A stretch of DNA of 64,000 nt from contig NZ_JACSQU010000001.1 of assembly GCF_014836405.1 (NCBI RefSeq), positions 744,001 through 808,000 of the forward strand, given 5' to 3'. The translations under genes were made by a program, and so were the position numbers. This DNA comes from Brevundimonas guildfordensis (GTDB lineage Bacteria > Pseudomonadota > Alphaproteobacteria > Caulobacterales > Caulobacteraceae). Below are positions 1 through 64,000 of this stretch, piece after piece. Below the pieces are notes generated by a model. It was not told where the DNA came from and did no database searches. It saw only the letters and a list, made by a program, of their open reading frames with translations. The first letter of the stretch is position 1. Each line of letters begins with the position of its first letter.

Positions 1-6
1 CTTGGA

Positions 7-936
7 TTGACCCAGCCCTTACCGCTCGCGGACCTGCCCATGCACATGGCGCGCCTTGCAGGCCGCGCCTTCGCCAGAAGCTGGGGCCGGGACGTCATGC
101 TCTACACCGGCGGGGTTTCCTTTTTCGCCCTGCTGGCCCTGTTCCCGGCCATCGCCATCCTGATCGGCTTCTACAAGGCCGTGCTGACGATAGGGCAGGT
201 GAGCGAACAGGCGGCCGCCCTGGCGGACGTCATCCCCTCGGCCGCGCGCACCCTGTTCCTGAACGAGATCGACCGCCTGGCCAATACCTCGGCGCGGACC
301 GTGTCGCTGCAGAGCGCAATCGCCCTGGTTATCGGCGCCTACGCTGCGCATCGGGGTTTCAAGGCCTTGCTGGCGGGGCTGAACCTGATCCACGACGAGA
401 CCAAGCCGCTGGGCTTCTTCAAGTTCAACCTGCTGGCCTTCCTGGTCGCGCTAGCGGCCTTCGTGCTGTTCACAGTGGTGTCAGGCGCCGTCGTCACCTC
501 GCGTCTGATGGAGCACGCCTATGTCGACCAACCGGGCGGCTGGTTGACGCTGCCGCTCGATGGGTTGTGGCCCGCTCTCGGCCTGTGGCTGGGACTGACC
601 ATGCTCTATCGCTACGCCATGGCGCACGCCAAGCGCGTCGCCTGGAAGGCGGCGGTCATCGGCGGCCTGGTCGCGACGGTCATGTCCAGTTTCTTCTCGT
701 GGCTGTGCACCATCTACGTCGAGCAGATCGTGCATCTGGGCGCGACCTACGGCTCGGTCGGCGCCGTGGTGGTGCTGCTGATCTGGCTGTCGTGGAACGT
801 CAACGCCGTCTTCTATGGCGGCGCCTTCGCGACGGAGCTGGAAATCGACTGGGAAAAGCGCACCTCCCTGCCGCCGTCCGAGACCTATCCCGATACAGTT
901 GTCAGCCTGTCCGAACGTCGCCGCTCTCGACAGTGA
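7..936 (+). CDS. YihY/UPF0761 family inner membrane protein (start uncertain)
   Basis: Predicted inner membrane protein of the YihY/BrkB family, whose molecular function is not settled. About 309 residues with roughly six hydrophobic helices: near residues 35-60, 95-115, 135-165, 180-205, 215-240 and 250-275. The N-terminal helix has the family's 'YTGGVSFFALLALFP' pattern, and the last helices carry a 'GAVVVLLIWL' type segment. The frame begins with a TTG at 7 and stays open to the window edge, so the true start may lie upstream; an in-frame ATG is at 40. The 3' end overlaps the convergent TusA-like gene by 35 bp. Family assignment is firm; the start is not. Confidence 0.85.
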   Translation: MTQPLPLADLPMHMARLAGRAFARSWGRDVMLYTGGVSFFALLALFPAIAILIGFYKAVLTIGQVSEQAAALADVIPSAARTLFLNEIDRLANTSARTVSLQSAIALVIGAYAAHRGFKALLAGLNLIHDETKPLGFFKFNLLAFLVALAAFVLFTVVSGAVVTSRLMEHAYVDQPGGWLTLPLDGLWPALGLWLGLTMLYRYAMAHAKRVAWKAAVIGGLVATVMSSFFSWLCTIYVEQIVHLGATYGSVGAVVVLLIWLSWNVNAVFYGGAFATELEIDWEKRTSLPPSETYPDTVVSLSERRRSRQ

Positions 937-1144
937 TCCGAAGCACGCCGTCCGTCTCGATGATCTGAACCACCTGACCGCCTAACTCCTGCATCAGGAA
1001 GGGCACATCGATCCGCGCCATCGGGTCTGTCGCCAACAGCGTCCAATGCTCGCCCGCGCGGCCGCCCTCCATCGCCTTGCGTAGCCTGAGGCTGGGCACG
1101 GGACATTTGTGGCCGCGCGCGTCGATAATGACCGGGTCGCTCAT
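902..1144 (-). CDS. TusA/SirA-like sulfurtransferase
   Basis: Small cytoplasmic protein (80 residues) of the TusA/SirA/YeeD family, which relays persulfide sulfur. It has the family signature near residues 10-25: 'DARGHKCPVPSLRLRKAM', with the CPxP active-site cysteine at residue 15. The C-terminal half has the expected beta-alpha-beta pattern ending in a short hydrophobic strand. It overlaps the upstream CinA-like gene by ATGA (1141-1144), so the two are translationally coupled. Nothing here tells whether it serves tRNA thiolation, molybdenum cofactor or another sulfur pathway, so I give no gene symbol. Confidence 0.88.
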   Translation of the reverse strand: MSDPVIIDARGHKCPVPSLRLRKAMEGGRAGEHWTLLATDPMARIDVPFLMQELGGQVVQIIETDGVLRITVESGDVRTG

Positions 1145-1650
1145 CGCGTCACGGCGTCCTGCAACAGGCCCAAGGCCACGCGCACGCTTTCCAACCGCAC
1201 CTGGTCGCGCCCGATGGCGCCAAAGCGCTTTTCAACATGGGCGACGGACCCGTCGGCCCGCGCGACGGCGAAGTGAACCAGGCCGACCGGCTTGTCGTCC
1301 GACCCGCCGCCCGGCCCGGCGATGCCGGTGACGGACACCGCGACCTGGGCGCGTGAATTCGTCCTCGCCCCTTCGGCCATGGCCCGCGCCGTCGGCTCGG
1401 ACACGGCGCCATGGTTTGCCAGCACGTCTTGCTGGACTCCCAGCATCTCCATCTTGGCCTCGTTGCTGTAGGTGACGAAGCCCCGATCCACGACGGCCGA
1501 AGAGCCTGCGATCGCCGTCAGGGCGCCCGCCACCAGCCCGCCGGTGCAGCTTTCGGCCGTAGCGATCATCAGACCGGCGCTGATTGCATGGCGGACCACG
1601 CTTTCAGCGGTCGCCTCGACGTCCTGCGGCAACATGGGAATTCGCTCCAT
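1141..1650 (-). CDS. CinA C-terminal domain family amidohydrolase (PncC type)
   Basis: 169-residue stand-alone CinA C-terminal domain protein, probably the nicotinamide-nucleotide amidase that deamidates NMN to nicotinate mononucleotide in pyridine nucleotide salvage. Family motifs are present: 'TAESCTGGLVAGALT' at about residues 30-45, 'GFVTYSNEAK' at about 57-66, and 'VTGIAGPGGGSDDKPVGLV' at about 107-125. The length matches single-domain PncC (about 160 residues), and the N-terminal CinA domain is absent. It is the first gene of a two-gene minus-strand unit with the TusA-like gene. An in-frame Met at residue 6 is an alternative start. Confidence 0.88.
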   Translation of the reverse strand: MERIPMLPQDVEATAESVVRHAISAGLMIATAESCTGGLVAGALTAIAGSSAVVDRGFVTYSNEAKMEMLGVQQDVLANHGAVSEPTARAMAEGARTNSRAQVAVSVTGIAGPGGGSDDKPVGLVHFAVARADGSVAHVEKRFGAIGRDQVRLESVRVALGLLQDAVTR

Positions 1651-1708
1651 CCTCGAGTCGTCCTAGCCTCCCCCAGCGGAATCACCCGTTCCAGGTCGAA
1701 AGCAGCGC

Positions 1709-3985
1709 ATGACCGAACACGTCCTGTCTCCGGCGCATCGCAGGATCGATGCGATAACACCTGCCGCCTTCGCCGTCGCCATCTTCACCTCGGCCAGCCT
1801 GGTTTTCCTGGTTCAGCCGATGGCGACCAAGCTGGTGCTGCCGCTGCTGGGCGGATCGCCATCGGTGTGGAACACCGCCATGGTCTTCTTCCAGGCGGCG
1901 CTGCTGGCGGGCTATCTCTACGCCCACCTGCTGCAACGGATACCGTCGGTGCGATGGCAGGCCGTCACGCATCTAGTGCTGCTGGCGGCGGCGGCCGTTT
2001 TCCTGCCGCTGAGCATTACTGAGACGCTGGGGGATCCCGATCCAGCCGCGCCGATCGGCTGGCTGCTGGGCGCTCTGTTTCTTTCGGTCGGCGCGCCCTT
2101 CGCTATCCTGTCAGCCACGGCGCCGCTGCTCCAGGCATGGTACGCGCGCGCTCGCTATGGTCGCCCTGACGGAGCCAACCCATATGTGCTGTACGCCGCC
2201 TCCAACCTCGGCAGCTTCCTGGCGCTTCTGGCCTATCCGATCCTGATCGAGCCGCTGGCGTCCCTGTCCGGGCAAAGGATCGGCTGGACCGTCGGATACG
2301 GCGTTTTCGCCGCCATGATCGTGCTGCTGGCGGTCATCCTGCCGCGCGGTCTCGGCGCCGCGCGCACCGCCGCCTCGGACGAGCGTAGCCCGCCAATCCC
2401 CTGGACGCGCAAGATTATCCTGATCCTGCTGGCCGCTGCGCCCTCCAGCCTGATGCTGGGGGTGACCGCCCACCTTTCGACAGACGTGGCTTCGGCCCCC
2501 TTCCTGTGGGTCGCGCCGCTGGCGCTCTATCTGCTGACCTTCGTCATCGCCTTCCAGACCAGGCCGTGGATTCCTCTGCCCGTCACCCTGATCCTGCAGG
2601 CGACCTTCACCGTGATGATCGCCGCCATGGTCGGCATGACGACGGGGCATTGGCTGATGCTGCTGGGCGTGCACCTGGCCGCCTTCTTCTTCACCACGCT
2701 GATGTGCCACCAGCAGCTCGCCGCCCGACGCCCAGCGCCGGACCGGCTCACCGAGTTCTACCTGTTGATGTCTCTGGGCGGCGTGCTCGGCGGGGCCTTC
2801 ACCGCCTTATTGGCGCCCGCCGTGTTCGAGACCGTGCTCGAGTATCCGTTGGTCATGGTGTTGGTCTGTCTGGCACGACCGTGGCTAGGCACGCGTCCCG
2901 CCAAACATGAAGTCTGGCTGATGACCGCCGGCCTCACGATCGCGGTGGCGGTTCCCCTGCTGTTCGAGATGATGCGCTATGATGCGTCGCTGCGCACGGT
3001 GTTCAGCGAATTCGGCCTGACCGCAACGGCGCAGATCATTCTGGGCGCTGCCGCCATCTGCGCCTTCCTGGTCCGCGATCGCGTCGTGATGTTCACCGCT
3101 GTCGTCGCCGCCATGACGCTGTCGGCCCACTACATCGGCCGAGGTTACGACTGGAGCCTGTCCGAGCGCAGCTTCTTCGGCGTCATGCGGGTGGCTGTTA
3201 CCCCCGATCCCAAGATGGGCGGCGACGTCCATGTGCTGATGCACGGCACCACCCTGCACGGCGCCCAGGCGCGCAATCCCGACTTCGCCTGCGCGCCGAC
3301 CATGTATTATGCCGAGACCACGCCTCTCGGGCAGGCCGCCCAATTGATCCAGGCCCGCGGCCCGGGCGCCGTCATCGGCGTGGTGGGGCAGGGTTCGGGG
3401 GCCATGGCCGCCTATAAGCGCGCCTCGGATCAGATGACTTTCTTCGAGATCGATCCGATGGTCGACAGGCTGTCGCGCGATCCGAAGTGGTTCACCTTCA
3501 TCTCGGCCTGCGCTCAAGGCCCGATCCGGACCGTCCTGGGCGACGCACGTTTGACGCTGGGCAAGGAGCCGGCAGGCTCCTACGACCTGCTGGTCATCGA
3601 CGCCTTCTCATCCGACGCGGTGCCGACCCATCTGCTGACGCGCGAGGCGATCGAGGGCTATCTCAAGCTGCTGAAGCCGAAGGGCGTCGTGGTGCTGCAC
3701 CTGTCAAACCGCAATCTGGAGATCACCCTGCCCGCCGTCGCCGCCGCGCGCGAACTCGGCGCCGCCGAACTGCACCAGATCTACATCGAGCACCCCGACG
3801 CCGCCCTGATGGCCGAGGCCTCGACCGAAGCCCTGGCTATCTCGCCCACGCCCGAAGGTCTGGCCGACTTCAAGGCCGACGGCCGCTGGCGCAAGCTGGA
3901 GCCGACCGCGGTGCGCCCCTGGACCGACGACTACGTCAACCTGTTCGGCGCCCTGGTCCGCAGCATGAAGGCGCGTGCGGGCTAG
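1709..3985 (+). CDS. Fused MFS transporter/spermidine synthase-like protein
   Basis: 758-residue membrane protein. The N-terminal two thirds (about residues 15-480) hold many hydrophobic helices of an MFS-like bundle. The C-terminal cytoplasmic part (about 490-745) is a spermidine synthase/SAM-methyltransferase-like fold, with a glycine-rich 'GVVGQGSGAMA' loop near 555-565, 'FFEIDPMV' at the nucleotide-binding acidic position, and 'LLVIDAFSSDAVPTHLLT' near 628-645. This architecture is the widespread 'fused MFS/spermidine synthase' family; its substrate is generally unknown and polyamine synthesis should not be assumed. The stop codon overlaps the convergent mfd stop in a shared CTAG. Confidence 0.85.
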   Translation: MTEHVLSPAHRRIDAITPAAFAVAIFTSASLVFLVQPMATKLVLPLLGGSPSVWNTAMVFFQAALLAGYLYAHLLQRIPSVRWQAVTHLVLLAAAAVFLPLSITETLGDPDPAAPIGWLLGALFLSVGAPFAILSATAPLLQAWYARARYGRPDGANPYVLYAASNLGSFLALLAYPILIEPLASLSGQRIGWTVGYGVFAAMIVLLAVILPRGLGAARTAASDERSPPIPWTRKIILILLAAAPSSLMLGVTAHLSTDVASAPFLWVAPLALYLLTFVIAFQTRPWIPLPVTLILQATFTVMIAAMVGMTTGHWLMLLGVHLAAFFFTTLMCHQQLAARRPAPDRLTEFYLLMSLGGVLGGAFTALLAPAVFETVLEYPLVMVLVCLARPWLGTRPAKHEVWLMTAGLTIAVAVPLLFEMMRYDASLRTVFSEFGLTATAQIILGAAAICAFLVRDRVVMFTAVVAAMTLSAHYIGRGYDWSLSERSFFGVMRVAVTPDPKMGGDVHVLMHGTTLHGAQARNPDFACAPTMYYAETTPLGQAAQLIQARGPGAVIGVVGQGSGAMAAYKRASDQMTFFEIDPMVDRLSRDPKWFTFISACAQGPIRTVLGDARLTLGKEPAGSYDLLVIDAFSSDAVPTHLLTREAIEGYLKLLKPKGVVVLHLSNRNLEITLPAVAAARELGAAELHQIYIEHPDAALMAEASTEALAISPTPEGLADFKADGRWRKLEPTAVRPWTDDYVNLFGALVRSMKARAG

Positions 3986-6900
3986 GCCGCGCCCGCAACC
4001 CGCGCCAGATCGGCGGTGATGCGCTCGGCGACCTTCAGACGGTCGTCTGGCGTGGGCCAGTCGCCCTTCACCACGATCTTCTGGTCGGGGCGGATCTTCC
4101 AGAAGGCGTGGTTCTTTTGAATCAGGCCCACCAGACCCATCGGATTGGGGAAGGTGTTGTTGCGCAGGGTCAGCACCGCCCCCTTGGGCCCGATGTCGAT
4201 CTTCTCGATGCAGGCCGTGCGGCAGTTGGCCTTGACGCCGACGATCCGTAGAAGCTGCTGCGCCTCGTCGGGCAAAGGGCCGAACCGGTCGATCAGCTCG
4301 GCCGCCAGCGCCTCGCGATCCTCCATGTTCTCGGCATCGGACAGGCGACGATAGAGGCTGAGGCGAAGGTTCAGGTCCGGAACGTAATCCTCTGGAATCA
4401 ATACGGCCGCGCCGACGTTGATCGAGGGCGACCAGCCGCGATCCGGGGCGGCCTCGCCCTGTTCCCGCAGTTCAGCCACGGCGTCTTCCAGCATCTGCTG
4501 ATAGAGCTCGACCCCCACCTCGCGGATGTGGCCGGACTGTTCGTCGCCCAGCAGGTTGCCGCCGCCGCGCTGATCCAGGTCATGGCTGGCCAGTTGGAAG
4601 CCGGCCCCCAGATTGTCCAGCGATTGGAGCACCTGCAGCCGCCGCTCAGCCGAGAGGCTCAGCGGCTTGGTCGGATCGGTCGTCAGATAGGCGAAGGCCC
4701 GCGCCTTGGAGCGGCCGATGCGGCCCCGAATTTGGTGCAACTGGGCCAGACCGAACATGTCGGCGCGATGCACGACCAGGGTGTTGGCCGTGGGTATGTC
4801 GATGCCGCTTTCGACGATGGTGGTCGAGACCAGCACGTCATATTCGCCGTCATAGAAGGCGCTCATGACGGCTTCCAGCTGGGTCGGGCTCATCTGGCCG
4901 TGGCCGACGACGAACTTCACCTCCGGCACCTGTTCGCGTAGGAACCGCTCGATGTCCGGCAAGTCTTTCAGGCGCGGCGCGACGTAATAGGCCTGACCGC
5001 CGCGATACTTCTCACGCAGCAGAGCCTCTCTCACCAATACCGGATCCCACGGCGTGACATAGGTCCGCACCGCCAGGCGATCGACTGGCGGGGTGGCGAT
5101 GATCGACATCTCGCGGATGCCCGACAGCGCCATCTGCAGCGTGCGCGGGATCGGCGTCGCCGTCAGCGTCAGCAGGTGAACATCGGCCCGCAGGGACTTC
5201 AGCTTCTCCTTGTGCTTGACGCCGAAGTGCTGCTCCTCGTCGACGATGACGAGGCCCAGATCCTTGAAGCCGACCTGATCGGCCAGCACCGCGTGGGTGC
5301 CGACGACGATCTCGAAACTACCGTCTTTCAGGCCCGCGCGTGTCTCGTTTGCGTCCTTGGCCGTGACCATACGCGACAGGTGGCGCACCTTGATCGGCCA
5401 GCCGGCGAAACGTTCGCTGAACGTCTTGAAGTGCTGACGCGCCAGCAACGTCGTCGGACAGACGATGGCGACCTGCTGCCCCGTCATGGCCACGACGAAG
5501 GCGGCGCGCAGGGCGACCTCCGTCTTGCCGAAGCCGACGTCGCCGCAGATCAGGCGATCCATCGGCGTGCCCTTGCCCAGGTCCTCCAGCACGTCGCCGA
5601 TGGCGTTCAGTTGGTCGTCCGTCTCCTCATAGGGGAAGCGGGCGCAGAACTCGTCGAACAGGCCCGACGGCGGCACGATGGCGTCGGACACGCGCAGCGC
5701 CCGCTTGGCGGCCAGGGCGATCAGCCCCTCGGCCATGGCGCGCAGGCGCTCCTTGGCCTTGGCCTTGCGCGCCTGCCAGCCCGCGCCGCCCAGACGGTCC
5801 AGTTGAACCCCCTCTGCGTCCGTTCCGTAGCGCGTCAGAAGGTCAATGTTTTCAACCGGCAGGTAGAGCTTGCTCTCGCCGGCATAGAGGAGTTCGAGGC
5901 AGTCGTGGGGCGCCTCCTGAATCTCCAGCGTCCTCAGGCCTTCATAGCGGCCGATGCCGTGATCCAGGTGGACGACCAGATCACCCGCCGTCAGGGCCGA
6001 AGCTTCAGCCAGGAAGTTCGACGCCCGCCGTTTGCGCTTCGGCCGCGCCAGGCGGTCGCCCAGGATGTCGGTCTCGGAGATGACGGCCAGGTCGTCGGTG
6101 ACAAAGCCGTGCTCGACCGGCAGCACCGCGCGCAGATAAAGGCCGTCCGGCGCCCTCTTCACATCGTCCCAGTCGCGCACCGCCACGACATGCGTCAGGC
6201 CGTGATCGCCCAGCATGGCGGCCAGACGCTCGGCGGAGCCTTCGGACCATGAGGCGAACAGGACGCGCTTGCCCTGCCCCTTCAGCGCCTCGGCGTGCTG
6301 AGCGACGGCGGCGAACAGGTTGACGCTGTCCTGCGACCGTTCGGCGGCGAAGCTGCGGCCCAGACGGCCGCCGGCGTCCTCGCCCGAACCGGCGGCCAGT
6401 GGCGACAGGCGGCGCACGGCGCGTCCCGCCAGGGCGCTGTTCCAGTCGCCGTCGTCAAGATAGAGGCGCGCCGGCGGCAGAGCGCGATAGGCCGCCCCGC
6501 CCTTGCCGCGCGCCGCCTCCTTGCGCGCCTCATAGGCGTCGACGGTCAGGTTCCAGCGCTCTGCCCGCGCCTGTTCCGCCTGGCTATCGAGGAAGATCGG
6601 CGCCGTGTCCGGCAGATAGTCGAACAGCGTGTCCAGTCGGTCGTAGAACAACGGCAGCCAATGCTCGACGCCTTGGCGACGCGCGCCCTCGCTGACGGCG
6701 GCGTACATGGGTTCGTCGCCCGGCGCGCCGAACAGGTTCAGATAGCCGCTGCGGAAACGCGAGATGGCGTCGGCGTCCAGTAAAACCTCCGACACCGGCG
6801 AGAGGGAAACCGCCTTCAACTGGCGCGTCGAGCGTTGAGTCTCGGGATCGAAGGCGCGGATCGATTCCAGCTCTGAGCCAAACATGTCGAGGCGAACCGG

Positions 6901-7431
6901 CTCCTCGAAGCCCGGCGGGAAGACGTCGATCACTCCCCCGCGCACGGCATATTCGCCGCGCTCCGACACGGTGGAGGCGCGCACATAGCCGTTGGCCGCG
7001 ACGTAGCGTTCCAAGGCGTTTGTATCGAGATCGACGCCGACCTTGGCGGCGAACCCAGCGCCGGTCACGGCGCTGCGCGGCGGCGTACGTTGGGCGGCGG
7101 CCGCAACGGTGGCGACCACCAGCAGCGGCGTCCTGTCCGCCGGATCGCGTGTCGCCAGCCGCGTCAGCGTCGCCATGCGCTGGGCGGCGACCGAAGCCGT
7201 CGGGCTCAGCCGGTCATAAGGCAGGCAGTCCCACGACGGATATTCAATAACTTCAATATCCTTGGCAAAGAACCGAAACGCCTGGATGAAGTTTCCCGTG
7301 CGCTGATAGTCGCGCGCCCCGAACAGGGCGGTCCCGCCCTGGGCCTTGACGCGATCAGCGACGATGAGGGCGTCCAGCCCCTCGGGCGCGCCGCCCAGCT
7401 CCATGTCGGCCCGCGCCGGCGCGCCGTCCAT
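3982..7431 (-). CDS. mfd: Transcription-repair coupling factor
   Basis: 1149-residue Mfd, the DNA translocase that removes RNA polymerase stalled at lesions and recruits the UvrABC excision machinery. The order is as expected: UvrB-homologous N-terminal modules, an RNA-polymerase-interacting domain with '[16 protein letters not shown]' at about 485-500, then the RecG-like SF2 motor with Walker A '[13 protein letters not shown]' (about 640), the 'DEEQHFG' box, and motif VI '[17 protein letters not shown]'. The TRCF C-terminal domain closes the protein. Length is normal for the family. ATG at 7431 overlaps the sdhE stop by one base, so it forms an operon with sdhE. Confidence 0.98.
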
Positions 7432-7760
7432 CAGCCGATGCCCTTGGCGACTTCGGCCGCAACGTGCTCGCGCATGAAGGCGCGGATGCGGGCGATCATC
7501 GGTCCGTCGAACTCAGGCGGGGTCGGCTCGCGCTCGATGATCCAGGCGTAGAGATACTGATCTTCTTCATCCAGCAGGGTCTCGAGTTCGGTCAGTTCGT
7601 CGTCGTTCAGCGTCGGCGCGACCTGATCGGTGAACGGCCCCAGCACCATGTCCGCCTCGCGAAAGCCCCGGCGCCAGGCGCGGAAGGACAGGCGCCCCAG
7701 GCGCGTCTTGCGGTCGTCGGTGTTCTGGGCGTCCTCAGGACGTGCGTCGATATCGGCCAC
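7431..7760 (-). CDS. sdhE: Succinate dehydrogenase assembly factor SdhE
   Basis: 109-residue SdhE/Sdh5-family protein, which promotes covalent attachment of FAD to the flavoprotein subunit SdhA. The diagnostic RGxxExD motif is at about residues 31-37 (RGFREAD) followed by LGPF. The C-terminal half has the conserved 'LDEEDQYLYAWI' segment. An N-terminal extension of about 18 polar residues precedes the fold. It lies directly upstream of mfd (one-base overlap), an alphaproteobacterial arrangement that also joins a respiratory assembly factor to a repair gene. It diverges from recG with 87 bp between the starts. Confidence 0.93.
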   Translation of the reverse strand: MADIDARPEDAQNTDDRKTRLGRLSFRAWRRGFREADMVLGPFTDQVAPTLNDDELTELETLLDEEDQYLYAWIIEREPTPPEFDGPMIARIRAFMREHVAAEVAKGIG

Positions 7761-7847
7761 GCTGTTTCCTTGCCTGTCCGTTCACTTCGGTAAGAGGCGG
7801 ATCAGATAGCGTTCCAGACGCCGCTGCGCCAGCTATGCTGCATCATC

Positions 7848-9938
7848 ATGAGGCCCGAGATTCTCTTTCCCCTGTTCGCGGACGTCACCACGCTGAAAGG
7901 CGTGGGGCCGCGCAGCGCGCCCCTGGTGCAGAGGGTAGCGGGTCCGCTGGTGCGCGACGTGCTGTTCCTGTCGCCCAGCGGCGTGATCCAGCGGCGCCGC
8001 ACCACGGCGATGGAGGCCGTCGACGGCGAGATCGGCGTCTTCGAGGTGACGATCGACCGCTTGATCCCGCCGCACAAGCACGGCGCGCCGATCAAGGTCC
8101 GCGCCATCGACGAGACGGGCTTCATCCATCTGATCTGGTTCGCCGGGTCGCCGCGCCATATCGAGAGCCTGGCCCCGCGCGGGTCGCGACGGCTGGTGAC
8201 CGGCAAGGTCGAGCGCTTCAACAGCGAAGTCCAGATCGCCCACCCCGACTACATTCTACCGCTTGAGAAGGCGGACGAGATTCCACTGTCCGAGCCGGTC
8301 TATCCGGCGACACAGGGGCTGACCTCTCGCCAGATCCGCAAACTGGCGCAGGGCGCGCTGGCCCTCGCGCCCGAGCTTCCCGAGTGGCAGGAGCCGAACT
8401 GGCTGGCCGCGCGGCGATGGAGCGGTTGGCGCCCGGCGCTGGAGGCCCTGCACGCCCCGGCGAGCGAGGCCGACCTGACGCCGGACGCGCCGGTGCGCCA
8501 GCGTCTGGCCTATGATGAACTGTTCGCGCATCAGTTGGCCTTGGCGCGCCGTCGTCGCGCCCGCCAGATCACGCCCGCCGCCCGCATTGCGCCGGGCGAG
8601 GCCTCAGCCCGCCTGCTCGCCGCCCTACCCTTCGCACTGACCGGCGCCCAGGAACAGGCCATTGCCGAAGTCCGCGGCGATCTGGCGTCGGGCGAGCAGA
8701 TGGGTCGGCTGCTTCAGGGCGACGTCGGCTCAGGCAAGACGGCGGTCGCGGCCCTGGCTCTGGCCGATGCGGCCAGCAGCGGCTTCCAGGGCGCTCTTAT
8801 GGCGCCGACCGAAATCCTGGCGCGCCAGCATTACGACAAGCTGTCGCTCCTGTTGGATCAGGCGGGCGTGCGCAGCTTGCTGCTGACCGGGCGCGACACC
8901 CCGGCCGAGCGGCGCAGCAAGCTAGCGGCCCTGGCTTCGGGCGAGGCGCAGGTCGCCATCGGCACCCACGCCCTGTTTCAGGACGCGGTGCAGTTCCACC
9001 GGCTAGCGCTGGCCGTCATCGACGAACAGCACCGTTTCGGCGTGCGCGAGCGTCGGCGCTTGCAGGCCAAGGGCGATCCGGCTTTGGGCGGGGTCCATCT
9101 GCTGACGATGTCGGCGACTCCGATCCCGCGCACGCTGGAGCTGACGCAATACGGCGAGTTGGAAGTCAGCCGCCTGATGGAGAAGCCGCCGGGTCGCACG
9201 CCCGTGACCACGGCCGTCCTGCCGCTGGCGCGCATCGGCGAGGTGGCCAACCGGCTGAAGGCGGCCGTCGAAGCCGGCGCCCAGGCCTATTGGATCTGCC
9301 CTTTGGTGGCCGAATCCGAAGCCATCGACCTGGCCGCGGCCGAGGATCGGGCCGAAGACCTGCGCAAACTGCTGGGAACCGAGGTCGGCCTCGCCCACGG
9401 CCAGATGCCGGGCGCCGAGCGCGAGGCCGTGATGGCGCAGTTCGCGGCGGGGCGTCTGCCCGTTCTGGTCGCGACGACCGTGGTCGAGGTCGGCGTCGAC
9501 GTGCCCAACGCCTCCATCATGGTGATCGAGCACGCCGACCGCTTCGGGCTGGCCCAGCTTCACCAGTTGCGCGGGCGCGTCGGGCGCGGGGCCAAGGCCA
9601 GTTCCTGTATCCTGCTGTACGGCGGCGAGGACGGCGCTCTGGGCGAGACGGCGAAGGAGCGGCTGGAGACCCTGCGACGCACCGAGGACGGCTTCGTCAT
9701 CGCCGAGGAAGACTTCCGCCTGCGTGGCGGCGGCGATCCTCTGGGCCTGAAGCAGAGCGGCTTCCCGGCCTATCGCTTCGCCGACCCGATCCGGCATCGG
9801 TCGCTGCTGCTGGCGGCGGCGGACGATGCGCGCCTGCTGCTGGGCCGCGATCCCGACCTGACCAGCGAGCGCGGTCAGGCCGTGCGCCTGCTGGAAGCTC
9901 TGTTCGACTGGAAAAACGAACGCCCCTCAGCGGACTGA
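7848..9938 (+). CDS. recG: ATP-dependent DNA helicase RecG
   Basis: 696-residue RecG, which remodels stalled replication forks and branch-migrates Holliday junctions. The N-terminal wedge/OB part (about 1-160) opens with 'LKGVGPRSAPL'. The SF2 motor follows: Walker A 'GDVGSGKTAVAAL' (about 290), 'DEQHRFGVRER' for Walker B (about 392), 'SATPIPRTL' for motif III, and 'LHQLRGRVGRG' for motif VI (about 570). Start chosen at ATG 7848, the usual N-terminus 'MRPEILFPLFA'. The last 18 bases of the coding sequence form one arm of the popZ terminator on the other strand. Confidence 0.98.
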   Translation: MRPEILFPLFADVTTLKGVGPRSAPLVQRVAGPLVRDVLFLSPSGVIQRRRTTAMEAVDGEIGVFEVTIDRLIPPHKHGAPIKVRAIDETGFIHLIWFAGSPRHIESLAPRGSRRLVTGKVERFNSEVQIAHPDYILPLEKADEIPLSEPVYPATQGLTSRQIRKLAQGALALAPELPEWQEPNWLAARRWSGWRPALEALHAPASEADLTPDAPVRQRLAYDELFAHQLALARRRRARQITPAARIAPGEASARLLAALPFALTGAQEQAIAEVRGDLASGEQMGRLLQGDVGSGKTAVAALALADAASSGFQGALMAPTEILARQHYDKLSLLLDQAGVRSLLLTGRDTPAERRSKLAALASGEAQVAIGTHALFQDAVQFHRLALAVIDEQHRFGVRERRRLQAKGDPALGGVHLLTMSATPIPRTLELTQYGELEVSRLMEKPPGRTPVTTAVLPLARIGEVANRLKAAVEAGAQAYWICPLVAESEAIDLAAAEDRAEDLRKLLGTEVGLAHGQMPGAEREAVMAQFAAGRLPVLVATTVVEVGVDVPNASIMVIEHADRFGLAQLHQLRGRVGRGAKASSCILLYGGEDGALGETAKERLETLRRTEDGFVIAEEDFRLRGGGDPLGLKQSGFPAYRFADPIRHRSLLLAAADDARLLLGRDPDLTSERGQAVRLLEALFDWKNERPSAD

Positions 9939-9944
9939 GGGGCG
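9911..9944 (-). terminator. Rho-independent terminator of popZ, inside the end of recG
   Basis: On the minus strand the stem CGCCCCTCAG/CTGAGGGGCG (9921-9944, loop of four) is followed by TTCGTTTTTC (9911-9920). It lies 30 bp past the popZ stop. The stem spans the recG stop codon, so the terminator is built into coding sequence. On the plus strand there is no T-run after the stem, so it should terminate only the minus-strand transcript. Confidence 0.8.
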
Positions 9945-9973
9945 TCGTAAAAGCTCGGCGATATTCGAGGCGA

Positions 9974-10546
9974 TCAGCCTGCGCTGCGGGCGATGCGCTC
10001 GACTTCCTTGCGCACCTGAGTCTCGACGATGGCGGGCAGGTTGGCGTCCAGCCAGTCCTTCAGCATCGGGCGCAGCATTTCGCGGACCATGGCCTCGACC
10101 GTGTTGCCGCTCATGAAGTTCATGTCGGCGGCCGAAGCGATCGGCGCAGGCTCAGGCTTCTGGAAGCTGGCGGCCAGACCAGCAAACGCAGAGGCGGCGC
10201 TGGCGGCGGCGGTTTCACCGACCAGAGCGTCCCCCTCGGGAGCCGCAGCGATGGGCGCAGGTTCTCCGGCGACGGGCGCCTCGACGGGGAACGGCGCCGC
10301 GTCGGCGACGTCCAGATCGCCGATGGCCTCGGCCGGCGGGGCCTCGTAAGGCTCAGTCAGCTCAAGCACGTCTTCCTCGACGGCGGCGACTACCGGCGCC
10401 GCTTCGGGTTCGGGCTCAGGCTCAGGCGTGGGTTCCGGCTCGGGCGCGGCTGCGGCTTCCGCCGGGGCGTCGTCTTCAGAAATAATCCGGCGAATCGACG
10501 CCAGGATTTCTTCCATCGTGGGTTCCTGAGCGGATTGGTCGGTCAT
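9974..10546 (-). CDS. popZ: Polar organizing protein PopZ (DUF2497)
   Basis: 190-residue PopZ, the pole-localised scaffold that in Caulobacter anchors the chromosome origin through ParB and concentrates cell-cycle kinases. The N-terminal helix has the diagnostic 'EPTMEEILASIRRIISEDD' (residues about 8-26). It is followed by a long acidic, Pro/Glu-rich disordered linker (PEPEPTPEPEPEPE, about 33-55) and a C-terminal oligomerisation region with 'MVREMLRPMLKDWLD' then 'LPAIVETQVRKEVERIAR'. I chose ATG 10546, not the upstream ATG of the longer frame, because the family starts at 'MTDQS' and a GGTGAAGG-like ribosome site precedes it. It lies downstream of tolC on the same strand and ends in its own terminator. 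Confidence 0.95.
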   Translation of the reverse strand: MTDQSAQEPTMEEILASIRRIISEDDAPAEAAAAPEPEPTPEPEPEPEAAPVVAAVEEDVLELTEPYEAPPAEAIGDLDVADAAPFPVEAPVAGEPAPIAAAPEGDALVGETAAASAASAFAGLAASFQKPEPAPIASAADMNFMSGNTVEAMVREMLRPMLKDWLDANLPAIVETQVRKEVERIARSAG

Positions 10547-10715
10547 GTCGGAGCCTTCACCTCGGTGCTCGATCTCGGTCATCACCCGTTGAGCCGGAAA
10601 CAGCACAGGGCGAACGGGCGCGGACAAAATAGACTCGCCTCGCCCCCGTCCTGTCGTCGCATCAACCTCGGTCGGAATCAACGGACGTTTTTCACGCGTC
10701 CGCCATGGCGAGGCT

Positions 10716-12290
10716 TTAGCCTTGCGGGGCTGTGCGCACGACTTCGCCCTTCAGCTGGCGGTCCACGGGGGCGTCTTCGGCGTCGGCCGCGGGCACGACG
10801 GCGGGCGCCGCGACCCGATCCAGCGTCTCCAGCAGGCCGTCCCACGGCAGGGCGCCGCGATTGCGGATGGCGTTGTAGTTGTCAGCCGGATCATAGGCGT
10901 CGATGGCCGGATCCAGATTGGGGCCGCCCAGCCGTCCCATGGCCGCCAGCAGCTGAGCCTGGGCCACATATTCATTGCGCCGCGCGCTGGCCAGGGCGAC
11001 CTCGGCGCTGCGCAGTTCCAGTTCGGCGTTCAGCACGTCCAGCGTAGTGCGCAGGCCGACCTGCGCTTCCTGGCGAACGCCCTCAGCGGCGACCGAGGCG
11101 GCGCGAACGCCTTCCTGGCCGGCGGCGACGCTGGACCTGGCCGACGCGCTCTGAGCATAGGCCGAGCTGACCGATTGCAGCACGGTGCGGCGCTGGCCCT
11201 CGACGTTGATCTGGGCGGCGTTGGCGCGCTCCAGAGCCTGCGCCACGCGCGACCGGTTCAGCCCGCCCGTGAACAGCGGCACCGAGACCGAAGCCCCTGC
11301 GGTGAAGCTGGTGCGGTCCGACAGGTCAAAGCCGGAAAGGTCGTTGGCCGTACCGCCATAAGACGCCGTCAGACGCGCCGAAGGCAGATACTCAGATCGG
11401 GCTGCCGCCACGTTCGCCTCTGCCGCCTGCTGGGCGTAGAGGGCGGCCAGAACGCCGGGGTTCTCAGCCAGGCCGACATCCATCGCCGCATCGAAATCCG
11501 ACGGCAGCCCGGGCAGGACCGGCAAGGCCTGAAGGTTGGACGGCGCCTGCCCCACCACGGCGGCATAAGCCGCGCGCGAGACGGACAGCTGCGCCTGGGC
11601 GCTGGCCAGGTCCGATTCGGACTGAGCCAAACGAGCCTCAGACTGGGCCACGTCGGTGCGGGTGATCTCGCCCACTTCAAAACGGGCGTTCGATTCGTCC
11701 AGCTGGCGGCGCAGCACCTGCAGATTCTCCTGGCGGATGCGCAGGATTTCCAGGTCGCGCACGACGTCGGCGTAGGCCTGGACGACCGAGGTCATCACCT
11801 GCTGCTCGACCTGGCGCAGGTTTTCGCGGCCCGCCATAACGTTGGCTTCAGCGGCGGAAATGCCGTGCGACACCCGGCCGGCCGTCCAGATATTCTGGCT
11901 CAGGCTGACGCTGGCGCTGGCGCCGTCGCTTTCGATCGTGCCGCCGCTGGTGGTGGTGCTGCCCGGCAGCGTGCCCGTAGCGTCCGGCACGCCGTCGCCG
12001 TCCGTGTCGATCGGGAAAGACTGGCCGGGAACGGTCGTTGTCACGCGATCCGTGCGGGTGCGGCTGTAGTCGACGCCCGCCGATGCGTTGATGGTCGGTC
12101 GCAGTCCGGCGCGCGCCTGAACAATGGATTCGTCCAGGGCGCGTTGATTGGCGCGCTGGGCCAGCAAGGATGGATTGGTCCGGTAGGCCAGGCCGATCGC
12201 TTCCTGAAGCGACTCGGCCAGAACCGGCGTCGCTCCCATCGTCAATGCGACCAGAGCGACCGAAGCGAGCGCGCGCGAGCGTTTCAACAT
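10716..12290 (-). CDS. tolC: TolC family outer membrane efflux/secretion channel
   Basis: 524-residue outer membrane channel subunit that docks with type I secretion or RND efflux systems; in Caulobacter such proteins (RsaF) export the S-layer protein. Signal peptide at residues 1-25 with a cleavage site after 'TPVLA'. The mature protein has the duplicated TolC repeat: long coiled helices at about 120-240 and 325-440, and the family segments 'VVQAYADVVRDLE' and 'GLRTTLDVLNAELELRSAE'. The first extracellular loop (about 80-120) holds an Asp/Gly-rich DTDGDGVPD, an unusual insertion. It lies between the methyltransferase-like gene and popZ on the same strand. No translocator or adaptor genes are adjacent. 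Confidence 0.93.
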   Translation of the reverse strand: MLKRSRALASVALVALTMGATPVLAESLQEAIGLAYRTNPSLLAQRANQRALDESIVQARAGLRPTINASAGVDYSRTRTDRVTTTVPGQSFPIDTDGDGVPDATGTLPGSTTTSGGTIESDGASASVSLSQNIWTAGRVSHGISAAEANVMAGRENLRQVEQQVMTSVVQAYADVVRDLEILRIRQENLQVLRRQLDESNARFEVGEITRTDVAQSEARLAQSESDLASAQAQLSVSRAAYAAVVGQAPSNLQALPVLPGLPSDFDAAMDVGLAENPGVLAALYAQQAAEANVAAARSEYLPSARLTASYGGTANDLSGFDLSDRTSFTAGASVSVPLFTGGLNRSRVAQALERANAAQINVEGQRRTVLQSVSSAYAQSASARSSVAAGQEGVRAASVAAEGVRQEAQVGLRTTLDVLNAELELRSAEVALASARRNEYVAQAQLLAAMGRLGGPNLDPAIDAYDPADNYNAIRNRGALPWDGLLETLDRVAAPAVVPAADAEDAPVDRQLKGEVVRTAPQG

Positions 12291-12427
12291 GAACCTGTCC
12301 CTGCCTGACGCCCCCCGTTCGGCGCGCCTGTAGTGCCTTCTAACGGCGTAGTTGGCGGCTAGGCTCGCCCGACGCCAGTTAAGTTTTTTTCACGCAGCGC
12401 GATGCCTGTTCCGTCGCGAAGCAGGCG

Positions 12428-13057
12428 TTAAAGCGCAAACGCCGGCGCTGGCGTCATTTCCGGCAGGAGATCAGGCGCTGCGTCGAACAGTTCGCGGCGC
12501 GAAACGCCTTCACGGCCGCGCACATAAAGAACCGCCGCGCCGCTGGCGCCGTCGCGCTCCACAACGGCCAGACGACCGCCGGGACGCAGTGCCGCGATCC
12601 AGGAATCGGGACGCTCGATCACCGCGCCTTCGCTGACGATCAGGTCATAGCCCTCGCCTTGCGGCTGGCTCAGCGGCGCGACCGCCGTCTCGACGCCGGC
12701 CTCGGTCAACGCCGCGCCGACCACCTCGAGCACGGCCGCGTCCGATTCCTGAGCCGTGACCTTCAGGCCCATGTGCGCCAGAACGGCGGCGGCGTAGGGC
12801 GCCGCGATCGCCAGCGCCTTCTCGCCGGCACGGGCGTCCAACCCCTGCAGCAGCTTGGCCACATCGCGCGGCAACATCAGGCGGCGACCGTTCGCGATCT
12901 CCGGCTCGACGTCGGCATAGGCCGAGAAGGCGCGGTCAGGGGCGCAGAATCGCTCGCGCTGCACAGCGCCGATGGCGGCGTGCAGTTGGCGGTCGGTGAC
13001 GTCGTTCACGCGGACCTGCGAGTCCAGCATCACCTTGCGGGCGGCGGCGAAATCCAT
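12428..13057 (-). CDS. Protein-L-isoaspartate O-methyltransferase-like protein, degenerate
   Basis: 209-residue protein with the overall PCMT fold pattern: 'MDFAAARKVMLDSQVRVNDVT' N-terminus, 'RERFCAPDRAFSAYAD' and 'LLQGLDARAGEKAL' correspond to family blocks. However, the usual glycine-rich SAM loop is replaced by 'ALAIAAPYAAAVLAHMG', with no GxGxG. It may therefore not bind SAM normally. Start at ATG 13057 rather than the longer frame's upstream start, since homology begins there. It precedes tolC by 137 bp on the same strand; from memory, a PCMT-like gene upstream of tolC is common in alphaproteobacteria. Confidence 0.8.
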   Translation of the reverse strand: MDFAAARKVMLDSQVRVNDVTDRQLHAAIGAVQRERFCAPDRAFSAYADVEPEIANGRRLMLPRDVAKLLQGLDARAGEKALAIAAPYAAAVLAHMGLKVTAQESDAAVLEVVGAALTEAGVETAVAPLSQPQGEGYDLIVSEGAVIERPDSWIAALRPGGRLAVVERDGASGAAVLYVRGREGVSRRELFDAAPDLLPEMTPAPAFAL

Positions 13058-13188
13058 AATCCGAAGTCCTTCAGGTCGGCTTAGGCGAAGAAATGTGACG
13101 CGCTTATAGGTCCGTGCGTTGCAGCGGACAATCCGATCTGATAGCTGACGGCCCTCGCGATGGCGGGGCCCCTGGAAACCGGGGTCAC

Positions 13189-13262
13189 GGCCTGATGGCG
13201 GAGTGGTGACGCAGAGGACTGCAAATCCTTGCACCCGGGTTCGATTCCCGGTCAGGCCTCCA
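13189..13262 (+). tRNA. tRNA-Cys (GCA)
   Basis: 74 nt cloverleaf. Acceptor GGCCTGA pairs with TCAGGCC, discriminator T (typical for tRNA-Cys) and encoded CCA. The anticodon arm GAGGA-CTGCAAA-TCCTT gives anticodon GCA. The T arm is CCGGG-TTCGATT-CCCGG. It is followed by a terminator. Confidence 0.97.
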
Positions 13263-13277
13263 TCGCGATGAACATCG

Positions 13278-13310
13278 AGAAAGCCGTCCTTCGGGGCGGC
13301 TTTCTTGTTT
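13278..13310 (+). terminator. Rho-independent terminator after tRNA-Cys
   Basis: Stem AGAAAGCCGTCC/GGGCGGCTTTCT with a TTCG tetraloop and one G-U pair, then TTGTTT. It lies 15 bp after the tRNA CCA end and just before the convergent SpoU methylase stop, so it may serve both strands. Confidence 0.85.
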
Positions 13311-14126
13311 TCAGCCTTCAGCCGACTTCGCCGTCGTGATGTGATGCAAGGCCACGGCGCTGGTCGCCGCCACGTTCAACGAATCGAACCCGCCCGCCAT
13401 ACGGATGCCGATCGGGCGGCAGCGCGCGATGATTTCCTGCGAAAGGCCCGGCCCTTCGCTGCCCAACAAAATCGCAGTGCGCGGCGCGGGTTGCAGTTCC
13501 GCCAGCGCCTGATCCGCCGACGGCGTCAGGGCCAGCACTTCGAAACCCCTGTCCTGCAGCAGGTCGATCATGCTCCCCGCCTCCAACCCCGTCGCCATAG
13601 GCGTGCGCAAGACCGCGCCGACTGAGACACGGATCGACTTGCGATAAAACGGATCGCAACAGGTCCGATCCAGCAGCACCGCCCCGGCTCCGAAAGCGGC
13701 GGCGTTGCGAAACAGCCCGCCCATATTGTCGTGATTGCCGATTCCGCACGCCATCACGATGACGGCCCGCTCCGGCAGTCGATCCAGTAGAGCGCCCGGC
13801 TCGACCGGGTTCGGCTTGCGGCCCAGGGCGAGGATGCCCCGGTGCAGGTCAATCCCCGCCACGGCGTTGAGAACCGCTTGGGGCGCGACATGGACGGGTA
13901 CGTCGGCCGGAAGACGCCCCAGCACCTCTTTCAGCCCCTCCAGCCGCTTCTCGGCGATCAGCACCGCTGCCGGCGCACAAAGCGACGTCCCGGAGGCCAG
14001 GACGCGCAGAACCACCTCGCCCTCGGCAACGAACAGTCCCTGCCGCCCTGTCAGGTCGCGCTCTTTAACATCGCGAAAAGCGGCCACGCGGGGATCATCG
14101 GGATCAAGAACAGCGATTGGAGTCAT
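13311..14126 (-). CDS. TrmH/SpoU family RNA 2'-O-methyltransferase
   Basis: 271-residue SPOUT-class RNA ribose methyltransferase. The N-terminal substrate-binding part (about 1-105) contains 'LFVAEGEVVLRVL'. The trefoil-knot domain (about 115-265) contains the three SpoU motifs: 'GNHDNMGGLFRNAAAFG' (motif 1), 'LLGSEGPGL' (motif 2) and 'AGGFDSLNVAATSAVALHH' (motif 3). Target RNA cannot be told from sequence. It converges on tRNA-Cys and its terminator; the 3' end sits directly at the terminator's T-tract. Confidence 0.9.
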   Translation of the reverse strand: MTPIAVLDPDDPRVAAFRDVKERDLTGRQGLFVAEGEVVLRVLASGTSLCAPAAVLIAEKRLEGLKEVLGRLPADVPVHVAPQAVLNAVAGIDLHRGILALGRKPNPVEPGALLDRLPERAVIVMACGIGNHDNMGGLFRNAAAFGAGAVLLDRTCCDPFYRKSIRVSVGAVLRTPMATGLEAGSMIDLLQDRGFEVLALTPSADQALAELQPAPRTAILLGSEGPGLSQEIIARCRPIGIRMAGGFDSLNVAATSAVALHHITTAKSAEG

Positions 14127-14237
14127 GCCGACCCTTGTAGCGCAGGGCTTTGCGAAAAAATTTGGCGATTTCTGCGTTTTACCCGTTGCATGAATCGAAA
14201 AGGCGCTGCTATACGCCGGCCTCCCCCGAGGGGATGT

Positions 14238-14312
14238 TCCGCGGTAGCTCAGTGGTAGAGCAGCCGACTGTTAATCGGCTGGTCGTAGGTTCGAATCCTA
14301 CCCGCGGAGCCA
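14238..14312 (+). tRNA. tRNA-Asn (GTT)
   Basis: 75 nt cloverleaf. Acceptor TCCGCGG/CCGCGGA, discriminator G, encoded CCA. The anticodon stem GCCGA-CTGTTAA-TCGGC gives anticodon GTT. D loop 'AGTGGTAGA' and T arm 'GTAGG-TTCGAAT-CCTAC' are regular. Confidence 0.97.
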
Positions 14313-14439
14313 CTCGGGGGATTGAAATCCCCAACAATCTGAACGACGAGCGCCGAACCGCGATTGGGCTTGTATCGGCACGTCGCTTGAGTGGCGCTGC
14401 GCCTTCCGCTCAGAGGTCTGGATAATCTTTCTGCTTCGC

Positions 14440-14470
14440 TTGACTCCTCCCAGAGGTCAGAGCGCATATA
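14440..14470 (+). promoter_or_regulatory. Putative imuA promoter
   Basis: TTGACT at 14440-14445 resembles a sigma-70 -35 box. CATATA at 14465-14470, 19 bp on, is a plausible -10. The expected transcription start falls at about 14477, which is the imuA ATG, so the mRNA would be leaderless. The spacer is slightly long. Confidence 0.5.
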
Positions 14471-14485
14471 GAACAAATGAAGAAC
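14471..14485 (+). promoter_or_regulatory. LexA box at the imuA start
   Basis: GAAC-N7-GAAC (reverse complement GTTC-N7-GTTC), the direct-repeat LexA operator of alphaproteobacteria. It overlaps the imuA start codon (14477-14479). A second half-site completes GAACATTTGTTC at 14482-14493. Binding here would block initiation or clearance and put the whole imuA-imuB-dnaE2 unit under SOS control. Confidence 0.85.
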
Positions 14486-15265
14486 ATTTGTTCACAACCA
14501 GAGGCGCTGATCGCGCTGAAGGCGCGGCTGGAGGCGCTTGAGCGATGTGGCGCGCGCCGCGTCAGTACGACTGTGCGTCGTGCGGATGACGGCGCTTTCG
14601 CCCCACTGGCCGCGGGCGTTGTTCACGATCTTTACGCCGCCGCGCCCGCCGACGCCGTGGCGGTCAACGCTTTCGGCCTCGGCATGGCGATGCGGACGGC
14701 GGCAAGGCGGCCGATCGTCTGGGGCCTGCATGAGGTGATGGCGCAGGAGGCGGGACGACCGCATGGGCCGGGCCTGCATGAGATGGGGCTATCGCCGCGC
14801 GATCTGCTGCTGGTGCGGACCCGCGACGTGCAGACCCTGCTGGCTGTCGGTGAAGAGGCCCTGCGCAGTCCGGCCATCGGCGCCGTGCTGTTGAGCGCCT
14901 GGGGCGAGGCCAAGGCTTTCAATCTGACGGCGAGCCGGCGGCTGGCCCTGGCGGCCGAGACCGGCGGCGCCGCCCTGTTCCTGGCCCGGGCGGGCGCCCT
15001 GCCCTGCCCCAGCGCGGCTGAGACCCGTTGGTCGGTGGCCTCTTGCGCTTCAGAACCCCTGGAAGACGGAGCGCCGGGGCGGCCGTCTTTTTCGGCGACC
15101 CTGCTGCGGCGGCGCGGCGGCGGGGCGACCGGAACCTGGATCATGGAGTGGGATCGTGAGCAACGAACCTTCCGCCCCCCCGCGCCGTTATCTGGCGGTC
15201 TGGTTCCCCTGGCTGCCCAGCGACCGGCTGCGGCGTCAGGAGCAGCGGGACGACGCGCCGCCTGA
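14477..15265 (+). CDS. imuA: SOS mutagenesis accessory protein ImuA
   Basis: 262-residue ImuA, the RecA-like partner in the imuA-imuB-dnaE2 translesion mutagenesis cassette. It has RecA-superfamily features without a clear Walker A: 'VWGLHEVMAQEAGRPHGPGLHEMGL', 'LLLVRTRD' and 'AVLLSAWGEAKAFNLTASRRLALAAE'. It is first in the operon, with the LexA box on its start codon and no visible ribosome site upstream, which suits a leaderless mRNA. Its last 36 codons overlap imuB in another frame (110 bp). Function is assigned from position and family; the residues after about 225 diverge and may be a by-product of the overlap. Confidence 0.88.
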   Translation: MKNICSQPEALIALKARLEALERCGARRVSTTVRRADDGAFAPLAAGVVHDLYAAAPADAVAVNAFGLGMAMRTAARRPIVWGLHEVMAQEAGRPHGPGLHEMGLSPRDLLLVRTRDVQTLLAVGEEALRSPAIGAVLLSAWGEAKAFNLTASRRLALAAETGGAALFLARAGALPCPSAAETRWSVASCASEPLEDGAPGRPSFSATLLRRRGGGATGTWIMEWDREQRTFRPPAPLSGGLVPLAAQRPAAASGAAGRRAA

Positions 15266-16715
15266 GGAGGCGCCGCCCGTCGTTCTCGCCGAAAAGATCA
15301 AGGGCGCGTTGCGGCTGGCGGCGGTCGATCCGACGGCGGCGCGGGCGGGACTGACCCCCGGCCTGGCCCTGGCCGATGCGCGGGCGCGAACGCCCGCCTT
15401 GCGCGTCGTCGCCCATCGGCCGGACCTCGACGACGCCCTGCTGACGCGGGTGCTGGAGGATTTCGGCCGCTTCACCCCGATGATCGCGCTGGACCCGCCG
15501 CATGGCCTGATGCTGGACGTGACCGGCTGCGCCCACCTGTTCGGCGGAGAGACGGACCTGATGCGGACGGTTCAGGCGCGGGCCGAACGCGCCGGACTCA
15601 AAATCCGGTGCGCTTTGGCCGGCACGCCCCAGGTCGCTCGCGCCCTGGCCCGTTTCGGCCCCGGCGGCCGATTTGAGCCCGATCAGGATCGCGCCGCTGC
15701 GCGTCGCCTGCCCGTCGCCGCGCTGGAACTACCCGAAAAGGAGGAACAGGCTCTGCGCCGCGCCGGGCTGAAGCGTCTGGCCGACCTGGACGACCGCCCC
15801 CGCGCGCCTTTGGCCGCCCGCTTCGGCGCCGATTTTCCTGCCCGGCTGGCGCGGGTTCTGGGCGACGAGGACATGCGCATCACCCCGCATCGCCCGCCCG
15901 CGCCCGTGGTCGTCGACCGCGTCTTCTTCGAGCCGATCTCGGCGCCTGAAGACATCGAGCGGGTTCTGTCCGACCTGCTGGTCGAGACCATGGACCGGCT
16001 GGGCCAGACAGGCCTGGGCGGCCGCGCCTTCGAGGCTGGCTTTTATCGTGTGGACGGCGAAACGCGCCGGATCGTCGTCCGCACCAGCCGTCCGACCCGC
16101 GACGCCCCCGTGACCCTGCGGCTGTTCCGCGAGCGGATGGCGGCTCTGGCCAATCCCCTGGAAGCCGGTTTCGGCTTCGACCAGATGCGGATGGCCGTGC
16201 CCTGGACCCAGGCTTTGGCGCCGACCCAGCAGGGGCTGGAACGCGAAACGGCCGGCGAAGAGGCTTTCAGCCGCCTGATCGACCGATTGACCGCACGTCT
16301 GGGGCCAGAGGCGGTGCTGCGTTTCGAGCCCTTCGCCTCTCACATTCCCGAACGGGGGGCGCGGCTGGTTCCGGCCTCGGCCCGCCATGGCGACGAGACC
16401 TGGCCTGCCCTCGATCCCGACGATCCGCCCTTGCGGCCGCTGCAGATGTTCGACCCGCCCCAGCCGGTCGAGACCCTGGCCGAGGTCCCCGACGGCTATC
16501 CCCTGAAGTTCCGCTGGCGCCGGGTGCTGCATGAGGTGACGCGCGCCGAGGGCCCCGAGCGGATCAGCGGCGAATGGTGGCGCGCGCCGAACCAGCGCAC
16601 CCGGGACTATTACCGGGTCGAGGATCGGGAGGGCCGCCGCTTCTGGCTGTTCCGCCAGGGCCTCTATGGCGAAGCGCCCGAACCGCGCTGGTTCATCCAC
16701 GGCCTGTTCGCATGA
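15156..16715 (+). CDS. imuB: Y-family polymerase-like protein ImuB
   Basis: 519-residue ImuB, the catalytically inactive Y-family polymerase relative that bridges the beta clamp and DnaE2. The palm starts 'RYLAVWFPWLP', lacking the metal-binding acidic residue found here in active Y polymerases. The second site reads 'LMLDVTGCAHLFGGE' in place of SxDE. Helix-hairpin-helix and little-finger regions follow at about 190-380. 'PLRPLQMF' near residue 430 could be a clamp-binding motif. GTG start at 15156, with GGAG upstream, is chosen because conserved sequence begins at once; this makes a 110 bp overlap with imuA. The stop overlaps the dnaE2 ATG (ATGA). Confidence 0.93.
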   Translation: MSNEPSAPPRRYLAVWFPWLPSDRLRRQEQRDDAPPEEAPPVVLAEKIKGALRLAAVDPTAARAGLTPGLALADARARTPALRVVAHRPDLDDALLTRVLEDFGRFTPMIALDPPHGLMLDVTGCAHLFGGETDLMRTVQARAERAGLKIRCALAGTPQVARALARFGPGGRFEPDQDRAAARRLPVAALELPEKEEQALRRAGLKRLADLDDRPRAPLAARFGADFPARLARVLGDEDMRITPHRPPAPVVVDRVFFEPISAPEDIERVLSDLLVETMDRLGQTGLGGRAFEAGFYRVDGETRRIVVRTSRPTRDAPVTLRLFRERMAALANPLEAGFGFDQMRMAVPWTQALAPTQQGLERETAGEEAFSRLIDRLTARLGPEAVLRFEPFASHIPERGARLVPASARHGDETWPALDPDDPPLRPLQMFDPPQPVETLAEVPDGYPLKFRWRRVLHEVTRAEGPERISGEWWRAPNQRTRDYYRVEDREGRRFWLFRQGLYGEAPEPRWFIHGLFA

Positions 16716-19700
16716 GCGCCGTCATGACCGTCCTGCACCCTTGCGGCGCCTACGCCGAGCTGGCCGCGGCTAGCAACTTCTCCTTCCTGCGCGGGGCCTC
16801 GCACCCCAAGGACCTGGTGCAGACCGCGATCCTGCGCGGCCATGCCGGACTGGGGCTGGCCGATCGCAACACCGTGGCGGGCGTGGTGCGGGCCTGGAGC
16901 GCGCTGAAGGCCCTCCGCGTCGAGGGCCTGGCTCCGCCGGACAAGGTGCGCGAGGGCGGCAGTCCGGGCGAGATCGCCTTCATCGAGAACCCGTTGAACG
17001 ATCCGGCCCTGTCCGAAGAGGTGAAGCGGCGCGCGGCGGACTTCCGCCTGCTGACAGGCGCGCGGCTGGTCTTCAACGACGGGACGCCGGACGTCATCGC
17101 CTATCCCGAAACGCGCGCGGGCTGGGGCCGTCTGACCCGGCTGCTGACCCTGGGCAATCGCCGCGCCAGGAAGGGCGAGTGCGAGATCGGCCTGCGCGAC
17201 CTGCTCGCTGATCCCGAAGACCTGCTGCTGATCCTCGTCCCGCCAGACCGGCTGACCGGGTTGGAGGAGGTTCTGGCCCGCATGAACGAGGCGGCGCCGG
17301 GCGCGATCTGGCTGGGCGCCGCCCTGCACAGGCGCGGCGACGGCCGGCGCCGTCTGGCCCGGCTGAAGGCCATGGCGGCGCGGGCGGACGTTCCGCTGCT
17401 GGCGCTGAACGACGTCCTCTACGCCGCGCCCGAGGATCGCGATCTGCAGGACGTGCTGACCTGCATCCGCGAAGGGGTCGCCATCGAGACCGCCGGCCGT
17501 CGGCTGGAAAGCAACGCCGAACGCTGGCTGAAGCCGACCGCCGAAATGATGCGTCTGTTCAAAGACGCGCCAGAGGCTGTGGGCGAGGCGATCGCCTTCC
17601 TGTCGCGGGCCACGTTTGATCTGAGCGACCTAAGGTACGAATACCCAGAAGAGCCCGTACCGCCAGGGTGGGAGCCCCAGGGTTGGCTGGAGGAACTGGT
17701 GCGGCGCCGCACTCGGGTCCGCTATCCGGGCGGCGCGCCGCCAAAGGTTGCGGGCCTGCTCGAGAAGGAACTGGTCTTCATCGCTGAGCGCAGTCTGGCG
17801 CCCTATTTCCTGACTATCCACGACATCGTCCGCACGGCCGAGGACAAAGGCATTCTGTGTCAGGGGCGCGGATCGGCCGCCAATTCGGCGGTCTGTTACG
17901 TGCTGGGGATCACCAGCGTCGACCCCGCCTGCCACGACCTGTTGTTCGAGCGATTCCTGTCCTCCAGCCGCGACGAGCCGCCAGACATCGACGTGGACTT
18001 CGAACATGAGCGGCGCGAGGAGATCATTCAGTACATCTATGCCCGTTATGGGCGTCATCGCGCCGGCATCGCCGCCACCGTCATCCACTTCCGCCCCCGA
18101 AGCGCGATACGCGAGGTCGGCAAGGTCCTGGGTCTGACCGAGGACGTCACCGCACGCCTGGCCGCCAGTCATTGGGGCAGTTGGGGAACCGAGATCGGCG
18201 ATCATCATGTCGCGCAGGCCGGACTGGACCCGGCGAATCCCATGATCATCCGCGCGGTCGATATGGCGTCACGCCTGCTCAACGCCCCGCGCCACCTGTC
18301 TCAACACGTCGGCGGCTTCGTCCTGACCCAGGGACGGCTGGACGAGACCGTCCCGATCGGCAACGCCGCCATGCCGGATCGCACCTTCATCGAATGGGAC
18401 AAGGAGGACATCGATGCTCTGGGCCTGATGAAGGTCGACGTCCTGGCGCTGGGGATGCTGACCTGCATCCGTAAGGCCTTCGACCTGATGAAGATTCATT
18501 CGGGCGTCGAGCATGACCTGGCCGCCCTCCCGTCCGAGGACCCTGACGTCTATGACATGCTGTGCCGGGGCCACTCCGTTGGCGTATTTCAGGTCGAGAG
18601 CCGCGCCCAGATCAACATGCTGCCGCGGCTGAAGCCGCGAGCCTTCTATGATCTGGTGATTCAGGTCGCCATCGTCCGTCCCGGCCCGATCCAGGGGGAC
18701 ATGGTCCATCCGTACCTTCGCCGACGTAACGGCGTGGAGGAGGCTCACTACCCTTCGCCAGGCCGCCTCTACGGACCTCCCGACGAGTTGAAACAGGTGC
18801 TGTACCGAACCCTGGGCGTCCCCCTGTTCCAAGAGCAGGCCATGAAGGTCGCCATGGTCGCCGCCCGCTTCTCCGACGCAGAAGCCAACGGACTGCGCAA
18901 GGCCATGGGCACGTTCCGCGGCGACGGGACCCTACTCACCTATGAAACTCGCATGGTCGGGCGGATGATCGCGCGCGGCTATGAACCCGATTTCGCCCAG
19001 CGCTGCTTCGACCAGATCAAGGGCTTCGGCTCCTACGGCTTCCCCGAAAGCCACGCCGCCAGTTTCGCCCGATTGGTCTACGTCTCGTCGTGGATCAAGC
19101 ACCGCCACCCGGCGGCCTTCGCCTGCGCCCTGCTCAACAGCCAGCCCATGGGCTTTTATGCGCCCGCCCAGATCGTGCGCGAGGCTCAGGAGGTCGGCGG
19201 GGTCGAGGTGCGCCCCATCGACGTCTCGCACAGCGACTGGGACAACAGTCTGGAAGGGCCTGCGGACGCCCCGGTCCTGCGTCTGGGCCTGCGCCAGATC
19301 GACGGCTTCAGGGAAGACTGGGCCAAGGCCCTGTCGGCGGCGCGGGCCGTGGCGTCCTTCGCCGATATCGAAACCCTGGCCCGACGCGCCGAATTGCCCG
19401 GCGCCGCCATGCGCAAGCTGGCCGACGCGGACGCCTTCCGATCCCTGGGTCAGGACCGTCGCGAGGCCCTGTGGGCGGTGCGTCGCCTGCCCGACGACGA
19501 TCCTCTGCCTCTGTTCGCCGCCGCCGAGGCCCGCGAGCGCGGCGCCCGCGAACTGGGGGCTGAACCTGACGCTCGACTGCCCCTGATGCCGCTGGGCGAG
19601 CACGTCGCCGCCGACTACCAGACCGCGCGCCTGTCGTTGAAGGCCCACCCCATGGCCATCCTGCGCCCCGTCTTCGCCGCTGACCGCGTGCTGACCTGCG

Positions 19701-20113
19701 CGGCGACCGAAGCCAAGCGCGGCGGCTCCGTCATACAGGTCGCAGGCGTGGTCCTGGTGCGTCAGCGGCCGGGCAAGGGCAACGCCGTCTTCGTCACCCT
19801 GGAGGACGAAACCGGCATCACCAACGTCGTCCTGTGGGCGCGGATGCTGGACCAGTTCCGACGCGAGGTCATGGGCGCCCGCCTGATGCAGGTCGAAGGC
19901 GTCGTCGAGAAAAGCCCCGAGGGCGTGGTCCACGTGGTCGCCCGGCGCATCTTCGACCGCAGCGCAGAACTGTCCCGCCTGTCGGAGGACCACGAGGCCC
20001 ACATTCAACTGTCTCGCGCAGACGTCGTCGCTCACCCGCAGCCGTCGCACCACCCGTCCCACCGACACCCGCGCGACGTGCGCATCCTGCCGGGGTCGCG
20101 GGACTTTCATTGA
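16712..20113 (+). CDS. dnaE2: Error-prone DNA polymerase III alpha subunit DnaE2
   Basis: 1133-residue DnaE2, the translesion polymerase of the SOS mutagenesis cassette. The N-terminal PHP domain starts 'YAELAAASNFSFLRGASHP'. The C-family catalytic palm has 'PPDIDVDFEHERREEII' (about 425-440), the aspartates that bind metal. 'GFGSYGFPESHAASFA' is at about 770-785. The C-terminal OB fold contains 'AGVVLVRQRPGKGNAVFVTLED'. 'LPLFAA' near 930 could bind the beta clamp. The ATG at 16712 overlaps the imuB stop; the longer frame reaching back to 16574 is out-of-frame imuB sequence. Confidence 0.97.
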   Translation: MSAVMTVLHPCGAYAELAAASNFSFLRGASHPKDLVQTAILRGHAGLGLADRNTVAGVVRAWSALKALRVEGLAPPDKVREGGSPGEIAFIENPLNDPALSEEVKRRAADFRLLTGARLVFNDGTPDVIAYPETRAGWGRLTRLLTLGNRRARKGECEIGLRDLLADPEDLLLILVPPDRLTGLEEVLARMNEAAPGAIWLGAALHRRGDGRRRLARLKAMAARADVPLLALNDVLYAAPEDRDLQDVLTCIREGVAIETAGRRLESNAERWLKPTAEMMRLFKDAPEAVGEAIAFLSRATFDLSDLRYEYPEEPVPPGWEPQGWLEELVRRRTRVRYPGGAPPKVAGLLEKELVFIAERSLAPYFLTIHDIVRTAEDKGILCQGRGSAANSAVCYVLGITSVDPACHDLLFERFLSSSRDEPPDIDVDFEHERREEIIQYIYARYGRHRAGIAATVIHFRPRSAIREVGKVLGLTEDVTARLAASHWGSWGTEIGDHHVAQAGLDPANPMIIRAVDMASRLLNAPRHLSQHVGGFVLTQGRLDETVPIGNAAMPDRTFIEWDKEDIDALGLMKVDVLALGMLTCIRKAFDLMKIHSGVEHDLAALPSEDPDVYDMLCRGHSVGVFQVESRAQINMLPRLKPRAFYDLVIQVAIVRPGPIQGDMVHPYLRRRNGVEEAHYPSPGRLYGPPDELKQVLYRTLGVPLFQEQAMKVAMVAARFSDAEANGLRKAMGTFRGDGTLLTYETRMVGRMIARGYEPDFAQRCFDQIKGFGSYGFPESHAASFARLVYVSSWIKHRHPAAFACALLNSQPMGFYAPAQIVREAQEVGGVEVRPIDVSHSDWDNSLEGPADAPVLRLGLRQIDGFREDWAKALSAARAVASFADIETLARRAELPGAAMRKLADADAFRSLGQDRREALWAVRRLPDDDPLPLFAAAEARERGARELGAEPDARLPLMPLGEHVAADYQTARLSLKAHPMAILRPVFAADRVLTCAATEAKRGGSVIQVAGVVLVRQRPGKGNAVFVTLEDETGITNVVLWARMLDQFRREVMGARLMQVEGVVEKSPEGVVHVVARRIFDRSAELSRLSEDHEAHIQLSRADVVAHPQPSHHPSHRHPRDVRILPGSRDFH

Positions 20114-20261
20114 TCCGATTTCTTGGCGGCTGCTCCAATGGTTGCTGCGCCCGCCCGCCGCAGGTGAGCTACACCCGCCACGCTGAGCCATCGCGCGCCT
20201 TGTCGGCCTCGCCATCGAACGCCAACATGGCTTTGAACGCCCCAAACTACTCGGAGCCCCT

Positions 20262-21455
20262 ATGCCGAAGCTGTCGGACCGCACGCGACTGATCGCCGGC
20301 GCCACGCGACGTGGCCGAGGCCGCCGCCCGGTCAATCCGCCGATTGAACGCGCCTCCACCATGCTGAGCGACGATCCGGCGGCGATGCAGGACCCCGGCG
20401 ACGGCCCAGTCTACGGGCTGGATGGGACCAGCGCGGCGCGTGAGCTACGGACGGCGCTCGCCGACCTCGAGGGGGCAAGCGAGGCCTTTCTCGTTCCGTC
20501 CGGCCTGGCGGCGGTCACCGTGCCGCTCACTGCCCTTCTGCGACCGGGCGACGAAGTGCTGACGACCGAGGCCGTCTATGGCCCCACGCGGCGGTTTCTG
20601 ACGCGTCACATGGCCGACAGAGGCGTCGCCGCGAGCTTTCACCCGGCGGGAGCTTCTGTCGAGGCGGTGATGGATCAGATGCATGAACGCACGCGGGTGC
20701 TGCTGATCGAAGCGCCCGGCTCCCTCACCTTTGAAATGATGGACGTGCCGGCACTGGCGGCCGCCTGCCGCAAGCGCGGCGTCCTGACGGTGATGGACAA
20801 CACCTGGGCGGCCGGCCTGGCCTTTCGCCCGCTCGCCCACGGCGTGGATGTCAGCGTTCAGGCCCTGACGAAATACGCGGGGGGACATTCCGACCTGCTG
20901 ATGGGCGGCGTCGCCGCGCAGGCGCCTGAGATCGTCCGAGCCATCAACAACGTCATCGAGGACATGGGCTGGCACGTCTCGCCGGATGACGCCTGGCTGG
21001 CGCTGCGCGGGCTGCGCACCCTGCCGCTGCGTTATGAGGCCCAGGCGCGCACCGCCCTGCAGGTCGCTGAATGGCTGCAGGATCAGCCCGAGGTGGCAAA
21101 CGTCCTGTACCCGCCCCTGCCCGGTTCGGTCGGGCACTCGCTGTGGCGCCGGGATTTCGACGGCGCGGCTTCCTTGATGGGCGTGGTCATGAAAGGCGGC
21201 GGCAAGGCGGCGGCCCACGCCTTCATGCGCGAACTCAGCCTGTTCGGCATGGGCTATTCCTGGGGAGGCTTCGAAAGCCTGATCACCTACGAGACGCCGC
21301 AACTGGCCTATCGGCAGCACGCGCCCGACCTGCCCGGCCAACTGCTGCGCCTGCATATCGGGTTGGAAGATCCGGCCGATCTGATCGCCGATCTGACGCG
21401 TGGATTGGCGGCGTGGCGCGCCCAGCAGGACTCGAACCTGCAACCGTCCGCTTAG
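20262..21455 (+). CDS. metC: Cystathionine beta-lyase-like PLP enzyme
   Basis: 397-residue fold-type I PLP enzyme of the Cys/Met metabolism family, most like cystathionine beta-lyase, which makes homocysteine, pyruvate and ammonia in methionine synthesis. Seen: 'YGLDGTSAARELRTALADLEG', 'VPSGLAAV' for PLP phosphate binding, 'DNTWAAGLAF' for the PLP aspartate, and the Schiff-base lysine in 'QALTKYAGGHSDLLMG' (about residue 206). The C-terminus 'RAQQDSNLQPSA' is antisense to tRNA-Arg, so the stop is inside a tRNA gene. Other Cys/Met-family lyases are possible; the 'GYSWGGFESL' motif favours MetC. Confidence 0.9.
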   Translation: MPKLSDRTRLIAGATRRGRGRRPVNPPIERASTMLSDDPAAMQDPGDGPVYGLDGTSAARELRTALADLEGASEAFLVPSGLAAVTVPLTALLRPGDEVLTTEAVYGPTRRFLTRHMADRGVAASFHPAGASVEAVMDQMHERTRVLLIEAPGSLTFEMMDVPALAAACRKRGVLTVMDNTWAAGLAFRPLAHGVDVSVQALTKYAGGHSDLLMGGVAAQAPEIVRAINNVIEDMGWHVSPDDAWLALRGLRTLPLRYEAQARTALQVAEWLQDQPEVANVLYPPLPGSVGHSLWRRDFDGAASLMGVVMKGGGKAAAHAFMRELSLFGMGYSWGGFESLITYETPQLAYRQHAPDLPGQLLRLHIGLEDPADLIADLTRGLAAWRAQQDSNLQPSA

Positions 21456-21490
21456 AAGGCGGGTGCTCTATCCGGTTGAGCTATGGGCGC
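21414..21490 (-). tRNA. tRNA-Arg (TCT)
   Basis: 77 nt cloverleaf on the minus strand. Acceptor GCGCCCA/TGGGCGC, discriminator G, encoded CCA. Anticodon loop CTTCTAA gives TCT. The T arm is GCAGG-TTCGAGT-CCTGC. The outermost anticodon-stem pair (C27-A43) is a mismatch. Bases 21414-21455 also encode the end of metC on the other strand. Confidence 0.95.
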
Positions 21491-21509
21491 CGAGGGCCGC
21501 GAATGGACC

Positions 21510-21815
21510 TTAGTGAGTCCAGGACTGCTTGCGATCGGGCGCGAAATTGTCGGCGTAGGCCTTGATGATGACCGGCGCTTCGTTGGGCTCATGCAGGCGG
21601 AAGGCGATTCCGTGGCGTTCGGCGTATTCGATCGCCTCTTCCTTGGTGTCGAAGCTCAGGCGCACCTGGCCGTTCATGTCGGTCGAGCTGGTCCAGCCCA
21701 TCAGCGGGTCGATCGTGCGCGCCGAGGCGGGCTCGAACTCCAGGCGCCAGTCGCGCGTCTTGGCCTTGCCGGACTGCATCGCGGTCTTGGCCGGGCGATA
21801 GATGCGAGCGAGCAT
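21510..21815 (-). CDS. NADH dehydrogenase complex I accessory subunit (NDUFS4-like)
   Basis: 101-residue protein of the 'ETC complex I subunit conserved region' family, the bacterial relative of mitochondrial NDUFS4 (18 kDa). This is an alphaproteobacterial supernumerary subunit near the N-module of complex I. Motifs: 'MLARIYRPAKTAMQSGKAKT', 'WRLEFEP', 'MGWTSSTDMNGQVRLSFDTKEEAIEYAERHG' in the middle, and 'KAYADNFAPDRK' at the C-terminus. I start at ATG 21815, where homology begins; the longer frame upstream is non-homologous. It lies between the tRNA-Arg gene and the Sel1-like gene, away from the nuo operon. Confidence 0.93.
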   Translation of the reverse strand: MLARIYRPAKTAMQSGKAKTRDWRLEFEPASARTIDPLMGWTSSTDMNGQVRLSFDTKEEAIEYAERHGIAFRLHEPNEAPVIIKAYADNFAPDRKQSWTH

Positions 21816-21907
21816 GGACGGAATCCTTCGGACGGGGAACTCGCCGGGTGCATACCCCGCCGCCGTCGCCCGGTCCAGACGCCGAACGCCTTTGCGCTCG
21901 CCGCAGA

Positions 21908-22210
21908 TCAGGCCGCCAGCGACGATGAACCGGCGTCGATCCAACGGCGCGCAGCGCGCTGCGCCTCGGCGATCTCGTCGTGTTCCATCTCCTGGCTGAG
22001 ATCGCGGCGATATCCTCTCGCCTCGATGGAGCCCTTCATGGCCGCCAGGTTGAAGATCATATGCGCCGACACGCGATCGATCGGGCATCCGTCCAGGCCG
22101 GACGAATAGGCCAGACCCAACCGGAACAGCGCATCGCCGTCCATATCCGGCGTGGGCAAGGGCAAGGGCGCATCGTTGGTCTGTTCGCGCGCCGTATCAT
22201 GGGCGTTCAT
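21908..22210 (-). CDS. Small Sel1-like repeat protein
   Basis: 100-residue cytoplasmic protein with one Sel1/TPR-like helical pair: 'DALFRLGLAYSSG' then 'DRVSAHMIFNLAAMKGSIEARGYRRDLS', ending in an Ala/Arg-rich helix. The start at ATG 22210 is set by a perfect AGGAGG ribosome site seven bases upstream. Function unknown; single Sel1 repeats usually mediate protein contacts. It sits upstream of the NDUFS4-like gene on the same strand with a gap of 92 bp. Confidence 0.8.
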   Translation of the reverse strand: MNAHDTAREQTNDAPLPLPTPDMDGDALFRLGLAYSSGLDGCPIDRVSAHMIFNLAAMKGSIEARGYRRDLSQEMEHDEIAEAQRAARRWIDAGSSSLAA

Positions 22211-22402
22211 CGCTTGGTTCCTCCTGAGAAGCACGTTCTGCGCCGCTCTCGGATCCGCATTCAAATACCGGCGGTTTGAAATTAGAGTTAACGCGCCAGA
22301 CGCCCACGGACGCAAGGCTGACAGAGCGGTTCAGGCGCCGTTCATTCGCCGCCCCCGAAGCTGGCTCATGACAGGGTTTCGTCGCTTCGCATGGAGTTTA
22401 GA

Positions 22403-22972
22403 ATGAACCGCCTAACCAAGGCCGCCGTCATCGCCCTGGCGCTGGCGACCACGGCCACCCCCATGATGGCGCAGGCCCAGGACCGGCATGATCGCCGTGA
22501 ATGGCGCCAGGACCGCCGCGACGATCGCCGCGACTGGCGTCAGGATCGAAGAGACGACCGTCGTGAATGGCGTCAGGACCGCCGCGACGATCGCCGTGAC
22601 TGGCGTCAGGATCGCCGCTCTGATCATCGCGACTGGCGTCAGGATCAGCGTCGCCAGGACCGCTGGAGCCGCGACAACCGAAACTGGTGGCGCGGCCGGC
22701 CCGAATTCCGCGACTATCGCGGCGCACGGAACGGCTACTGGTACGCACCGGGTCACGGCTACTACCGCGTCGAGCCGCGCTATTACGGCTATCGCTGGCG
22801 CACGGGCGGCTATCTGCCGCCGGCCTACCGCAGCTATTATGTCAGCGACCCCTACTTCTATGGTCTCCGTCCGGCCCCTCGCGGTTACCGCTACGTCCAC
22901 GCCGGCAATGACATTGTCATGATCGCTGTCGCGACCGGCCTGATCGCCAGCGTGTTGAGCAACGTCTACTAA
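22403..22972 (+). CDS. RcnB family periplasmic protein with Arg/Asp repeat
   Basis: 189-residue secreted protein. Signal peptide at 1-26, cleaved after 'MMAQAQ'. Residues about 27-75 are an 11-residue repeat of the type RREWRQDRRDD. Residues about 100-185 form an RcnB-like domain: aromatic 'YWYAPGHGYYRVEPRYYGY', 'GGYLPPAYRSYYVSD', 'LRPAPRGYRYVHAGND', then a hydrophobic C-terminal helix 'IVMIAVATGLIASVL'. RcnB proteins take part in nickel/cobalt homeostasis in enteric bacteria, but that role is not shown for this expanded alphaproteobacterial group. Start at ATG 22403, with GGAG upstream. It ends in a strong terminator and is followed by a paralogue. Confidence 0.85.
   Translation: MNRLTKAAVIALALATTATPMMAQAQDRHDRREWRQDRRDDRRDWRQDRRDDRREWRQDRRDDRRDWRQDRRSDHRDWRQDQRRQDRWSRDNRNWWRGRPEFRDYRGARNGYWYAPGHGYYRVEPRYYGYRWRTGGYLPPAYRSYYVSDPYFYGLRPAPRGYRYVHAGNDIVMIAVATGLIASVLSNVY
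22490..22650 (+). repeat. 33-bp tandem coding repeat in the first RcnB gene
   Basis: About four to five imperfect copies of a 33-bp unit encoding RR(E/D)WRQDRRDD. The unit is alternating basic and acidic residues with a Trp every 11 positions. The last copies degenerate to RRSDHRDW. It is a coding repeat, with no spacers. Confidence 0.85.
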
Positions 22973-22993
22973 GCCGACGTCTTAAGCAGCTCG

Positions 22994-23026
22994 AGCCCCG
23001 CAAGACTCTGTCTTGCGGGGCTTTTT
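22994..23026 (+). terminator. Strong Rho-independent terminator
   Basis: Perfect stem AGCCCCGCAAGA/TCTTGCGGGGCT, loop CTCTG, then TTTTT. It lies 21 bp past the first RcnB gene and separates it from the second. Confidence 0.95.
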
Positions 23027-23124
23027 CATGACAGCGCTCTATGATCGTCGTTCAGCCGCAGTTCATGACAAAGCGTCTACTTTCCACCCAAGCCGCCCGA
23101 TTTGGGCGTGCGAGGACTCTGACC

Positions 23125-24105
23125 ATGAAACGCTCCCTACTCATGTTCGCGGCAGTCTCCGCCTTCCTCGTGCCCGCCGCAGCACCTCTGTCGGTCCTGG
23201 CCCAGGAACGGCCTGAGCAGCGCGCTCAGACACGTGACGACAACCCTCGCCGATCCGAACGACGCGCTGCGCCCCCCCGTGAGCGCGGCGACATGGCGGT
23301 TAGTCCGCGCGATCGACAAGATTCCCCGCGCCAAGGCGGCCGATCCCGGCCCGAACAATCGCGACCGGAGAACCAGCGCCCGCAACGTCCCGACAGCGAA
23401 CGCCCCACGGGCCAACGTCCGGACCAACGGCCAAACCGCCCCGACCGCCCAGACGCGCAGCGTCCAGATCGGCCCGACCGCCCCAACCGGCCTGGCTGGA
23501 ATCAACCGAACCAGCCGGGGCGCCCCGATCGTCCAGACCGCCCGCAGCGGCCTGACAGACCAGACCGTCCTGACCGTCCCGGGGCAAATCGTCCCGACCG
23601 TCCGGATTGGAACCGCCCCAACCGGCCGAACCGCCCCGACTCTGACCGGCCAAACCGTCCGGATTGGAACCGACCGAACCGACCTGACGCCAACCGGCCG
23701 AACCGCCCCGATCGCCCCAACTGGAATCGCGACCGGAACTATCGCGAATTCCACAATCGCTGGAACCGCGACCAGTGGCGCCGTGACTGGGATCGTCGCC
23801 ATCGCGGCGACTGGTGGAGGAATGACAGCCGCTTCCGGGGCTGGAGCGGCGTCCGGCTAGGGTTCTATTTCGCGCCCGGATACGGCTACTACAGCGTGCC
23901 GCGCACCTATTGGAACCGACAGTACTCCATCGGCCAGTACCTGCCGGATGTCTTCTGGCGCTATCAGGTGAATGATTGGCGCACCTATGGTCTGGGCTAC
24001 CCCCCTCCGGGCACCCGGTGGGTCTATGTCGATAACGCGATCTACCTGATCGACGAATACGACGGCTACATCATTGAAGTCGTCCGCGACGCCTGGAGCT
24101 GGTAG
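23125..24105 (+). CDS. RcnB family periplasmic protein with long Arg-Pro-Asp repeat
   Basis: 326-residue secreted protein. Signal peptide about 1-28, 'MKRSLLMFAAVSAFLVPAAA' with cleavage after 'VLAQ'. Residues about 85-205 are low-complexity, built from RPDRP, RPNRP and DWNRPNRP units. Residues about 206-230 are Arg/Trp-rich (NRWNRDQWRRDW). The C-terminal RcnB domain (about 240-326) has 'YGYYSVPRTYWN', 'IGQYLPDVFWRYQVNDW', 'YPPPGTRWVYVDNAIYLID' and 'GYIIEVV'. It differs from its neighbour by having the classic RcnB C-terminus. Start at ATG 23125; earlier in-frame ATGs lack a signal peptide. Closed by a terminator at 24126. Confidence 0.87.
   Translation: MKRSLLMFAAVSAFLVPAAAPLSVLAQERPEQRAQTRDDNPRRSERRAAPPRERGDMAVSPRDRQDSPRQGGRSRPEQSRPENQRPQRPDSERPTGQRPDQRPNRPDRPDAQRPDRPDRPNRPGWNQPNQPGRPDRPDRPQRPDRPDRPDRPGANRPDRPDWNRPNRPNRPDSDRPNRPDWNRPNRPDANRPNRPDRPNWNRDRNYREFHNRWNRDQWRRDWDRRHRGDWWRNDSRFRGWSGVRLGFYFAPGYGYYSVPRTYWNRQYSIGQYLPDVFWRYQVNDWRTYGLGYPPPGTRWVYVDNAIYLIDEYDGYIIEVVRDAWSW
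23370..23715 (+). repeat. Degenerate coding repeat (Arg-Pro-Asp/Asn) in the second RcnB gene
   Basis: Short imperfect repeats of 9-15 bp encoding RPDRP, RPNRP and DWNRP units. They keep long open frames on both strands, including an antisense Ser-Gly-Arg-rich shadow frame. No spacers or palindromes, so this is not a CRISPR array. Confidence 0.8.
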
Positions 24106-24125
24106 GCGCGCGGTTCTAAGCAAAA

Positions 24126-24160
24126 GGCCCCGGAGAGCGATCTCCGGGGCCATTCTTTTT
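24126..24160 (+). terminator. Rho-independent terminator
   Basis: Perfect stem GGCCCCGGAGA/TCTCCGGGGCC with a GCGA tetraloop followed by ATTCTTTTT. It ends the second RcnB transcript. Confidence 0.95.
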
Positions 24161-24200
24161 CCACGCTGACAGATGCAGCCCGCGCAGGCAGACTATCCGC

Positions 24201-24464
24201 ATGATCACGCGCTTATCCACCCTCGCCCTCGGCCTCACAGCCGCCCTCATGCTTCAGGGCTGCGTCGCAGGCGCCGTCGTCGGCGCCGGGGCCGCTGTGG
24301 TCGGCGGCGCGGCCAAGGTGACCGGCGCAGCCGTGGGCGCAGGCTTTGACGCCGTCACCACCTCGGATGAGGAAACCAAGGCCAAACGCGAGCGGGAACA
24401 GCGCGCCTGGGAGCGTGAGCAACGCCGCTGCGAACAGCGTCAAAAGCGCGGCAAGGACTGCTGA
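24201..24464 (+). CDS. Small glycine-zipper lipoprotein
   Basis: 87 residues. Lipoprotein signal with lipobox LQGC (Cys at about residue 21). Next comes an Ala/Gly-rich, zipper-like stretch 'GAVVGAGAAVVGGAAKVTGAAVGAG' in outline, then a highly charged tail rich in Lys, Arg and Glu (about 56-87) with two cysteines. No enzymatic fold is visible; it is likely an envelope protein. It stands between the RcnB terminator and the convergent queE gene, with only three bases between the two stops. Confidence 0.75.
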   Translation: MITRLSTLALGLTAALMLQGCVAGAVVGAGAAVVGGAAKVTGAAVGAGFDAVTTSDEETKAKREREQRAWEREQRRCEQRQKRGKDC

Positions 24465-24467
24465 GGG

Positions 24468-25103
24468 CTACCGCACTCCGATATATTTGTGCGTCTGAAC
24501 GCTGAGACGCCATTTCGGATAGGTCAGGCAGTATTCAATAGCCGCGGCCGTGTTGGCAGCCTGGTCCGGCCCATCCATCGGCTGGAGCCAGAAGCGCTCG
24601 AAATCGAGGTGCTCGAACCGGTCGGGCATGGCCAGCGGCTGAGGAAAGACCAGCTTCAGCTCCTGACCCGAGGTCTGAACCACAGCGGCGTCGGCCTTGG
24701 GGCTGATGCAGATCCAGTCGATCCCTTCCGGCGCCGCGATTGTGCCGTTGCTCTCCATGGCGATTTCGAATCCGCGGGCGTGCAGGGCGTCGATCAGCTG
24801 GGCGTCCAACTGCATCAGCGGCTCGCCTCCGGTGCACACGACCAGCTTCGGGTCACCCTCGCGGCCACGCCACATGCCCGCGACATGATCGGCCATCAGA
24901 TCGGCGGTCTTGAACTTACCGCCGCCATCGCCGTCCACGCCGATGAAATCGGTGTCGCAGAAGGTGCAAACGGCGGTAGAGCGATCCCGCTCCAGCCCGC
25001 TCCATAGATTGCATCCCGCGAACCGCAAGAAGACCGCAGGACGGCCCGCCTGCCCGCCCTCGCCCTGCACCGTCAGAAAGACTTCCTTGGCCGAATAGGT
25101 CAT
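24468..25103 (-). CDS. queE: 7-carboxy-7-deazaguanine synthase QueE
   Basis: 211-residue radical SAM enzyme converting 6-carboxytetrahydropterin to 7-carboxy-7-deazaguanine in queuosine synthesis. It binds its 4Fe-4S cluster through a CX14CX2C variant (Cys 31, 46, 49) in place of CX3CX2C, as in the Burkholderia multivorans type QueE. Also seen: 'FLTVQGEG' at the N-terminus, '[12 protein letters not shown]' (SAM/GGE motif), and '[20 protein letters not shown]'. Start at ATG 25103, which overlaps the queC stop by ATGA; the longer frame upstream is a queC shadow. Its product is the substrate of QueC, encoded just upstream. Confidence 0.96.
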
Positions 25104-25816
25104 ACGGCCGCCCATTCGGCATAGCCCGCCGCACGCAGCTCGCACGCCGGGCAGGTCCCGCAGCCATAACCCCATACGTGACGCTGTGTCCGGTCGCCCA
25201 GATAGCAGGTGTGGCTGAACTCGATGATAGCCTCGACCAGGTCGCGGCCGCCGATCCGATCCGCCATTTCCCAGGTCTGCGCTTTGGTCAGGAACATCAG
25301 AGGCGTCTCGACCGGAACCGACTTGTCCAGCCCCAGGGACAGGGCGCGGGCTGTGGCTTGAATGGTGTCGTTGCGACAGTCCGGATAGCCGGAATAGTCC
25401 GTTTCGCACATGCCTCCGATCAGCACCTCAAGCCCTCGGCGATCCGCCAGCGCCGCCGCGGCGACCAGGAAGATCAGATTGCGTCCCGGAACGAAGGTGT
25501 TGGGTAGGCCGCGCGCGTCTGCCTCAATGGCTCGCTCGGTCGTCATGGCCGTCTCGCCGATGGCGCCGAAACCGGTCAGATCGACCACGTGATCATCGCC
25601 TAGCCTGTCCGCCCAGTGCGGCAGGGCCTTGGTCACTTCGCGTCGCACCGCCTGGCGCGCCTCCATCTCGACCGCGTGGCGCTGGCCATAGTCGAAACCG
25701 ACGGTCTCCACTCGGTCGAACCGTTCCAGCGCCCAAGCCAGGCAGGTGGCGCTGTCCTGTCCTCCAGAGAAGAGGACCAGGGCGGAGGTTGTGGAGGGGG
25801 ACGCGATTTCGCTCAT
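25100..25816 (-). CDS. queC: 7-cyano-7-deazaguanine synthase QueC
   Basis: 238-residue QueC, the ATP-dependent enzyme turning 7-carboxy-7-deazaguanine into preQ0. It has the PP-loop '[16 protein letters not shown]' (about 16-30), '[12 protein letters not shown]', '[10 protein letters not shown]', and a C-terminal zinc site in 'SHTCYLGDR' and '[17 protein letters not shown]'. It is first in a two-gene unit with queE. I looked for a preQ1-type riboswitch in the 194-bp divergent region before it and did not recognise one. Confidence 0.97.
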
Positions 25817-26010
25817 GACAAACCTGCGGTCGGCCAGCGGCCGCGCGCATCAAGAAAGAGGTTCCAGTGACGGAGATGTTTAACGAGGGAACATAAACCA
25901 GACCCGGCCGCCTCGCAAAAGAAACCCGCGGCGGCGAAAAATGCGCGGCTTAACCGTTCCGCAAAGATTTGTCTGCGAATGTAAAATAGCCTCAGTAGGA
26001 GTCCGGCCGA

Positions 26011-27597
26011 ATGCCGACGATCGAAGTGCTGACTGACCGGGCCGAGCCCGTTCCCCCTTCTGCCAAAACAGGAGAGGTTTTCGCACGCTTCGAATGCGAA
26101 CCTGATACCCTTGCGATAGCGGTCGTGGATGGAGATCGCCCGGTCGGGTTGATCGAGCGCACAGACTTTCTGATGAAGCTTGCAGGTCCGCTGGGCGTGA
26201 GCCTGTACGGCGGGCGCGAGATCTCGCACCTGATGGACCCCGAGCCGGCGGTGGTCGAGGCAGGCGTCCGCATCGACGCCTTCGCCGACATCATCCTCAA
26301 AAGCGGGCCAGGCGCGCTGATGCGCGGCTTCATCGTCACCCGTAACGGCGTCTATCGCGGCGTCGGGACGGCCGTAGCGCTGCTTCGCGCCGTCAACGAA
26401 CAGCAGAGGCATGAAAACCAGCGCCTGGCCGAACAGGCCCGCGCCGCCGTTGACGCCGATCAAGCCATGCAAACGGCCGCCGTCGAGAAAAGCCGGTTCA
26501 TGGGCCTGCTTAATCGCGAGTTGAGCACCTCTATGAACGGCGTGCTCGCCGTCGCCGAACTCCTTTACCGACAGCCGCTGAACGAGGCGGCCAAGGCGCA
26601 CGCGCGCACCATCATGGAATCTGCCGAAGACCTGTTGGGCGACCTTCACGACGCCCTGGATCTGGCGCGGGCCGAGGCTGGCGAATTACAGTTGTCGCCT
26701 GCACCTACCCCCCTGCGCACGCTGATGGATCAGCTTCAGAGCCACTGGTCCCCGCGCGCCGCTCAAGACGGCGTGACACTGATGGTCGGCTATGAAGGCG
26801 ACACCGAACTGGCCGCCATCCTTGACGGCGGGCGGTTGAAACAGGTGTTCAATAACCTTATCGGGGCCGCGCTCGGCAATACGCGCCACGGCATGGTTGA
26901 AGCCAGCCTCAAGGCGCACGCCCGCGGCGATCAGATACTGATCGAAGCCCGCGTGCGCGACGACGGCACGGTCGACTCGGCAAGGCTTGCTGACGCATCG
27001 GAACAAGGCGGCGACCTGGGGCTCATGGTCAGCCGTCGGCTGGTCCAATACATGGGCGGCGCCCTGCGAGCGGAACACAACGCCGGTCGCGGCGCCACAT
27101 TCGCTTTCGAGATGGAGGCGCCTGTCGCGCTCATGGAGCAGGAAGCGCCGTGCAACGTGGCCGACCTTGAGCATCTGCACTTGCAGGCTCAGCCGCATAT
27201 TCTCATCGCCGACGATAACGCGACCAACCGTGTCGTGGCGCAAGCTCTGTGCGAAATGTTCGGCTGCACCTCGGAAACCGTCGAGGACGGCCAGGAAGCT
27301 GTGGAAGCCGCGCAGTCCCGCCGCTTTGACCTCATCCTGATGGATATCAAGATGCCTCGTCTGGACGGGGTCGGCGCCACACGCGCGATCCGTGCTCTGG
27401 GCGGGCCTGCTGGGCAAATCCCCATCATCGCCCTGACCGCCAACGCTGACCCAGATGACGCCAAAGCCTATCTTGCCGCAGGCATGGCCGCCGTCGTGGA
27501 AAAGCCCATCAAGCCTGAACGTCTGCGTCTGGCGATGAACACCGCCTTGGACCCCGCCGAACAGACCGCCGCACGCAAGGATCGCGGCGCCGCCTGA
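26011..27597 (+). CDS. CBS-like/degenerate kinase/receiver protein lacking the H-box histidine
   Basis: 528 residues, no membrane segment. Residues about 25-130 resemble a CBS-type sensory domain ('TLAIAVVDGDRPVGLIERTDFL', 'GREISHLMDPEP'). A helix at 130-165 leads to a HisKA-like dimerisation region, but its H-box reads 'FMGLLNRELSTSMNGVL', with Arg 169 where the phosphorylated His should be. The HATPase-like domain (about 235-370) has an N-box-like 'NNLIGAALGNT' but no DxGxG. The C-terminal receiver domain (about 395-512) looks complete: D401/D402, phospho-acceptor D445, T477 and K498. It is likely a pseudokinase that signals through, or is controlled by, its receiver. It diverges from queC. 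Confidence 0.82.
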   Translation: MPTIEVLTDRAEPVPPSAKTGEVFARFECEPDTLAIAVVDGDRPVGLIERTDFLMKLAGPLGVSLYGGREISHLMDPEPAVVEAGVRIDAFADIILKSGPGALMRGFIVTRNGVYRGVGTAVALLRAVNEQQRHENQRLAEQARAAVDADQAMQTAAVEKSRFMGLLNRELSTSMNGVLAVAELLYRQPLNEAAKAHARTIMESAEDLLGDLHDALDLARAEAGELQLSPAPTPLRTLMDQLQSHWSPRAAQDGVTLMVGYEGDTELAAILDGGRLKQVFNNLIGAALGNTRHGMVEASLKAHARGDQILIEARVRDDGTVDSARLADASEQGGDLGLMVSRRLVQYMGGALRAEHNAGRGATFAFEMEAPVALMEQEAPCNVADLEHLHLQAQPHILIADDNATNRVVAQALCEMFGCTSETVEDGQEAVEAAQSRRFDLILMDIKMPRLDGVGATRAIRALGGPAGQIPIIALTANADPDDAKAYLAAGMAAVVEKPIKPERLRLAMNTALDPAEQTAARKDRGAA

Positions 27598-27604
27598 TAC
27601 CCAA

Positions 27605-28642
27605 CTAGACGGCACCCTCCAGGACGTTCTGTTCCCCTTCGCCTTCTTCGTCATATCCGACCAGGCGCAAGGCGCGGGCCCGCACTCCCGCCAGTTCGCA
27701 CCAGCGCAGCAGGCCCTCTTCCCTGCCGTGAGTGATCCAGACCTCTTCCGGCGCGACCTCGTCAAACGTGCGCGTCAGCTCCGGCCAGTCGGCATGATCC
27801 GAGATCACCAGGGGAAGCTCTACGCCGCGCTGGCGCGCGCGCGCGCGAACCCCCATCCAGCCTGACGCAAACGCCGTAATCGGCTCGGCGAACCGGCGCG
27901 CCCAGCGATCCTGAATGGCCGACGGCGGCGCGATGACGACTTCTCCTCCCAGAGCTCCACCTTTGAGGCCCGTCGCTAGAGCAAGAGGTCCCAGCGGCAC
28001 GCCCGACGCCTGATAGAGATCATTCAGCCGTTCCATCGCGCCGTGAACGTAAATGGGCCTCTCCCAGCCCGCCTCGCGCAACAACCGTATGATCCTTTGC
28101 GCCTTGCCCAGCGCATAGGCCCCGACCAGATGCGCCCGCTCCGGGAACTGCGCCAGGGAGAGGACCAGCCGCTGAATTTCTTCCGTGTCGGGCGGGTGAA
28201 CGAAGACTGGCAGACCGAACGTCGCTTCCGAAATGAAGACATGGCAAGGCGTCGGCTCGAACGCGACGCAGGTCGGGTCGCGACGGCGCTTGTAATCACC
28301 CGACGCCACCATGATCAGCCCGCCCTGACTGACGACCGCCTGCGCCGATCCCAGCACGTGACCCGCCGGGACCAGGCGCACCTCTACGCCTCCGATGGAA
28401 GTTCGCTCGCCATAGTCGACCGCCTGCGTCCGCCCGGCGAAATCAGCCCCGTACCGAACCGCCATGATCGCCAGGGTCTCAGGCGTCGCCATCACCGCGC
28501 CATGCCCGGCGCGCGCATGATCGGAATGCCCATGCGTGATCACCGCGCGGTCCACCGGACGCACCGGATCGATGTAAAAGTCTCCTGGCGGACAATAAAG
28601 GCCGGCCGGCGTGGGTCGCAAAAGATCCTGGGGACGCATCAT
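27605..28642 (-). CDS. Ligase-associated DNA exonuclease-type metallo-beta-lactamase protein
   Basis: 345-residue metallo-beta-lactamase/beta-CASP protein of the 'ligase-associated DNA exonuclease' (DEXR) family, predicted DNA end-processing. The metal site is 'THGHSDHARAGHG' (about residues 37-49), with later ligands 'PAGHVLGSAQ', 'SGDYKRRRDP' and 'ISDHADWPEL'. A 'WITHGREEGLL' element ends the fold. Two tandem ATGs (28642, 28639) are possible starts; the longer frame upstream is not homologous. In many bacteria this gene sits with an ATP-dependent ligase and a helicase, but none is adjacent here. Confidence 0.88.
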   Translation of the reverse strand: MMRPQDLLRPTPAGLYCPPGDFYIDPVRPVDRAVITHGHSDHARAGHGAVMATPETLAIMAVRYGADFAGRTQAVDYGERTSIGGVEVRLVPAGHVLGSAQAVVSQGGLIMVASGDYKRRRDPTCVAFEPTPCHVFISEATFGLPVFVHPPDTEEIQRLVLSLAQFPERAHLVGAYALGKAQRIIRLLREAGWERPIYVHGAMERLNDLYQASGVPLGPLALATGLKGGALGGEVVIAPPSAIQDRWARRFAEPITAFASGWMGVRARARQRGVELPLVISDHADWPELTRTFDEVAPEEVWITHGREEGLLRWCELAGVRARALRLVGYDEEGEGEQNVLEGAV

Positions 28643-28712
28643 CAGTTCATGGTGTGGCTGGACAAGACAATGGCGGACGGGCGACCAAAGGCGACGCTCA
28701 TAAAAGGACGCC

Positions 28713-29195
28713 TTGATGACGGATTCGTTCCTCACCACCCTGTTGCCGCAACTGGCGTCTGGATCCGCCCATACCCACGCCTTGGGATTCACCTATGAGG
28801 GCCTGGACGGCGATCGGGTGCGGATGCGCGTTCCCTATCGCGAAGATTTGGTCGGCGATCCGGAGACGGGGGTACTGGCGGGGGGCCTGGTCACGACCCT
28901 GCTCGATCATGCAGGCGGTCTGGCGATCTGGGTGGCGCTGGACGCCTTCCGTCCCATCGCGACCTTGGATCTACGCGTGGACTATATGCGGGCCGCCCAG
29001 CCGGGACGCGACCTGCTGGCCGAGGCCCGCTGCTATCGCCTGACGCGCAATCTCGCCTTTGTGCGGGCATGGGCGTTCGAGGATGACCCCGCCGACCCCG
29101 TCGCGGCCGCCCAGTCCGCCTATATGGTCAGCGCCGAAGGCCACAGCCGCACAGGCGCCAATCTGAAGCCTCGTAGGGCCAGGAACGCCGCATGA
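28713..29195 (+). CDS. PaaI-type hotdog thioesterase (1)
   Basis: 160-residue hotdog-fold acyl-CoA thioesterase-like protein. 'VGDPETGVLAGGLVTTLLDHAGGLAI' (about 50-75) is the family's catalytic helix region with the conserved GG and Asp, followed by 'TLDLRVDYMRAAQPG'. It overlaps the next thioesterase gene by ATGA, so the two are co-translated and may form a heteromeric complex. Substrate unknown. Confidence 0.85.
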   Translation: MMTDSFLTTLLPQLASGSAHTHALGFTYEGLDGDRVRMRVPYREDLVGDPETGVLAGGLVTTLLDHAGGLAIWVALDAFRPIATLDLRVDYMRAAQPGRDLLAEARCYRLTRNLAFVRAWAFEDDPADPVAAAQSAYMVSAEGHSRTGANLKPRRARNAA

Positions 29196-29620
29196 CCGTC
29201 GCACTCCTAGACACCCTGCCCTACGCCCGCTTTCTCGGCCTGAAGACACAGGTGAACGGCGATGAAGTCACGGTCACCATGCCGTTCGATGACAAGCTCA
29301 TCGGCAACCCGCTCCTGCCCGCCCTGCACGGCGGCTCCACCGCCGCCCTGCTGGAGATGGCGGCGATGGCTCAGGTCTCGCTGACCTATCCGGGCCTGCG
29401 CCTGCCGCGACCGATCAATGTGACGGTGGCCTATCTGCGCTCCGGCAAGCCTGTCGACGTATTCGCCCGCGCCCGCATCAATCGGGCCGGCCGTCGCGTC
29501 GCCTATGTCATCGCCGAGGCCTGGCAGGAAAACCACGCCCAGCCGATCGCAAGCTTGACGGCGCATTTTCTTCTGGACGAGGCCGCGTCGGACGATGCGT
29601 CGCGGCTGCCCCCAAAGTAA
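29192..29620 (+). CDS. PaaI-type hotdog thioesterase (2)
   Basis: 142-residue hotdog-fold protein paralogous to its upstream neighbour. 'LIGNPLLPALHGGSTAALLEMAAM' (about 31-54) holds the HGG motif, and 'PINVTVAYLRSGKPVDVFARA' is the second conserved strand. Unlike the first copy, it has His before GG. Pairing of two hotdog genes by overlap suggests joint function; the acyl substrate cannot be read from sequence. Confidence 0.85.
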   Translation: MTVALLDTLPYARFLGLKTQVNGDEVTVTMPFDDKLIGNPLLPALHGGSTAALLEMAAMAQVSLTYPGLRLPRPINVTVAYLRSGKPVDVFARARINRAGRRVAYVIAEAWQENHAQPIASLTAHFLLDEAASDDASRLPPK

Positions 29621-29650
29621 AAACAGGTAAACAAAATACTACCAAACGGC

Positions 29651-29666
29651 GTTAACGCATGTTAAC
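29651..29666. promoter_or_regulatory. GTTAAC inverted repeat upstream of a small orphan gene
   Basis: GTTAACGCATGTTAAC contains two GTTAAC half-sites, 34 bp before the ATG at 29700. The halves resemble CtrA TTAA half-sites, but the spacing is six bases where the canonical CtrA box has seven. It may be an operator for CtrA or another regulator. Confidence 0.35.
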
Positions 29667-29699
29667 TATTGGCATCAATCTTTTGATGAGGGGTAATTC

Positions 29700-30035
29700 A
29701 TGCAACGCACTGAAGTGATCGCCGCCGTGGCCGGCGACCTGCACACTGCTGAAAAAGCGATCGACGACGCGATCGTACAAGCGACCGCTCTTGTGCAGTC
29801 GATGATCGGCGCCCGCTCCGCTCTGGGCGTGTCGGCTGTCGCGGGCACCGTTTCGCAGGCCAAGGCCATGGAAGCCGTCGCCGCCCTCAGCGCCGCGCGT
29901 GAAGCCATCGTCGCCAGCCACAACGAAATGGCCAAGGATCATCGCCGTCTCGGCTACGGCGTCTACGCCGCCGGCCCGCTGTCCAAGCCGGACGAGTGGG
30001 ACGACCGCCCGATGGGCCACCTGCGCGTTGCCTAA
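29700..30035 (+). CDS. Small alpha-helical protein of unknown function
   Basis: 111 residues, no signal peptide or membrane segment. Mostly Ala-rich helix: two antiparallel-looking helices at about 3-45 and 50-85, then a Gly/Pro-rich tail 'YGVYAAGPLSKPDEWDDRP' at about 86-104. Good ribosome site GAGGGG just upstream. Possible regulatory palindrome at 29651. I do not recognise the family. Composition and codon use match the neighbours, so it is probably a real resident gene. Confidence 0.75.
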   Translation: MQRTEVIAAVAGDLHTAEKAIDDAIVQATALVQSMIGARSALGVSAVAGTVSQAKAMEAVAALSAAREAIVASHNEMAKDHRRLGYGVYAAGPLSKPDEWDDRPMGHLRVA

Positions 30036-30041
30036 ATTTAA

Positions 30042-30064
30042 TCTAACTCCCACTTGGAGTTAGA
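30042..30064. terminator. Hairpin after the 29700 gene
   Basis: Perfect 9-bp stem TCTAACTCC/GGAGTTAGA with loop CACTT, seven bases after the stop of the small gene. There is no T-run on the plus strand; on the minus strand it is followed by TTAAATTT. It may act as a processing or termination hairpin. Confidence 0.5.
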
Positions 30065-30092
30065 TGCATCGCTGGCAATTTGGTGACATGAT

Positions 30093-30123
30093 ACCCCCTT
30101 CGCTCATCGGCGGAGGGGGTTTT
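30093..30123 (+). terminator. Terminator-like hairpin that contains the next gene's ribosome site
   Basis: Stem ACCCCCTTCGC/GCGGAGGGGGT (one G-U pair) with loop TCATCG, followed by TTT. The ATG of the membrane protein gene is at 30125. The 3' arm contains the only good Shine-Dalgarno sequence (GGAGGGG) for that gene. The hairpin would therefore stop upstream transcription and also hide the ribosome site. Confidence 0.7.
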
Positions 30124-30124
30124 C

Positions 30125-30559
30125 ATGTTCGGCTTCGCTTCCGATTATGTAGGCTTATCGATCATGCTTTTGGCGGGCCTGTTTGCTCTCGCTAAAGGCG
30201 GAAGGCCTGAGAAGATCGGAGCTGGAACCATGCTTGTGGCGTGGTTTCTATCGATTCTTGCGCAAAACTTGGTGGGATATGACGCCACCCAGTGGCCCGT
30301 ATTCATCATAGACCTGGTGGTGCTTGGCGTCTTCATCGCCCTGGTGTGGAAGTCGCCTCGCTCTTGGCCAGTGTGGGCCAGCGCGTTGCAGTTATTAGCG
30401 GTAGCCAGCCATGTGATGGTTTTTCTGCGAATGCAGCCGACCATCTCGGCCTTTTATACCGTGGTGAACATGGCGGCCTACGGCATCATGCTTGCCATTA
30501 CTGTCGGCGCATTCCTGGCTTGGCAGGAACGTCGAGCTGTCGGCCAAGATACCGAATAG
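30125..30559 (+). CDS. Small four-helix membrane protein of unknown function
   Basis: 144 residues with about four hydrophobic helices (near 8-25, 33-50, 57-77 and 105-130) and a short cytoplasmic tail. It resembles no family I can name. Its base composition looks lower in GC than its neighbours (many AT-rich codons such as TTA, ATT and TTT), suggesting later acquisition. The terminator-like hairpin just before it overlaps its ribosome site. No partner gene is evident; the S24 regulator follows 42 bp later on the same strand and could control it. Confidence 0.75.
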   Translation: MFGFASDYVGLSIMLLAGLFALAKGGRPEKIGAGTMLVAWFLSILAQNLVGYDATQWPVFIIDLVVLGVFIALVWKSPRSWPVWASALQLLAVASHVMVFLRMQPTISAFYTVVNMAAYGIMLAITVGAFLAWQERRAVGQDTE

Positions 30560-30601
30560 GCAAATATTCCCAACTGAATGCTTGGCATGATAGGGTCGCC
30601 T

Positions 30602-31237
30602 ATGCCCCTGTCACACACGCAGATATGGAATGCGCTTGATGCCTTGGCGCGTCGTGAAGGCCTTTCCGCGTCGGGACTAGCGCGTCGCGCCGGGCTGGAC
30701 CCGACCAGCTTCAATCCTTCCAAGCGATTCGGGCCTGGCGCGCCGACCCGGCCGCGATGGCCGTCCACCGAAAGCCTGATGCGGGTGCTGCAGTCGACGG
30801 GCCTCAGCCTGGGCGAGTTCGCAGATCTGGCAGACGACGCCGGTCCAGGCGCCCTGCCCATCCCCCTGCTCGGCTTGGCGCGCGCGGGCGACGAGGGATT
30901 CTTCGACGACGCGGGCTTGCCCCTGGCAGAGGGTTGGGAGCAGACGGAACTGCCGACACGCAAGGACAGCCTGTTCAGCCTGCGTATCGAGGGCGATTCC
31001 ATGGCTCCCCTGTATCGGCCTGGCGATCGGGTGATTGTCGATCTGGACGCCACAGACGTTCGGCGAGGCGATCGCGTCGCCTTGCGCACCCGCGCTGGCG
31101 AAACGTTGGCGAAGGAAGCGGCGGCCCTGGGCGCGCGCGATATCGTTCTGGCCTCGATCAATCCCGATTACCCGCCGCGCACCGTTGCGCGCTCACAGAT
31201 TGTTTGGATGGCCCGCATCCTTTGGGTCAGCCAGTAA
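30602..31237 (+). CDS. HTH regulator with LexA-like S24 peptidase domain
   Basis: 211 residues. The N-terminal XRE-type helix-turn-helix (about 5-70) contains 'GLSASGLARRAGLDPTSFNPSKR'. The C-terminal S24 domain (about 105-205) has the catalytic serine in 'IEGDSMAPLYRPGDRVIVD' and a lysine in 'GETLAKEAAAL'. An Ala-Gly pair in 'LARAGDEGFF' sits where LexA/CI proteins self-cleave. It could be a damage- or stress-responsive repressor. I chose ATG 30602, since conserved sequence starts with 'MPLSHTQIW'; an earlier ATG at 30578 is in frame. Confidence 0.82.
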   Translation: MPLSHTQIWNALDALARREGLSASGLARRAGLDPTSFNPSKRFGPGAPTRPRWPSTESLMRVLQSTGLSLGEFADLADDAGPGALPIPLLGLARAGDEGFFDDAGLPLAEGWEQTELPTRKDSLFSLRIEGDSMAPLYRPGDRVIVDLDATDVRRGDRVALRTRAGETLAKEAAALGARDIVLASINPDYPPRTVARSQIVWMARILWVSQ

Positions 31238-31243
31238 CGAACA

Positions 31244-31269
31244 AAGGCCGCCCCTTTCGGGACGGCCTT
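31244..31269. terminator. Convergent-gene hairpin
   Basis: Stem AAGGCCG/CGGCCTT, with an inner CCCC/GGGA part, just after the S24 regulator and 31 bp before the stop of the convergent SH3 gene. No clear T-run on either strand. Confidence 0.55.
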
Positions 31270-31299
31270 CGCTCTGATCGATGCGGGGGAGAAAATCGA

Positions 31300-31779
31300 T
31301 CAGTTCGCCGCGACGTAGTGCGCGTTCACCCAGCCGCCGCCGGCGATCTGGACCCATTCGCCCTGCGAACCGATGGCGGTGAAGGGCTGGCCTGCTGACA
31401 GGCTGCCAGCCTGACGGTAGTTGGTGCCCGGCCCCGTGCGAATACGCAGGTTCGAGGTCGCGCGGTAGGAGTTGGCGGCCGCCTGGTTAGCGGCCCGCGC
31501 GCGCTGCTGGTTGCAGCCGATATAGGAACCCGCTGCAGCGCCAGCGCCCGCGCCGACCACGGCGCCCAGAGCGCGCTCATTCTTGGACACCTGGCTGCCC
31601 GCCAGACCGCCCAGCACAGCGCCGATGGCGGCGCCAGCTTGCTGACGGCCGCCCGGGGCGTCGCAATTGGTGATGCCGTTAGCCTGCGGCATGGCGGCGG
31701 CGCTCATCGGCACGGCGGCGGAACCCAGGGCGGCGAACATGGCGGTGGCGGCCAGACCCGCCTTGAAAATCTTCGACAT
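31300..31779 (-). CDS. Secreted glycine-zipper and SH3b domain protein
   Basis: 159 residues. Signal peptide 1-30 cleaved after 'SAAAM' or close by. A glycine-zipper segment (about 45-88) reads 'GAAIGAVLGGLAGSQVS' and 'GAVVGAGAGAAAGSYIG'. The C-terminal bacterial SH3 domain (about 105-159) has 'NLRIRTGPGTNYR' and 'WVQIAGGGWVNAHYV'. SH3b domains bind peptidoglycan or proteins, so an envelope role is likely. A similar glycine-zipper protein lies at 52974. Confidence 0.82.
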   Translation of the reverse strand: MSKIFKAGLAATAMFAALGSAAVPMSAAAMPQANGITNCDAPGGRQQAGAAIGAVLGGLAGSQVSKNERALGAVVGAGAGAAAGSYIGCNQQRARAANQAAANSYRATSNLRIRTGPGTNYRQAGSLSAGQPFTAIGSQGEWVQIAGGGWVNAHYVAAN

Positions 31780-31911
31780 CTTTCTCTCCTGTCATCGAGT
31801 TGTCGATGGAGAGACAATGCACCGGCGAAGCTGAAGGCTCCCCCCGCCCCGCCGTTATGTTGTGTTCATGTTTAGCGGGCCTACCGCCCTTCGGGCTACT
31901 TGAGGCGTGAT

Positions 31912-31945
31912 AGAAAAAGAGCCGCCGCTGTTGCTGCGGCGGCTC
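31912..31945 (-). terminator. Rho-independent terminator of lysS
   Basis: On the minus strand the stem GAGCCGCCGC/GCGGCGGCTC (31919-31945, loop of seven) is followed by TTTTTC. It lies a few bases after the lysS stop. Confidence 0.9.
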
Positions 31946-31951
31946 CAATTT

Positions 31952-33625
31952 TCAACGTCCGGCCAGTTCGCCGCTCGCCCCCGCCTCAAGCAGGGCTATC
32001 GTCTGGGGCAGGCCGTAAATAGCCGCGAATGAACCGAAACGCGGCCCCTGAGAGGCGCCGAGAAGCACCTCGTACAGCGCCTGGAACCAGGCCCGCAGCG
32101 GCTCGAACTCATGCGCCTTGCCCACGGCGTAGACCTCGCCCTGAATGACCTCGCCGTCAGTCGTGTCGGCGGGAAGAGCCTTCAGGCGCTCCGCCAGATC
32201 CAGCAGCGCAGCCTTCTCCTTGTCGTCGGGCAGACGATAGGTCTTCGAGGGCTTCACGAAGTCCTCGTAGTAGTTCAGCGCATAGCCCATCAGCCGATCC
32301 AGCACAGGCTCGCTCTCAGGCGTGGCGTCCGGCAGATATTTGGCGAAGTAGGCCCAAAGCTGGTCCTTGGTCGAGGCGTTGGCGACGCCCACCAGATTCA
32401 GCAACAGGGCGAACGACACCGGCGAAGCGCTCTCGGGCGGTTGGCCCGCGTGGATGTGCCAGACAGCGTTGTCGATCTGCTTGGCCGGTTCCTGCGTCTT
32501 GTACTGCTCGATGAAGGACAGATAGTCGTCCGTCGCGCGCGGAATGACGTTGAAGTGCAGGCTCTTGGCCGACTTCGGCGACTGGAACATGTACCAGCTC
32601 AGGCTCTCCGGCGTGCCGTAGCGCAGCCACTCCTCCATCGTCAGGCCATTGCCCTTGGACTTGGAGATCTTCTTGCCTTCGACGTCGAGGAAGAGCTCGT
32701 AGTTGAAACCTTCCGGGGGAACCCCGCCGATGGCGCGGCACAGCTTGGATGACTCGCGCACGCTCTCGATCAGGTCCTTGCCCGACATCTCATAGTCGAC
32801 ATCCAGCGCCGTCCAGCGCATGGCCCAGTCGGGCTTCCACTGCAGCTTTACATGGCCGCCGGTGACGGGAACCTCGGTGCGACCGCCAGCGGGGTCGTCA
32901 AAGACGATGGTGCCGCGCTCGACGTTGCGCTCCAGCGTCGGCACCTGCAGCACGTGGCCGGTGATCGGGCTGATCGGCAGGAAGGGCGAATAGGTGGCGC
33001 GGCGCTCTTCGCCCAGGGTCGGCAGCATGATGCCCATGACCTTGTCGAAGCGCTCCAGCATGGTCAGCAGGGCCGCGTCGAACCGACCCGACCGATAGGT
33101 CTCGGTCGAGGACATGAACTCATAATCGAAGCCGAAGCTGTCGAGGAAGGCGCGCAGGCGGGCGTTGTTGTGCGCACCGAAGCTGTCATGCGTGCCGAAC
33201 GGATCGCGCACCTTGGTCAGCGGCAGGTGCAGGTCTTCGCGCAGCATCTCCGGATTGGGGATGCCTTCCGGCACCTTGCGCAGGCCGTCCATGTCGTCGC
33301 TAAAGGCGATCAGGCGCGTGGCCCAGTGATCGCCGGTCAGGGCGCGAAATGCGTTGCGCACCATGGTCGTGCGCGCCACCTCGCCGAAGGTGCCCATGTG
33401 CGGCAGACCCGACGGACCGTACCCCGTCTCCAGGATCACCGGCTTGTTCAGCGCCTCGAAGGTCGCCAGAGCCTCGTCCGTCTTGCCCGCGTCGATCAGC
33501 AGTTTCGCGGCATCGCGCTCCGCGTCCGACAGCCGTTTTTTGAGCACGTGGGCCAGCAGGTTGCGCGCTTGCTCAAACGGCCACGAACGGGCCTCACGGG
33601 ACAGGGTTTCGAGGTTCTGTAGCAT
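31952..33625 (-). CDS. lysS: Class I lysyl-tRNA synthetase
   Basis: 557-residue class I LysRS, found in archaea and in alphaproteobacteria in place of the class II enzyme. The HIGH-type signature is 'GPSGLPHMG' (about 70-78) and KMSKS is 'KKISKSKGN' (about 317-325). Between them are LysRS-I blocks such as '[15 protein letters not shown]' and '[10 protein letters not shown]'. A helical anticodon-binding domain makes up the C-terminal third. Start at ATG 33625, '[20 protein letters not shown]'. Upstream frame extension is non-homologous. It ends in its own terminator. Confidence 0.97.
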
Positions 33626-33674
33626 GCACCGGGCTTTGACGCCTTGCAGGCCTCGGGTCAACAGTAGCCGCGTC

Positions 33675-34133
33675 CTACAGCCGCGCTTCAGCGTGGCGTG
33701 GCAGCTGCATCTGGTTTTCAAAACTCATGGCCAGCTCGCCGTCCTGGTTCGTCACCGTCGTCTTAGTGCGCAGGACGCCGCGGTCAGGCTGGCTCTTCGA
33801 CGGGCGGATGTCGATGATTTCCCGGCGTACGGTCAGGGTGTCGCCGGGGCGCACCGGCCGCACCCACCACAGGGCGTCGACGTTCATGCCCAGCAGCGGA
33901 GTGTTGCCGAAATAAGCTTCATCCACGAACTGACGCATCACTCGCGAGCACACGTGCCAGCCGCTAGCGATCAGGCCGCCGAAACGCCCGGCCTCGGCGG
34001 CCGCCTTGTCGATGTGCATGGGTTGGGGGTCGAACTCCGTCGCGAAGGCGATGATCTCCGCCTCGGTGATGGTGAAGGGCTCGCTGGTCCAGCTTTCGCC
34101 TACGGTCAGGTCGTCCAGATAGCGGTCGGTCAT
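33675..34133 (-). CDS. MaoC family dehydratase
   Basis: 152-residue hotdog-fold MaoC-like enoyl-CoA hydratase. The hydratase signature is '[31 protein letters not shown]' in outline, with the catalytic Asp/His dyad (D and H of 'DPQPMHID', about residues 36-43). Start at ATG 34133; the longer frame upstream enters the divergent queA region. It lies 49 bp upstream of lysS on the same strand, so the two may be co-transcribed. Substrate is unknown; neighbours do not suggest a fatty acid cluster. Confidence 0.88.
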
Positions 34134-34248
34134 GCACTCAACTCCCATTGGCTGCGTCTGACATAGCGGCTGGAGCGGTTTTCGCCAGACCGACTTTCCG
34201 CCGCGCTTCGCTTGACCGCAAAGGCCCGGCGTGAGCATTCCCCGCCTC

Positions 34249-35343
34249 ATGCGGACATCCGATTTCGACTTCGACCTGCCCGAGGCGTGCATCGCCCTGC
34301 GCCCTGCAGACCCGCGCGACTCGGCGCGCCTGCTGGTGGTGAAGGGCGGCGAGCTTCAGGATCGGGTCATCCGCGACCTGCCGGACTTTCTGCAGCCCGG
34401 CGACGCCCTGGTCTTCAACGACACCCGCGTGATCCCCGCCCGTCTGTCGGGCGTGCGCCATCGCACCGGACCGGAGGGCGAGCTTCTGTCGGTCCCGGTC
34501 GAAGCCACCCTGCACCACCGCGACGCGCCCGATGTCTGGAGCGCCTTCATGAAGCCGGGCAAGCGGCTGAAGGTCGGCGACCGGGTGCGCTTCGGGCGCG
34601 CGGAAGACAACGCCTGCTTCCTGGGCCAGGTCGACGCCGAGATCACCGCCAAGGGCGAGGATGGCCTCGTCACCCTGCGCTTTGATCTGGCCGGCCCTGT
34701 GCTGGACGACGCCATCCGCGAGGTCGGGGTCATGCCTTTGCCGCCCTATATCGCGGCCAAGCGGGCCGAGGACGATCAGGACCTGAAGGATTATCAGACC
34801 GTCTTCGCCGAACATGACGGCTCGGTCGCGGCGCCGACGGCGGGTCTGCACTTCACCCCCGCCCTGCTGGACGCCATCCGTGCGCGCGGCGTGACGACCC
34901 ACGCCGTGACCCTGCACGTCGGCGCAGGCACCTTCCTGCCGGTCAAGGCGGACGACACCGCCGACCACAAGATGCATTCCGAATGGGGAGAAGTCTCTGC
35001 CGAGACCGCCGCCGCCCTGAACGCCGTGCGCGCGGCGGGCGGGCGCATCGTCTGCGTCGGCACCACCTCGCTTCGCCTGCTGGAGAGCGCTGCCAGCGAG
35101 AACGGCGTGGTCCAGCCCTTCCACGGCGACACGGCCATCTTCATCACGCCGGGCTATCGCTTCCGCGCCTGCGACGTGCTGATGACCAACTTCCACCTGC
35201 CGAAGTCGACGCTGTTCATGCTGGTCAGCGCCTTCGCCGGGTTGGAGACGATGAGGGCCGCCTATGCCCACGCCATCGACAATGGTTACCGCTTCTATTC
35301 TTATGGCGACGGAAGCCTGCTGTTTCGGGAAGACGCCCAATGA
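34249..35343 (+). CDS. queA: S-adenosylmethionine:tRNA ribosyltransferase-isomerase QueA
   Basis: 364-residue QueA, which transfers and isomerises the ribosyl part of SAM onto preQ1 in tRNA to give epoxyqueuosine. Family landmarks: '[26 protein letters not shown]' at the N-terminus, '[15 protein letters not shown]', '[10 protein letters not shown]', '[12 protein letters not shown]' and '[19 protein letters not shown]'. I prefer ATG 34249 (MRTSDFDFD); a GTG at 34231 is the alternative and neither has a strong ribosome site. The stop overlaps the next ATG by ATGA. It forms an operon with the nucleotidyltransferase-like gene and tgt. Confidence 0.96.
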
Positions 35344-35816
35344 GCCACATCGACCAACTGCCCGAAAATCTGGCCGCGACCTTCGACATCCTGGCGTCTG
35401 CGGCGAGCGAGCTTCAAGATCCCTGGTGGGTGTTCGGCGGCGCGGGCATGGCGCTGTCGGGCCTGCCGGAATGGCACGTGCCGGACGTAGATGTGATGAC
35501 CAGCCCGCGCGACGCCCGGCGCCTGATCGAGAGCCTGCACGGCGAAGCGGTCGAAGACCCCGGCGAAGGCCTGTTCCGCTCTCAGGTTTTCGGCCAGATC
35601 CTGACCACGCCGGTCCCGGTCGAGGTCATGGCGCAGATGGATGTGCGCGCAGGCGCCGAGTGGACGCCGGTCATCTTCACCACGCGCCAGCCGATCACGC
35701 TGGACGGCGGGACGGTCTATATTCCCACCGTCGCCGAACAGATCGAAAAGTGCCGCCTGTTCGGCCGCCCCAAGGATCTGCAACGCGCAGAGCGGCTGGC
35801 GACGCTGCTGCGCTGA
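35340..35816 (+). CDS. Minimal nucleotidyltransferase-like protein
   Basis: 158-residue protein with a minimal nucleotidyltransferase core: '[13 protein letters not shown]' (GG at 33-34) followed by 'VPDVDVM' (D49 and D51, the metal-binding pair), a possible third acidic residue in '[10 protein letters not shown]' (about 90-99), and the family-type C-terminal helix '[25 protein letters not shown]' in outline with the K...R..D pattern. AbiEii/MenT-type and MNT proteins share these features. It is translationally coupled to queA (ATGA) and lies 54 bp before tgt. No partner antitoxin is visible. Fold call is moderate; substrate unknown. Confidence 0.7.
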
Positions 35817-35870
35817 CTGGCGGTTCCGAGCCAGAGAGCCTAAGACGCGGCTCCGCTGCAAGGAACGCTT

Positions 35871-36983
35871 ATGCCCTTCCCGTTTGAGATTTCCGCCACC
35901 GAAGGCCGTGCCCGCACCGGCGTGCTGAAAACGACGCGCGGCGACATCCGCACGCCGGCCTTCATGCCCGTCGGCACCGCCGCGACGGTCAAGGCGATGA
36001 CCGTGGATCAGGTCAAACAGACGGGCGCGGACATCCTGTTGGGCAACACCTATCACCTGATGCTGCGCCCCGGCCCGGAGCGAATGGAACGCCTCGGCGG
36101 GCTTCACAACTTCATGCGCTGGGACAAGCCGATCCTGACCGACTCGGGCGGCTTCCAGGTCATGAGCCTGTCCGGCATCTCCAAGTTGACCGAGGAGGCC
36201 GTCACCTTCTCCAGCCACATCGACGGGTCCAAGCACGTCCTGACGCCCGAACGCTCGATCCAGATCCAGGCCGACCGCCTGGGCTCCGACATCGTCATGC
36301 AATTGGACGAGTGCGTCGCTTGGCCCGCCGAGGAAAAGCGCGCCCGCGAGGGCATGGAGTTGTCGGCGCGCTGGGCCCAGCGATCGAAGAACGCCTTCGG
36401 CACGCGAGATGCGCAGGCCCTGTTCGGCATCCAGCAGGGCTCGACGTATGAGAACCTACGCCGCGAGTCCTCGGAACGCCTGCAGGAGATCGGCTTCGAC
36501 GGCTACGCCATCGGCGGCCTGGCCGTCGGCGAAGGCCATGAGGCCATGTGCGAGGTTCTGGATTATGCGCCCGAGTTCCTGCCCAAGGACCGTCCCCGAT
36601 ACCTCATGGGCGTGGGCAAGCCGATCGATCTGGTCGAGGCGGTCTATCGCGGCGTCGACATGTTCGACTGCGTCCTGCCGACCCGCGCCGGGCGGCACGG
36701 ACAGGCCTGGACCTGGGACGGCCCGCTGAACCTCAAGAACGCCCGCTTCGCCGAGGATCAGGACCCGCTGGATCCTGAAGTCCCCTGCCCCGCATCGCAG
36801 GACTATTCAAAGGCTTACCTACATCACCTGATCCGCGCCGATGAAATTCTCGGCAAGATCCTGCTGAGCTGGCACAACATCGCGTTCTTCCAGGCGCTGA
36901 CGGCGGCCATGCGCGCAGCCATCGCCGAGGGCCGGTTCGAGCAGTTCCGCCGCGACTTCCGCGCAAGACACCTGAAGGCCTAG
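35871..36983 (+). CDS. tgt: tRNA-guanine transglycosylase Tgt
   Basis: 370-residue Tgt, which exchanges guanine-34 for preQ1 in tRNAs with GUN anticodons (Asp, Asn, His, Tyr). TIM-barrel motifs are present: '[16 protein letters not shown]', '[12 protein letters not shown]', '[12 protein letters not shown]' with a catalytic aspartate, '[12 protein letters not shown]', 'GGLAVGE' and '[13 protein letters not shown]'. The zinc site CxCxxC is altered: V304, C306, S309 with H335 kept. Third gene of the queA operon. The stop codon overlaps the convergent lipoprotein stop in a shared CTAG. Confidence 0.96.
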
Positions 36984-37528
36984 TTGCGGCGCGGGACGAA
37001 ACCGGCGGGCGCGGCGGGCGGCGCGCAGTTCCGCTGCATCCCTACGCCCTTGAGAAACGAGCGGCGACGCAAGCCTGCCTGAATGGCGGACTGCACATGT
37101 TTGCTATGCGCGTCCGCTCCCGTCAGTCGGCGCACCCAGCTGCGAGCCGGAACGAAGTCCGTCACCGTGCCTCGGACAGCGTCGAGAGCGGCGCGCGCCG
37201 CTGCGTCTGCGGCCCGCTCGCTGACATAAGAGCCGTCTTGCGCGGGCGGTGCGTCCCTGTCCGGCCCCAGTGCTTCGTCCAGCCGGGCGACCTCGGCCCC
37301 AATGGTGCGGCAGTTGCTGAGGTTCCGCAGATCGTAGGGATTGGCTTCGGCCTGGAGCAGAACGGTCGGTATTTCGTCGCGGCGCAGGTTCAGATCTTGC
37401 AGCGGCGCCGTGACGGCGTCACCCAGTCCCGCCCCGATCTGTTCCGCCCCTCCGCGTGCCGAAGCGCCTGCATTGCAGCCCGATAGAACGAACGAGGCGA
37501 CGAAAACAAACCAGATCGGAGTGCGCAT
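36980..37528 (-). CDS. Putative lipoprotein of unknown function
   Basis: 182 residues. Lipoprotein signal '[13 protein letters not shown]' with lipobox LSGC (Cys at about 18). The mature part is helical and polar, with '[16 protein letters not shown]', '[26 protein letters not shown]' and a basic C-terminus '[10 protein letters not shown]'. A second and third Cys (about 73 and 167) may pair. I do not recognise the family beyond alphaproteobacterial conserved lipoprotein. It converges on tgt with a 4-bp overlap, and its start lies 172 bp from the kinase operon start. Confidence 0.78.
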
Positions 37529-37700
37529 GACCGAGGTAAATCACGACTGCCCGCAGCAGGCCAGACTGGATCAGGACAGCGGGGGCATACTGATCGACGA
37601 CGGTCAGCAGAAAACCTGTGCGACGAATCCATCCGAAGGCTAGTAGTGAAGGCTCAGCCGCACCGAAATCAGGTGCGTAGCTCGCATGGGTCACTGAACG

Positions 37701-40700
37701 ATGAAGTCGCCAAGCCGTCCGTCCGCGGGCTCTAAGATGGAAAGCCTCGCGGCGGTTGGACTGGCGCTGGTTCTCGCGTTCTTTCTCGCCACCGGGATCA
37801 TAGCCTGGCGCAATGTAGAGGTGCTGCGGGCCAATAATCAGCAGATCATCCATACCCATGAGGTCATCCTCGCGGTCGAGGACGTCCTGTCGGCCGCCCA
37901 GGAAGCGGAGACCGGCCAGCGCGGCTTTCTGCTGACGGGCGACGTCAAGTATCTCCAGCCGTATGAAGCTGCGACCAGCGACCTGAACCGACGGCTGGGC
38001 GATCTCGCGGACCTTACGCGCGACAACCCGAACCAGCAGGCGCACATGAGCGAGTTGCGCCGTTTGCTCGCCGCCAAGCTGACGGAGCTGGACGCCTCCC
38101 TTCAGGCGCGCCGAACTGAGGGCATGCAGGCCGCCCTGGCGCGGATCGGCACGGACGAGGGCCGGCGCGTAATGGACGCCGTGCGCGCTCGGATCGCCCA
38201 GATGCGGCAAGAGGAACAGCGCGTGCGCGAACAGCGCATCGCCGAAATGAACGCCTCCTATCAGACGGCTTTGGTAAGCGGAGTTCTGTCGGGGCTGCTG
38301 GGCGCCGCCCTGACGTTCGTGGTGTTCACGCTCATTCGGCGCACCGCCCGCGCGCGGTCGCGGCAGCAGTGGCTGCACGAAGGACAGGTCGGCCTGGCGT
38401 CGGCGATGATGGGCGATCAGTCTCTCGAGCAACTGGGCGACAGCATTCTCGACTATTTCGCCCGGTACGCTGGCGTGCAGGCGGCCGCGCTGTTTAAAGG
38501 CGAGGGCGGATTTTATCGTCGCATCGCTGCTTTGGGCGTTCCAGCGGACGCCGCGATCCCGGAACGCTTCGGGGTGCGCGAAGGCCTGCTAGGCCAGGTC
38601 GCCGCTGACGGGAAAACCTTGACCGTGTCCGACGTGCCGGACGGCTATCTGACCATAGGTTCGGCCCTGGGTCGCGATAAGCCCCGACACTTGGTCATCT
38701 CTTCGGCTCAGGCGGACGGCGCCGTTAACGCGGTCCTGGAGCTAGGTTTCCTGCATGCGCCTGACGAGCGGTTGATGACACTGCTCGACGAAGCCGGACG
38801 CGCCATCGGCATGGCCCTGCGCTCGGCGCGCTATCGTGCACAGCTGCAGAACATGCTCGAGGAAACCCAACGCCAGTCTGAAGAACTGCAGGTGCAGAGC
38901 GAGGAGCTGCGCGTATCCAACGAAGAGCTGGAGGAACAAGGCCGCGCGCTTAAGGAATCCCAAGTGCGTCTCGAACAGCAGCAGGCTGAGCTGGAACAGA
39001 CCAACACCCAGCTGGAAGAGCAGGCTCAGCTTCTGGAAGCCCAGCGTGACGACCTTGAACGGGGCTCCGCCGCGCTCACGCTGAAAGCCCGAGAACTGGA
39101 GCAAGCCAGCCAGTACAAGTCCGACTTCCTGGCCAACATGTCGCATGAGCTGCGGACGCCGTTGAACTCCCTGCTGATCCTGTCCAAGCTCCTGGCCGAC
39201 AACCCAGAGGGCAGCCTGACTGACGACCAGGTCAACTACGCGCGCACCATCCAGTCATCAGGCAACGACCTTCTGGCCCTGATCAACGACATTCTGGACC
39301 TGTCCAAAATCGAGGCTGGCCACATCCAGGCGCGACCAGAAGCCGTCTCGATGCAGCGGTTGGCCGGCGACATCCGGCAAACGTTCCAGCCTATCGCCGA
39401 CGATCGCAATCTGCCGTTCGAGATCGACGTGGAAGGCGGACTCGAACTGATGGAAACGGACCGTCAGCGGCTCGAGCAAATCCTCAAGAACCTGCTGTCC
39501 AATGCGTTCAAATTCACCGAAAGCGGGCTGGTCAAGCTGACCATATCCACTCTGCCTGACGACGAGATCGCCTTCGCCGTTTCCGACACCGGCATCGGCA
39601 TTTCCCCTGAACAGCAGAAAGGCGTTTTCGCAGCCTTTCAGCAGGCTGACGGGACCATCAGCCGCAAATACGGCGGAACAGGCCTGGGCCTGTCTATCTC
39701 CCGCGAGCTGGCTCGTCTGCTCGGCGGACGCATCGAGCTGGAAAGCCGCGTCGGGGAAGGCAGTATCTTCACGCTGGTCCTCCCGCTGGCCTACGAAGCG
39801 GAACGGGTGGCGTCGCGCGAGCCTGCGGCCGCCCCCCAACGCCTTGCGCCTGCCGTCGCGCCGCACCCGGCTCCGCTCGAACCGCGCCCGCTGGCTGCAA
39901 GCATCGAGGACGACCGGGACAACCTTGCCGGGAACCGTCGCCTTCTGCTCGTGGTCGAAGACGACGGCCGGTTCGCTGCTATCGTGCGCGACCTGTCGCG
40001 CGAGCTTGGATTCCAGTGCATCGTCGCCGGTACGGCCGAAGAAGCCCTGAAGCTGGCCAAACGCCATCGTCCGAGCGCCGTCGTGCTGGATATCGGCCTG
40101 CCCGACCAGTCCGGCCTGACCGTTCTGGACGAGTTGAAGCGTGACGACGACACCCGCCACATCCCTATCCACGTCGTCTCCGGCGAGGATCACAGCCAAA
40201 CCGCACTGTCGCTGGGCGCCATTGGCTATCTCGTCAAACCGGTGAAGCGTGAGGACCTCGCCGACGTCTTGCGCGCGCTGGAAGAGAAGCTGACCCGCAC
40301 AGTGCGACGCGTGCTCATTGTCGAAGACGACCTTGTCCAACGCGACGCTGTCAGCCGCCTGCTGGCGTCGGGAGATGTAGAAACCGTGGGCGTCGGCACC
40401 GCCGCAGAGTGTCTGGAGCAACTTAAGAACCAGACCTTCGACTGCATGGTGCTGGACCTGACGCTGCCGGACGCCTCGGGCTTCTCTCTTCTGGAGACCC
40501 TCAGCCGCGACACCAACCACAGCTTCCCGCCAGTCATCGTCTATACCGGTCGGGACCTGTCGCCTGATCACGAGCAGCAGCTGCGCCGCTATTCCAGCTC
40601 CATCATCATCAAGGGCGCGAAATCGCCCGAACGACTGCTGGACGAGGTTTCCCTGTTCCTGCACCAGGTTGTTTCTGAACTGCCGCCCGAACAGCAGAAG

Positions 40701-41123
40701 ATGATCCGCAAGGCCCGCAACCGTGACGCCGTGCTGGAAGGCCGACGAATCCTGATCGTCGAGGATGACGTGCGCAACGTCTACTCCCTGACCAACGTGC
40801 TCGAGCCGCGCGGTGCTGTCATTGAGATCGCCCGCAACGGCAAGGAAGCCCTCGACGCCCTGGAACGTTCGTCAAGCGACCCGGCCAAGGCGGTCGACCT
40901 GGTGCTGATGGACGTGATGATGCCGGTTATGGACGGTCTGGCGGCGACGCGCGAAATCAGGAAAGATGCGCGCTGGAAGTCCCTGCCCGTGGTGATGCTG
41001 ACCGCAAAGGCCATGCCGGACGACCAGGAGCGGTGCATGGCGGCCGGGGCCAATGATTACATGGCCAAGCCGCTGGACGTGGACAAGCTGCTATCGCTTG
41101 TGCGCGTCTGGATGCCCCGCTGA
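37701..41123 (+). CDS. Membrane hybrid histidine kinase: CHASE3-GAF-coiled coil-HisKA-HATPase-REC-REC-REC
   Basis: 1140 residues. TM helices at about 14-36 and 188-211 bracket a CHASE3-type periplasmic domain ('VLSAAQEAETGQRGFLLTG'). A GAF domain lies at about 225-370. Residues 380-470 are a Glu/Gln-rich coiled coil. The kinase core follows: H482 in 'NMSHELRTPLN', N-box 'LSNAFKFT', and 'DTGIGI' and 'GTGLGLSI' ATP-lid motifs. Three complete receiver domains have acceptors at D797, D919 and D1071. First gene of a four-gene operon with CheR, CheB and a receiver-kinase. The large number of receivers indicates a multi-input phosphorelay. Confidence 0.95.
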   Translation: MKSPSRPSAGSKMESLAAVGLALVLAFFLATGIIAWRNVEVLRANNQQIIHTHEVILAVEDVLSAAQEAETGQRGFLLTGDVKYLQPYEAATSDLNRRLGDLADLTRDNPNQQAHMSELRRLLAAKLTELDASLQARRTEGMQAALARIGTDEGRRVMDAVRARIAQMRQEEQRVREQRIAEMNASYQTALVSGVLSGLLGAALTFVVFTLIRRTARARSRQQWLHEGQVGLASAMMGDQSLEQLGDSILDYFARYAGVQAAALFKGEGGFYRRIAALGVPADAAIPERFGVREGLLGQVAADGKTLTVSDVPDGYLTIGSALGRDKPRHLVISSAQADGAVNAVLELGFLHAPDERLMTLLDEAGRAIGMALRSARYRAQLQNMLEETQRQSEELQVQSEELRVSNEELEEQGRALKESQVRLEQQQAELEQTNTQLEEQAQLLEAQRDDLERGSAALTLKARELEQASQYKSDFLANMSHELRTPLNSLLILSKLLADNPEGSLTDDQVNYARTIQSSGNDLLALINDILDLSKIEAGHIQARPEAVSMQRLAGDIRQTFQPIADDRNLPFEIDVEGGLELMETDRQRLEQILKNLLSNAFKFTESGLVKLTISTLPDDEIAFAVSDTGIGISPEQQKGVFAAFQQADGTISRKYGGTGLGLSISRELARLLGGRIELESRVGEGSIFTLVLPLAYEAERVASREPAAAPQRLAPAVAPHPAPLEPRPLAASIEDDRDNLAGNRRLLLVVEDDGRFAAIVRDLSRELGFQCIVAGTAEEALKLAKRHRPSAVVLDIGLPDQSGLTVLDELKRDDDTRHIPIHVVSGEDHSQTALSLGAIGYLVKPVKREDLADVLRALEEKLTRTVRRVLIVEDDLVQRDAVSRLLASGDVETVGVGTAAECLEQLKNQTFDCMVLDLTLPDASGFSLLETLSRDTNHSFPPVIVYTGRDLSPDHEQQLRRYSSSIIIKGAKSPERLLDEVSLFLHQVVSELPPEQQKMIRKARNRDAVLEGRRILIVEDDVRNVYSLTNVLEPRGAVIEIARNGKEALDALERSSSDPAKAVDLVLMDVMMPVMDGLAATREIRKDARWKSLPVVMLTAKAMPDDQERCMAAGANDYMAKPLDVDKLLSLVRVWMPR

Positions 41124-41131
41124 GCCCGGCC

Positions 41132-41956
41132 GTGCCCCACCGCACTGAGGACATCGAGATCGGCCTGCTGCTGGAAGCGCTCTATCAGCGCTACCACTAT
41201 GACTTCCGCCACTATGCGCGAGCGTCGATCAAGCGCCGCCTGCTTCAGGCGCGCAGCCATTTCAACATGTCCAGCGTGACAGCTCTTCAGGAGCGGGTCC
41301 TGCACGACCCCGAAATGCTGCCGCGGCTGCTCGGATTCCTGACTGTTCAGGTTAGCGAGATGTTCCGGGACCCCAGCTATTTCCGCGCCCTGCGCGAACA
41401 GGTTCTGCCCCATCTGCGCACATATCCGTCGCTGAAGGTCTGGATCGCGGGCTGCAGCGCCGGGGAAGAACTCTATTCCATGGCTATCCTGTTTCGCGAA
41501 GAAGGACTGCTCGACCGCACCCTCTTCTACGCCACGGACATCAACCCAGAAGCGCTCAAAGCGGCCGAAGCGGGGATCTACCCTATGGATCGCCTCCGCA
41601 AATTCACGGAAAACCACCAGAAGTCGGGCGGAAAGTCCTCACTGTCCGACTACTACACCGCCGACTACGGGCGCGCCGTTTTCGACAAGTCGCTGCGCAA
41701 CAACGTCGTCTTTTCGGATCACAGCCTGGTCACAGACGCCGTCTTTGCTGAAATGCAGCTGATCTCTTGCCGAAACGTCATGATCTATTTCGACCGGGGT
41801 CTTCAGGACCGAGCCGTGGGGCTGTTCAAGGACTCTCTCACGCGCCACGGGTTTCTCGGGGTGGGCTCCAAGGAGAGCCTGCGATTCTCACGCCACGCGT
41901 CGGCCTTTTCGGAGTTTGTTCCGGAGGAAAAAATCTACCGGAAGCGCGAACCATGA
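41132..41956 (+). CDS. CheR-type SAM-dependent protein methyltransferase
   Basis: 274-residue CheR-like enzyme, which methylates glutamates on signalling proteins. Complete N-terminal helical domain ('YDFRHYARASIKRRLL'), then 'RDPSYFRALREQVLP', the SAM site 'VWIAGCSAGEELYSMAI' (about 108-124) and 'FYATDINPEAL'. 'LISCRNVMIYFD' and 'GFLGVGSKESLRF' match CheR. No TPR or other extra domain. GTG start at 41132, eight bases after the kinase stop; no ATG fits. It overlaps cheB by ATGA. Confidence 0.93.
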   Translation: MPHRTEDIEIGLLLEALYQRYHYDFRHYARASIKRRLLQARSHFNMSSVTALQERVLHDPEMLPRLLGFLTVQVSEMFRDPSYFRALREQVLPHLRTYPSLKVWIAGCSAGEELYSMAILFREEGLLDRTLFYATDINPEALKAAEAGIYPMDRLRKFTENHQKSGGKSSLSDYYTADYGRAVFDKSLRNNVVFSDHSLVTDAVFAEMQLISCRNVMIYFDRGLQDRAVGLFKDSLTRHGFLGVGSKESLRFSRHASAFSEFVPEEKIYRKREP

Positions 41957-42528
41957 GCGCGCCGCCCGACCGGGCTGTAGTGATTGGCGCCTCGGCCGGG
42001 GGCGTCCAGGCCCTGCTCGCCCTCCTCCCCTCGCTGCCTGCCGATTTTCCTTGGCCGGTCTTGGTCGTCCTTCACGTCCCGGCCGACCGGAGCAATGTCC
42101 TGGCGGGGCTGTTTGAGGCCAAATGCAGCCTCGAGGTAAAGGAAGCAGAGGACAAGGAGACGGTGCGTCCCGGCGTGGTTTATTTCGCCCCGTCGGACTA
42201 TCACCTTCTTATCGAGGAGAACGGCGACCTGGCGCTGTCATCCGACGAAGCGATCAACTATTCCCGCCCCTCCATCGACGTTCTTTTCGAAAGCGCCGCG
42301 GACGCCTATGGCGAGCGACTGGTCGGGATCATCCTCACCGGCGCCAACAATGACGGCGCTGCTGGCCTAGCGGCGGTGGCAGCTGCTGGCGGCGTCGCCC
42401 TGGTGCAGGATCCCGCCGCGGCCTATGCGCGGACTATGCCCCAAGCCGCTCGCCAGGCTTGCAACGCCGCGCTCGTGCTCTCGCTCGAACGCATCGCAGA
42501 CTACCTGAAAGGTCTCAAAGCAGAATGA
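41953..42528 (+). CDS. CheB-type methylesterase, catalytic domain only
   Basis: 191-residue stand-alone CheB catalytic domain, which removes methyl groups or deamidates glutamines on signalling proteins. Serine-hydrolase triad: Ser in 'VVIGASAGGVQAL' (about 10-22), His in 'VVLHVPADRSNVL', Asp in 'ILTGANNDGAAGL'. The regulatory receiver domain of chemotaxis CheB is missing, so control by phosphorylation would need to be external. ATG 41953 overlaps the cheR stop; the longer frame upstream is a cheR shadow. Likely opposes the CheR encoded before it. Confidence 0.92.
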   Translation: MSAPPDRAVVIGASAGGVQALLALLPSLPADFPWPVLVVLHVPADRSNVLAGLFEAKCSLEVKEAEDKETVRPGVVYFAPSDYHLLIEENGDLALSSDEAINYSRPSIDVLFESAADAYGERLVGIILTGANNDGAAGLAAVAAAGGVALVQDPAAAYARTMPQAARQACNAALVLSLERIADYLKGLKAE

Positions 42529-43664
42529 CCAGCTCGGAACAGCCGATCCACCTCCTGCTGGTTGATGACCTCGAAGAGAACCTGCTGGCGCTGGAAGCCC
42601 TGCTGAAGCGCGAGGGCGTGGTGTGCTTGAAGGCTCGTTCGGGCGACGAAGCGCTGGAATTGCTGCTGGTTCACGATGTCGCCCTGGCCCTGCTCGACGT
42701 GCAGATGCCCGGCATGGACGGATTCCAACTGGCTGAATTCATGCGCGGGAATGTGAACGCTCGCCACATCCCCATCATTTTCGTCACCGCCGGAAGCGCC
42801 GATCTTCAGCGTCGCTTCCGGGGCTATGAAGCCGGCGCCGTGGACTTCATCCACAAGCCGATCGAAGCCGATATCCTGCGCAGTAAGGCGAACGTCTTCA
42901 TCGAGCTCTATCGTCAGCGCAGGGAAAGCATCGCCCAACGGAACGAACTCGAAGCCTATGCCAACGCCCTGCGCGAGGCAGATCGGCGTAAGAACGATTT
43001 CATCGCCATGTTGGGCCATGAACTGCGCAATCCCATCATGGCGCTCCAGGCCGGACTTCAGCTGCTGCAACGCCCGGGTGACGAAGAGCGCAAAGCGATC
43101 ATTCACTCTCGGATGGAGATCCAGGCCCACCACTTGTCGCGGCTGATAGAAGACCTTCTTGACGCCGCCCGGATCGACCAGGGCAAGATTTCTCTCAAAC
43201 GCGAGCGCGTCAGTCTGCAGAGCATCATCGACTCCGCCATCGACACCAGCCGTCCGAGGATCGAGGCTGCGTCGCATGAATTGACCACATCACTGCCGCC
43301 CGAACCGCTGTGGCTTGAGGGCGACTTCACTCGCCTGTCGCAAGTGATCAGCAACCTGCTCGCCAACGCCGCCAAATATACCCCGTGCGAAGGGCGTATC
43401 CACCTGTCCGTCGATATTGAACATAGTCAGATCCGAATCGATGTCGCCGACAATGGAATTGGCGTCTCCCCGGAACTCCAAAGCCGCATCTTTGATCTGT
43501 TCGCTCAGTCCAAGGGCCCTGACGACCGCTCACGCGACGGGCTGGGCATCGGCTTGGCGTTGGTCAAACAACTGGTCGAACTGCACGACGGCACTATCGA
43601 GCTCGCCAGCGACGGACCGGGACTCGGCAGCTGCTTCACGGTTCGTCTACCCGTAAGCGCATGA
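42525..43664 (+). CDS. Cytoplasmic receiver-histidine kinase (REC-HisKA-HATPase)
   Basis: 379 residues, no membrane segment. The N-terminal receiver domain (about 8-125) has acceptor D in 'ALLDVQMPGMDGF' and the Lys of 'DFIHKPIEADIL'. The HisKA domain has 'FIAMLGHELRNPIMALQ' with the phosphorylated His. The HATPase domain has 'LLANAAKYTP', 'DNGIGVSPE' and 'GLGIGLALVKQL'. ATG 42525 overlaps the cheB stop. Phosphorylation of its receiver by the operon's membrane kinase could control its kinase activity; that is inference from position. Confidence 0.93.
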   Translation: MTSSEQPIHLLLVDDLEENLLALEALLKREGVVCLKARSGDEALELLLVHDVALALLDVQMPGMDGFQLAEFMRGNVNARHIPIIFVTAGSADLQRRFRGYEAGAVDFIHKPIEADILRSKANVFIELYRQRRESIAQRNELEAYANALREADRRKNDFIAMLGHELRNPIMALQAGLQLLQRPGDEERKAIIHSRMEIQAHHLSRLIEDLLDAARIDQGKISLKRERVSLQSIIDSAIDTSRPRIEAASHELTTSLPPEPLWLEGDFTRLSQVISNLLANAAKYTPCEGRIHLSVDIEHSQIRIDVADNGIGVSPELQSRIFDLFAQSKGPDDRSRDGLGIGLALVKQLVELHDGTIELASDGPGLGSCFTVRLPVSA

Positions 43665-43759
43665 CATTGAGGCCGGCGCGCACAGGCGCGCCGCGCCCAC
43701 TCGCCTAGCCAGACTGGCGCCTGACGACCGCTAAAATGCGCTGATTTTGAGGAGGGAAG

Positions 43760-43836
43760 TGGTACGCCCCCCCGGGCTCGAACCGGGGACCCTCTGATTA
43801 AAAGTCAGATGCTCTAACCAACTGAGCTAGGGGCGC
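43760..43836 (-). tRNA. tRNA-Lys (TTT)
   Basis: 77 nt cloverleaf on the minus strand. Acceptor GCGCCCC/GGGGCGT (first pair G-U), discriminator A, encoded CCA. The anticodon arm CTGA-CTTTTAA-TCAG gives anticodon TTT. The T arm is CCCGG-TTCGAGC-CCGGG. The class I lysS gene for its synthetase lies 10 kb upstream. Confidence 0.96.
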
Positions 43837-44026
43837 ACATCGCGTCTGCGAAGAGGCGCGGAACATACGGTCGAGTTTCTGATCCGGCAAGCTGATAATT
43901 CGGAAAATTTGTTGAAAAACCAACACCCCCGATATGTCAGCTCCCTGCGACGCCCGAGCGAGCGTTCGCACATGTTCAGATTGCATTCATGGCCTCCCAG
44001 CGACACCTTCGCGGGCGGGAACCTCG

Positions 44027-44060
44027 CCCCCTTTTTCACGTTTTCAGCCCCTGAAGGGGG
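44027..44060 (+). promoter_or_regulatory. Alternative hairpins over a ribosome binding site
   Basis: The ribosome site AAGGGGG (44054-44060) before the 44067 ATG can pair with CCCCCTT at 44027-44033 or, more locally, with CCCC at 44048-44051 across a TGAA loop. The flanking stretch 43837-44026 upstream shows no gene that I can support. Confidence 0.35.
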
Positions 44061-44066
44061 ATTTCG

Positions 44067-44339
44067 ATGAACCATTCCATTTCTAACCGCCTGCTGCTCG
44101 GTGCGGTGGCCTTGAGCGCTTTGGCGGCGCTGGGCGCCTGCGACGAACCCCGCCACGAACCGGCTCCCGCGCCGGCGCCGGTCGTTGAGGCCGAAGCCCC
44201 CGCCGCTGAGGACGCCGCCGCTCCCGTCGTGGCCGAGGCCCCCGAGCCGACGCAGACCGCCCCGGTCGAAACCCTGCCGCCGGACGAACGGACGTCTGAA
44301 GAGACGGTGCAGCCCGAAAGCGATACGCTCTTTTACTGA
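44067..44339 (+). CDS. Small acidic Pro/Ala-rich lipoprotein
   Basis: 90 residues. Lipoprotein signal with lipobox LGAC (Cys at about 27) after 'NRLLLGAVALSALAA'. The mature part is disordered: Pro/Ala/Glu-rich (APAPAPVVEAEAPAAED...) with no folded domain. It probably links or spaces the outer membrane. It precedes tamA by 49 bp on the same strand, so it might be co-transcribed with tamA-tamB. Confidence 0.75.
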   Translation: MNHSISNRLLLGAVALSALAALGACDEPRHEPAPAPAPVVEAEAPAAEDAAAPVVAEAPEPTQTAPVETLPPDERTSEETVQPESDTLFY

Positions 44340-44388
44340 TTCCAGCGGTGCTGGCGGCTAAGAGCGGCGTGCTAACCACACACAGGGT

Positions 44389-46182
44389 TTGGATTTGACG
44401 TCGAGGCTCCCCCTTCTTCTCGCCACAGCGGCCGTGTGCGCCTTCGCCACGCAGGCGACAGCAGAGCCGAGGGCGCAGATCCGAGGCGAGATCGACGCCG
44501 TCCTGAAGCGACAACTAGAACAGGCCGTGGGCCAGGTCGACGGGGCTCCCGCCAACCGATTCGAAGCCCGTCGTCGCGCACGATCGGCGCTGGAATCGGC
44601 GCAGGCCCTGTTGCGGTCGGAAGGCTATTATCAGGCGACAGTCCAGGACCAGGTCGAAGGCGAGGAGACGCCTGTCGCCATCGTTGAGGTCACGCCTGGC
44701 CGCCGATTTGTGCTGGGCGACGCCAAGGTAACGTGGGCCGCACCTGAGCCCGACGCGGAAACAGGCGCCGCCGCGATCGAGAGCATCAAGTTGAAACCCG
44801 GAGAACCTGGCCGGGCGGCTGACATTCTAGCGGCTGAGGGGCGCTTGATCGCCGATTTGACCCGTCGCGGCTATGCCGACGCCGTCGCCCAGCCTCGCCG
44901 CGTCGTTGTGGATCATGCGACTTTTCTGGTGGAGCCCGGCTTCAACGTGGCGTCCGGAGAGTTGGTGCGGCTGGACGGCATTCAGTTGCGAACACGCGGC
45001 CCCACCAAGCCGGACTGGGTTCAAAGTCTTGTCCCCTGGCAGGAAGGCGACCGTTACGATCCTGAAGACGTCGCCGAACTGGAGCGCCGCCTTCTGGACA
45101 CCGGCGTTTACGACGGCGTCGGCGTCGCCCTGTCCTCGCTGGACGACACCCGCCCTGACGGGTTGCGGCCGGTAGTCGTAACCCTGGCGGATCGCCCGGT
45201 CAGTCTGCTTGAGGCGGGCGCCAGTTATTCAACCTACGAAGGGGTCGGCGTCGATGTCTTCCGCACCCGCTACAACCGCTTCGGCCGCGCCGACACGCTT
45301 CGGTATGGGGCGCGAATCGCCAGTATCGACAGCCGCATCGGCGGTGAGTGGTCGCAGCCCCACTGGCGGCGGCCCGGACGGACGCTGAAACTGTCGTCCT
45401 TCATCGTCAACGAACAGACCGACGCCTATGACCGCAGCGCCCTGACCGTGGCGGCTGACCTGTCACAGAGGCTCGGCAAGACGTCCTGGTTCAGCTACGG
45501 CCTGGGCGTCGATGCCGGTCAATATACGGAGTACCGCTTCGATCCTCTGACGCAGACGCCCATCACCCTGGATCGCGATCTGGCGATCGTCACCTTGCGG
45601 GGCGGCGCCTTTATGGACCGCTCCAACGATCCGCTGAACCCGACGACCGGCTATCGCCTGTCCTTCTCGGCCCAGCCGACCGCCGTGACGGGCGAGGATA
45701 CGGTCATGTTCCTGCGCACCGAGGGACAGGCCAGCGCCTATCTGCCGCTGCAGGATGGCGCCAAGACGGTTCTGGCCGGACGCGCCCGTATCGGCTCCAT
45801 CATCGGCGGCGAGGAGCTGACAGTTCCTTCCGATCGCCTGTTTTACTCCGGCGGCGGCGGCTCGGTGCGCGGCTATTCCTATCAGAGCATCAACCCGCGC
45901 CTGCCGGACAACCGTCCGCGCGGCGGCCTGTCGCTGTTCGAAACCTCGGTAGAGGTGCGGCGCGACATCGGCGAGAAGTTCCAGGCTGTGGCCTTTGTCG
46001 ATGGCGGCGCCGTCGGCTTCCAGGAGACGCCGAACCTCAGCAACATGCGTTACGGCGCAGGCGTGGGTGTGCGCTACAAGCTGCCGTTCGGTCCCGTCCG
46101 CGCCGACGTCGCCTTCCCGCTGAACAAGCGCGAAGGCGATTCCGGCTTCCAGCTCTACATCAGCATCGGCCAAGCGTTTTGA
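44389..46182 (+). CDS. tamA: Translocation and assembly module outer membrane protein TamA
   Basis: 597-residue Omp85-family barrel protein, the outer membrane half of the TAM complex. Signal peptide at about 1-25, cleaved after 'ATQATA'. POTRA-like domains follow: 'RSALESAQALLRSEGYYQATVQ' and 'VEVTPGRRFVLGDAKV', to about 270. The 16-strand barrel then shows the surface-antigen pattern 'GASYSTYEGVGVDVF', the lid-lock type 'GGGSVRGYSYQSI', and a C-terminal strand 'FQLYISIGQAF' ending in Phe. TTG start at 44389 or 44395; no suitable ATG. It overlaps tamB by TTGA, so the pair is coupled. Confidence 0.93.
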   Translation: MDLTSRLPLLLATAAVCAFATQATAEPRAQIRGEIDAVLKRQLEQAVGQVDGAPANRFEARRRARSALESAQALLRSEGYYQATVQDQVEGEETPVAIVEVTPGRRFVLGDAKVTWAAPEPDAETGAAAIESIKLKPGEPGRAADILAAEGRLIADLTRRGYADAVAQPRRVVVDHATFLVEPGFNVASGELVRLDGIQLRTRGPTKPDWVQSLVPWQEGDRYDPEDVAELERRLLDTGVYDGVGVALSSLDDTRPDGLRPVVVTLADRPVSLLEAGASYSTYEGVGVDVFRTRYNRFGRADTLRYGARIASIDSRIGGEWSQPHWRRPGRTLKLSSFIVNEQTDAYDRSALTVAADLSQRLGKTSWFSYGLGVDAGQYTEYRFDPLTQTPITLDRDLAIVTLRGGAFMDRSNDPLNPTTGYRLSFSAQPTAVTGEDTVMFLRTEGQASAYLPLQDGAKTVLAGRARIGSIIGGEELTVPSDRLFYSGGGGSVRGYSYQSINPRLPDNRPRGGLSLFETSVEVRRDIGEKFQAVAFVDGGAVGFQETPNLSNMRYGAGVGVRYKLPFGPVRADVAFPLNKREGDSGFQLYISIGQAF

Positions 46183-49100
46183 CCGACACTCCTCCGCCTC
46201 ACGAAACGGGCGCAGAGGTCGCCGATACGCCCGCCGAAAAGGCGAAGCGGAAGCGCACCCGGCTTCAGTTGGCCGCCTTCATCGCCGGGATCGTCTCGGC
46301 AGGCGTTCTGGCGCTGGTCATCGTCGCCCTGGTCGGCGGGCGGATGTATCTCGTTTCCGATCCTGGCCGTGAGCTGATCACCGGCTTCGTCGCCGGCAAG
46401 AAGATCAGCCGCTACGGACGCATCAACGTCGAAGGTCTGCAGGGCGACCTGTTCAACGACTTCCGCCTGAAGCGCGTCACGGTGACGGACGAAAAGGGCG
46501 TTTGGCTCGAAGCGACCGATGTCCGCGTCGACTGGTCCTATTGGCCCCTTCTGGCGCGGCGCTTTCACGCGACCGAAATCAGCGCAAGTCAAATCCGTCT
46601 GCTGCGCCGCCCGGAGTTGGAGGCGCCCACCGAGCCGGGCGGCCCGCAAGCCCTTTCCATCGACATCGACCGCTTCAGCGCGAACGTCGAGCTGCTGGAA
46701 GGCTTCTCCAAGGAATACGGCCGCTGGACGCTGAGCGGCGACGCCGCCATTCCGCGCAAGGGCGTCAAGACCGCCAACGTCAACGCCTACAGCCTGAACC
46801 GCAAGGGTGACTACCTGCGCCTGGCGGCCGCCTTCGGCGACAAGGCCGAGGATCTGCGCGTCAACCTGCGCGCCAATGAGGCCCAGGGTGGACCCATCGC
46901 CGGTTCGCTGGGCTATTCGCCAGACCAGCCCTTCTCGGCCGTCGCCGTCGTGAATGGCGAGGTTATCGATGTGGCTGTACAGACCGGTCAATTCCGCCCC
47001 CTGCTGGTCAAGGGGACCTATGGCGACAACGGCGCCAGAATCTCGGGCTATGCCGACTTTTCGGGCTCCGATCTGCTGCAGCCGTTTGTCGAACGTATCG
47101 GCCGCACCGCCCGCTTCGGCTTCGCCATGACGCCCGACGCGCAACGCGAAGGCTATCAGGGCGTGGCCTGGCGCCTGTACGCCGACAACATCGAATCCAG
47201 CGCGCGCGGCCTGATCCGCACGACGGACAACACAGCTCCCGACGGGATCAACCTGGAAGTGACGACGCCGTCGCTCAGCCGTCTGGTCGGCAGCCCCGTC
47301 GCCGGGCCGGCCGCCTATACCGGCGTGTTCAAGGGCGACGCGCAAACATGGAGCCTGCACGGCTCCGCCAGCCTGCTCAACGCTGACATCGCCTCCTATC
47401 GCGCCACGCGCATCTCCGGCCCGGTCGATATCGCCGCCAACAACGGCCGCATCGACGTGACCACAGACGTCCGCGCTGTCGGCGGGTCGTCTGCCGGCAT
47501 CATCGGCGCTCTGCTGGGCGCGACGCCGCGTATCCAGATGGAAGGCGCCCGCATGGCCGACGGCGCCATGCTGCTGAAGAAGGTTGATGCGCGCGGTCAG
47601 GGCCTGACCCTCACCGGCTCGGGCGGGCGCAGCCTGAACGGCGGCCTGAACTTCTCGGGTCGCGCTGACCTGACCGACCTGTCGCGCATCCGCAACGGCG
47701 CTAGCGGCGCCTTCGGGGGCCCGATCCGCGCCTCCTCCGCCCGGACCGGCGCGCCCTGGGTCCTCAGCTTCGACGGGCGCGGCTCTCGCATGGCCATCGG
47801 CATGGAAGAGCTGGATCGTCTTCTGGGCGCGACGCCGCGCCTGCAACTGGCCGGGTCGCTGAACGACGGCGTCGTCTCCATCAACACCGGCGAACTGACC
47901 GGCGCCGCCGGACGCGCGGGCGCCAAGGGGCGTATCGAGGGCTCTAAACTGCGCCTCGCCCTGGACTGGGACGCGCGTGGCCCGTTCGGCGTCGGCCCGG
48001 TCGCCATCGACGGCGCCATGTCGGGCGACGGCGCTCTGACCGGTACGCTGGCCGAGCCGCGCGCCGACCTGCGCGCCGCCTTTGACAAGGTAGCGGCGGG
48101 CGGACTGGTCCTAAACAACGCCGACTTGATCCTCAGCTTCCGCAAGGGCGCCGACGCCTCGGACGGCCGCATTGTCCTAACCTCCGGCTCGAACTACGGA
48201 CCGGCGCGCGCCTCAGGAAACTTCTATCTGGGCGGGCCGCGTCTGCGCCTATCGGATGTCGACGTGAACGCCGGCGGCGTGACGGCCCAGGGCGACGTGG
48301 CCCTGTCGAACAACTTCCCCTCCAGCGCCGATCTGACCTTCACCGCCCGCCAGGGCGCCTTCCTGGCCTCGGGCGAGGCCAACGGCCGCGTGCGCCTGAC
48401 CGAAGGCGCGGGCGATCAGACCGCCGTGCTGGACGTGACCGGCCGCAACGTGCGTCTCGCGGGCCAGGACTGGACCCTGCGCAACCTGTCGCTGAAGGGC
48501 CAGGGCACGCTCGACCGCCTGCCCTTCACCGTGGCCGCCGACGTGGGCGGCGCCAATCCTGTCCAGTTCAATGGTTCCGGCGAATACTCCCGCCAGGGCC
48601 CGGCGCAGAGCCTGACCCTGCGCGGCGGCGGCCGTGTCCGCGACATCGCCTTCACCACCCGCGCGCCCGCCATCTTCGCCATCAACGGGGACGGCCGCGT
48701 GGCGCGCCTGGACCTGGGCGTCGGCGGCGGCGTCCTGACAGGCGAGCTGAAGCAGGACAAGCAGGGCGCGGCCATTCAGGCCGACATGACCAATGTCGAG
48801 ATGGGCTCGCTCCTTCCTGATCTGCGGGGCCAGGTTACCGGCCGCATTTCCATGCAGGGCCAGGGCGACACACTGCGCGGCTCGGCCAATGTAGACCTGA
48901 GAGAGCTGCGCAGCATCGACGCGCCGCGCGGTCTTGCGGTCGACGGCACGCTGAACGCCGACCTCAATGGCGACGTCCTGCGCCTGCGCGCCCAAGCCCA
49001 TGACGGTACCGCTGTTCAGGCGACAGCCGATGTCAGCCTGCCGGTCGAAACCTCGGCCGCGCCGCTGCGTCTGGCCATCGCCCGGACCCGGGACATGTCG

Positions 49101-50417
49101 GGTCAGGTGGCTATTCGCGGTCAGATCCAGCCAATCTGGGACCTGTTCCTGGGCGGCGCCCAATCGCTGTCCGGTCAGGTGAACGGTCAGGCCACGCTGG
49201 CGGGCACGCTGAACGCGCCGCGCCTGAACGGCCGGCTGGATATGACCCAAGGCGCCTTCCGCGACAGCGCCTCGGGCCTGCGCCTGGAGAACGTGACCCT
49301 CGCCAGCCGCTTCAACGACAGCCAGGCCGTCATCGAGCGGTTCCAGGCTACCGATGGGCTGAAAGGCGAGGTGTCCGGCAATGGCGATCTTGGCCTGCGT
49401 CAAGGATCGCCCTCTACCTTGCGGTTGGAGCTGACGCGCTTCCGCATCATAGACAACGACATCGCCCAGGCCCGCGCCAACGGTCGCTTGACCGCCGTAC
49501 GCGGCGCCGACGGCAACATCCAGCTGACCGGCGACCTGAACATCGACGAAGCCGAGATCTCGCCGAACCTGCCCGGCTCCAACGGCATCGTCAAAATGGA
49601 CGTGGTCGAGATCAACCGCCCCGGCGGCGATCCAGTCGAAACCGAGGAGAAGGCGCGAGGCGGTCCCAGGATCGGCCTCAACCTGAACCTGACCGGTCGG
49701 GAAATCCACGTGCGCGGACGCGGATTGAACGTCGAACTGTCCGCCAATGCGCGCGTGCGCGGTACCATCGCCGATCCCCAGTTGTCCGGCACGGCCAACG
49801 TCGTGCGCGGCGACTATGAGTTCGCAGGCAAGCGCTTCGTCTTCGATGATCGCGGCTCCGTCACCTTGTCCACCGACCCGGCGCGGATTCGTCTGAACCT
49901 GGAGGCTGTCCGCGAAGACCCGGCCCTCACCGCCGTGATCAAGGTCACCGGGACGGCGGCCGAACCCAAGATCGAGCTGACCTCCACCCCTGCCCTGCCT
50001 CAGGACGAAATCCTGTCCCAGGTGCTTTTCGGCCGATCGGCGGCGCAGTTGTCGCCGTTCGAGGCGGCCCAGCTTGCCTCTGCCGTGGCGTCACTTGCGG
50101 GCGGCGGCGGCTTCGACGTCATCGGCAACCTGCGCGAACTGGCCGGTCTGGACCGCTTGTCTTTCAGCGGCGAAGCCTCCAGCCTCACTGTCGCGGGCGG
50201 CCGGTACATCACCGACGACGTCTACCTGGAAGTCATCGGCGGCGGAGAACGCGGAGCTGCGGTCAGCGTCGAGTGGCAGGTGCGTCGCAACCTTGCCGTG
50301 ACCTCGAAGTTCGGTGGTGAAGGCGACACGTCCCTGTCCGTCCGCTGGCGGCGCGAAGGGCCCCGTCCCGGTGGCGACCGACGCGACCGCAGGCCTAACG
50401 CCTCCGCTCGACGCTGA
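46179..50417 (+). CDS. tamB: Translocation and assembly module inner membrane protein TamB
   Basis: 1412-residue TamB, an AsmA-like lipid-groove protein bridging the inner and outer membranes. An N-terminal TM helix (about 30-55: 'AAFIAGIVSAGVLALVIVALV') is followed by a very long beta-helical stretch of repeating 'L..G.' strands. The conserved C-terminal DUF490 domain (about 1060-1390) contains 'GDYEFAGKRFVFDDRGSVTLS', 'LPQDEILSQVLFGRSAAQLSPFEAAQLA' and 'ITDDVYLEV'. TTG start at 46179, overlapping the tamA stop. Length is in the usual range. Very few cysteines, as expected for the periplasm. Confidence 0.94.
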   Translation: MTDTPPPHETGAEVADTPAEKAKRKRTRLQLAAFIAGIVSAGVLALVIVALVGGRMYLVSDPGRELITGFVAGKKISRYGRINVEGLQGDLFNDFRLKRVTVTDEKGVWLEATDVRVDWSYWPLLARRFHATEISASQIRLLRRPELEAPTEPGGPQALSIDIDRFSANVELLEGFSKEYGRWTLSGDAAIPRKGVKTANVNAYSLNRKGDYLRLAAAFGDKAEDLRVNLRANEAQGGPIAGSLGYSPDQPFSAVAVVNGEVIDVAVQTGQFRPLLVKGTYGDNGARISGYADFSGSDLLQPFVERIGRTARFGFAMTPDAQREGYQGVAWRLYADNIESSARGLIRTTDNTAPDGINLEVTTPSLSRLVGSPVAGPAAYTGVFKGDAQTWSLHGSASLLNADIASYRATRISGPVDIAANNGRIDVTTDVRAVGGSSAGIIGALLGATPRIQMEGARMADGAMLLKKVDARGQGLTLTGSGGRSLNGGLNFSGRADLTDLSRIRNGASGAFGGPIRASSARTGAPWVLSFDGRGSRMAIGMEELDRLLGATPRLQLAGSLNDGVVSINTGELTGAAGRAGAKGRIEGSKLRLALDWDARGPFGVGPVAIDGAMSGDGALTGTLAEPRADLRAAFDKVAAGGLVLNNADLILSFRKGADASDGRIVLTSGSNYGPARASGNFYLGGPRLRLSDVDVNAGGVTAQGDVALSNNFPSSADLTFTARQGAFLASGEANGRVRLTEGAGDQTAVLDVTGRNVRLAGQDWTLRNLSLKGQGTLDRLPFTVAADVGGANPVQFNGSGEYSRQGPAQSLTLRGGGRVRDIAFTTRAPAIFAINGDGRVARLDLGVGGGVLTGELKQDKQGAAIQADMTNVEMGSLLPDLRGQVTGRISMQGQGDTLRGSANVDLRELRSIDAPRGLAVDGTLNADLNGDVLRLRAQAHDGTAVQATADVSLPVETSAAPLRLAIARTRDMSGQVAIRGQIQPIWDLFLGGAQSLSGQVNGQATLAGTLNAPRLNGRLDMTQGAFRDSASGLRLENVTLASRFNDSQAVIERFQATDGLKGEVSGNGDLGLRQGSPSTLRLELTRFRIIDNDIAQARANGRLTAVRGADGNIQLTGDLNIDEAEISPNLPGSNGIVKMDVVEINRPGGDPVETEEKARGGPRIGLNLNLTGREIHVRGRGLNVELSANARVRGTIADPQLSGTANVVRGDYEFAGKRFVFDDRGSVTLSTDPARIRLNLEAVREDPALTAVIKVTGTAAEPKIELTSTPALPQDEILSQVLFGRSAAQLSPFEAAQLASAVASLAGGGGFDVIGNLRELAGLDRLSFSGEASSLTVAGGRYITDDVYLEVIGGGERGAAVSVEWQVRRNLAVTSKFGGEGDTSLSVRWRREGPRPGGDRRDRRPNASARR

Positions 50418-50498
50418 CCCGGAGGCAGATCCGCTCGTCTGTCGCCCGTCGCGCTATTTGTTCTTGCTTTGTTCTTTCTCGTCCTGCATCCTGCCGCC

Positions 50499-51575
50499 AT
50501 GAGTAAGGCGATTAACGGACGCGGCGCACGCTCCAACGCCTCGGGTCGGTACGAAGCCGACCGACGCGAGGCCTATGACGACGGCTGGACGGATCAGGAC
50601 GAGGCGGCGGCCCCGCTTCGCACCACCCTCTCCCCGGAACGCGCTCGCACCATCATCGCCAAGAACACGAGTCCCGATATCGGCTTCGATCGCTCCATCA
50701 ACCCCTACAAGGGCTGCGAACATGGCTGCATCTACTGTTACGCCCGTCCGTCCCATGCCTGGATGGGCCTATCCCCGGGCCTGGATTTCGAGAGCCGGAT
50801 CTTCTTCAAGCCCGACGCCGCGCGTCTGTTGGAACAGGAACTCTCAAAGCCCCGGTACGTCTGTCGGCGTATCCACATAGGGGGCAATACCGATCCCTAT
50901 CAGCCGGTCGAGCGCGAGACAGGTTCCACGCGCTCGATCCTTGAGGTGATGCAACGGTTCAACCATCCTTTCAGCATCATCACCAAGTCGGTGCTGATCG
51001 CGCGCGACGCCGACATCCTGGGCGATATGGGACGGCGGGGCCTGGCCTCGGCCTTCGTCTCCATCACCACATTGGACCGCAAGCTGGCGCGGGCGATGGA
51101 GCCGCGCGCCTCCACCCCCGCCAAGCGGCTGGAGGCAATCAGCCGTCTGGCCGACGCGGGCTGCCCGGTCGGCGTCGGCTTCGCCCCCGTGATCCCCGGC
51201 CTGAACGACCATGAGTTGGAAGCGGTGCTTGAGGCGGCTCAAAAGGCCGGGGCGACCTCGGCCATGTACGTCACCCTGCGCCTGCCGCTCGAAATCAAGG
51301 ACCTGTTCCGGGAATGGCTGGCCGACGCCCGTCCCGATCGCGCGGCGCGCGTCATGTCGCTGATCCGCCAGACGCGTGGCGGCAAGGACTATGATCCTGA
51401 CTGGTCGCAGCGGATGAAGGGAACCGGTCCGGTAGCCGAACTGATCGCTACGCGCTTCAAGGCCGCGGTCAAACGCTATGGGCTGGATGGGCCCCGTCAT
51501 GTGCTCGACATGACCCAGTTCCGCGTCCCGGCCGACGCCAGACCTCAACTGGACCTGTTCGACCTGGCGTCCTGA
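50499..51575 (+). CDS. PA0069-family radical SAM protein
   Basis: 358-residue radical SAM protein of the spore photoproduct lyase-like 'PA0069 family'. The cluster motif is 'NPYKGCEHGCIYCYARP' (CX3CX2C), preceded by 'TSPDIGFDRSI'. 'GGNTDPYQPVERE' and 'SIITKSVLIARD' mark the SAM and substrate regions. Function is not known; related proteins repair or handle nucleic acid lesions, but that is not shown here. ATG 50499 is favoured because upstream residues are hydrophobic and non-homologous. Its TGA stop abuts the convergent methylase stop (TGATCA). Confidence 0.87.
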   Translation: MSKAINGRGARSNASGRYEADRREAYDDGWTDQDEAAAPLRTTLSPERARTIIAKNTSPDIGFDRSINPYKGCEHGCIYCYARPSHAWMGLSPGLDFESRIFFKPDAARLLEQELSKPRYVCRRIHIGGNTDPYQPVERETGSTRSILEVMQRFNHPFSIITKSVLIARDADILGDMGRRGLASAFVSITTLDRKLARAMEPRASTPAKRLEAISRLADAGCPVGVGFAPVIPGLNDHELEAVLEAAQKAGATSAMYVTLRLPLEIKDLFREWLADARPDRAARVMSLIRQTRGGKDYDPDWSQRMKGTGPVAELIATRFKAAVKRYGLDGPRHVLDMTQFRVPADARPQLDLFDLAS

Positions 51576-52820
51576 TCAGCGCCGGAAGACGCCGACCAGT
51601 TCGATGTGGGTCGACCAGATGAACTGGTCGATCGGCGTGACCTTCTCCAGCCGGAAACCGGAGTCGACCAACACCCGCGCGTCGCGGGCGAAGGTCTGCG
51701 GATTGCACGACACGCCGACGATAACCGACGCCTTCGTGCCGGGCAGTTGCTGCGTCTGCTCCAGCGCCCCTGCGCGCGGCGGATCCAGCACAATGGCCTC
51801 GCAACCCTTGAGGTCATAGGGCGACAACGGACGACGGAACAGGTCGCGCGCCTGCGCTTCGATTCCCTTCAGACCCTGAGCCGTGCTCGCGCCTGCCTTC
51901 AGGGCAGCGATGGAAGAAGCTGCGGAGTCGGCCGCAGTAACGCTGGCGACCTCGGCCAGGGGGAAGGTGAATGTACCGGCTCCACAGAACAGATCGGCGA
52001 CCTTTTTCGCTCCCTTCACCGCCGCGACCGCGCGCTGGACCATCGCAGCTTCCGCAGCGGGCGACGCCTGCAGGAAGGCGCCTGGCGGCAGGGGCACGGA
52101 GGCGCGCCCGAACCGCACGCGCGGTTGGCGCGCCATAACCAGCGTGTCGCCATCCAGGCTGAGCCGCGCCAGATCGGCCTCTGCCGCCGCGGCGATGGCC
52201 AGCGCCAGTTGATCGCCGTTCAAGCCGCCTGACCGCTTCTCGACGCCGGTCACATCAACGTCCAGACCGCTGTCGGTCAGGGTGACGTGCAGGGTCGGCG
52301 CCGATTTGGGATGCCCCAGCAAGGGCGCGGCGATCCTGGCGAGCGCAGGCAGAGCCGCCGTCAGCTGCGGGTCCGACAATGGGCAGTCGGTCAGTTCCAC
52401 CACGCGCCACGACTTGCGCGCCTTAAACCCGAGGATGACCCGCCCGTCCGGTGCCTTGCGCGCGTGCAACGCCAGGCGGCGACGACTGGCCAGCGGCGTG
52501 GCCACGGCCGCCTCGACTTCAGTCTCCAATCCCTCACGCGCCAGCGTCTGGATGACCACCTCGCGCTTCCATGCCAGATAGGGTTCCTCGGCCCAATGCT
52601 GCAGGGGGGCGACGCCGCATTCGGCATAGATCTGCGAGTGGATAGGCCGTCGGTCGGGGCTGGCCTCGATCAGGTCGAAGCGCTCGGCCCGGCCGTCCTT
52701 AACCTCGGCGGCCACCACCTCGCCCGGCAAGGCGCCCGGCACGAAGACCGGGCCATCGGCAGTGTCGGCGATCCCGTCGCCCTGATGGCCCATGCGGGCG
52801 ATGGTCAGCGTCTGCGTCAT
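51576..52820 (-). CDS. RlmD/TrmA-family RNA (uracil-5)-methyltransferase
   Basis: 414-residue class I SAM-dependent RNA methyltransferase. N-terminal TRAM-like domain ('ARMGHQGDGIADT', 'FVPGALPGE'), then the Rossmann domain with 'ADLFCGAGTFTFPLA' (motif I), 'VLDPPRAG' and the catalytic cysteine in 'IVGVSCNPQTFARD'. The usual 4Fe-4S cysteines are degenerate: S62, C68, A71, with C144 near 'CPLS'. It may methylate U in rRNA (RlmD/RlmC type) or tRNA; the sequence does not decide. It ends directly against the radical SAM gene. Confidence 0.86.
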   Translation of the reverse strand: MTQTLTIARMGHQGDGIADTADGPVFVPGALPGEVVAAEVKDGRAERFDLIEASPDRRPIHSQIYAECGVAPLQHWAEEPYLAWKREVVIQTLAREGLETEVEAAVATPLASRRRLALHARKAPDGRVILGFKARKSWRVVELTDCPLSDPQLTAALPALARIAAPLLGHPKSAPTLHVTLTDSGLDVDVTGVEKRSGGLNGDQLALAIAAAAEADLARLSLDGDTLVMARQPRVRFGRASVPLPPGAFLQASPAAEAAMVQRAVAAVKGAKKVADLFCGAGTFTFPLAEVASVTAADSAASSIAALKAGASTAQGLKGIEAQARDLFRRPLSPYDLKGCEAIVLDPPRAGALEQTQQLPGTKASVIVGVSCNPQTFARDARVLVDSGFRLEKVTPIDQFIWSTHIELVGVFRR

Positions 52821-52973
52821 GCCCGGCTTCTAGCGGCATCCGCGCAAAAATCGAAACATGAACGAAGATGAACGACGCGCTCAAAAGCCGTTCAGCTTCG
52901 CCGCCCTATCAATGGCTGCAACAGACGGCGACCTGATCCGTTCAGGTGCGGCATCCGTCCAAGGAAAAGAACG

Positions 52974-53627
52974 ATGATCGCTCTCATCTCGAAGAAAGCC
53001 TCGGCCGCCGCCATCGCCGCTCTGGCCTGCGCCTCGGCCGTCGCCCTGCCCGGCGTCGCCTCGGCCCAGAGCTACGGCTATGACTATCCGCCCGCCTATG
53101 GTTACGGCGCCGGCGGATACAGCCAGGGGACCTATTACGATCCTTGCGTTCGCGATCAGCGTCAGCGCGCCACGACTGGCGGCGTTCTGGGCGCCGCCAT
53201 CGGCGCCATCGCCGGTTCGCAAATGGCCGCGCGCGGCCGCCGTACCGAGGGCAGCGCCCTGGGCGGGGTTCTGGGCGCCGCGATCGGCGCGGGCGTGGGC
53301 AACAGCTCGGCGGCCTGCGACAGCCGCTATCGCCGCGACGCCGACTACGGCTATCAGGGGCCCTATGTCCCGCCGGCCTACGGTTACGACAACCGGGGCT
53401 ACGACAGCCGCAGCTATGACAATCGCGCCTATGACCGTCGTTATGACGATCGCCGCGACAGCTACGACTATTACCGGGACTACCCCGACACCTACGCCTC
53501 TGCGCCCCGCGACGCCGATCAGTGCCGCTTGGCCGAGAGCAACATCCGTCTTCCCGACGGTCGCATGGAGACGCGCTATGTGCGCACCTGCATGGACCAA
53601 TCGGGCCGTTATCGCGTCGTCGATTAA
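52974..53627 (+). CDS. Secreted glycine-zipper protein with Tyr/Asp-rich region
   Basis: 217 residues. Signal peptide about 1-31, cleaved after 'GVASAQ'. 'SYGYDYPPAYGYGAGGY' follows, then two glycine-zipper segments: 'GGVLGAAIGAIAGSQMAARG' and 'GGVLGAAIGAGVGNSSAAC'. Residues about 120-180 are rich in Tyr, Asp and Arg (YDNRGYDSRSYDNRAYDRRY). The C-terminal part, about 180-217, has 'CRLAESNIRLPDGRMETRYV' and 'CMDQSGRYRVVD', a small possibly disulfide-linked domain. An outer-envelope protein by type. Role unknown. Confidence 0.8.
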   Translation: MIALISKKASAAAIAALACASAVALPGVASAQSYGYDYPPAYGYGAGGYSQGTYYDPCVRDQRQRATTGGVLGAAIGAIAGSQMAARGRRTEGSALGGVLGAAIGAGVGNSSAACDSRYRRDADYGYQGPYVPPAYGYDNRGYDSRSYDNRAYDRRYDDRRDSYDYYRDYPDTYASAPRDADQCRLAESNIRLPDGRMETRYVRTCMDQSGRYRVVD

Positions 53628-53659
53628 GTTTCAGCCCCCCTGTCAATCGACGATGTGAA

Positions 53660-53687
53660 GAGGGCCGCCGGCGATCCGGCGGCCCTC
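53660..53687. terminator. Hairpin between convergent genes
   Basis: Perfect 12-bp stem GAGGGCCGCCGG/CCGGCGGCCCTC with loop CGAT, lying between the glycine-zipper gene and the tlyA stop. There is no T-run on either strand, so termination there would depend on the stem alone. Confidence 0.65.
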
Positions 53688-53700
53688 AAATCGTTTCAGC

Positions 53701-54426
53701 TCAGGCCTTCTGCGCCCAGAGCAGGAACTCGACGTTGCCGTCGCCGCCGGTGATCGGGCTGTCGGCGACCTCGCGCACGATCCAACCGCTTTGCTCCAGC
53801 CAGTCGCGCACCCGCGCCACGGCGGCGGCGTGTGCCTCCGGGTCCTTGACCACGCCCTTCTTGCCGACCGCCTTGGGGCCCTCGGCCTCGAACTGAGGCT
53901 TCACCAGAGTGATCAGATCCGCGCCCGACGGCGCCAGATCAAGCGCGGCAGGCAAGACCTTCAACAGGCTGATGAAGCTGGCGTCGCAGACGATCAGGGA
54001 CGGCGCCTCGGTGATGACCTCAGGCGTCAGATCGCGGGCGTCCGTCTTTTCCAGGTTCACAACGCGCGGATCGGCGACGATGGTCGGGTGAAGCTGGCCA
54101 GTGCCGACGTCCACGGCGAACACCCGCGCCGCTCCGCGATCCAGACAGACCTCGGCGAAGCCGCCGGTCGAGGCGCCGACGTCCAGAACAACACGCCCCT
54201 CGACGGCGACCGGCCACAGATTCAGCGCCCGCTCCAGCTTCAGAGCGCCGCGCCCGACCCAGCGATGCGCGGCCTCGGCCTCGATGAAGGCGTCCTCCGC
54301 GACCTTTTCCGAAGGTTTGGCGACCGTGCGGCCGTCCGCTTTCACCCGCCCCGCTTCGATGGCGGCGCGGGCGCGGGCGCGGCTGTCGAAGACTCCGCGC
54401 GCGACAAGAAGCTGATCGATCCTCAC
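53701..54426 (-). CDS. tlyA: TlyA family 2'-O-methyltransferase
   Basis: 241-residue TlyA-like protein. N-terminal S4 RNA-binding domain ('MRIDQLLVARGVFDSRARARAAIEAGRV') then a FtsJ/RrmJ-type methyltransferase domain with SAM motif 'VLDVGASTGGFAEVCL' (about 80-95). The K-D-K-E tetrad is plausible: Lys in 'RGALKLERAL', Asp in 'IVCDASFIS', Lys in 'TLVKPQFE' and a C-terminal Glu ('NVEFLLWAQ'). TlyA of mycobacteria methylates 16S and 23S rRNA at cytidines. It lies downstream of valS with 13 bp between the two, so it is likely co-transcribed. Confidence 0.92.
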   Translation of the reverse strand: MRIDQLLVARGVFDSRARARAAIEAGRVKADGRTVAKPSEKVAEDAFIEAEAAHRWVGRGALKLERALNLWPVAVEGRVVLDVGASTGGFAEVCLDRGAARVFAVDVGTGQLHPTIVADPRVVNLEKTDARDLTPEVITEAPSLIVCDASFISLLKVLPAALDLAPSGADLITLVKPQFEAEGPKAVGKKGVVKDPEAHAAAVARVRDWLEQSGWIVREVADSPITGGDGNVEFLLWAQKA

Positions 54427-54439
54427 GCTCCGAAGGTCC

Positions 54440-57187
54440 TTATAGGGCTTCCAACCGCTTCAACGCGGCCTGAAGGCGGGCCTTGCCCTCCTCCGCTTCA
54501 GCCAGCTTGGCGCGCTGCTCCTCGACCACTTCGGCGGCGGCGCGGGCGACGAAGTTGGGATTGCCCAGCTTCTTGTTCACATGGCCGATGTCGCTGTCGA
54601 AGGCGGCGATTTCCTTCTCCAGCCGCGCGCGCTCGGCAGCCAGGTCGATGATCCCGGCCAGCGAGAGCGCGACCGTCGCCCCGCCCGAGACGAAGGTCAC
54701 GGCCCCGGCGGGCGCGGCCTCGGCCACGGCGACCTCGGACACGCGGCCCAGGGTCAGGATCAGGTCGCGGTGACGCGCGATGCGCTCGGCCGTGGCGGCG
54801 TCCGGGGCGACGAAGGCCAGCGGCGGCTTGGCCGACGGCGGCACGTTCATTTCGGCCCGCAGGGCGCGGATTTCACCGATCAGATCGACCAGCCAGCCGA
54901 TCTCGGCCTCGGCGTCTGCGTCGACGAAGGCGTCCGGCAGCACCGGCCACGTCTCGCCCATCAGCAGGCCGTCGCGAGCCGGGCCTTCCTTGCCCAGTTC
55001 GGCCCACAGCTCCTCGGTGATGTAGGGCATGACCGGGTGCAGCAGCTTCAGCGTCTGGTCGATGGTCCAGGCGGTCATGGCGCGCGTCTCGGCCTTGGCG
55101 GCTTCGTCCGAACCGTTGAACACCGGCTTGGCCAGTTCCAGATACCAGTCGCAGAAGACGTTCCAGATGAAGCGGTACAGGGCGCCCGCCGCATCGTCGA
55201 AACGGCCGCCTTCGATGGCCTCGGACACCTGACGCTCGGCCTTGGTCAGTTCGCCGCGAATCCAGCGGTTGATCGTCTGCTGCACGCCTGCGGGGTCGAA
55301 GCCCTCCACCCGGCGCGCCTCGTTCATCTGGCTGAAGCGGGCGGCGTTCCACAGCTTGGTGCCGAAATTGCGATAGCCTTCAATGCGCTGCTTCGACAAC
55401 TTGATGTCGCGCGTGCCCGACAGGATCGCCATGGTGAAGCGCAGGGGGTCGGCGCCCAGTTCGTCGATGATGTTCAGCGGGTCGATGACGTTGCCCTTGG
55501 ACTTCGACATCTTCTGGCCCTTCTCGTCGCGGACCAGACCGTTGATGATGACGCGCTTGAACGGAACTTCGCCGTCCATGAAGTGCATCCCCATCATCAT
55601 CATCCGGGCGACCCAGAAGAAGATAATGTCCGCCGCCGTGACCAGGTCGCTGGTCGGATAGAAGCGCTCCAGGTCCTCGGTCTTTTCCGGCCAGCCCATG
55701 GTCGAGAAGGGCCACAGGGCGGACGAGAACCAGGTGTCCAGAACGTCCTCGTCCTGGGTCAGCACGACCTCGGAATCATAGTCGGACAGCGCCTGTTCGC
55801 GAGCGTCCTCTTCCGTTTCGGCGACGTAGATCTCGCCGTTGGGGCCGTACCAGGCGGGGATGCGGTGACCCCACCACAGCTGGCGCGAGATGCACCACGG
55901 CTCGATGTTGCGCAGCCATTCGAAGTAGATCTTCTCGTAGGATTTCGGCTCGAAGACGGTGGCGCCGTCCTCGACCGCCTTCAGGGCGGGCTGGGCCATG
56001 ACCTTGGCGTCGACGTACCACTGGTCCGTCATCCACGGCTCAATGACGACGCCCGAGCGGTCGCCGTGCGGGACCATGTGCCTGGTCTTCTCGATCTCGC
56101 GCAGCCAACCTTCTTCCTCGGCGCGGGCGACGATGGCCTTGCGTGCAGCGAAGCGGTCCATGCCTTCGTATTCGGCGGGCACGTCGGACGTGTCAGCGGC
56201 GGTGATGCGGCCGAAAGCGTCCATCACGTTCAGCGCTTCAAGTCCTGCACGCTTTCCGACGCCGAAGTCGTTGAAATCGTGGGCAGGCGTGATCTTCACC
56301 GCACCCGAACCCTTGGTCGGATCGGCGTAGTCGTCGGCGACGATCGGGATGCGGCGGCCGGTAATCGGCAGGGTCACGAACTTGCCGACCAGGCCCTTGT
56401 AGCGCTCGTCCTCGGGATGAACGGCCACGCCAGTATCGCCCAGCATGGTCTCCGGCCGGGTCGTGGCGACGACGATGAAGTCGCGCGTCTCGAACTCCGT
56501 GGCCTTGCCGTCTTCGTCGAAGGCGACCGGGTGCTGATAGGTCACGCCGTCCGACAGCCTATAGACGAAGTGCCAATAGGCGCCGTCGACCTCCTTCTGC
56601 TCGACCTCAAGGTCCGAGATGGCGGTCTGGAAATGCGGGTCCCAGTTCACCAGCCGCTTGTCGCGATAGATCAGGCCGTCCTTGTGCAGTTGGACGAAGA
56701 CCTTGCGGACGGCGGCGTTCAGCCCCTCGTCCAACGTAAAGCGTTCGCGCGACCAGTCGCAGGACGAGCCCAGACGGCGCAACTGGCGCACGATGGTCCC
56801 GCCGGACTCCGCCTTCCAGTCCCAGACCTTCTCGATAAAGGCGTCGCGGCCCATGTCGCGGCGGCCGATATTGCCCTCTGCCGCCAGCTTGCGCTCGACA
56901 ACCATCTGGGTGGCGATGCCCGCGTGGTCAGTGCCGGGCAGCCACAGGACGGCCTTGCCCTTCATGCGGTGATAGCGGGCCAGAATGTCCTGAAGCGTGT
57001 TGTTCAGGGCGTGGCCGATGTGCAGGCTGCCGGTTACGTTCGGCGGCGGAATGACGATCGAATACGCGTCGGCGGCGCCGTCAGTGGGCTTGGCCACGCG
57101 CGGAGCGAACAGGCCGCTGGCCTCCCACTGGGCGTAGATGCGCGGCTCGGCGGCCTTGGGTTCGAACGTCTTCTCAAGCATGGTCAT
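54440..57187 (-). CDS. valS: Valyl-tRNA synthetase
   Basis: 915-residue class I ValRS. HIGH signature in 'PPNVTGSLHIGHALNN' (about 48-62), editing domain around 170-410, KMSKS in 'GQKMSKSKGNVIDPLN' (about 556). The C-terminal tRNA-binding coiled coil is intact ('LEKEIAAFDSDIGHVNKKLGNPNFVARA' in outline). Length is normal. The start codon at 57187 has GGGGA upstream; an in-frame ATG lies two codons later. It is followed by tlyA on the same strand. Confidence 0.98.
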   Translation of the reverse strand: MTMLEKTFEPKAAEPRIYAQWEASGLFAPRVAKPTDGAADAYSIVIPPPNVTGSLHIGHALNNTLQDILARYHRMKGKAVLWLPGTDHAGIATQMVVERKLAAEGNIGRRDMGRDAFIEKVWDWKAESGGTIVRQLRRLGSSCDWSRERFTLDEGLNAAVRKVFVQLHKDGLIYRDKRLVNWDPHFQTAISDLEVEQKEVDGAYWHFVYRLSDGVTYQHPVAFDEDGKATEFETRDFIVVATTRPETMLGDTGVAVHPEDERYKGLVGKFVTLPITGRRIPIVADDYADPTKGSGAVKITPAHDFNDFGVGKRAGLEALNVMDAFGRITAADTSDVPAEYEGMDRFAARKAIVARAEEEGWLREIEKTRHMVPHGDRSGVVIEPWMTDQWYVDAKVMAQPALKAVEDGATVFEPKSYEKIYFEWLRNIEPWCISRQLWWGHRIPAWYGPNGEIYVAETEEDAREQALSDYDSEVVLTQDEDVLDTWFSSALWPFSTMGWPEKTEDLERFYPTSDLVTAADIIFFWVARMMMMGMHFMDGEVPFKRVIINGLVRDEKGQKMSKSKGNVIDPLNIIDELGADPLRFTMAILSGTRDIKLSKQRIEGYRNFGTKLWNAARFSQMNEARRVEGFDPAGVQQTINRWIRGELTKAERQVSEAIEGGRFDDAAGALYRFIWNVFCDWYLELAKPVFNGSDEAAKAETRAMTAWTIDQTLKLLHPVMPYITEELWAELGKEGPARDGLLMGETWPVLPDAFVDADAEAEIGWLVDLIGEIRALRAEMNVPPSAKPPLAFVAPDAATAERIARHRDLILTLGRVSEVAVAEAAPAGAVTFVSGGATVALSLAGIIDLAAERARLEKEIAAFDSDIGHVNKKLGNPNFVARAAAEVVEEQRAKLAEAEEGKARLQAALKRLEAL

Positions 57188-57242
57188 CTCGTTTCCCCGC
57201 GGCGTCGCGCGAATGCGCCGCTGATCGGGGCTGGAATTCTTC

Positions 57243-57280
57243 GGTAAAGCAAAGGGCGGTCCCGCCGGAACCGCCCTTAA
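57243..57280 (-). terminator. Terminator of the MmeI-like gene
   Basis: On the minus strand the stem AAGGGCGGT/ACCGCCCTT (57252-57278), with an imperfect inner stem, is followed by TGCTTTACC. It lies about 40 bp past the methyltransferase gene stop and separates it from valS. Confidence 0.7.
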
Positions 57281-57318
57281 GTGACTTAATGATCGCCGCG
57301 CCCTGCGGCTAGGTCAAA

Positions 57319-60300
57319 TCAGTGACGCCGCGGCGAGAACCAGCCTTGTCCCGCGCGCTGAACCGACCCCACCGCGGCCAGGATCGCCAGCATCTGCTCA
57401 AAGCGATCTATCTTGCGACGACCGTTCGGCCCGGCGAAACGGCTCGACAGTTCACCAAGCGACAGCGGCCCGCTCTCGAGCCGCAAAACATCCAGGACTT
57501 CTGCGGCCAGCTCTTCCGGAGCCGCCGGCAAGGGACGGACATCCCTTAGCTGGGGGCGCAATGTCTCGACCGCCCGACGCGGGCGCACCGGTTTAACCCG
57601 GTCCTGCTGATAAGCGGGTCGCAAGAAACGGACATCGCCTCTCGCCTCCTGATCCGCACGCTCCTGGTTCAACGCCAGCAGGGCCGCCAGAACAGCCTCA
57701 TCAGTCATAGCCGAGGGCCAGCCATAGGCTCGATGAACCGCCGCATCCAACTTCCGGTGCAGCCGATCCAGCTCGTCAAATCGACCTGAGCATCGCTCAT
57801 TATAGAGCACCGTCATCGTCAGGGCGTCGTCCAAAAGCATCAACTTCTGACGCTGGGCATCAATGGCTTCGGCAGCGACGCCGATCTCCAGGCCCGCCAT
57901 TCCATCGAGAGACGGGAACGGGAAGGTGTCGAAACAGGCAGTCTTGTTATAGACGGGCCGGTCCTCGAGGCGCCCGCCCTGCGCCAACGCCCACAACCCA
58001 TGCGCACGCGACGACAGCACGCCCAGAACGCGTGGATCATCAGACGCGACCGCCACCACCGTGTTGTCAGGCAGAACATCCGCATCCAGGAAGCGGAACC
58101 AGCGGTGCTTGGATTTCTCGACCGTGGCGATGTAGCGGGGCAGCCCGCGCAAGGCGTCGCGGAAGGCGCCTCGCGGCTCGCCGAACACCCACCATTTGTC
58201 GCGATAGGCGGCCCGACTGTTCCGGTCACGCTCGACCTTCACCGTGTCCGTCAGGCGCCGAAAGACCTGCGGCCAAAAGCGCCGGACATCGTCCTCCTCC
58301 AGGCCGTACAGATCGATCACCTTCACGCCGCGAGGGCGAGCTGCCAGATCGCGCCCGCTCCGATAGGCCCGGATCGGCGGCGCATCAGCGCAATCGAGCG
58401 CCAGTTGGTCGGCCTCGCCTTCCGAAACGATAAAGCCCGCGCCGTGCAGCTTGACGCCCGGCGAACATAGAAGTGCGTTCGCCATCAACGGCTGCGCGAA
58501 GGACATCCCACCCCCTATGGTCAGGTCGGCGTCGATATCGCCGCCCTGTTCATCGAACTGAGGAACCATCTCGCCGCCTGCATTGGGGCGCTCCTCGCAT
58601 AACGTCAGCAGGCGTCCCTGTCCGTTCGGGGCGCCGCGCTCGGCTACAGTCATGGCGATACGCACCTCAGCGCCGCGTTCCTTGCCCTTGCTCCAGGGGT
58701 GGTCGGGAATGGCGAAGGTCAGCCGCATGGGCGGCTCTCCCGTCAGATGATGCTCCAGCACGCGGCGCGAGAAATTTTGAGTGATGGAGTTGGTGGTGAT
58801 GAAGCCGAACCGCCTTAGCTGGCTCTTGGGGGCCGTCAGGATTTCAGCGGCGCGATCCCACCACGCCATGACCAGATCGGCCGAGCGGAAACGCCCCTGC
58901 CGCACATGCCACAGGGCGTCGACATAGCCGTCGCCCAGCTCGCGACGAAGGTTCTTGCCCGCAATGAAGGGCGGGTTGCCAATGATGAAGTGCGCCACGG
59001 GCCATTGGGTCGGCTGAGGCTCACGATATCGGACAACCTCCGTCTCCTGATTGAACCGCCACAGACTGATCGGGCGGCCGCGCGCATCGCGATGCAGATC
59101 TTCACCCGCCGACACGAGCAGGGCGTCGGCCCGGATGATGCGGTCGCGCCCCCGTCTTGGGGCCAGTTGGCCGGCGGCGGCCAGCTGGGACGGCGCCTCT
59201 CCGTTACGGATGCGCCATTGCAGGTACCCGATCCACATGACGACCTCGGCGATCGAGGCCGCGTGATCGGATTTCTCAATGCCCCAGAACTGAGCCGGAC
59301 TGATCTTGCGGCGCACAGCCGCGTCCGACACCTCGCCTCCCAGTTGCTGCAAGGCGCTGAGGACCTCCCTCTCCAGGTCCTTCATCATGGTCATGGCGAC
59401 ATAAAGGAAGTTGCCCGTTCCGCAGGCGGGGTCCAGCACCCGGATCGCGCACAGCTGCCGTTGGAAACGCTGCACCGCCGTCCGCGCGGCCACAGCGTCG
59501 CCCCCGGCGAAAGCGCCGAATGCACAGGCTCGCAACGCTTCCCAGTCCGTGCGCAGCGGGTCTATGATCGTCGCGTCCACCAGCCGCTGCACGTAGGCTC
59601 TCGGCGTGTAGTGCGCGCCGAGTTCGATGCGATCGCCGGGTTCCAGAGCGCGCTCCAGAAAGGTTCCGAAAACAGCGGGCTCGACGGCCGACCAGTCGCA
59701 GCCGGCGGCGCGTATCAACACCTCCAGATCAGCCTCGCTGAGCGGCAGCGCCACCTCCTCGCGAAACAGACCGCTGCCGATCGCGGGCACATCCTGACGA
59801 AGGGCGGCGCAGTGGCCTCCGCGGGCCAAACTGCGGAATACGGTCGCCGCGCTCAGGTGAAAGCGAGCCGCATGGCCGCGATAGCTTTCCAGCAGCGTCA
59901 GAAAGCCCTTGTGACGGATCAGACCGACGCTGTCGGCGTACATCGCCAGAATGCACTGCATCACGAACATGAAGATGCGGCGATCCGTGATCGGCTGAAA
60001 CGCCTGCGATGAATCCTGCAAAGCCCGATCCCGCATCGAACGAACTAGTCGCCCAAGCAGGCCTGAGATCTCATGAGTCGCCTCATTGGTCGGGCGCCGC
60101 GGATCAAGGCTGTTTGGGTTGTCCCACACCCGGCGCAGACGGTCCCTGATCTTCGGATCGCGCAGATCCGTCAGGTCTATGCGGCTGCTCTGAGGATCTG
60201 GAAACGGCGCATAGCCCTTCCCCGCCCGCTCGAAGTCGGCCCATAAATGGATGGCGACGCCGACATCGACCAGCATCATAAACGGCGGATACTCCGGCAG

Positions 60301-60696
60301 AGCCGAAGCATAGTTTTCAGCCTGGATGTGAGCCCTGCCCATCAGGCGATCCAACGCTTCCGCGCCGTCCTTCGGCGCCTTTCTCCCTCGGCCGTTCAAC
60401 AGCGCCGCCAGCTGACGCATATCCAGATCACCGCCCGGCGCGCGTTTGGGCGACTGTTTGATCTCCATCACGAAAGAGCCGAGCTTGAAGCAGTCGATGG
60501 ATCCGTTGCTTGTTCCCCTCTTGGGGAGAGGGAGTTTCACTGCGCGCTCGAAGCAGTAGTCACGGTCCCCAACCGCCTCCTCCCCCGGCGCCGCGACGCC
60601 CAGCACGCGGCATAGCTGGATAATGAAACTCTGGCAGTTCGACCTTTCGCTAATCGTCGCCTCACTCCAGCGCGCGATGAATTGTTCGACGTGCAT
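57319..60696 (-). CDS. MmeI-like fused nuclease-DNA methyltransferase (putative type IIL R-M)
   Basis: 1125 residues, the architecture of MmeI-type single-chain restriction-modification proteins. N-terminal nuclease-like region: 'SIDCFKLGSFVMEIKQS', giving D68...E78-x-K80 (PD-ExK type). Helical spacer about 150-400. The gamma-class adenine methyltransferase has 'RVLDPACGTGNFLYVAM' (motif I, about 418) and 'FIIGNPPFIAGKN' (motif IV, about 570). Target-recognition region about 640-980. It ends in a winged-helix-like extension (about 1045-1125, 'LDVLRLESGPLSLGELSSRF'). No partner gene. The gap 60697-60872 upstream shows no gene. Restriction activity is an inference. Confidence 0.83.
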   Translation of the reverse strand: MHVEQFIARWSEATISERSNCQSFIIQLCRVLGVAAPGEEAVGDRDYCFERAVKLPLPKRGTSNGSIDCFKLGSFVMEIKQSPKRAPGGDLDMRQLAALLNGRGRKAPKDGAEALDRLMGRAHIQAENYASALPEYPPFMMLVDVGVAIHLWADFERAGKGYAPFPDPQSSRIDLTDLRDPKIRDRLRRVWDNPNSLDPRRPTNEATHEISGLLGRLVRSMRDRALQDSSQAFQPITDRRIFMFVMQCILAMYADSVGLIRHKGFLTLLESYRGHAARFHLSAATVFRSLARGGHCAALRQDVPAIGSGLFREEVALPLSEADLEVLIRAAGCDWSAVEPAVFGTFLERALEPGDRIELGAHYTPRAYVQRLVDATIIDPLRTDWEALRACAFGAFAGGDAVAARTAVQRFQRQLCAIRVLDPACGTGNFLYVAMTMMKDLEREVLSALQQLGGEVSDAAVRRKISPAQFWGIEKSDHAASIAEVVMWIGYLQWRIRNGEAPSQLAAAGQLAPRRGRDRIIRADALLVSAGEDLHRDARGRPISLWRFNQETEVVRYREPQPTQWPVAHFIIGNPPFIAGKNLRRELGDGYVDALWHVRQGRFRSADLVMAWWDRAAEILTAPKSQLRRFGFITTNSITQNFSRRVLEHHLTGEPPMRLTFAIPDHPWSKGKERGAEVRIAMTVAERGAPNGQGRLLTLCEERPNAGGEMVPQFDEQGGDIDADLTIGGGMSFAQPLMANALLCSPGVKLHGAGFIVSEGEADQLALDCADAPPIRAYRSGRDLAARPRGVKVIDLYGLEEDDVRRFWPQVFRRLTDTVKVERDRNSRAAYRDKWWVFGEPRGAFRDALRGLPRYIATVEKSKHRWFRFLDADVLPDNTVVAVASDDPRVLGVLSSRAHGLWALAQGGRLEDRPVYNKTACFDTFPFPSLDGMAGLEIGVAAEAIDAQRQKLMLLDDALTMTVLYNERCSGRFDELDRLHRKLDAAVHRAYGWPSAMTDEAVLAALLALNQERADQEARGDVRFLRPAYQQDRVKPVRPRRAVETLRPQLRDVRPLPAAPEELAAEVLDVLRLESGPLSLGELSSRFAGPNGRRKIDRFEQMLAILAAVGSVQRAGQGWFSPRRH

Positions 60697-60872
60697 AAGT
60701 TGGTTCCTCCCCCGAAGAACCTAACCCTAACGCGAATATATAATTGTCCACAACCTATTCGCGCATCTTGGGCAACGCTTATACTGGACCTCCGATAGCG
60801 GCGGCCCAGCAGAGAGAGAGGAAAATAGTTCGATCACCGGCGCGCAGGCCGAGCTTCCGCTGAGCACTGGCG

Positions 60873-62093
60873 TCAGATTCCGGCTGCGCGACCCGCCACA
60901 TAGCGGCCGTGCAGCACCGGCTTGCCCAGCCAATAGGCCAGCTCGGCCGGGCGGCTGATGTCCCAGACGGATAGGTCGGCGGCCTTGCCCGCCTCGACCG
61001 TGCCGATCTCTTCGTGCAACCCTAGCGCGCGGGCCGCATGACGCGTGACCCCGGCCAGCGCCTCTTCCGGCGTCAGGCGGAACTGGACGCAGGCCAGGTT
61101 GATCGCCGCCGTCATCGACGCGACCGGCGAAGTGCCGGGGTTGCAATCAGTCGCCACCGCCATCCGCACTCCGTGCTGGCGCAGCAGGGCGATCGGCGGA
61201 GCCTGCGTCTCGCGCAGCATCAGGAAGGCGCCGGGCAGCAACACCGCCACCACACCCGCCTCAGCCATCGCCTTCACGCCGGCCTCGGTGGTGTGCTCGA
61301 TGTGGTCGGCGGACAGGGCGTGATAGCGGGCGGCCAGGGCCGCGCCGCCGCCATCCGACAACTGATCGGCGTGCAGCTTGACCGGCAGGCCCAGTTCCTC
61401 AGCCTTCTCGAACAGACGGCTGACCTCCTCGACCGAGAAGGCGATGGGCTCGCAATAGGCGTCGACCGCGTCGACCAGCCCTTCGGCGTGGGCGGCGGGC
61501 AGGATCTCATCCACAGCCTTATCCACATAGACGGCGCGGTCGGCCTTATGCTCTGGCGGCACCGCATGCAGGCCCAGGTAGGAGGTGCGCACCCGCACCC
61601 CGGCCTCGCGTCCGATACGGCGGGCGACGCGCAGCATCTTCAGTTCGCTGTCGTGATCCAGACCATAGCCGGACTTGATCTCGACCGTGGTGACGCCGGT
61701 GGCTTTCAGCCCCGCCAGACGCGCCAGGGCCGAGGCGTAGAGTTGATCCTCGCTCTCTTCGCGCGTGGCGCGCACGGACGAGACGATGCCGCCCCCGGCG
61801 CGAGCGATCTCTTCATAGGTCGCGCCTTCCAGCCGCCGCTCGAACTCGCCCGAGCGGTCGCCGCCGAAGACCAGATGGGTGTGGCAGTCGATCAGCCCAG
61901 GCGTGACCCAGCGGCCGCCCAGACTGTCGATTTCCACAGCCTTGTGCACAGGCAGGTCCGCGCGCGGCCCGACCCACACGATGCCCCCATCCTTGATCAG
62001 GATCGCGGCGTCCTCGATCGCACCGTAGGGGGCGGCACCCTCGGTCATGGTCGCGACGTGGCAGTCGGTGATGAGGCGGTCAGCGAGGATCAT
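60873..62093 (-). CDS. hutI: Imidazolonepropionase HutI
   Basis: 406-residue amidohydrolase converting imidazolonepropionate to N-formimino-L-glutamate, the third step of histidine degradation. Metal site '[14 protein letters not shown]' (HxH, about 68-80), substrate segments '[13 protein letters not shown]' and '[20 protein letters not shown]', later ligands His in '[13 protein letters not shown]' and Asp in '[13 protein letters not shown]'. ATG overlaps the hutG stop (ATGA). The product feeds HutG, encoded just before it. Confidence 0.97.
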
Positions 62094-62989
62094 CGCGCGG
62101 CCACCCCGCTGAGGATTTCACAGAACCAGCGCCCGGCCGTGAGCGAGCCGAGGTCGCCGATTTCCAGCGACGGGTCGTATTCGGTCAGGTCGACCGCGCG
62201 GACCTTGGGGCAGGCGCCGATGGCGCGGGCGGCGTCGAAGAAGTCGTGCACAGACACGCCGCCCGGCCGCGCGCCGGGGCTGGCGGGCCACTGGCTGCGA
62301 TCAATCACGTCGATGTCGAAGTCGACGTAGATCACCTCGCACAGGGACGACAGGCGCTCCAGTTCCTCGACCACGACGCTTTCCAGACCACGCTGGCGGC
62401 ACTCGCGGGCGGTCCGGACGCTGATGCCCGCCGCCTCGGCCTTTTCGTGGGCCCTGCGGGTGTTGGCGAAGGGCGCCAGGCCCACCTGACTGATGCGGCG
62501 GCCGTCCATGCCGTCGTCCAACAGCGCCTGGATCGGATTGCCGTTGGTCAGGCCCTGATCCGTGTCGCGCAGGTCGAAATGGGCGTCCAGCGTCAGCACG
62601 CCGACGCGCTCAAGACCCAGCGCATGAACGCCTGGTCGGGTAATGGCGTTGTTGCCGCCGACGAGAATGGTCAGGGCGCGATGGGCATGAGCGGCGACCG
62701 CGTCGCGCACCGGCGCGAAGGCGTCGAACGGCGAGACGGCCTTCAGCGCCACGTCGCCAGCGTCATGGACCTTGATCTCCAGCTCCAGCCCCGTCTCGAC
62801 GTCATAGGTCGACAGGCGCGGCAGGACGGCGCGCAGGGCCTTGGGCCCCAGGTCGCAACGGCCCGGCGTCAGCGACCGCTCGTTCAACGGCGCGCCGATC
62901 AGGGCGACCGGGGCGTCGGGATGCTGGCCGACCAGATCGCCGACGGAGCGCCACCCCAGGGCTTCAGACGGTTGGCTCATCGGGGTCAT
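62090..62989 (-). CDS. hutG: Formimidoylglutamase HutG (arginase family)
   Basis: 299-residue ureohydrolase-family enzyme expected to hydrolyse N-formimino-L-glutamate to glutamate and formamide. Metal ligands: 'LDAHFDLRD' (D135, H137, D139) and '[10 protein letters not shown]' (D223, D225, D230). The first ligand block reads '[12 protein letters not shown]', with Asn where the arginase family usually has His (GGDH). Assignment as HutG rests on family plus its place between hutI and hutC. ATG 62989 overlaps the hutC stop; ATG 62980 is a possible alternative. Confidence 0.92.
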
Positions 62990-63684
62990 CCTTTGGTCGG
63001 AGAAAAGCGCGCGACCAGATCATAGGCTGCGCCGGGGAAAATCTGAGAGGCCCACGTCACGCCCTGCCCGTCGCGCCAGGTGCGGCGCTCCAGCCGCAGG
63101 CAGGGCGCGCCGTCGGCCAGCCCCAGCCCCGCCGCCGTCTCGCGGTCGGCGCCGACGGCAGAGATACGATGTTCGGCCTCGGTCCAGGGCATGTGGGCCA
63201 GCAGCCAGCCGCCGGGGGGCTGGGCGGTGAAGTCGGCGGCCTCGGCCTCGGGCGCCGCATCCAGCGAAATCAGGCGGCGCTCGAAGACAAAGGGCAGATC
63301 GTCGGCCAGATGCAGGGTCTCCAGTTCGATCACCCTCTCGCCAAGCCCCTCGTCCGGCAGCGCCGGGCGGACGATGCGGCCCAGAAGGCGGTGAGTATAG
63401 GCCAGCCCCCTGCCCTCGACCTCGGACTGGATGTCGGGAATGGCGACCAGAGCCGAGGAATGGACCGGCGGGTGGGCGACCACGGTTCCGGCACGGCGAC
63501 GGCGCACCACCAGCCCCCGGGCCGACAGGTCCGACATGGCGCGCGACACGGTCATGCGGGCGCAGCCGTATTCCGCCGTCAGCTCGGCCTCGGTCGGGAT
63601 GCGGAAACCGGGCCGCCATTCGCCCGAGGCGATGCGGCGCTCGATGTCGCCTGCGATGCGGCGATGAAGCGGTTCCTGGTCCAT
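62986..63684 (-). CDS. hutC: Histidine utilisation repressor HutC (GntR family)
   Basis: 232-residue GntR/HutC regulator that represses hut genes and is released by urocanate. N-terminal winged helix: 'LHRRIAGDIERRIASGEWRPGFRIPTEAELTAEYGCARMTVSRAM' in outline (about 5-50). C-terminal UTRA ligand domain (about 85-230). Start at ATG 63684; the longer frame reaches back into the operator. First gene of the hutC-hutG-hutI unit, diverging from hutU around the palindrome at 63713, so it should autoregulate. Confidence 0.95.
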   Translation of the reverse strand: MDQEPLHRRIAGDIERRIASGEWRPGFRIPTEAELTAEYGCARMTVSRAMSDLSARGLVVRRRRAGTVVAHPPVHSSALVAIPDIQSEVEGRGLAYTHRLLGRIVRPALPDEGLGERVIELETLHLADDLPFVFERRLISLDAAPEAEAADFTAQPPGGWLLAHMPWTEAEHRISAVGADRETAAGLGLADGAPCLRLERRTWRDGQGVTWASQIFPGAAYDLVARFSPTKG

Positions 63685-63712
63685 GATGCGAAACTGCCCC
63701 TTGCGCGCGTTA

Positions 63713-63724
63713 ATGTCTAGACAT
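63713..63724. promoter_or_regulatory. HutC operator palindrome
   Basis: ATGTCTAGACAT, a perfect 12-bp palindrome within the 93-bp gap between hutC and hutU. It has the TGT-N4-ACA form of GntR/HutC sites. Placed midway, it could control both directions. Confidence 0.75.
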
Positions 63725-63777
63725 AACACTTCCCCAACGACGGCCCATCCCGCACTCTGGGCCGCATGGAGGAATCG

Positions 63778-64000
63778 ATGAGCGCCACGCCCAACACCCG
63801 CATCATCCGCAGCCCGCGCGGGTCTGAAAAGACCGCCAAGACCTGGGCGGCCGAAGCCGCCATGCGCATGCTCATGAACAACCTCGACCCCGAGGTGGCC
63901 GAGCGCCCCGAGGACCTGGTCGTCTATGGCGGCATCGGCAAGGCAGCCCGCAACTGGCAGGCCTTCGACACCATCGTGGACCAGCTGCAGAAGCTGGAAG
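63778..64000 (+). CDS. hutU: Urocanate hydratase HutU, 5' part (cut by window end)
   Basis: N-terminal 74 codons of urocanate hydratase, which converts urocanate to imidazolonepropionate. The protein starts [15 protein letters not shown], and '[21 protein letters not shown]' and '[19 protein letters not shown]' match the family N-terminus. Ribosome site GGAGG six bases before ATG 63778; an ATG at 63766 is in frame but sits on this ribosome site. Its product is the substrate of HutI. The rest lies outside the window. Confidence 0.95.

Follow-up and report, generated by a model that had tools for sequence, protein, structure and literature searches.

What role is left to a hybrid histidine kinase that lacks the phospho-acceptor histidine and carries an intact receiver domain, and from where would such a receiver obtain its phosphate? 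The question is raised by a gene in the stretch of DNA analysed here (hereafter referred to as the window), which comprises 64,000 nucleotides of the Brevundimonas guildfordensis genome (Alphaproteobacteria, Caulobacteraceae). The gene (26011..27597, plus strand) is an intact open reading frame for a pseudo-hybrid histidine kinase of 528 amino acids (P0001), flanked by a divergent queC upstream and a convergent gene for a metallo-beta-lactamase-fold protein downstream.

The N-terminal part of the window protein (residues ~1-130; 26011..26400) is a CBS pair (Bateman module), as judged from Pfam CBS, AF2, Foldseek and VIA-align. It is followed by a modelled long helix (26401..26484) continuing into alpha1 of the DHp (HisKA) helices (residues ~159-225; 26485..26685), by the HATPase (CA) domain (residues ~226-372; 26686..27126) and by the receiver domain (residues ~394-513; 27190..27549), all on the plus strand. 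Pfam matches were obtained for CBS at residues 7-58 (25.3 bits against a cut-off of 24), HATPase_c at residues 273-369 (37.2 bits against 26.4) and Response_reg at residues 397-508 (90.6 bits); the HisKA match at residues 160-224 (23.1 bits) falls under its cut-off of 26.9. In the AF2 model of the window protein (60 sequences; mean pLDDT 88.1, pTM 0.55), a single unbroken helix, residues 121-187, links the CBS pair to DHp alpha1.

A CBS-type N-terminus, of a kind that often senses adenine nucleotides, had been proposed in an earlier reading of the DNA made from the letters alone (the sequence-only reading). The CBS-pair fold is borne out: the N-terminal part modelled separately gives a CBS pair with a mean pLDDT of 92.3, and the nearest solved CBS matches are CBSX2 (Foldseek) and AcuB (VIA-align Z 15.6, rmsd 2.2, 125 residues). 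The usual nucleotide motif (T/S)xxD, however, is not conserved. The signature of nucleotide-binding CBS domains is G-h-h-(T/S)-x-x-D; the window protein reads G46-L-I-E49-R-T-D52, and in the second repeat T120 is present and the Asp is missing. Among the 109 rows scored as CBS-bearing, two of which (L077 and L082) have an upstream frame that is not CBS-like, E49 occurs in 74 and D52 in 21. Adenine-nucleotide sensing by the CBS pair is possible but not supported by these residues. The CBS part is missing in 17 of 126 relatives (19 with L077 and L082), all 17 of which also lack the histidine, and the sensor is thus not essential to the family.

Several observations concern the surrounding DNA. 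A conserved block, CTTAAC..TT..G.AAA (25949..25965, plus strand), was found ~62 bp 5' of the start codon in the alignment of 20 Brevundimonas-type upstream regions; CTTAAC is present at 20/20 loci, of both active and pseudo-kinase orthologues, and the remainder of the block shows deviations. It is a possible shared promoter element. At the start of queC (~25811-25850), the 20 aligned Brevundimonas-type loci show strong conservation of a block, CATGAC..ACCTGCGGTCGGCC..GGCCGCGCGCAT; read on the minus strand, it contains an inverted repeat and an out-of-frame ATG upstream of queC, and may represent a leader peptide or a hairpin. A search of the whole window with Rfam at the gathering threshold returned four tRNAs only, with no RNA element before the kinase gene or at the queC-start block. 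Two open reading frames next to each other, 22391-22972 and 23041-24105, contain long repeats (RRDWRQDRRDD and RPDRPNRPD), resemble each other in their Tyr/Gly-rich ends, and judged by eye would encode secreted or envelope proteins. A second receiver domain, of unusual sequence (EDDVRNVYSL), lies at 40746-41090 (G000:C2:784746-785090) within an open frame of 1141 amino acids that has a kinase-like part.

Catalytic residues and selection in the window protein

The position of the phospho-acceptor histidine is occupied by Arg169 (codon CGC; 26515..26517, plus strand), as the sequence-only reading had noted, and the H-box is LNRELSTSMNGV, as compared with SHELRTPMNGV in most of the aligned Brevundimonas orthologues. 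No histidine occurs in DHp alpha1 columns 160-187 of the window protein; Glu170 and Thr173 are present. In the HATPase domain, the N-box Asn286 is replaced by Ala, the second Gly of DxGxG is gone and the ATP lid is shorter than the lids of the intact orthologues. The earlier description of DxGxG as absent was slightly overstated, as D317 and G319 remain (DDGTV). The receiver, which had been read as intact, carries D401, D402, D445, T476 and K498; D445 and K498 had been placed correctly, and the threonine assigned to position 477 is T476, residue 477 being Ala. When set against an active hybrid kinase (HisKA-HATPase_c-REC), the window protein is without the histidine and a complete nucleotide pocket and has the receiver residues. 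The phospho-acceptor Asp encoded by codon 445 (27343..27345, plus strand), together with D401, T476 and K498, is present in 136/136 rows covering the family and its paralogue B, L154 having been left out beforehand.

Conservation of Arg169 in orthologues had been suggested as a check. The same H-box with Arg occurs throughout the nearest clade, in 8/8 proteins (L001, L002, L131, L132, L133, L003, L032 and L134). As these come from separate genomes, a sequencing or assembly error as the source of Arg169 was ruled out. The DHp and receiver of the nearest-clade members differ from those of the window protein by ~0.7-1.2 silent changes per site, and because Arg169 was kept in 8/8 despite this divergence, its retention is not due to chance. 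Over-representation of Arg was set aside as a sign of selection, His to Arg presumably requiring a single CAC/CAT to CGC/CGT transition.

Comparison of the window gene with seven near orthologues by the Nei-Gojobori method gave dN/dS values of 0.00-0.06 for the DHp, 0.03-0.06 for the receiver, 0.03-0.17 for the CBS part and 0.06-0.19 for the HATPase, the short linker having values as high as 0.41; these ratios are rough, as silent sites are near saturation in some pairs. Judged from these ratios, the His-less DHp of the window clade is kept by strong purifying selection, which along with the conserved Arg upholds the earlier view of the protein as a pseudo-kinase.

The accumulation of damage in the kinase half, and a receiver cut short in genome G176 (L154), could be taken to indicate a decaying pseudogene. 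This explanation appears extremely improbable in view of the intact open frame, the dN/dS below 0.2 for all four domains, with only the linker reaching 0.41, and the uniform retention of the receiver site residues. In L154 itself, the receiver match stops at residue 431, which may reflect either a real loss or a sequencing frameshift.

Orthologues, paralogues and repeated loss of the histidine

Family searches returned matches in 56 of 61 genomes at 1e-40 (paralogues and other hybrid kinases included) and in 231 of 299 Caulobacteraceae genomes at 1e-60 (paralogues included). Many Brevundimonas orthologues (~60-67% identity) have SHELRTPMNGV, DDGPGV and GAGLGLS motifs and are apparently competent kinases. 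The next relatives of the window clade represent intermediate stages: L005 and L006 carry Arg and L004 and L135 carry Gln at the histidine position, with the other boxes normal; L136 has the histidine and a shortened lid. Two Brevundimonas-type orthologues, L045 and L032, come from assemblies whose records bear the names Pseudanabaena biceps and Bordetella sp., respectively, and which are probably contaminated.

Of the 126 family members, 65 have the histidine at column 169 and 61 are His-minus; the frequency is biased by sampling of best hits and of hand-picked divergent members, and the assignment of the column is less certain for the most divergent of them. Histidine, N-box Asn and DxGxG are all present in 53/126. 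Twelve members keep the histidine with other damage, seven of them without both N-box Asn and DxGxG; the histidine alone is gone, among these three marks, in 7/126, and all three are gone in 37/126. Judged from these combinations, the damage to the kinase arose in both orders.

Two phylogenetic trees, among them one of 136 rows, were computed with ten rows left out besides the copy of the query, namely L129 (unrelated), L053, L088, L090, L114 and L154 (partial or frameshifted) and L116-L119 (outgroup). The 126-member counts further omit L072 and L091, which are long-branched and both without the histidine, and L172/L173, two rows for a single paralogue-B place. Where two proteins were identical (nine pairs), only one was counted. 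The tree of the 126 family members and five paralogues, inferred with the H-box and lid columns excluded, requires a minimum of 11 changes of the histidine state, or 10 with weak forks collapsed; if loss is irreversible, the numbers are 19 and 15 losses, respectively. The tree inferred without the whole kinase part (136 rows including paralogue B) requires 10 changes, and the less divergent Brevundimonas-type part of the collapsed tree still requires five losses if irreversible; these trees hold long branches, and their deep placements are unsure. Some Caulobacter-type members, such as L059, L060, L065, L066 and L176, have a histidine at the column and have lost the HATPase motifs, and part of the counted changes therefore fall among already dead proteins.

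The sequence-only reading had held that a normal histidine in orthologues would imply a local mutation. In the same genus, counted in 35 of the 37 own and same-genus genomes with an orthologue, the family (A) retains the histidine in 26/35 and has lost it in 9/35, with 51-100% identity to the window protein. Orthologues with a normal histidine thus exist; a local mutation is nevertheless not borne out, as the loss is clade-wide and, on the tree counts, evolved repeatedly. The 26 same-genus orthologues make it probable that the ancestor of the family was an active kinase, and the intact H-box HEIRTPL in 4/4 outgroup proteins (L116-L119, from other families of the order, ~30% identical nearly end to end) also favours such an ancestor.

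Two other hybrid kinases served as same-genus controls. Paralogue B (G000:C3:262929-264512) lost the histidine at 0/42 loci (60-100% identical; matches belonging to family A omitted) and hybrid kinase C (G000:C2:522441-524294) at 0/58 loci (63-100% identical; omitting three matches, namely two further paralogues and one fragment without the H-box). With 15 paralogue-B rows from other genera included, the histidine is present in 45/45, L172/L173 being one place counted twice. Genome G021 has two paralogue-B copies on different contigs (L126 and L127).

Phosphorylation of the pseudo-kinase in trans by paralogue B was considered and rejected as a general explanation, since some genomes with a His-less A have no B at the thresholds used. 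These include G031 (of the window's clade), G024, G140 and G254, with no match at 1e-120 and one each at 1e-60, and also G162, G225 and G251, with one match each at 1e-60.

The pair E170 and T173 in the window protein suggests a further possibility. An E-x-x-T motif of the DHp is linked to phosphatase activity, and the protein could be a phosphatase or phosphate-sink enzyme that dephosphorylates receivers, whether its own or a different one, thereby draining a shared relay. The E..T pair occurs in 17/61 His-minus members; as it is absent in 44/61, this activity cannot be the function common to them, and the nucleotide pocket of the window protein is damaged. This alternative is considered improbable, although less so than decay of the gene.

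Conservation of the receiver and its possible partners

Among the His-minus members, mean pairwise identity is 0.73 for the receiver, 0.44 for the HATPase, 0.40 for the CBS part and 0.37 for the DHp; in paralogue B, it is 0.77 for the DHp and 0.65 for the receiver. The His-minus HATPase region is not drifting freely, as indicated by its conserved non-catalytic residues (W246 in 60/61; G263, E297, R316 and G359 in 61/61).

According to PMC9981736, the receiver of a hybrid kinase contacts the DHp through its alpha1 surface, which is normally variable and changes in step with the DHp. In the present family, alpha1 residues T405, N406, V409 and L413 are present in 65/65 His-plus and 61/61 His-minus members. 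When pairs with 30-40% HATPase identity are compared, alpha1 and DHp identities are 0.81 and 0.28 for His-minus pairs and 0.86 and 0.34 for His-plus pairs of the family, as against 0.48 and 0.71 for pairs of paralogue B. As alpha1 is frozen in the His-plus members too, this is a family property and not a consequence of histidine loss. The evolution of the receiver, on these comparisons, does not track that of its own DHp, which would be most simply explained by a partner that is another, separate conserved protein. The receiver may also be conserved through binding a partner that has no phospho-histidine.

We consider about evenly poised the proposal that the window protein is a former hybrid kinase now serving as a receiver module on a CBS pair, charged in trans by an outside histidine protein. 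Conservation is highest in the receiver, a part that is missing from DivL, the pseudokinase to which the sequence-only reading had compared the protein, and this points to phosphotransfer in trans. The receiver would exchange phosphate with an outside conserved histidine protein, either a histidine phosphotransfer protein or the DHp of another kinase; the protein could thereby act as a branch point or as a phosphate store or sink in a shared phosphorelay, and the pseudo-kinase dimer, with the CBS pair where present, might set the availability of the receiver. A broader proposal for the whole orthologous group is put forward with slightly less than even confidence: the kinase would be a dispensable passenger, inactivated independently some ten times or more, with the sensor dropped in some lineages, and the receiver with its frozen partner-binding helix would persist, serving a phosphotransfer hub outside the protein as its client or buffer.

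Alternatively, the pseudo-kinase could be an allosteric regulator in the manner of DivL or RetS, which alters the activity of another hybrid kinase by binding its DHp, as a heterodimer or through docking, with the receiver in a purely modulating role. Such a role agrees with how strongly the His-less DHp of the window clade is held by purifying selection and with the RetS and DivL kinase parts being among the structural and sequence matches; a heterodimer with HmrA is also one of the options proposed in PMC11481889. The structural matches, however, are generic to the HisKA/HATPase fold, and in distant His-minus members the identity is 0.28-0.34 for the DHp and 0.68-0.73 for the receiver, the opposite of what a DHp-centred function predicts. 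An allosteric role is therefore regarded as rather unlikely, though less so than a phosphatase.

Under the preferred reading of charging in trans, a donor would be required. A search for partners by way of a shared alpha1 gave 30 receiver matches in the window's genome, among which only paralogue B is close, and named no donor. An HmrX-like protein of 158 amino acids (G000:C2:129442-129915) is encoded next to an NAD kinase gene in the same genome; its Pfam Hpt match of 22.3 is under the cut-off of 24.6, and its His80 (H81 in HmrX) and length suggest orthology with HmrX. Co-occurrence as a means of singling it out was uninformative, the protein being present in 277/299 Caulobacteraceae genomes, including genera without a family match at 1e-60 among those examined (e.g. 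g24). Its naming as a candidate donor is guesswork, based on the HmrX phenotype in Caulobacter crescentus and on wide conservation.

Caulobacter crescentus CC_3162 and other known systems

For one species, C. crescentus, an orthologue without the histidine has already been published. PMC11481889 describes CCNA_03265 (CC_3162) as lacking the conserved histidine and retaining the receiver Asp, with H151 a few residues downstream named as a possible substitute; it reports two hyperadhesive transposon insertions in the gene and states, citing its reference 58, that the gene affects motility through semisolid agar. The options given there for CCNA_03265 are phosphorylation by HmrB/HmrX or heterodimer formation with HmrA; its tie to the HmrABCX phosphorelay in that paper is limited to the hyperadhesive mutant screen from which both emerged. 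The neighbouring CC_3161 is a TonB-dependent receptor (PMC3751524, PMC13001252). The gene lies directly beside queC in the window, as well as in L007 and L158 (QueC confirmed by Pfam; adjacency in the latter two by reading), one small gene separates the two in L161 and L164, and the Pfam-confirmed order in the Caulobacter-type L057 and L071 is queC, TonB receptor, gene. A histidine exactly at 151 occurs in 7/15 Caulobacter-type members (L176 and L178-L183), five residues past the family histidine column. Because of this synteny and the histidine at 151, we infer that CC_3162 is the orthologue of the window gene. If so, the published mutants suggest that in C. crescentus the protein would bear on the switch between motile and sessile life.

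The window protein resembles CC_3162 in the missing phospho-acceptor histidine, the retained receiver Asp and the queC neighbourhood. The Caulobacter-type members are ~40-44% identical to it, their kinase part is more degenerate, and the histidine losses of the two groups fall at separate places on the tree. H151 also bears on the possibility that these proteins are still kinases by way of another or displaced histidine. Beyond its naming as a substitute in PMC11481889 and its occurrence in the seven Caulobacter-type members, the His151 column (S174 in the window protein) holds a histidine in only 20/126 members, and the HATPase motifs of these Caulobacter-type members are degenerate too. In the window protein, alpha1 columns 160-187 offer no substitute, and the N-box and DxGxG are damaged; continued kinase activity is thus very unlikely.

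DivL has a HisKA/HATPase fold without the histidine and belongs to the same bacterial family, and its solved kinase part (4q20) matches the window protein. DivL has Tyr at the histidine position, PAS domains and no receiver; the window protein differs in having Arg169, a CBS pair and a receiver. The kinase part of RetS is a top structural match of the window protein. RetS is membrane-anchored, with two receivers and a sensor that differs from the CBS pair. Its action on GacS in Pseudomonas, as outlined in PMC4866733, is an example of one hybrid kinase acting on another. By sequence and fold together, the best solved relative is ShkA (6qrj), followed by the GacS and RetS kinase parts. ShkA of C. 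crescentus shares with the window protein the order of DHp, HATPase and receiver. ShkA is active as a kinase and carries a pseudo-receiver that separates its HATPase from its receiver, and an extra stretch of ShkA is visible in its alignment to the window protein. Most hybrid-kinase receivers of C. crescentus resemble that of ShkA (PMC9981736).

No account of recurrent histidine loss across the family, combined with a frozen receiver interface and with controls that stay intact, turned up among open-licence PMC papers, which does not imply that the recurrence is unpublished. Pseudo-histidine kinases such as DivL have mostly been studied singly. In the present case, active-looking, half-damaged and fully degenerate kinases occur side by side within one family and one genus, and an intact paralogue serves as control; the orthologue of C. 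crescentus, a laboratory strain, already has an adhesion phenotype (PMC11481889). The family thus makes the role of a hybrid kinase after the loss of its kinase function, and the source of phosphate for its receiver, directly testable. If the proposal is true, the family would represent a natural replicated experiment in the conversion of a kinase into a receiver-centred regulator.
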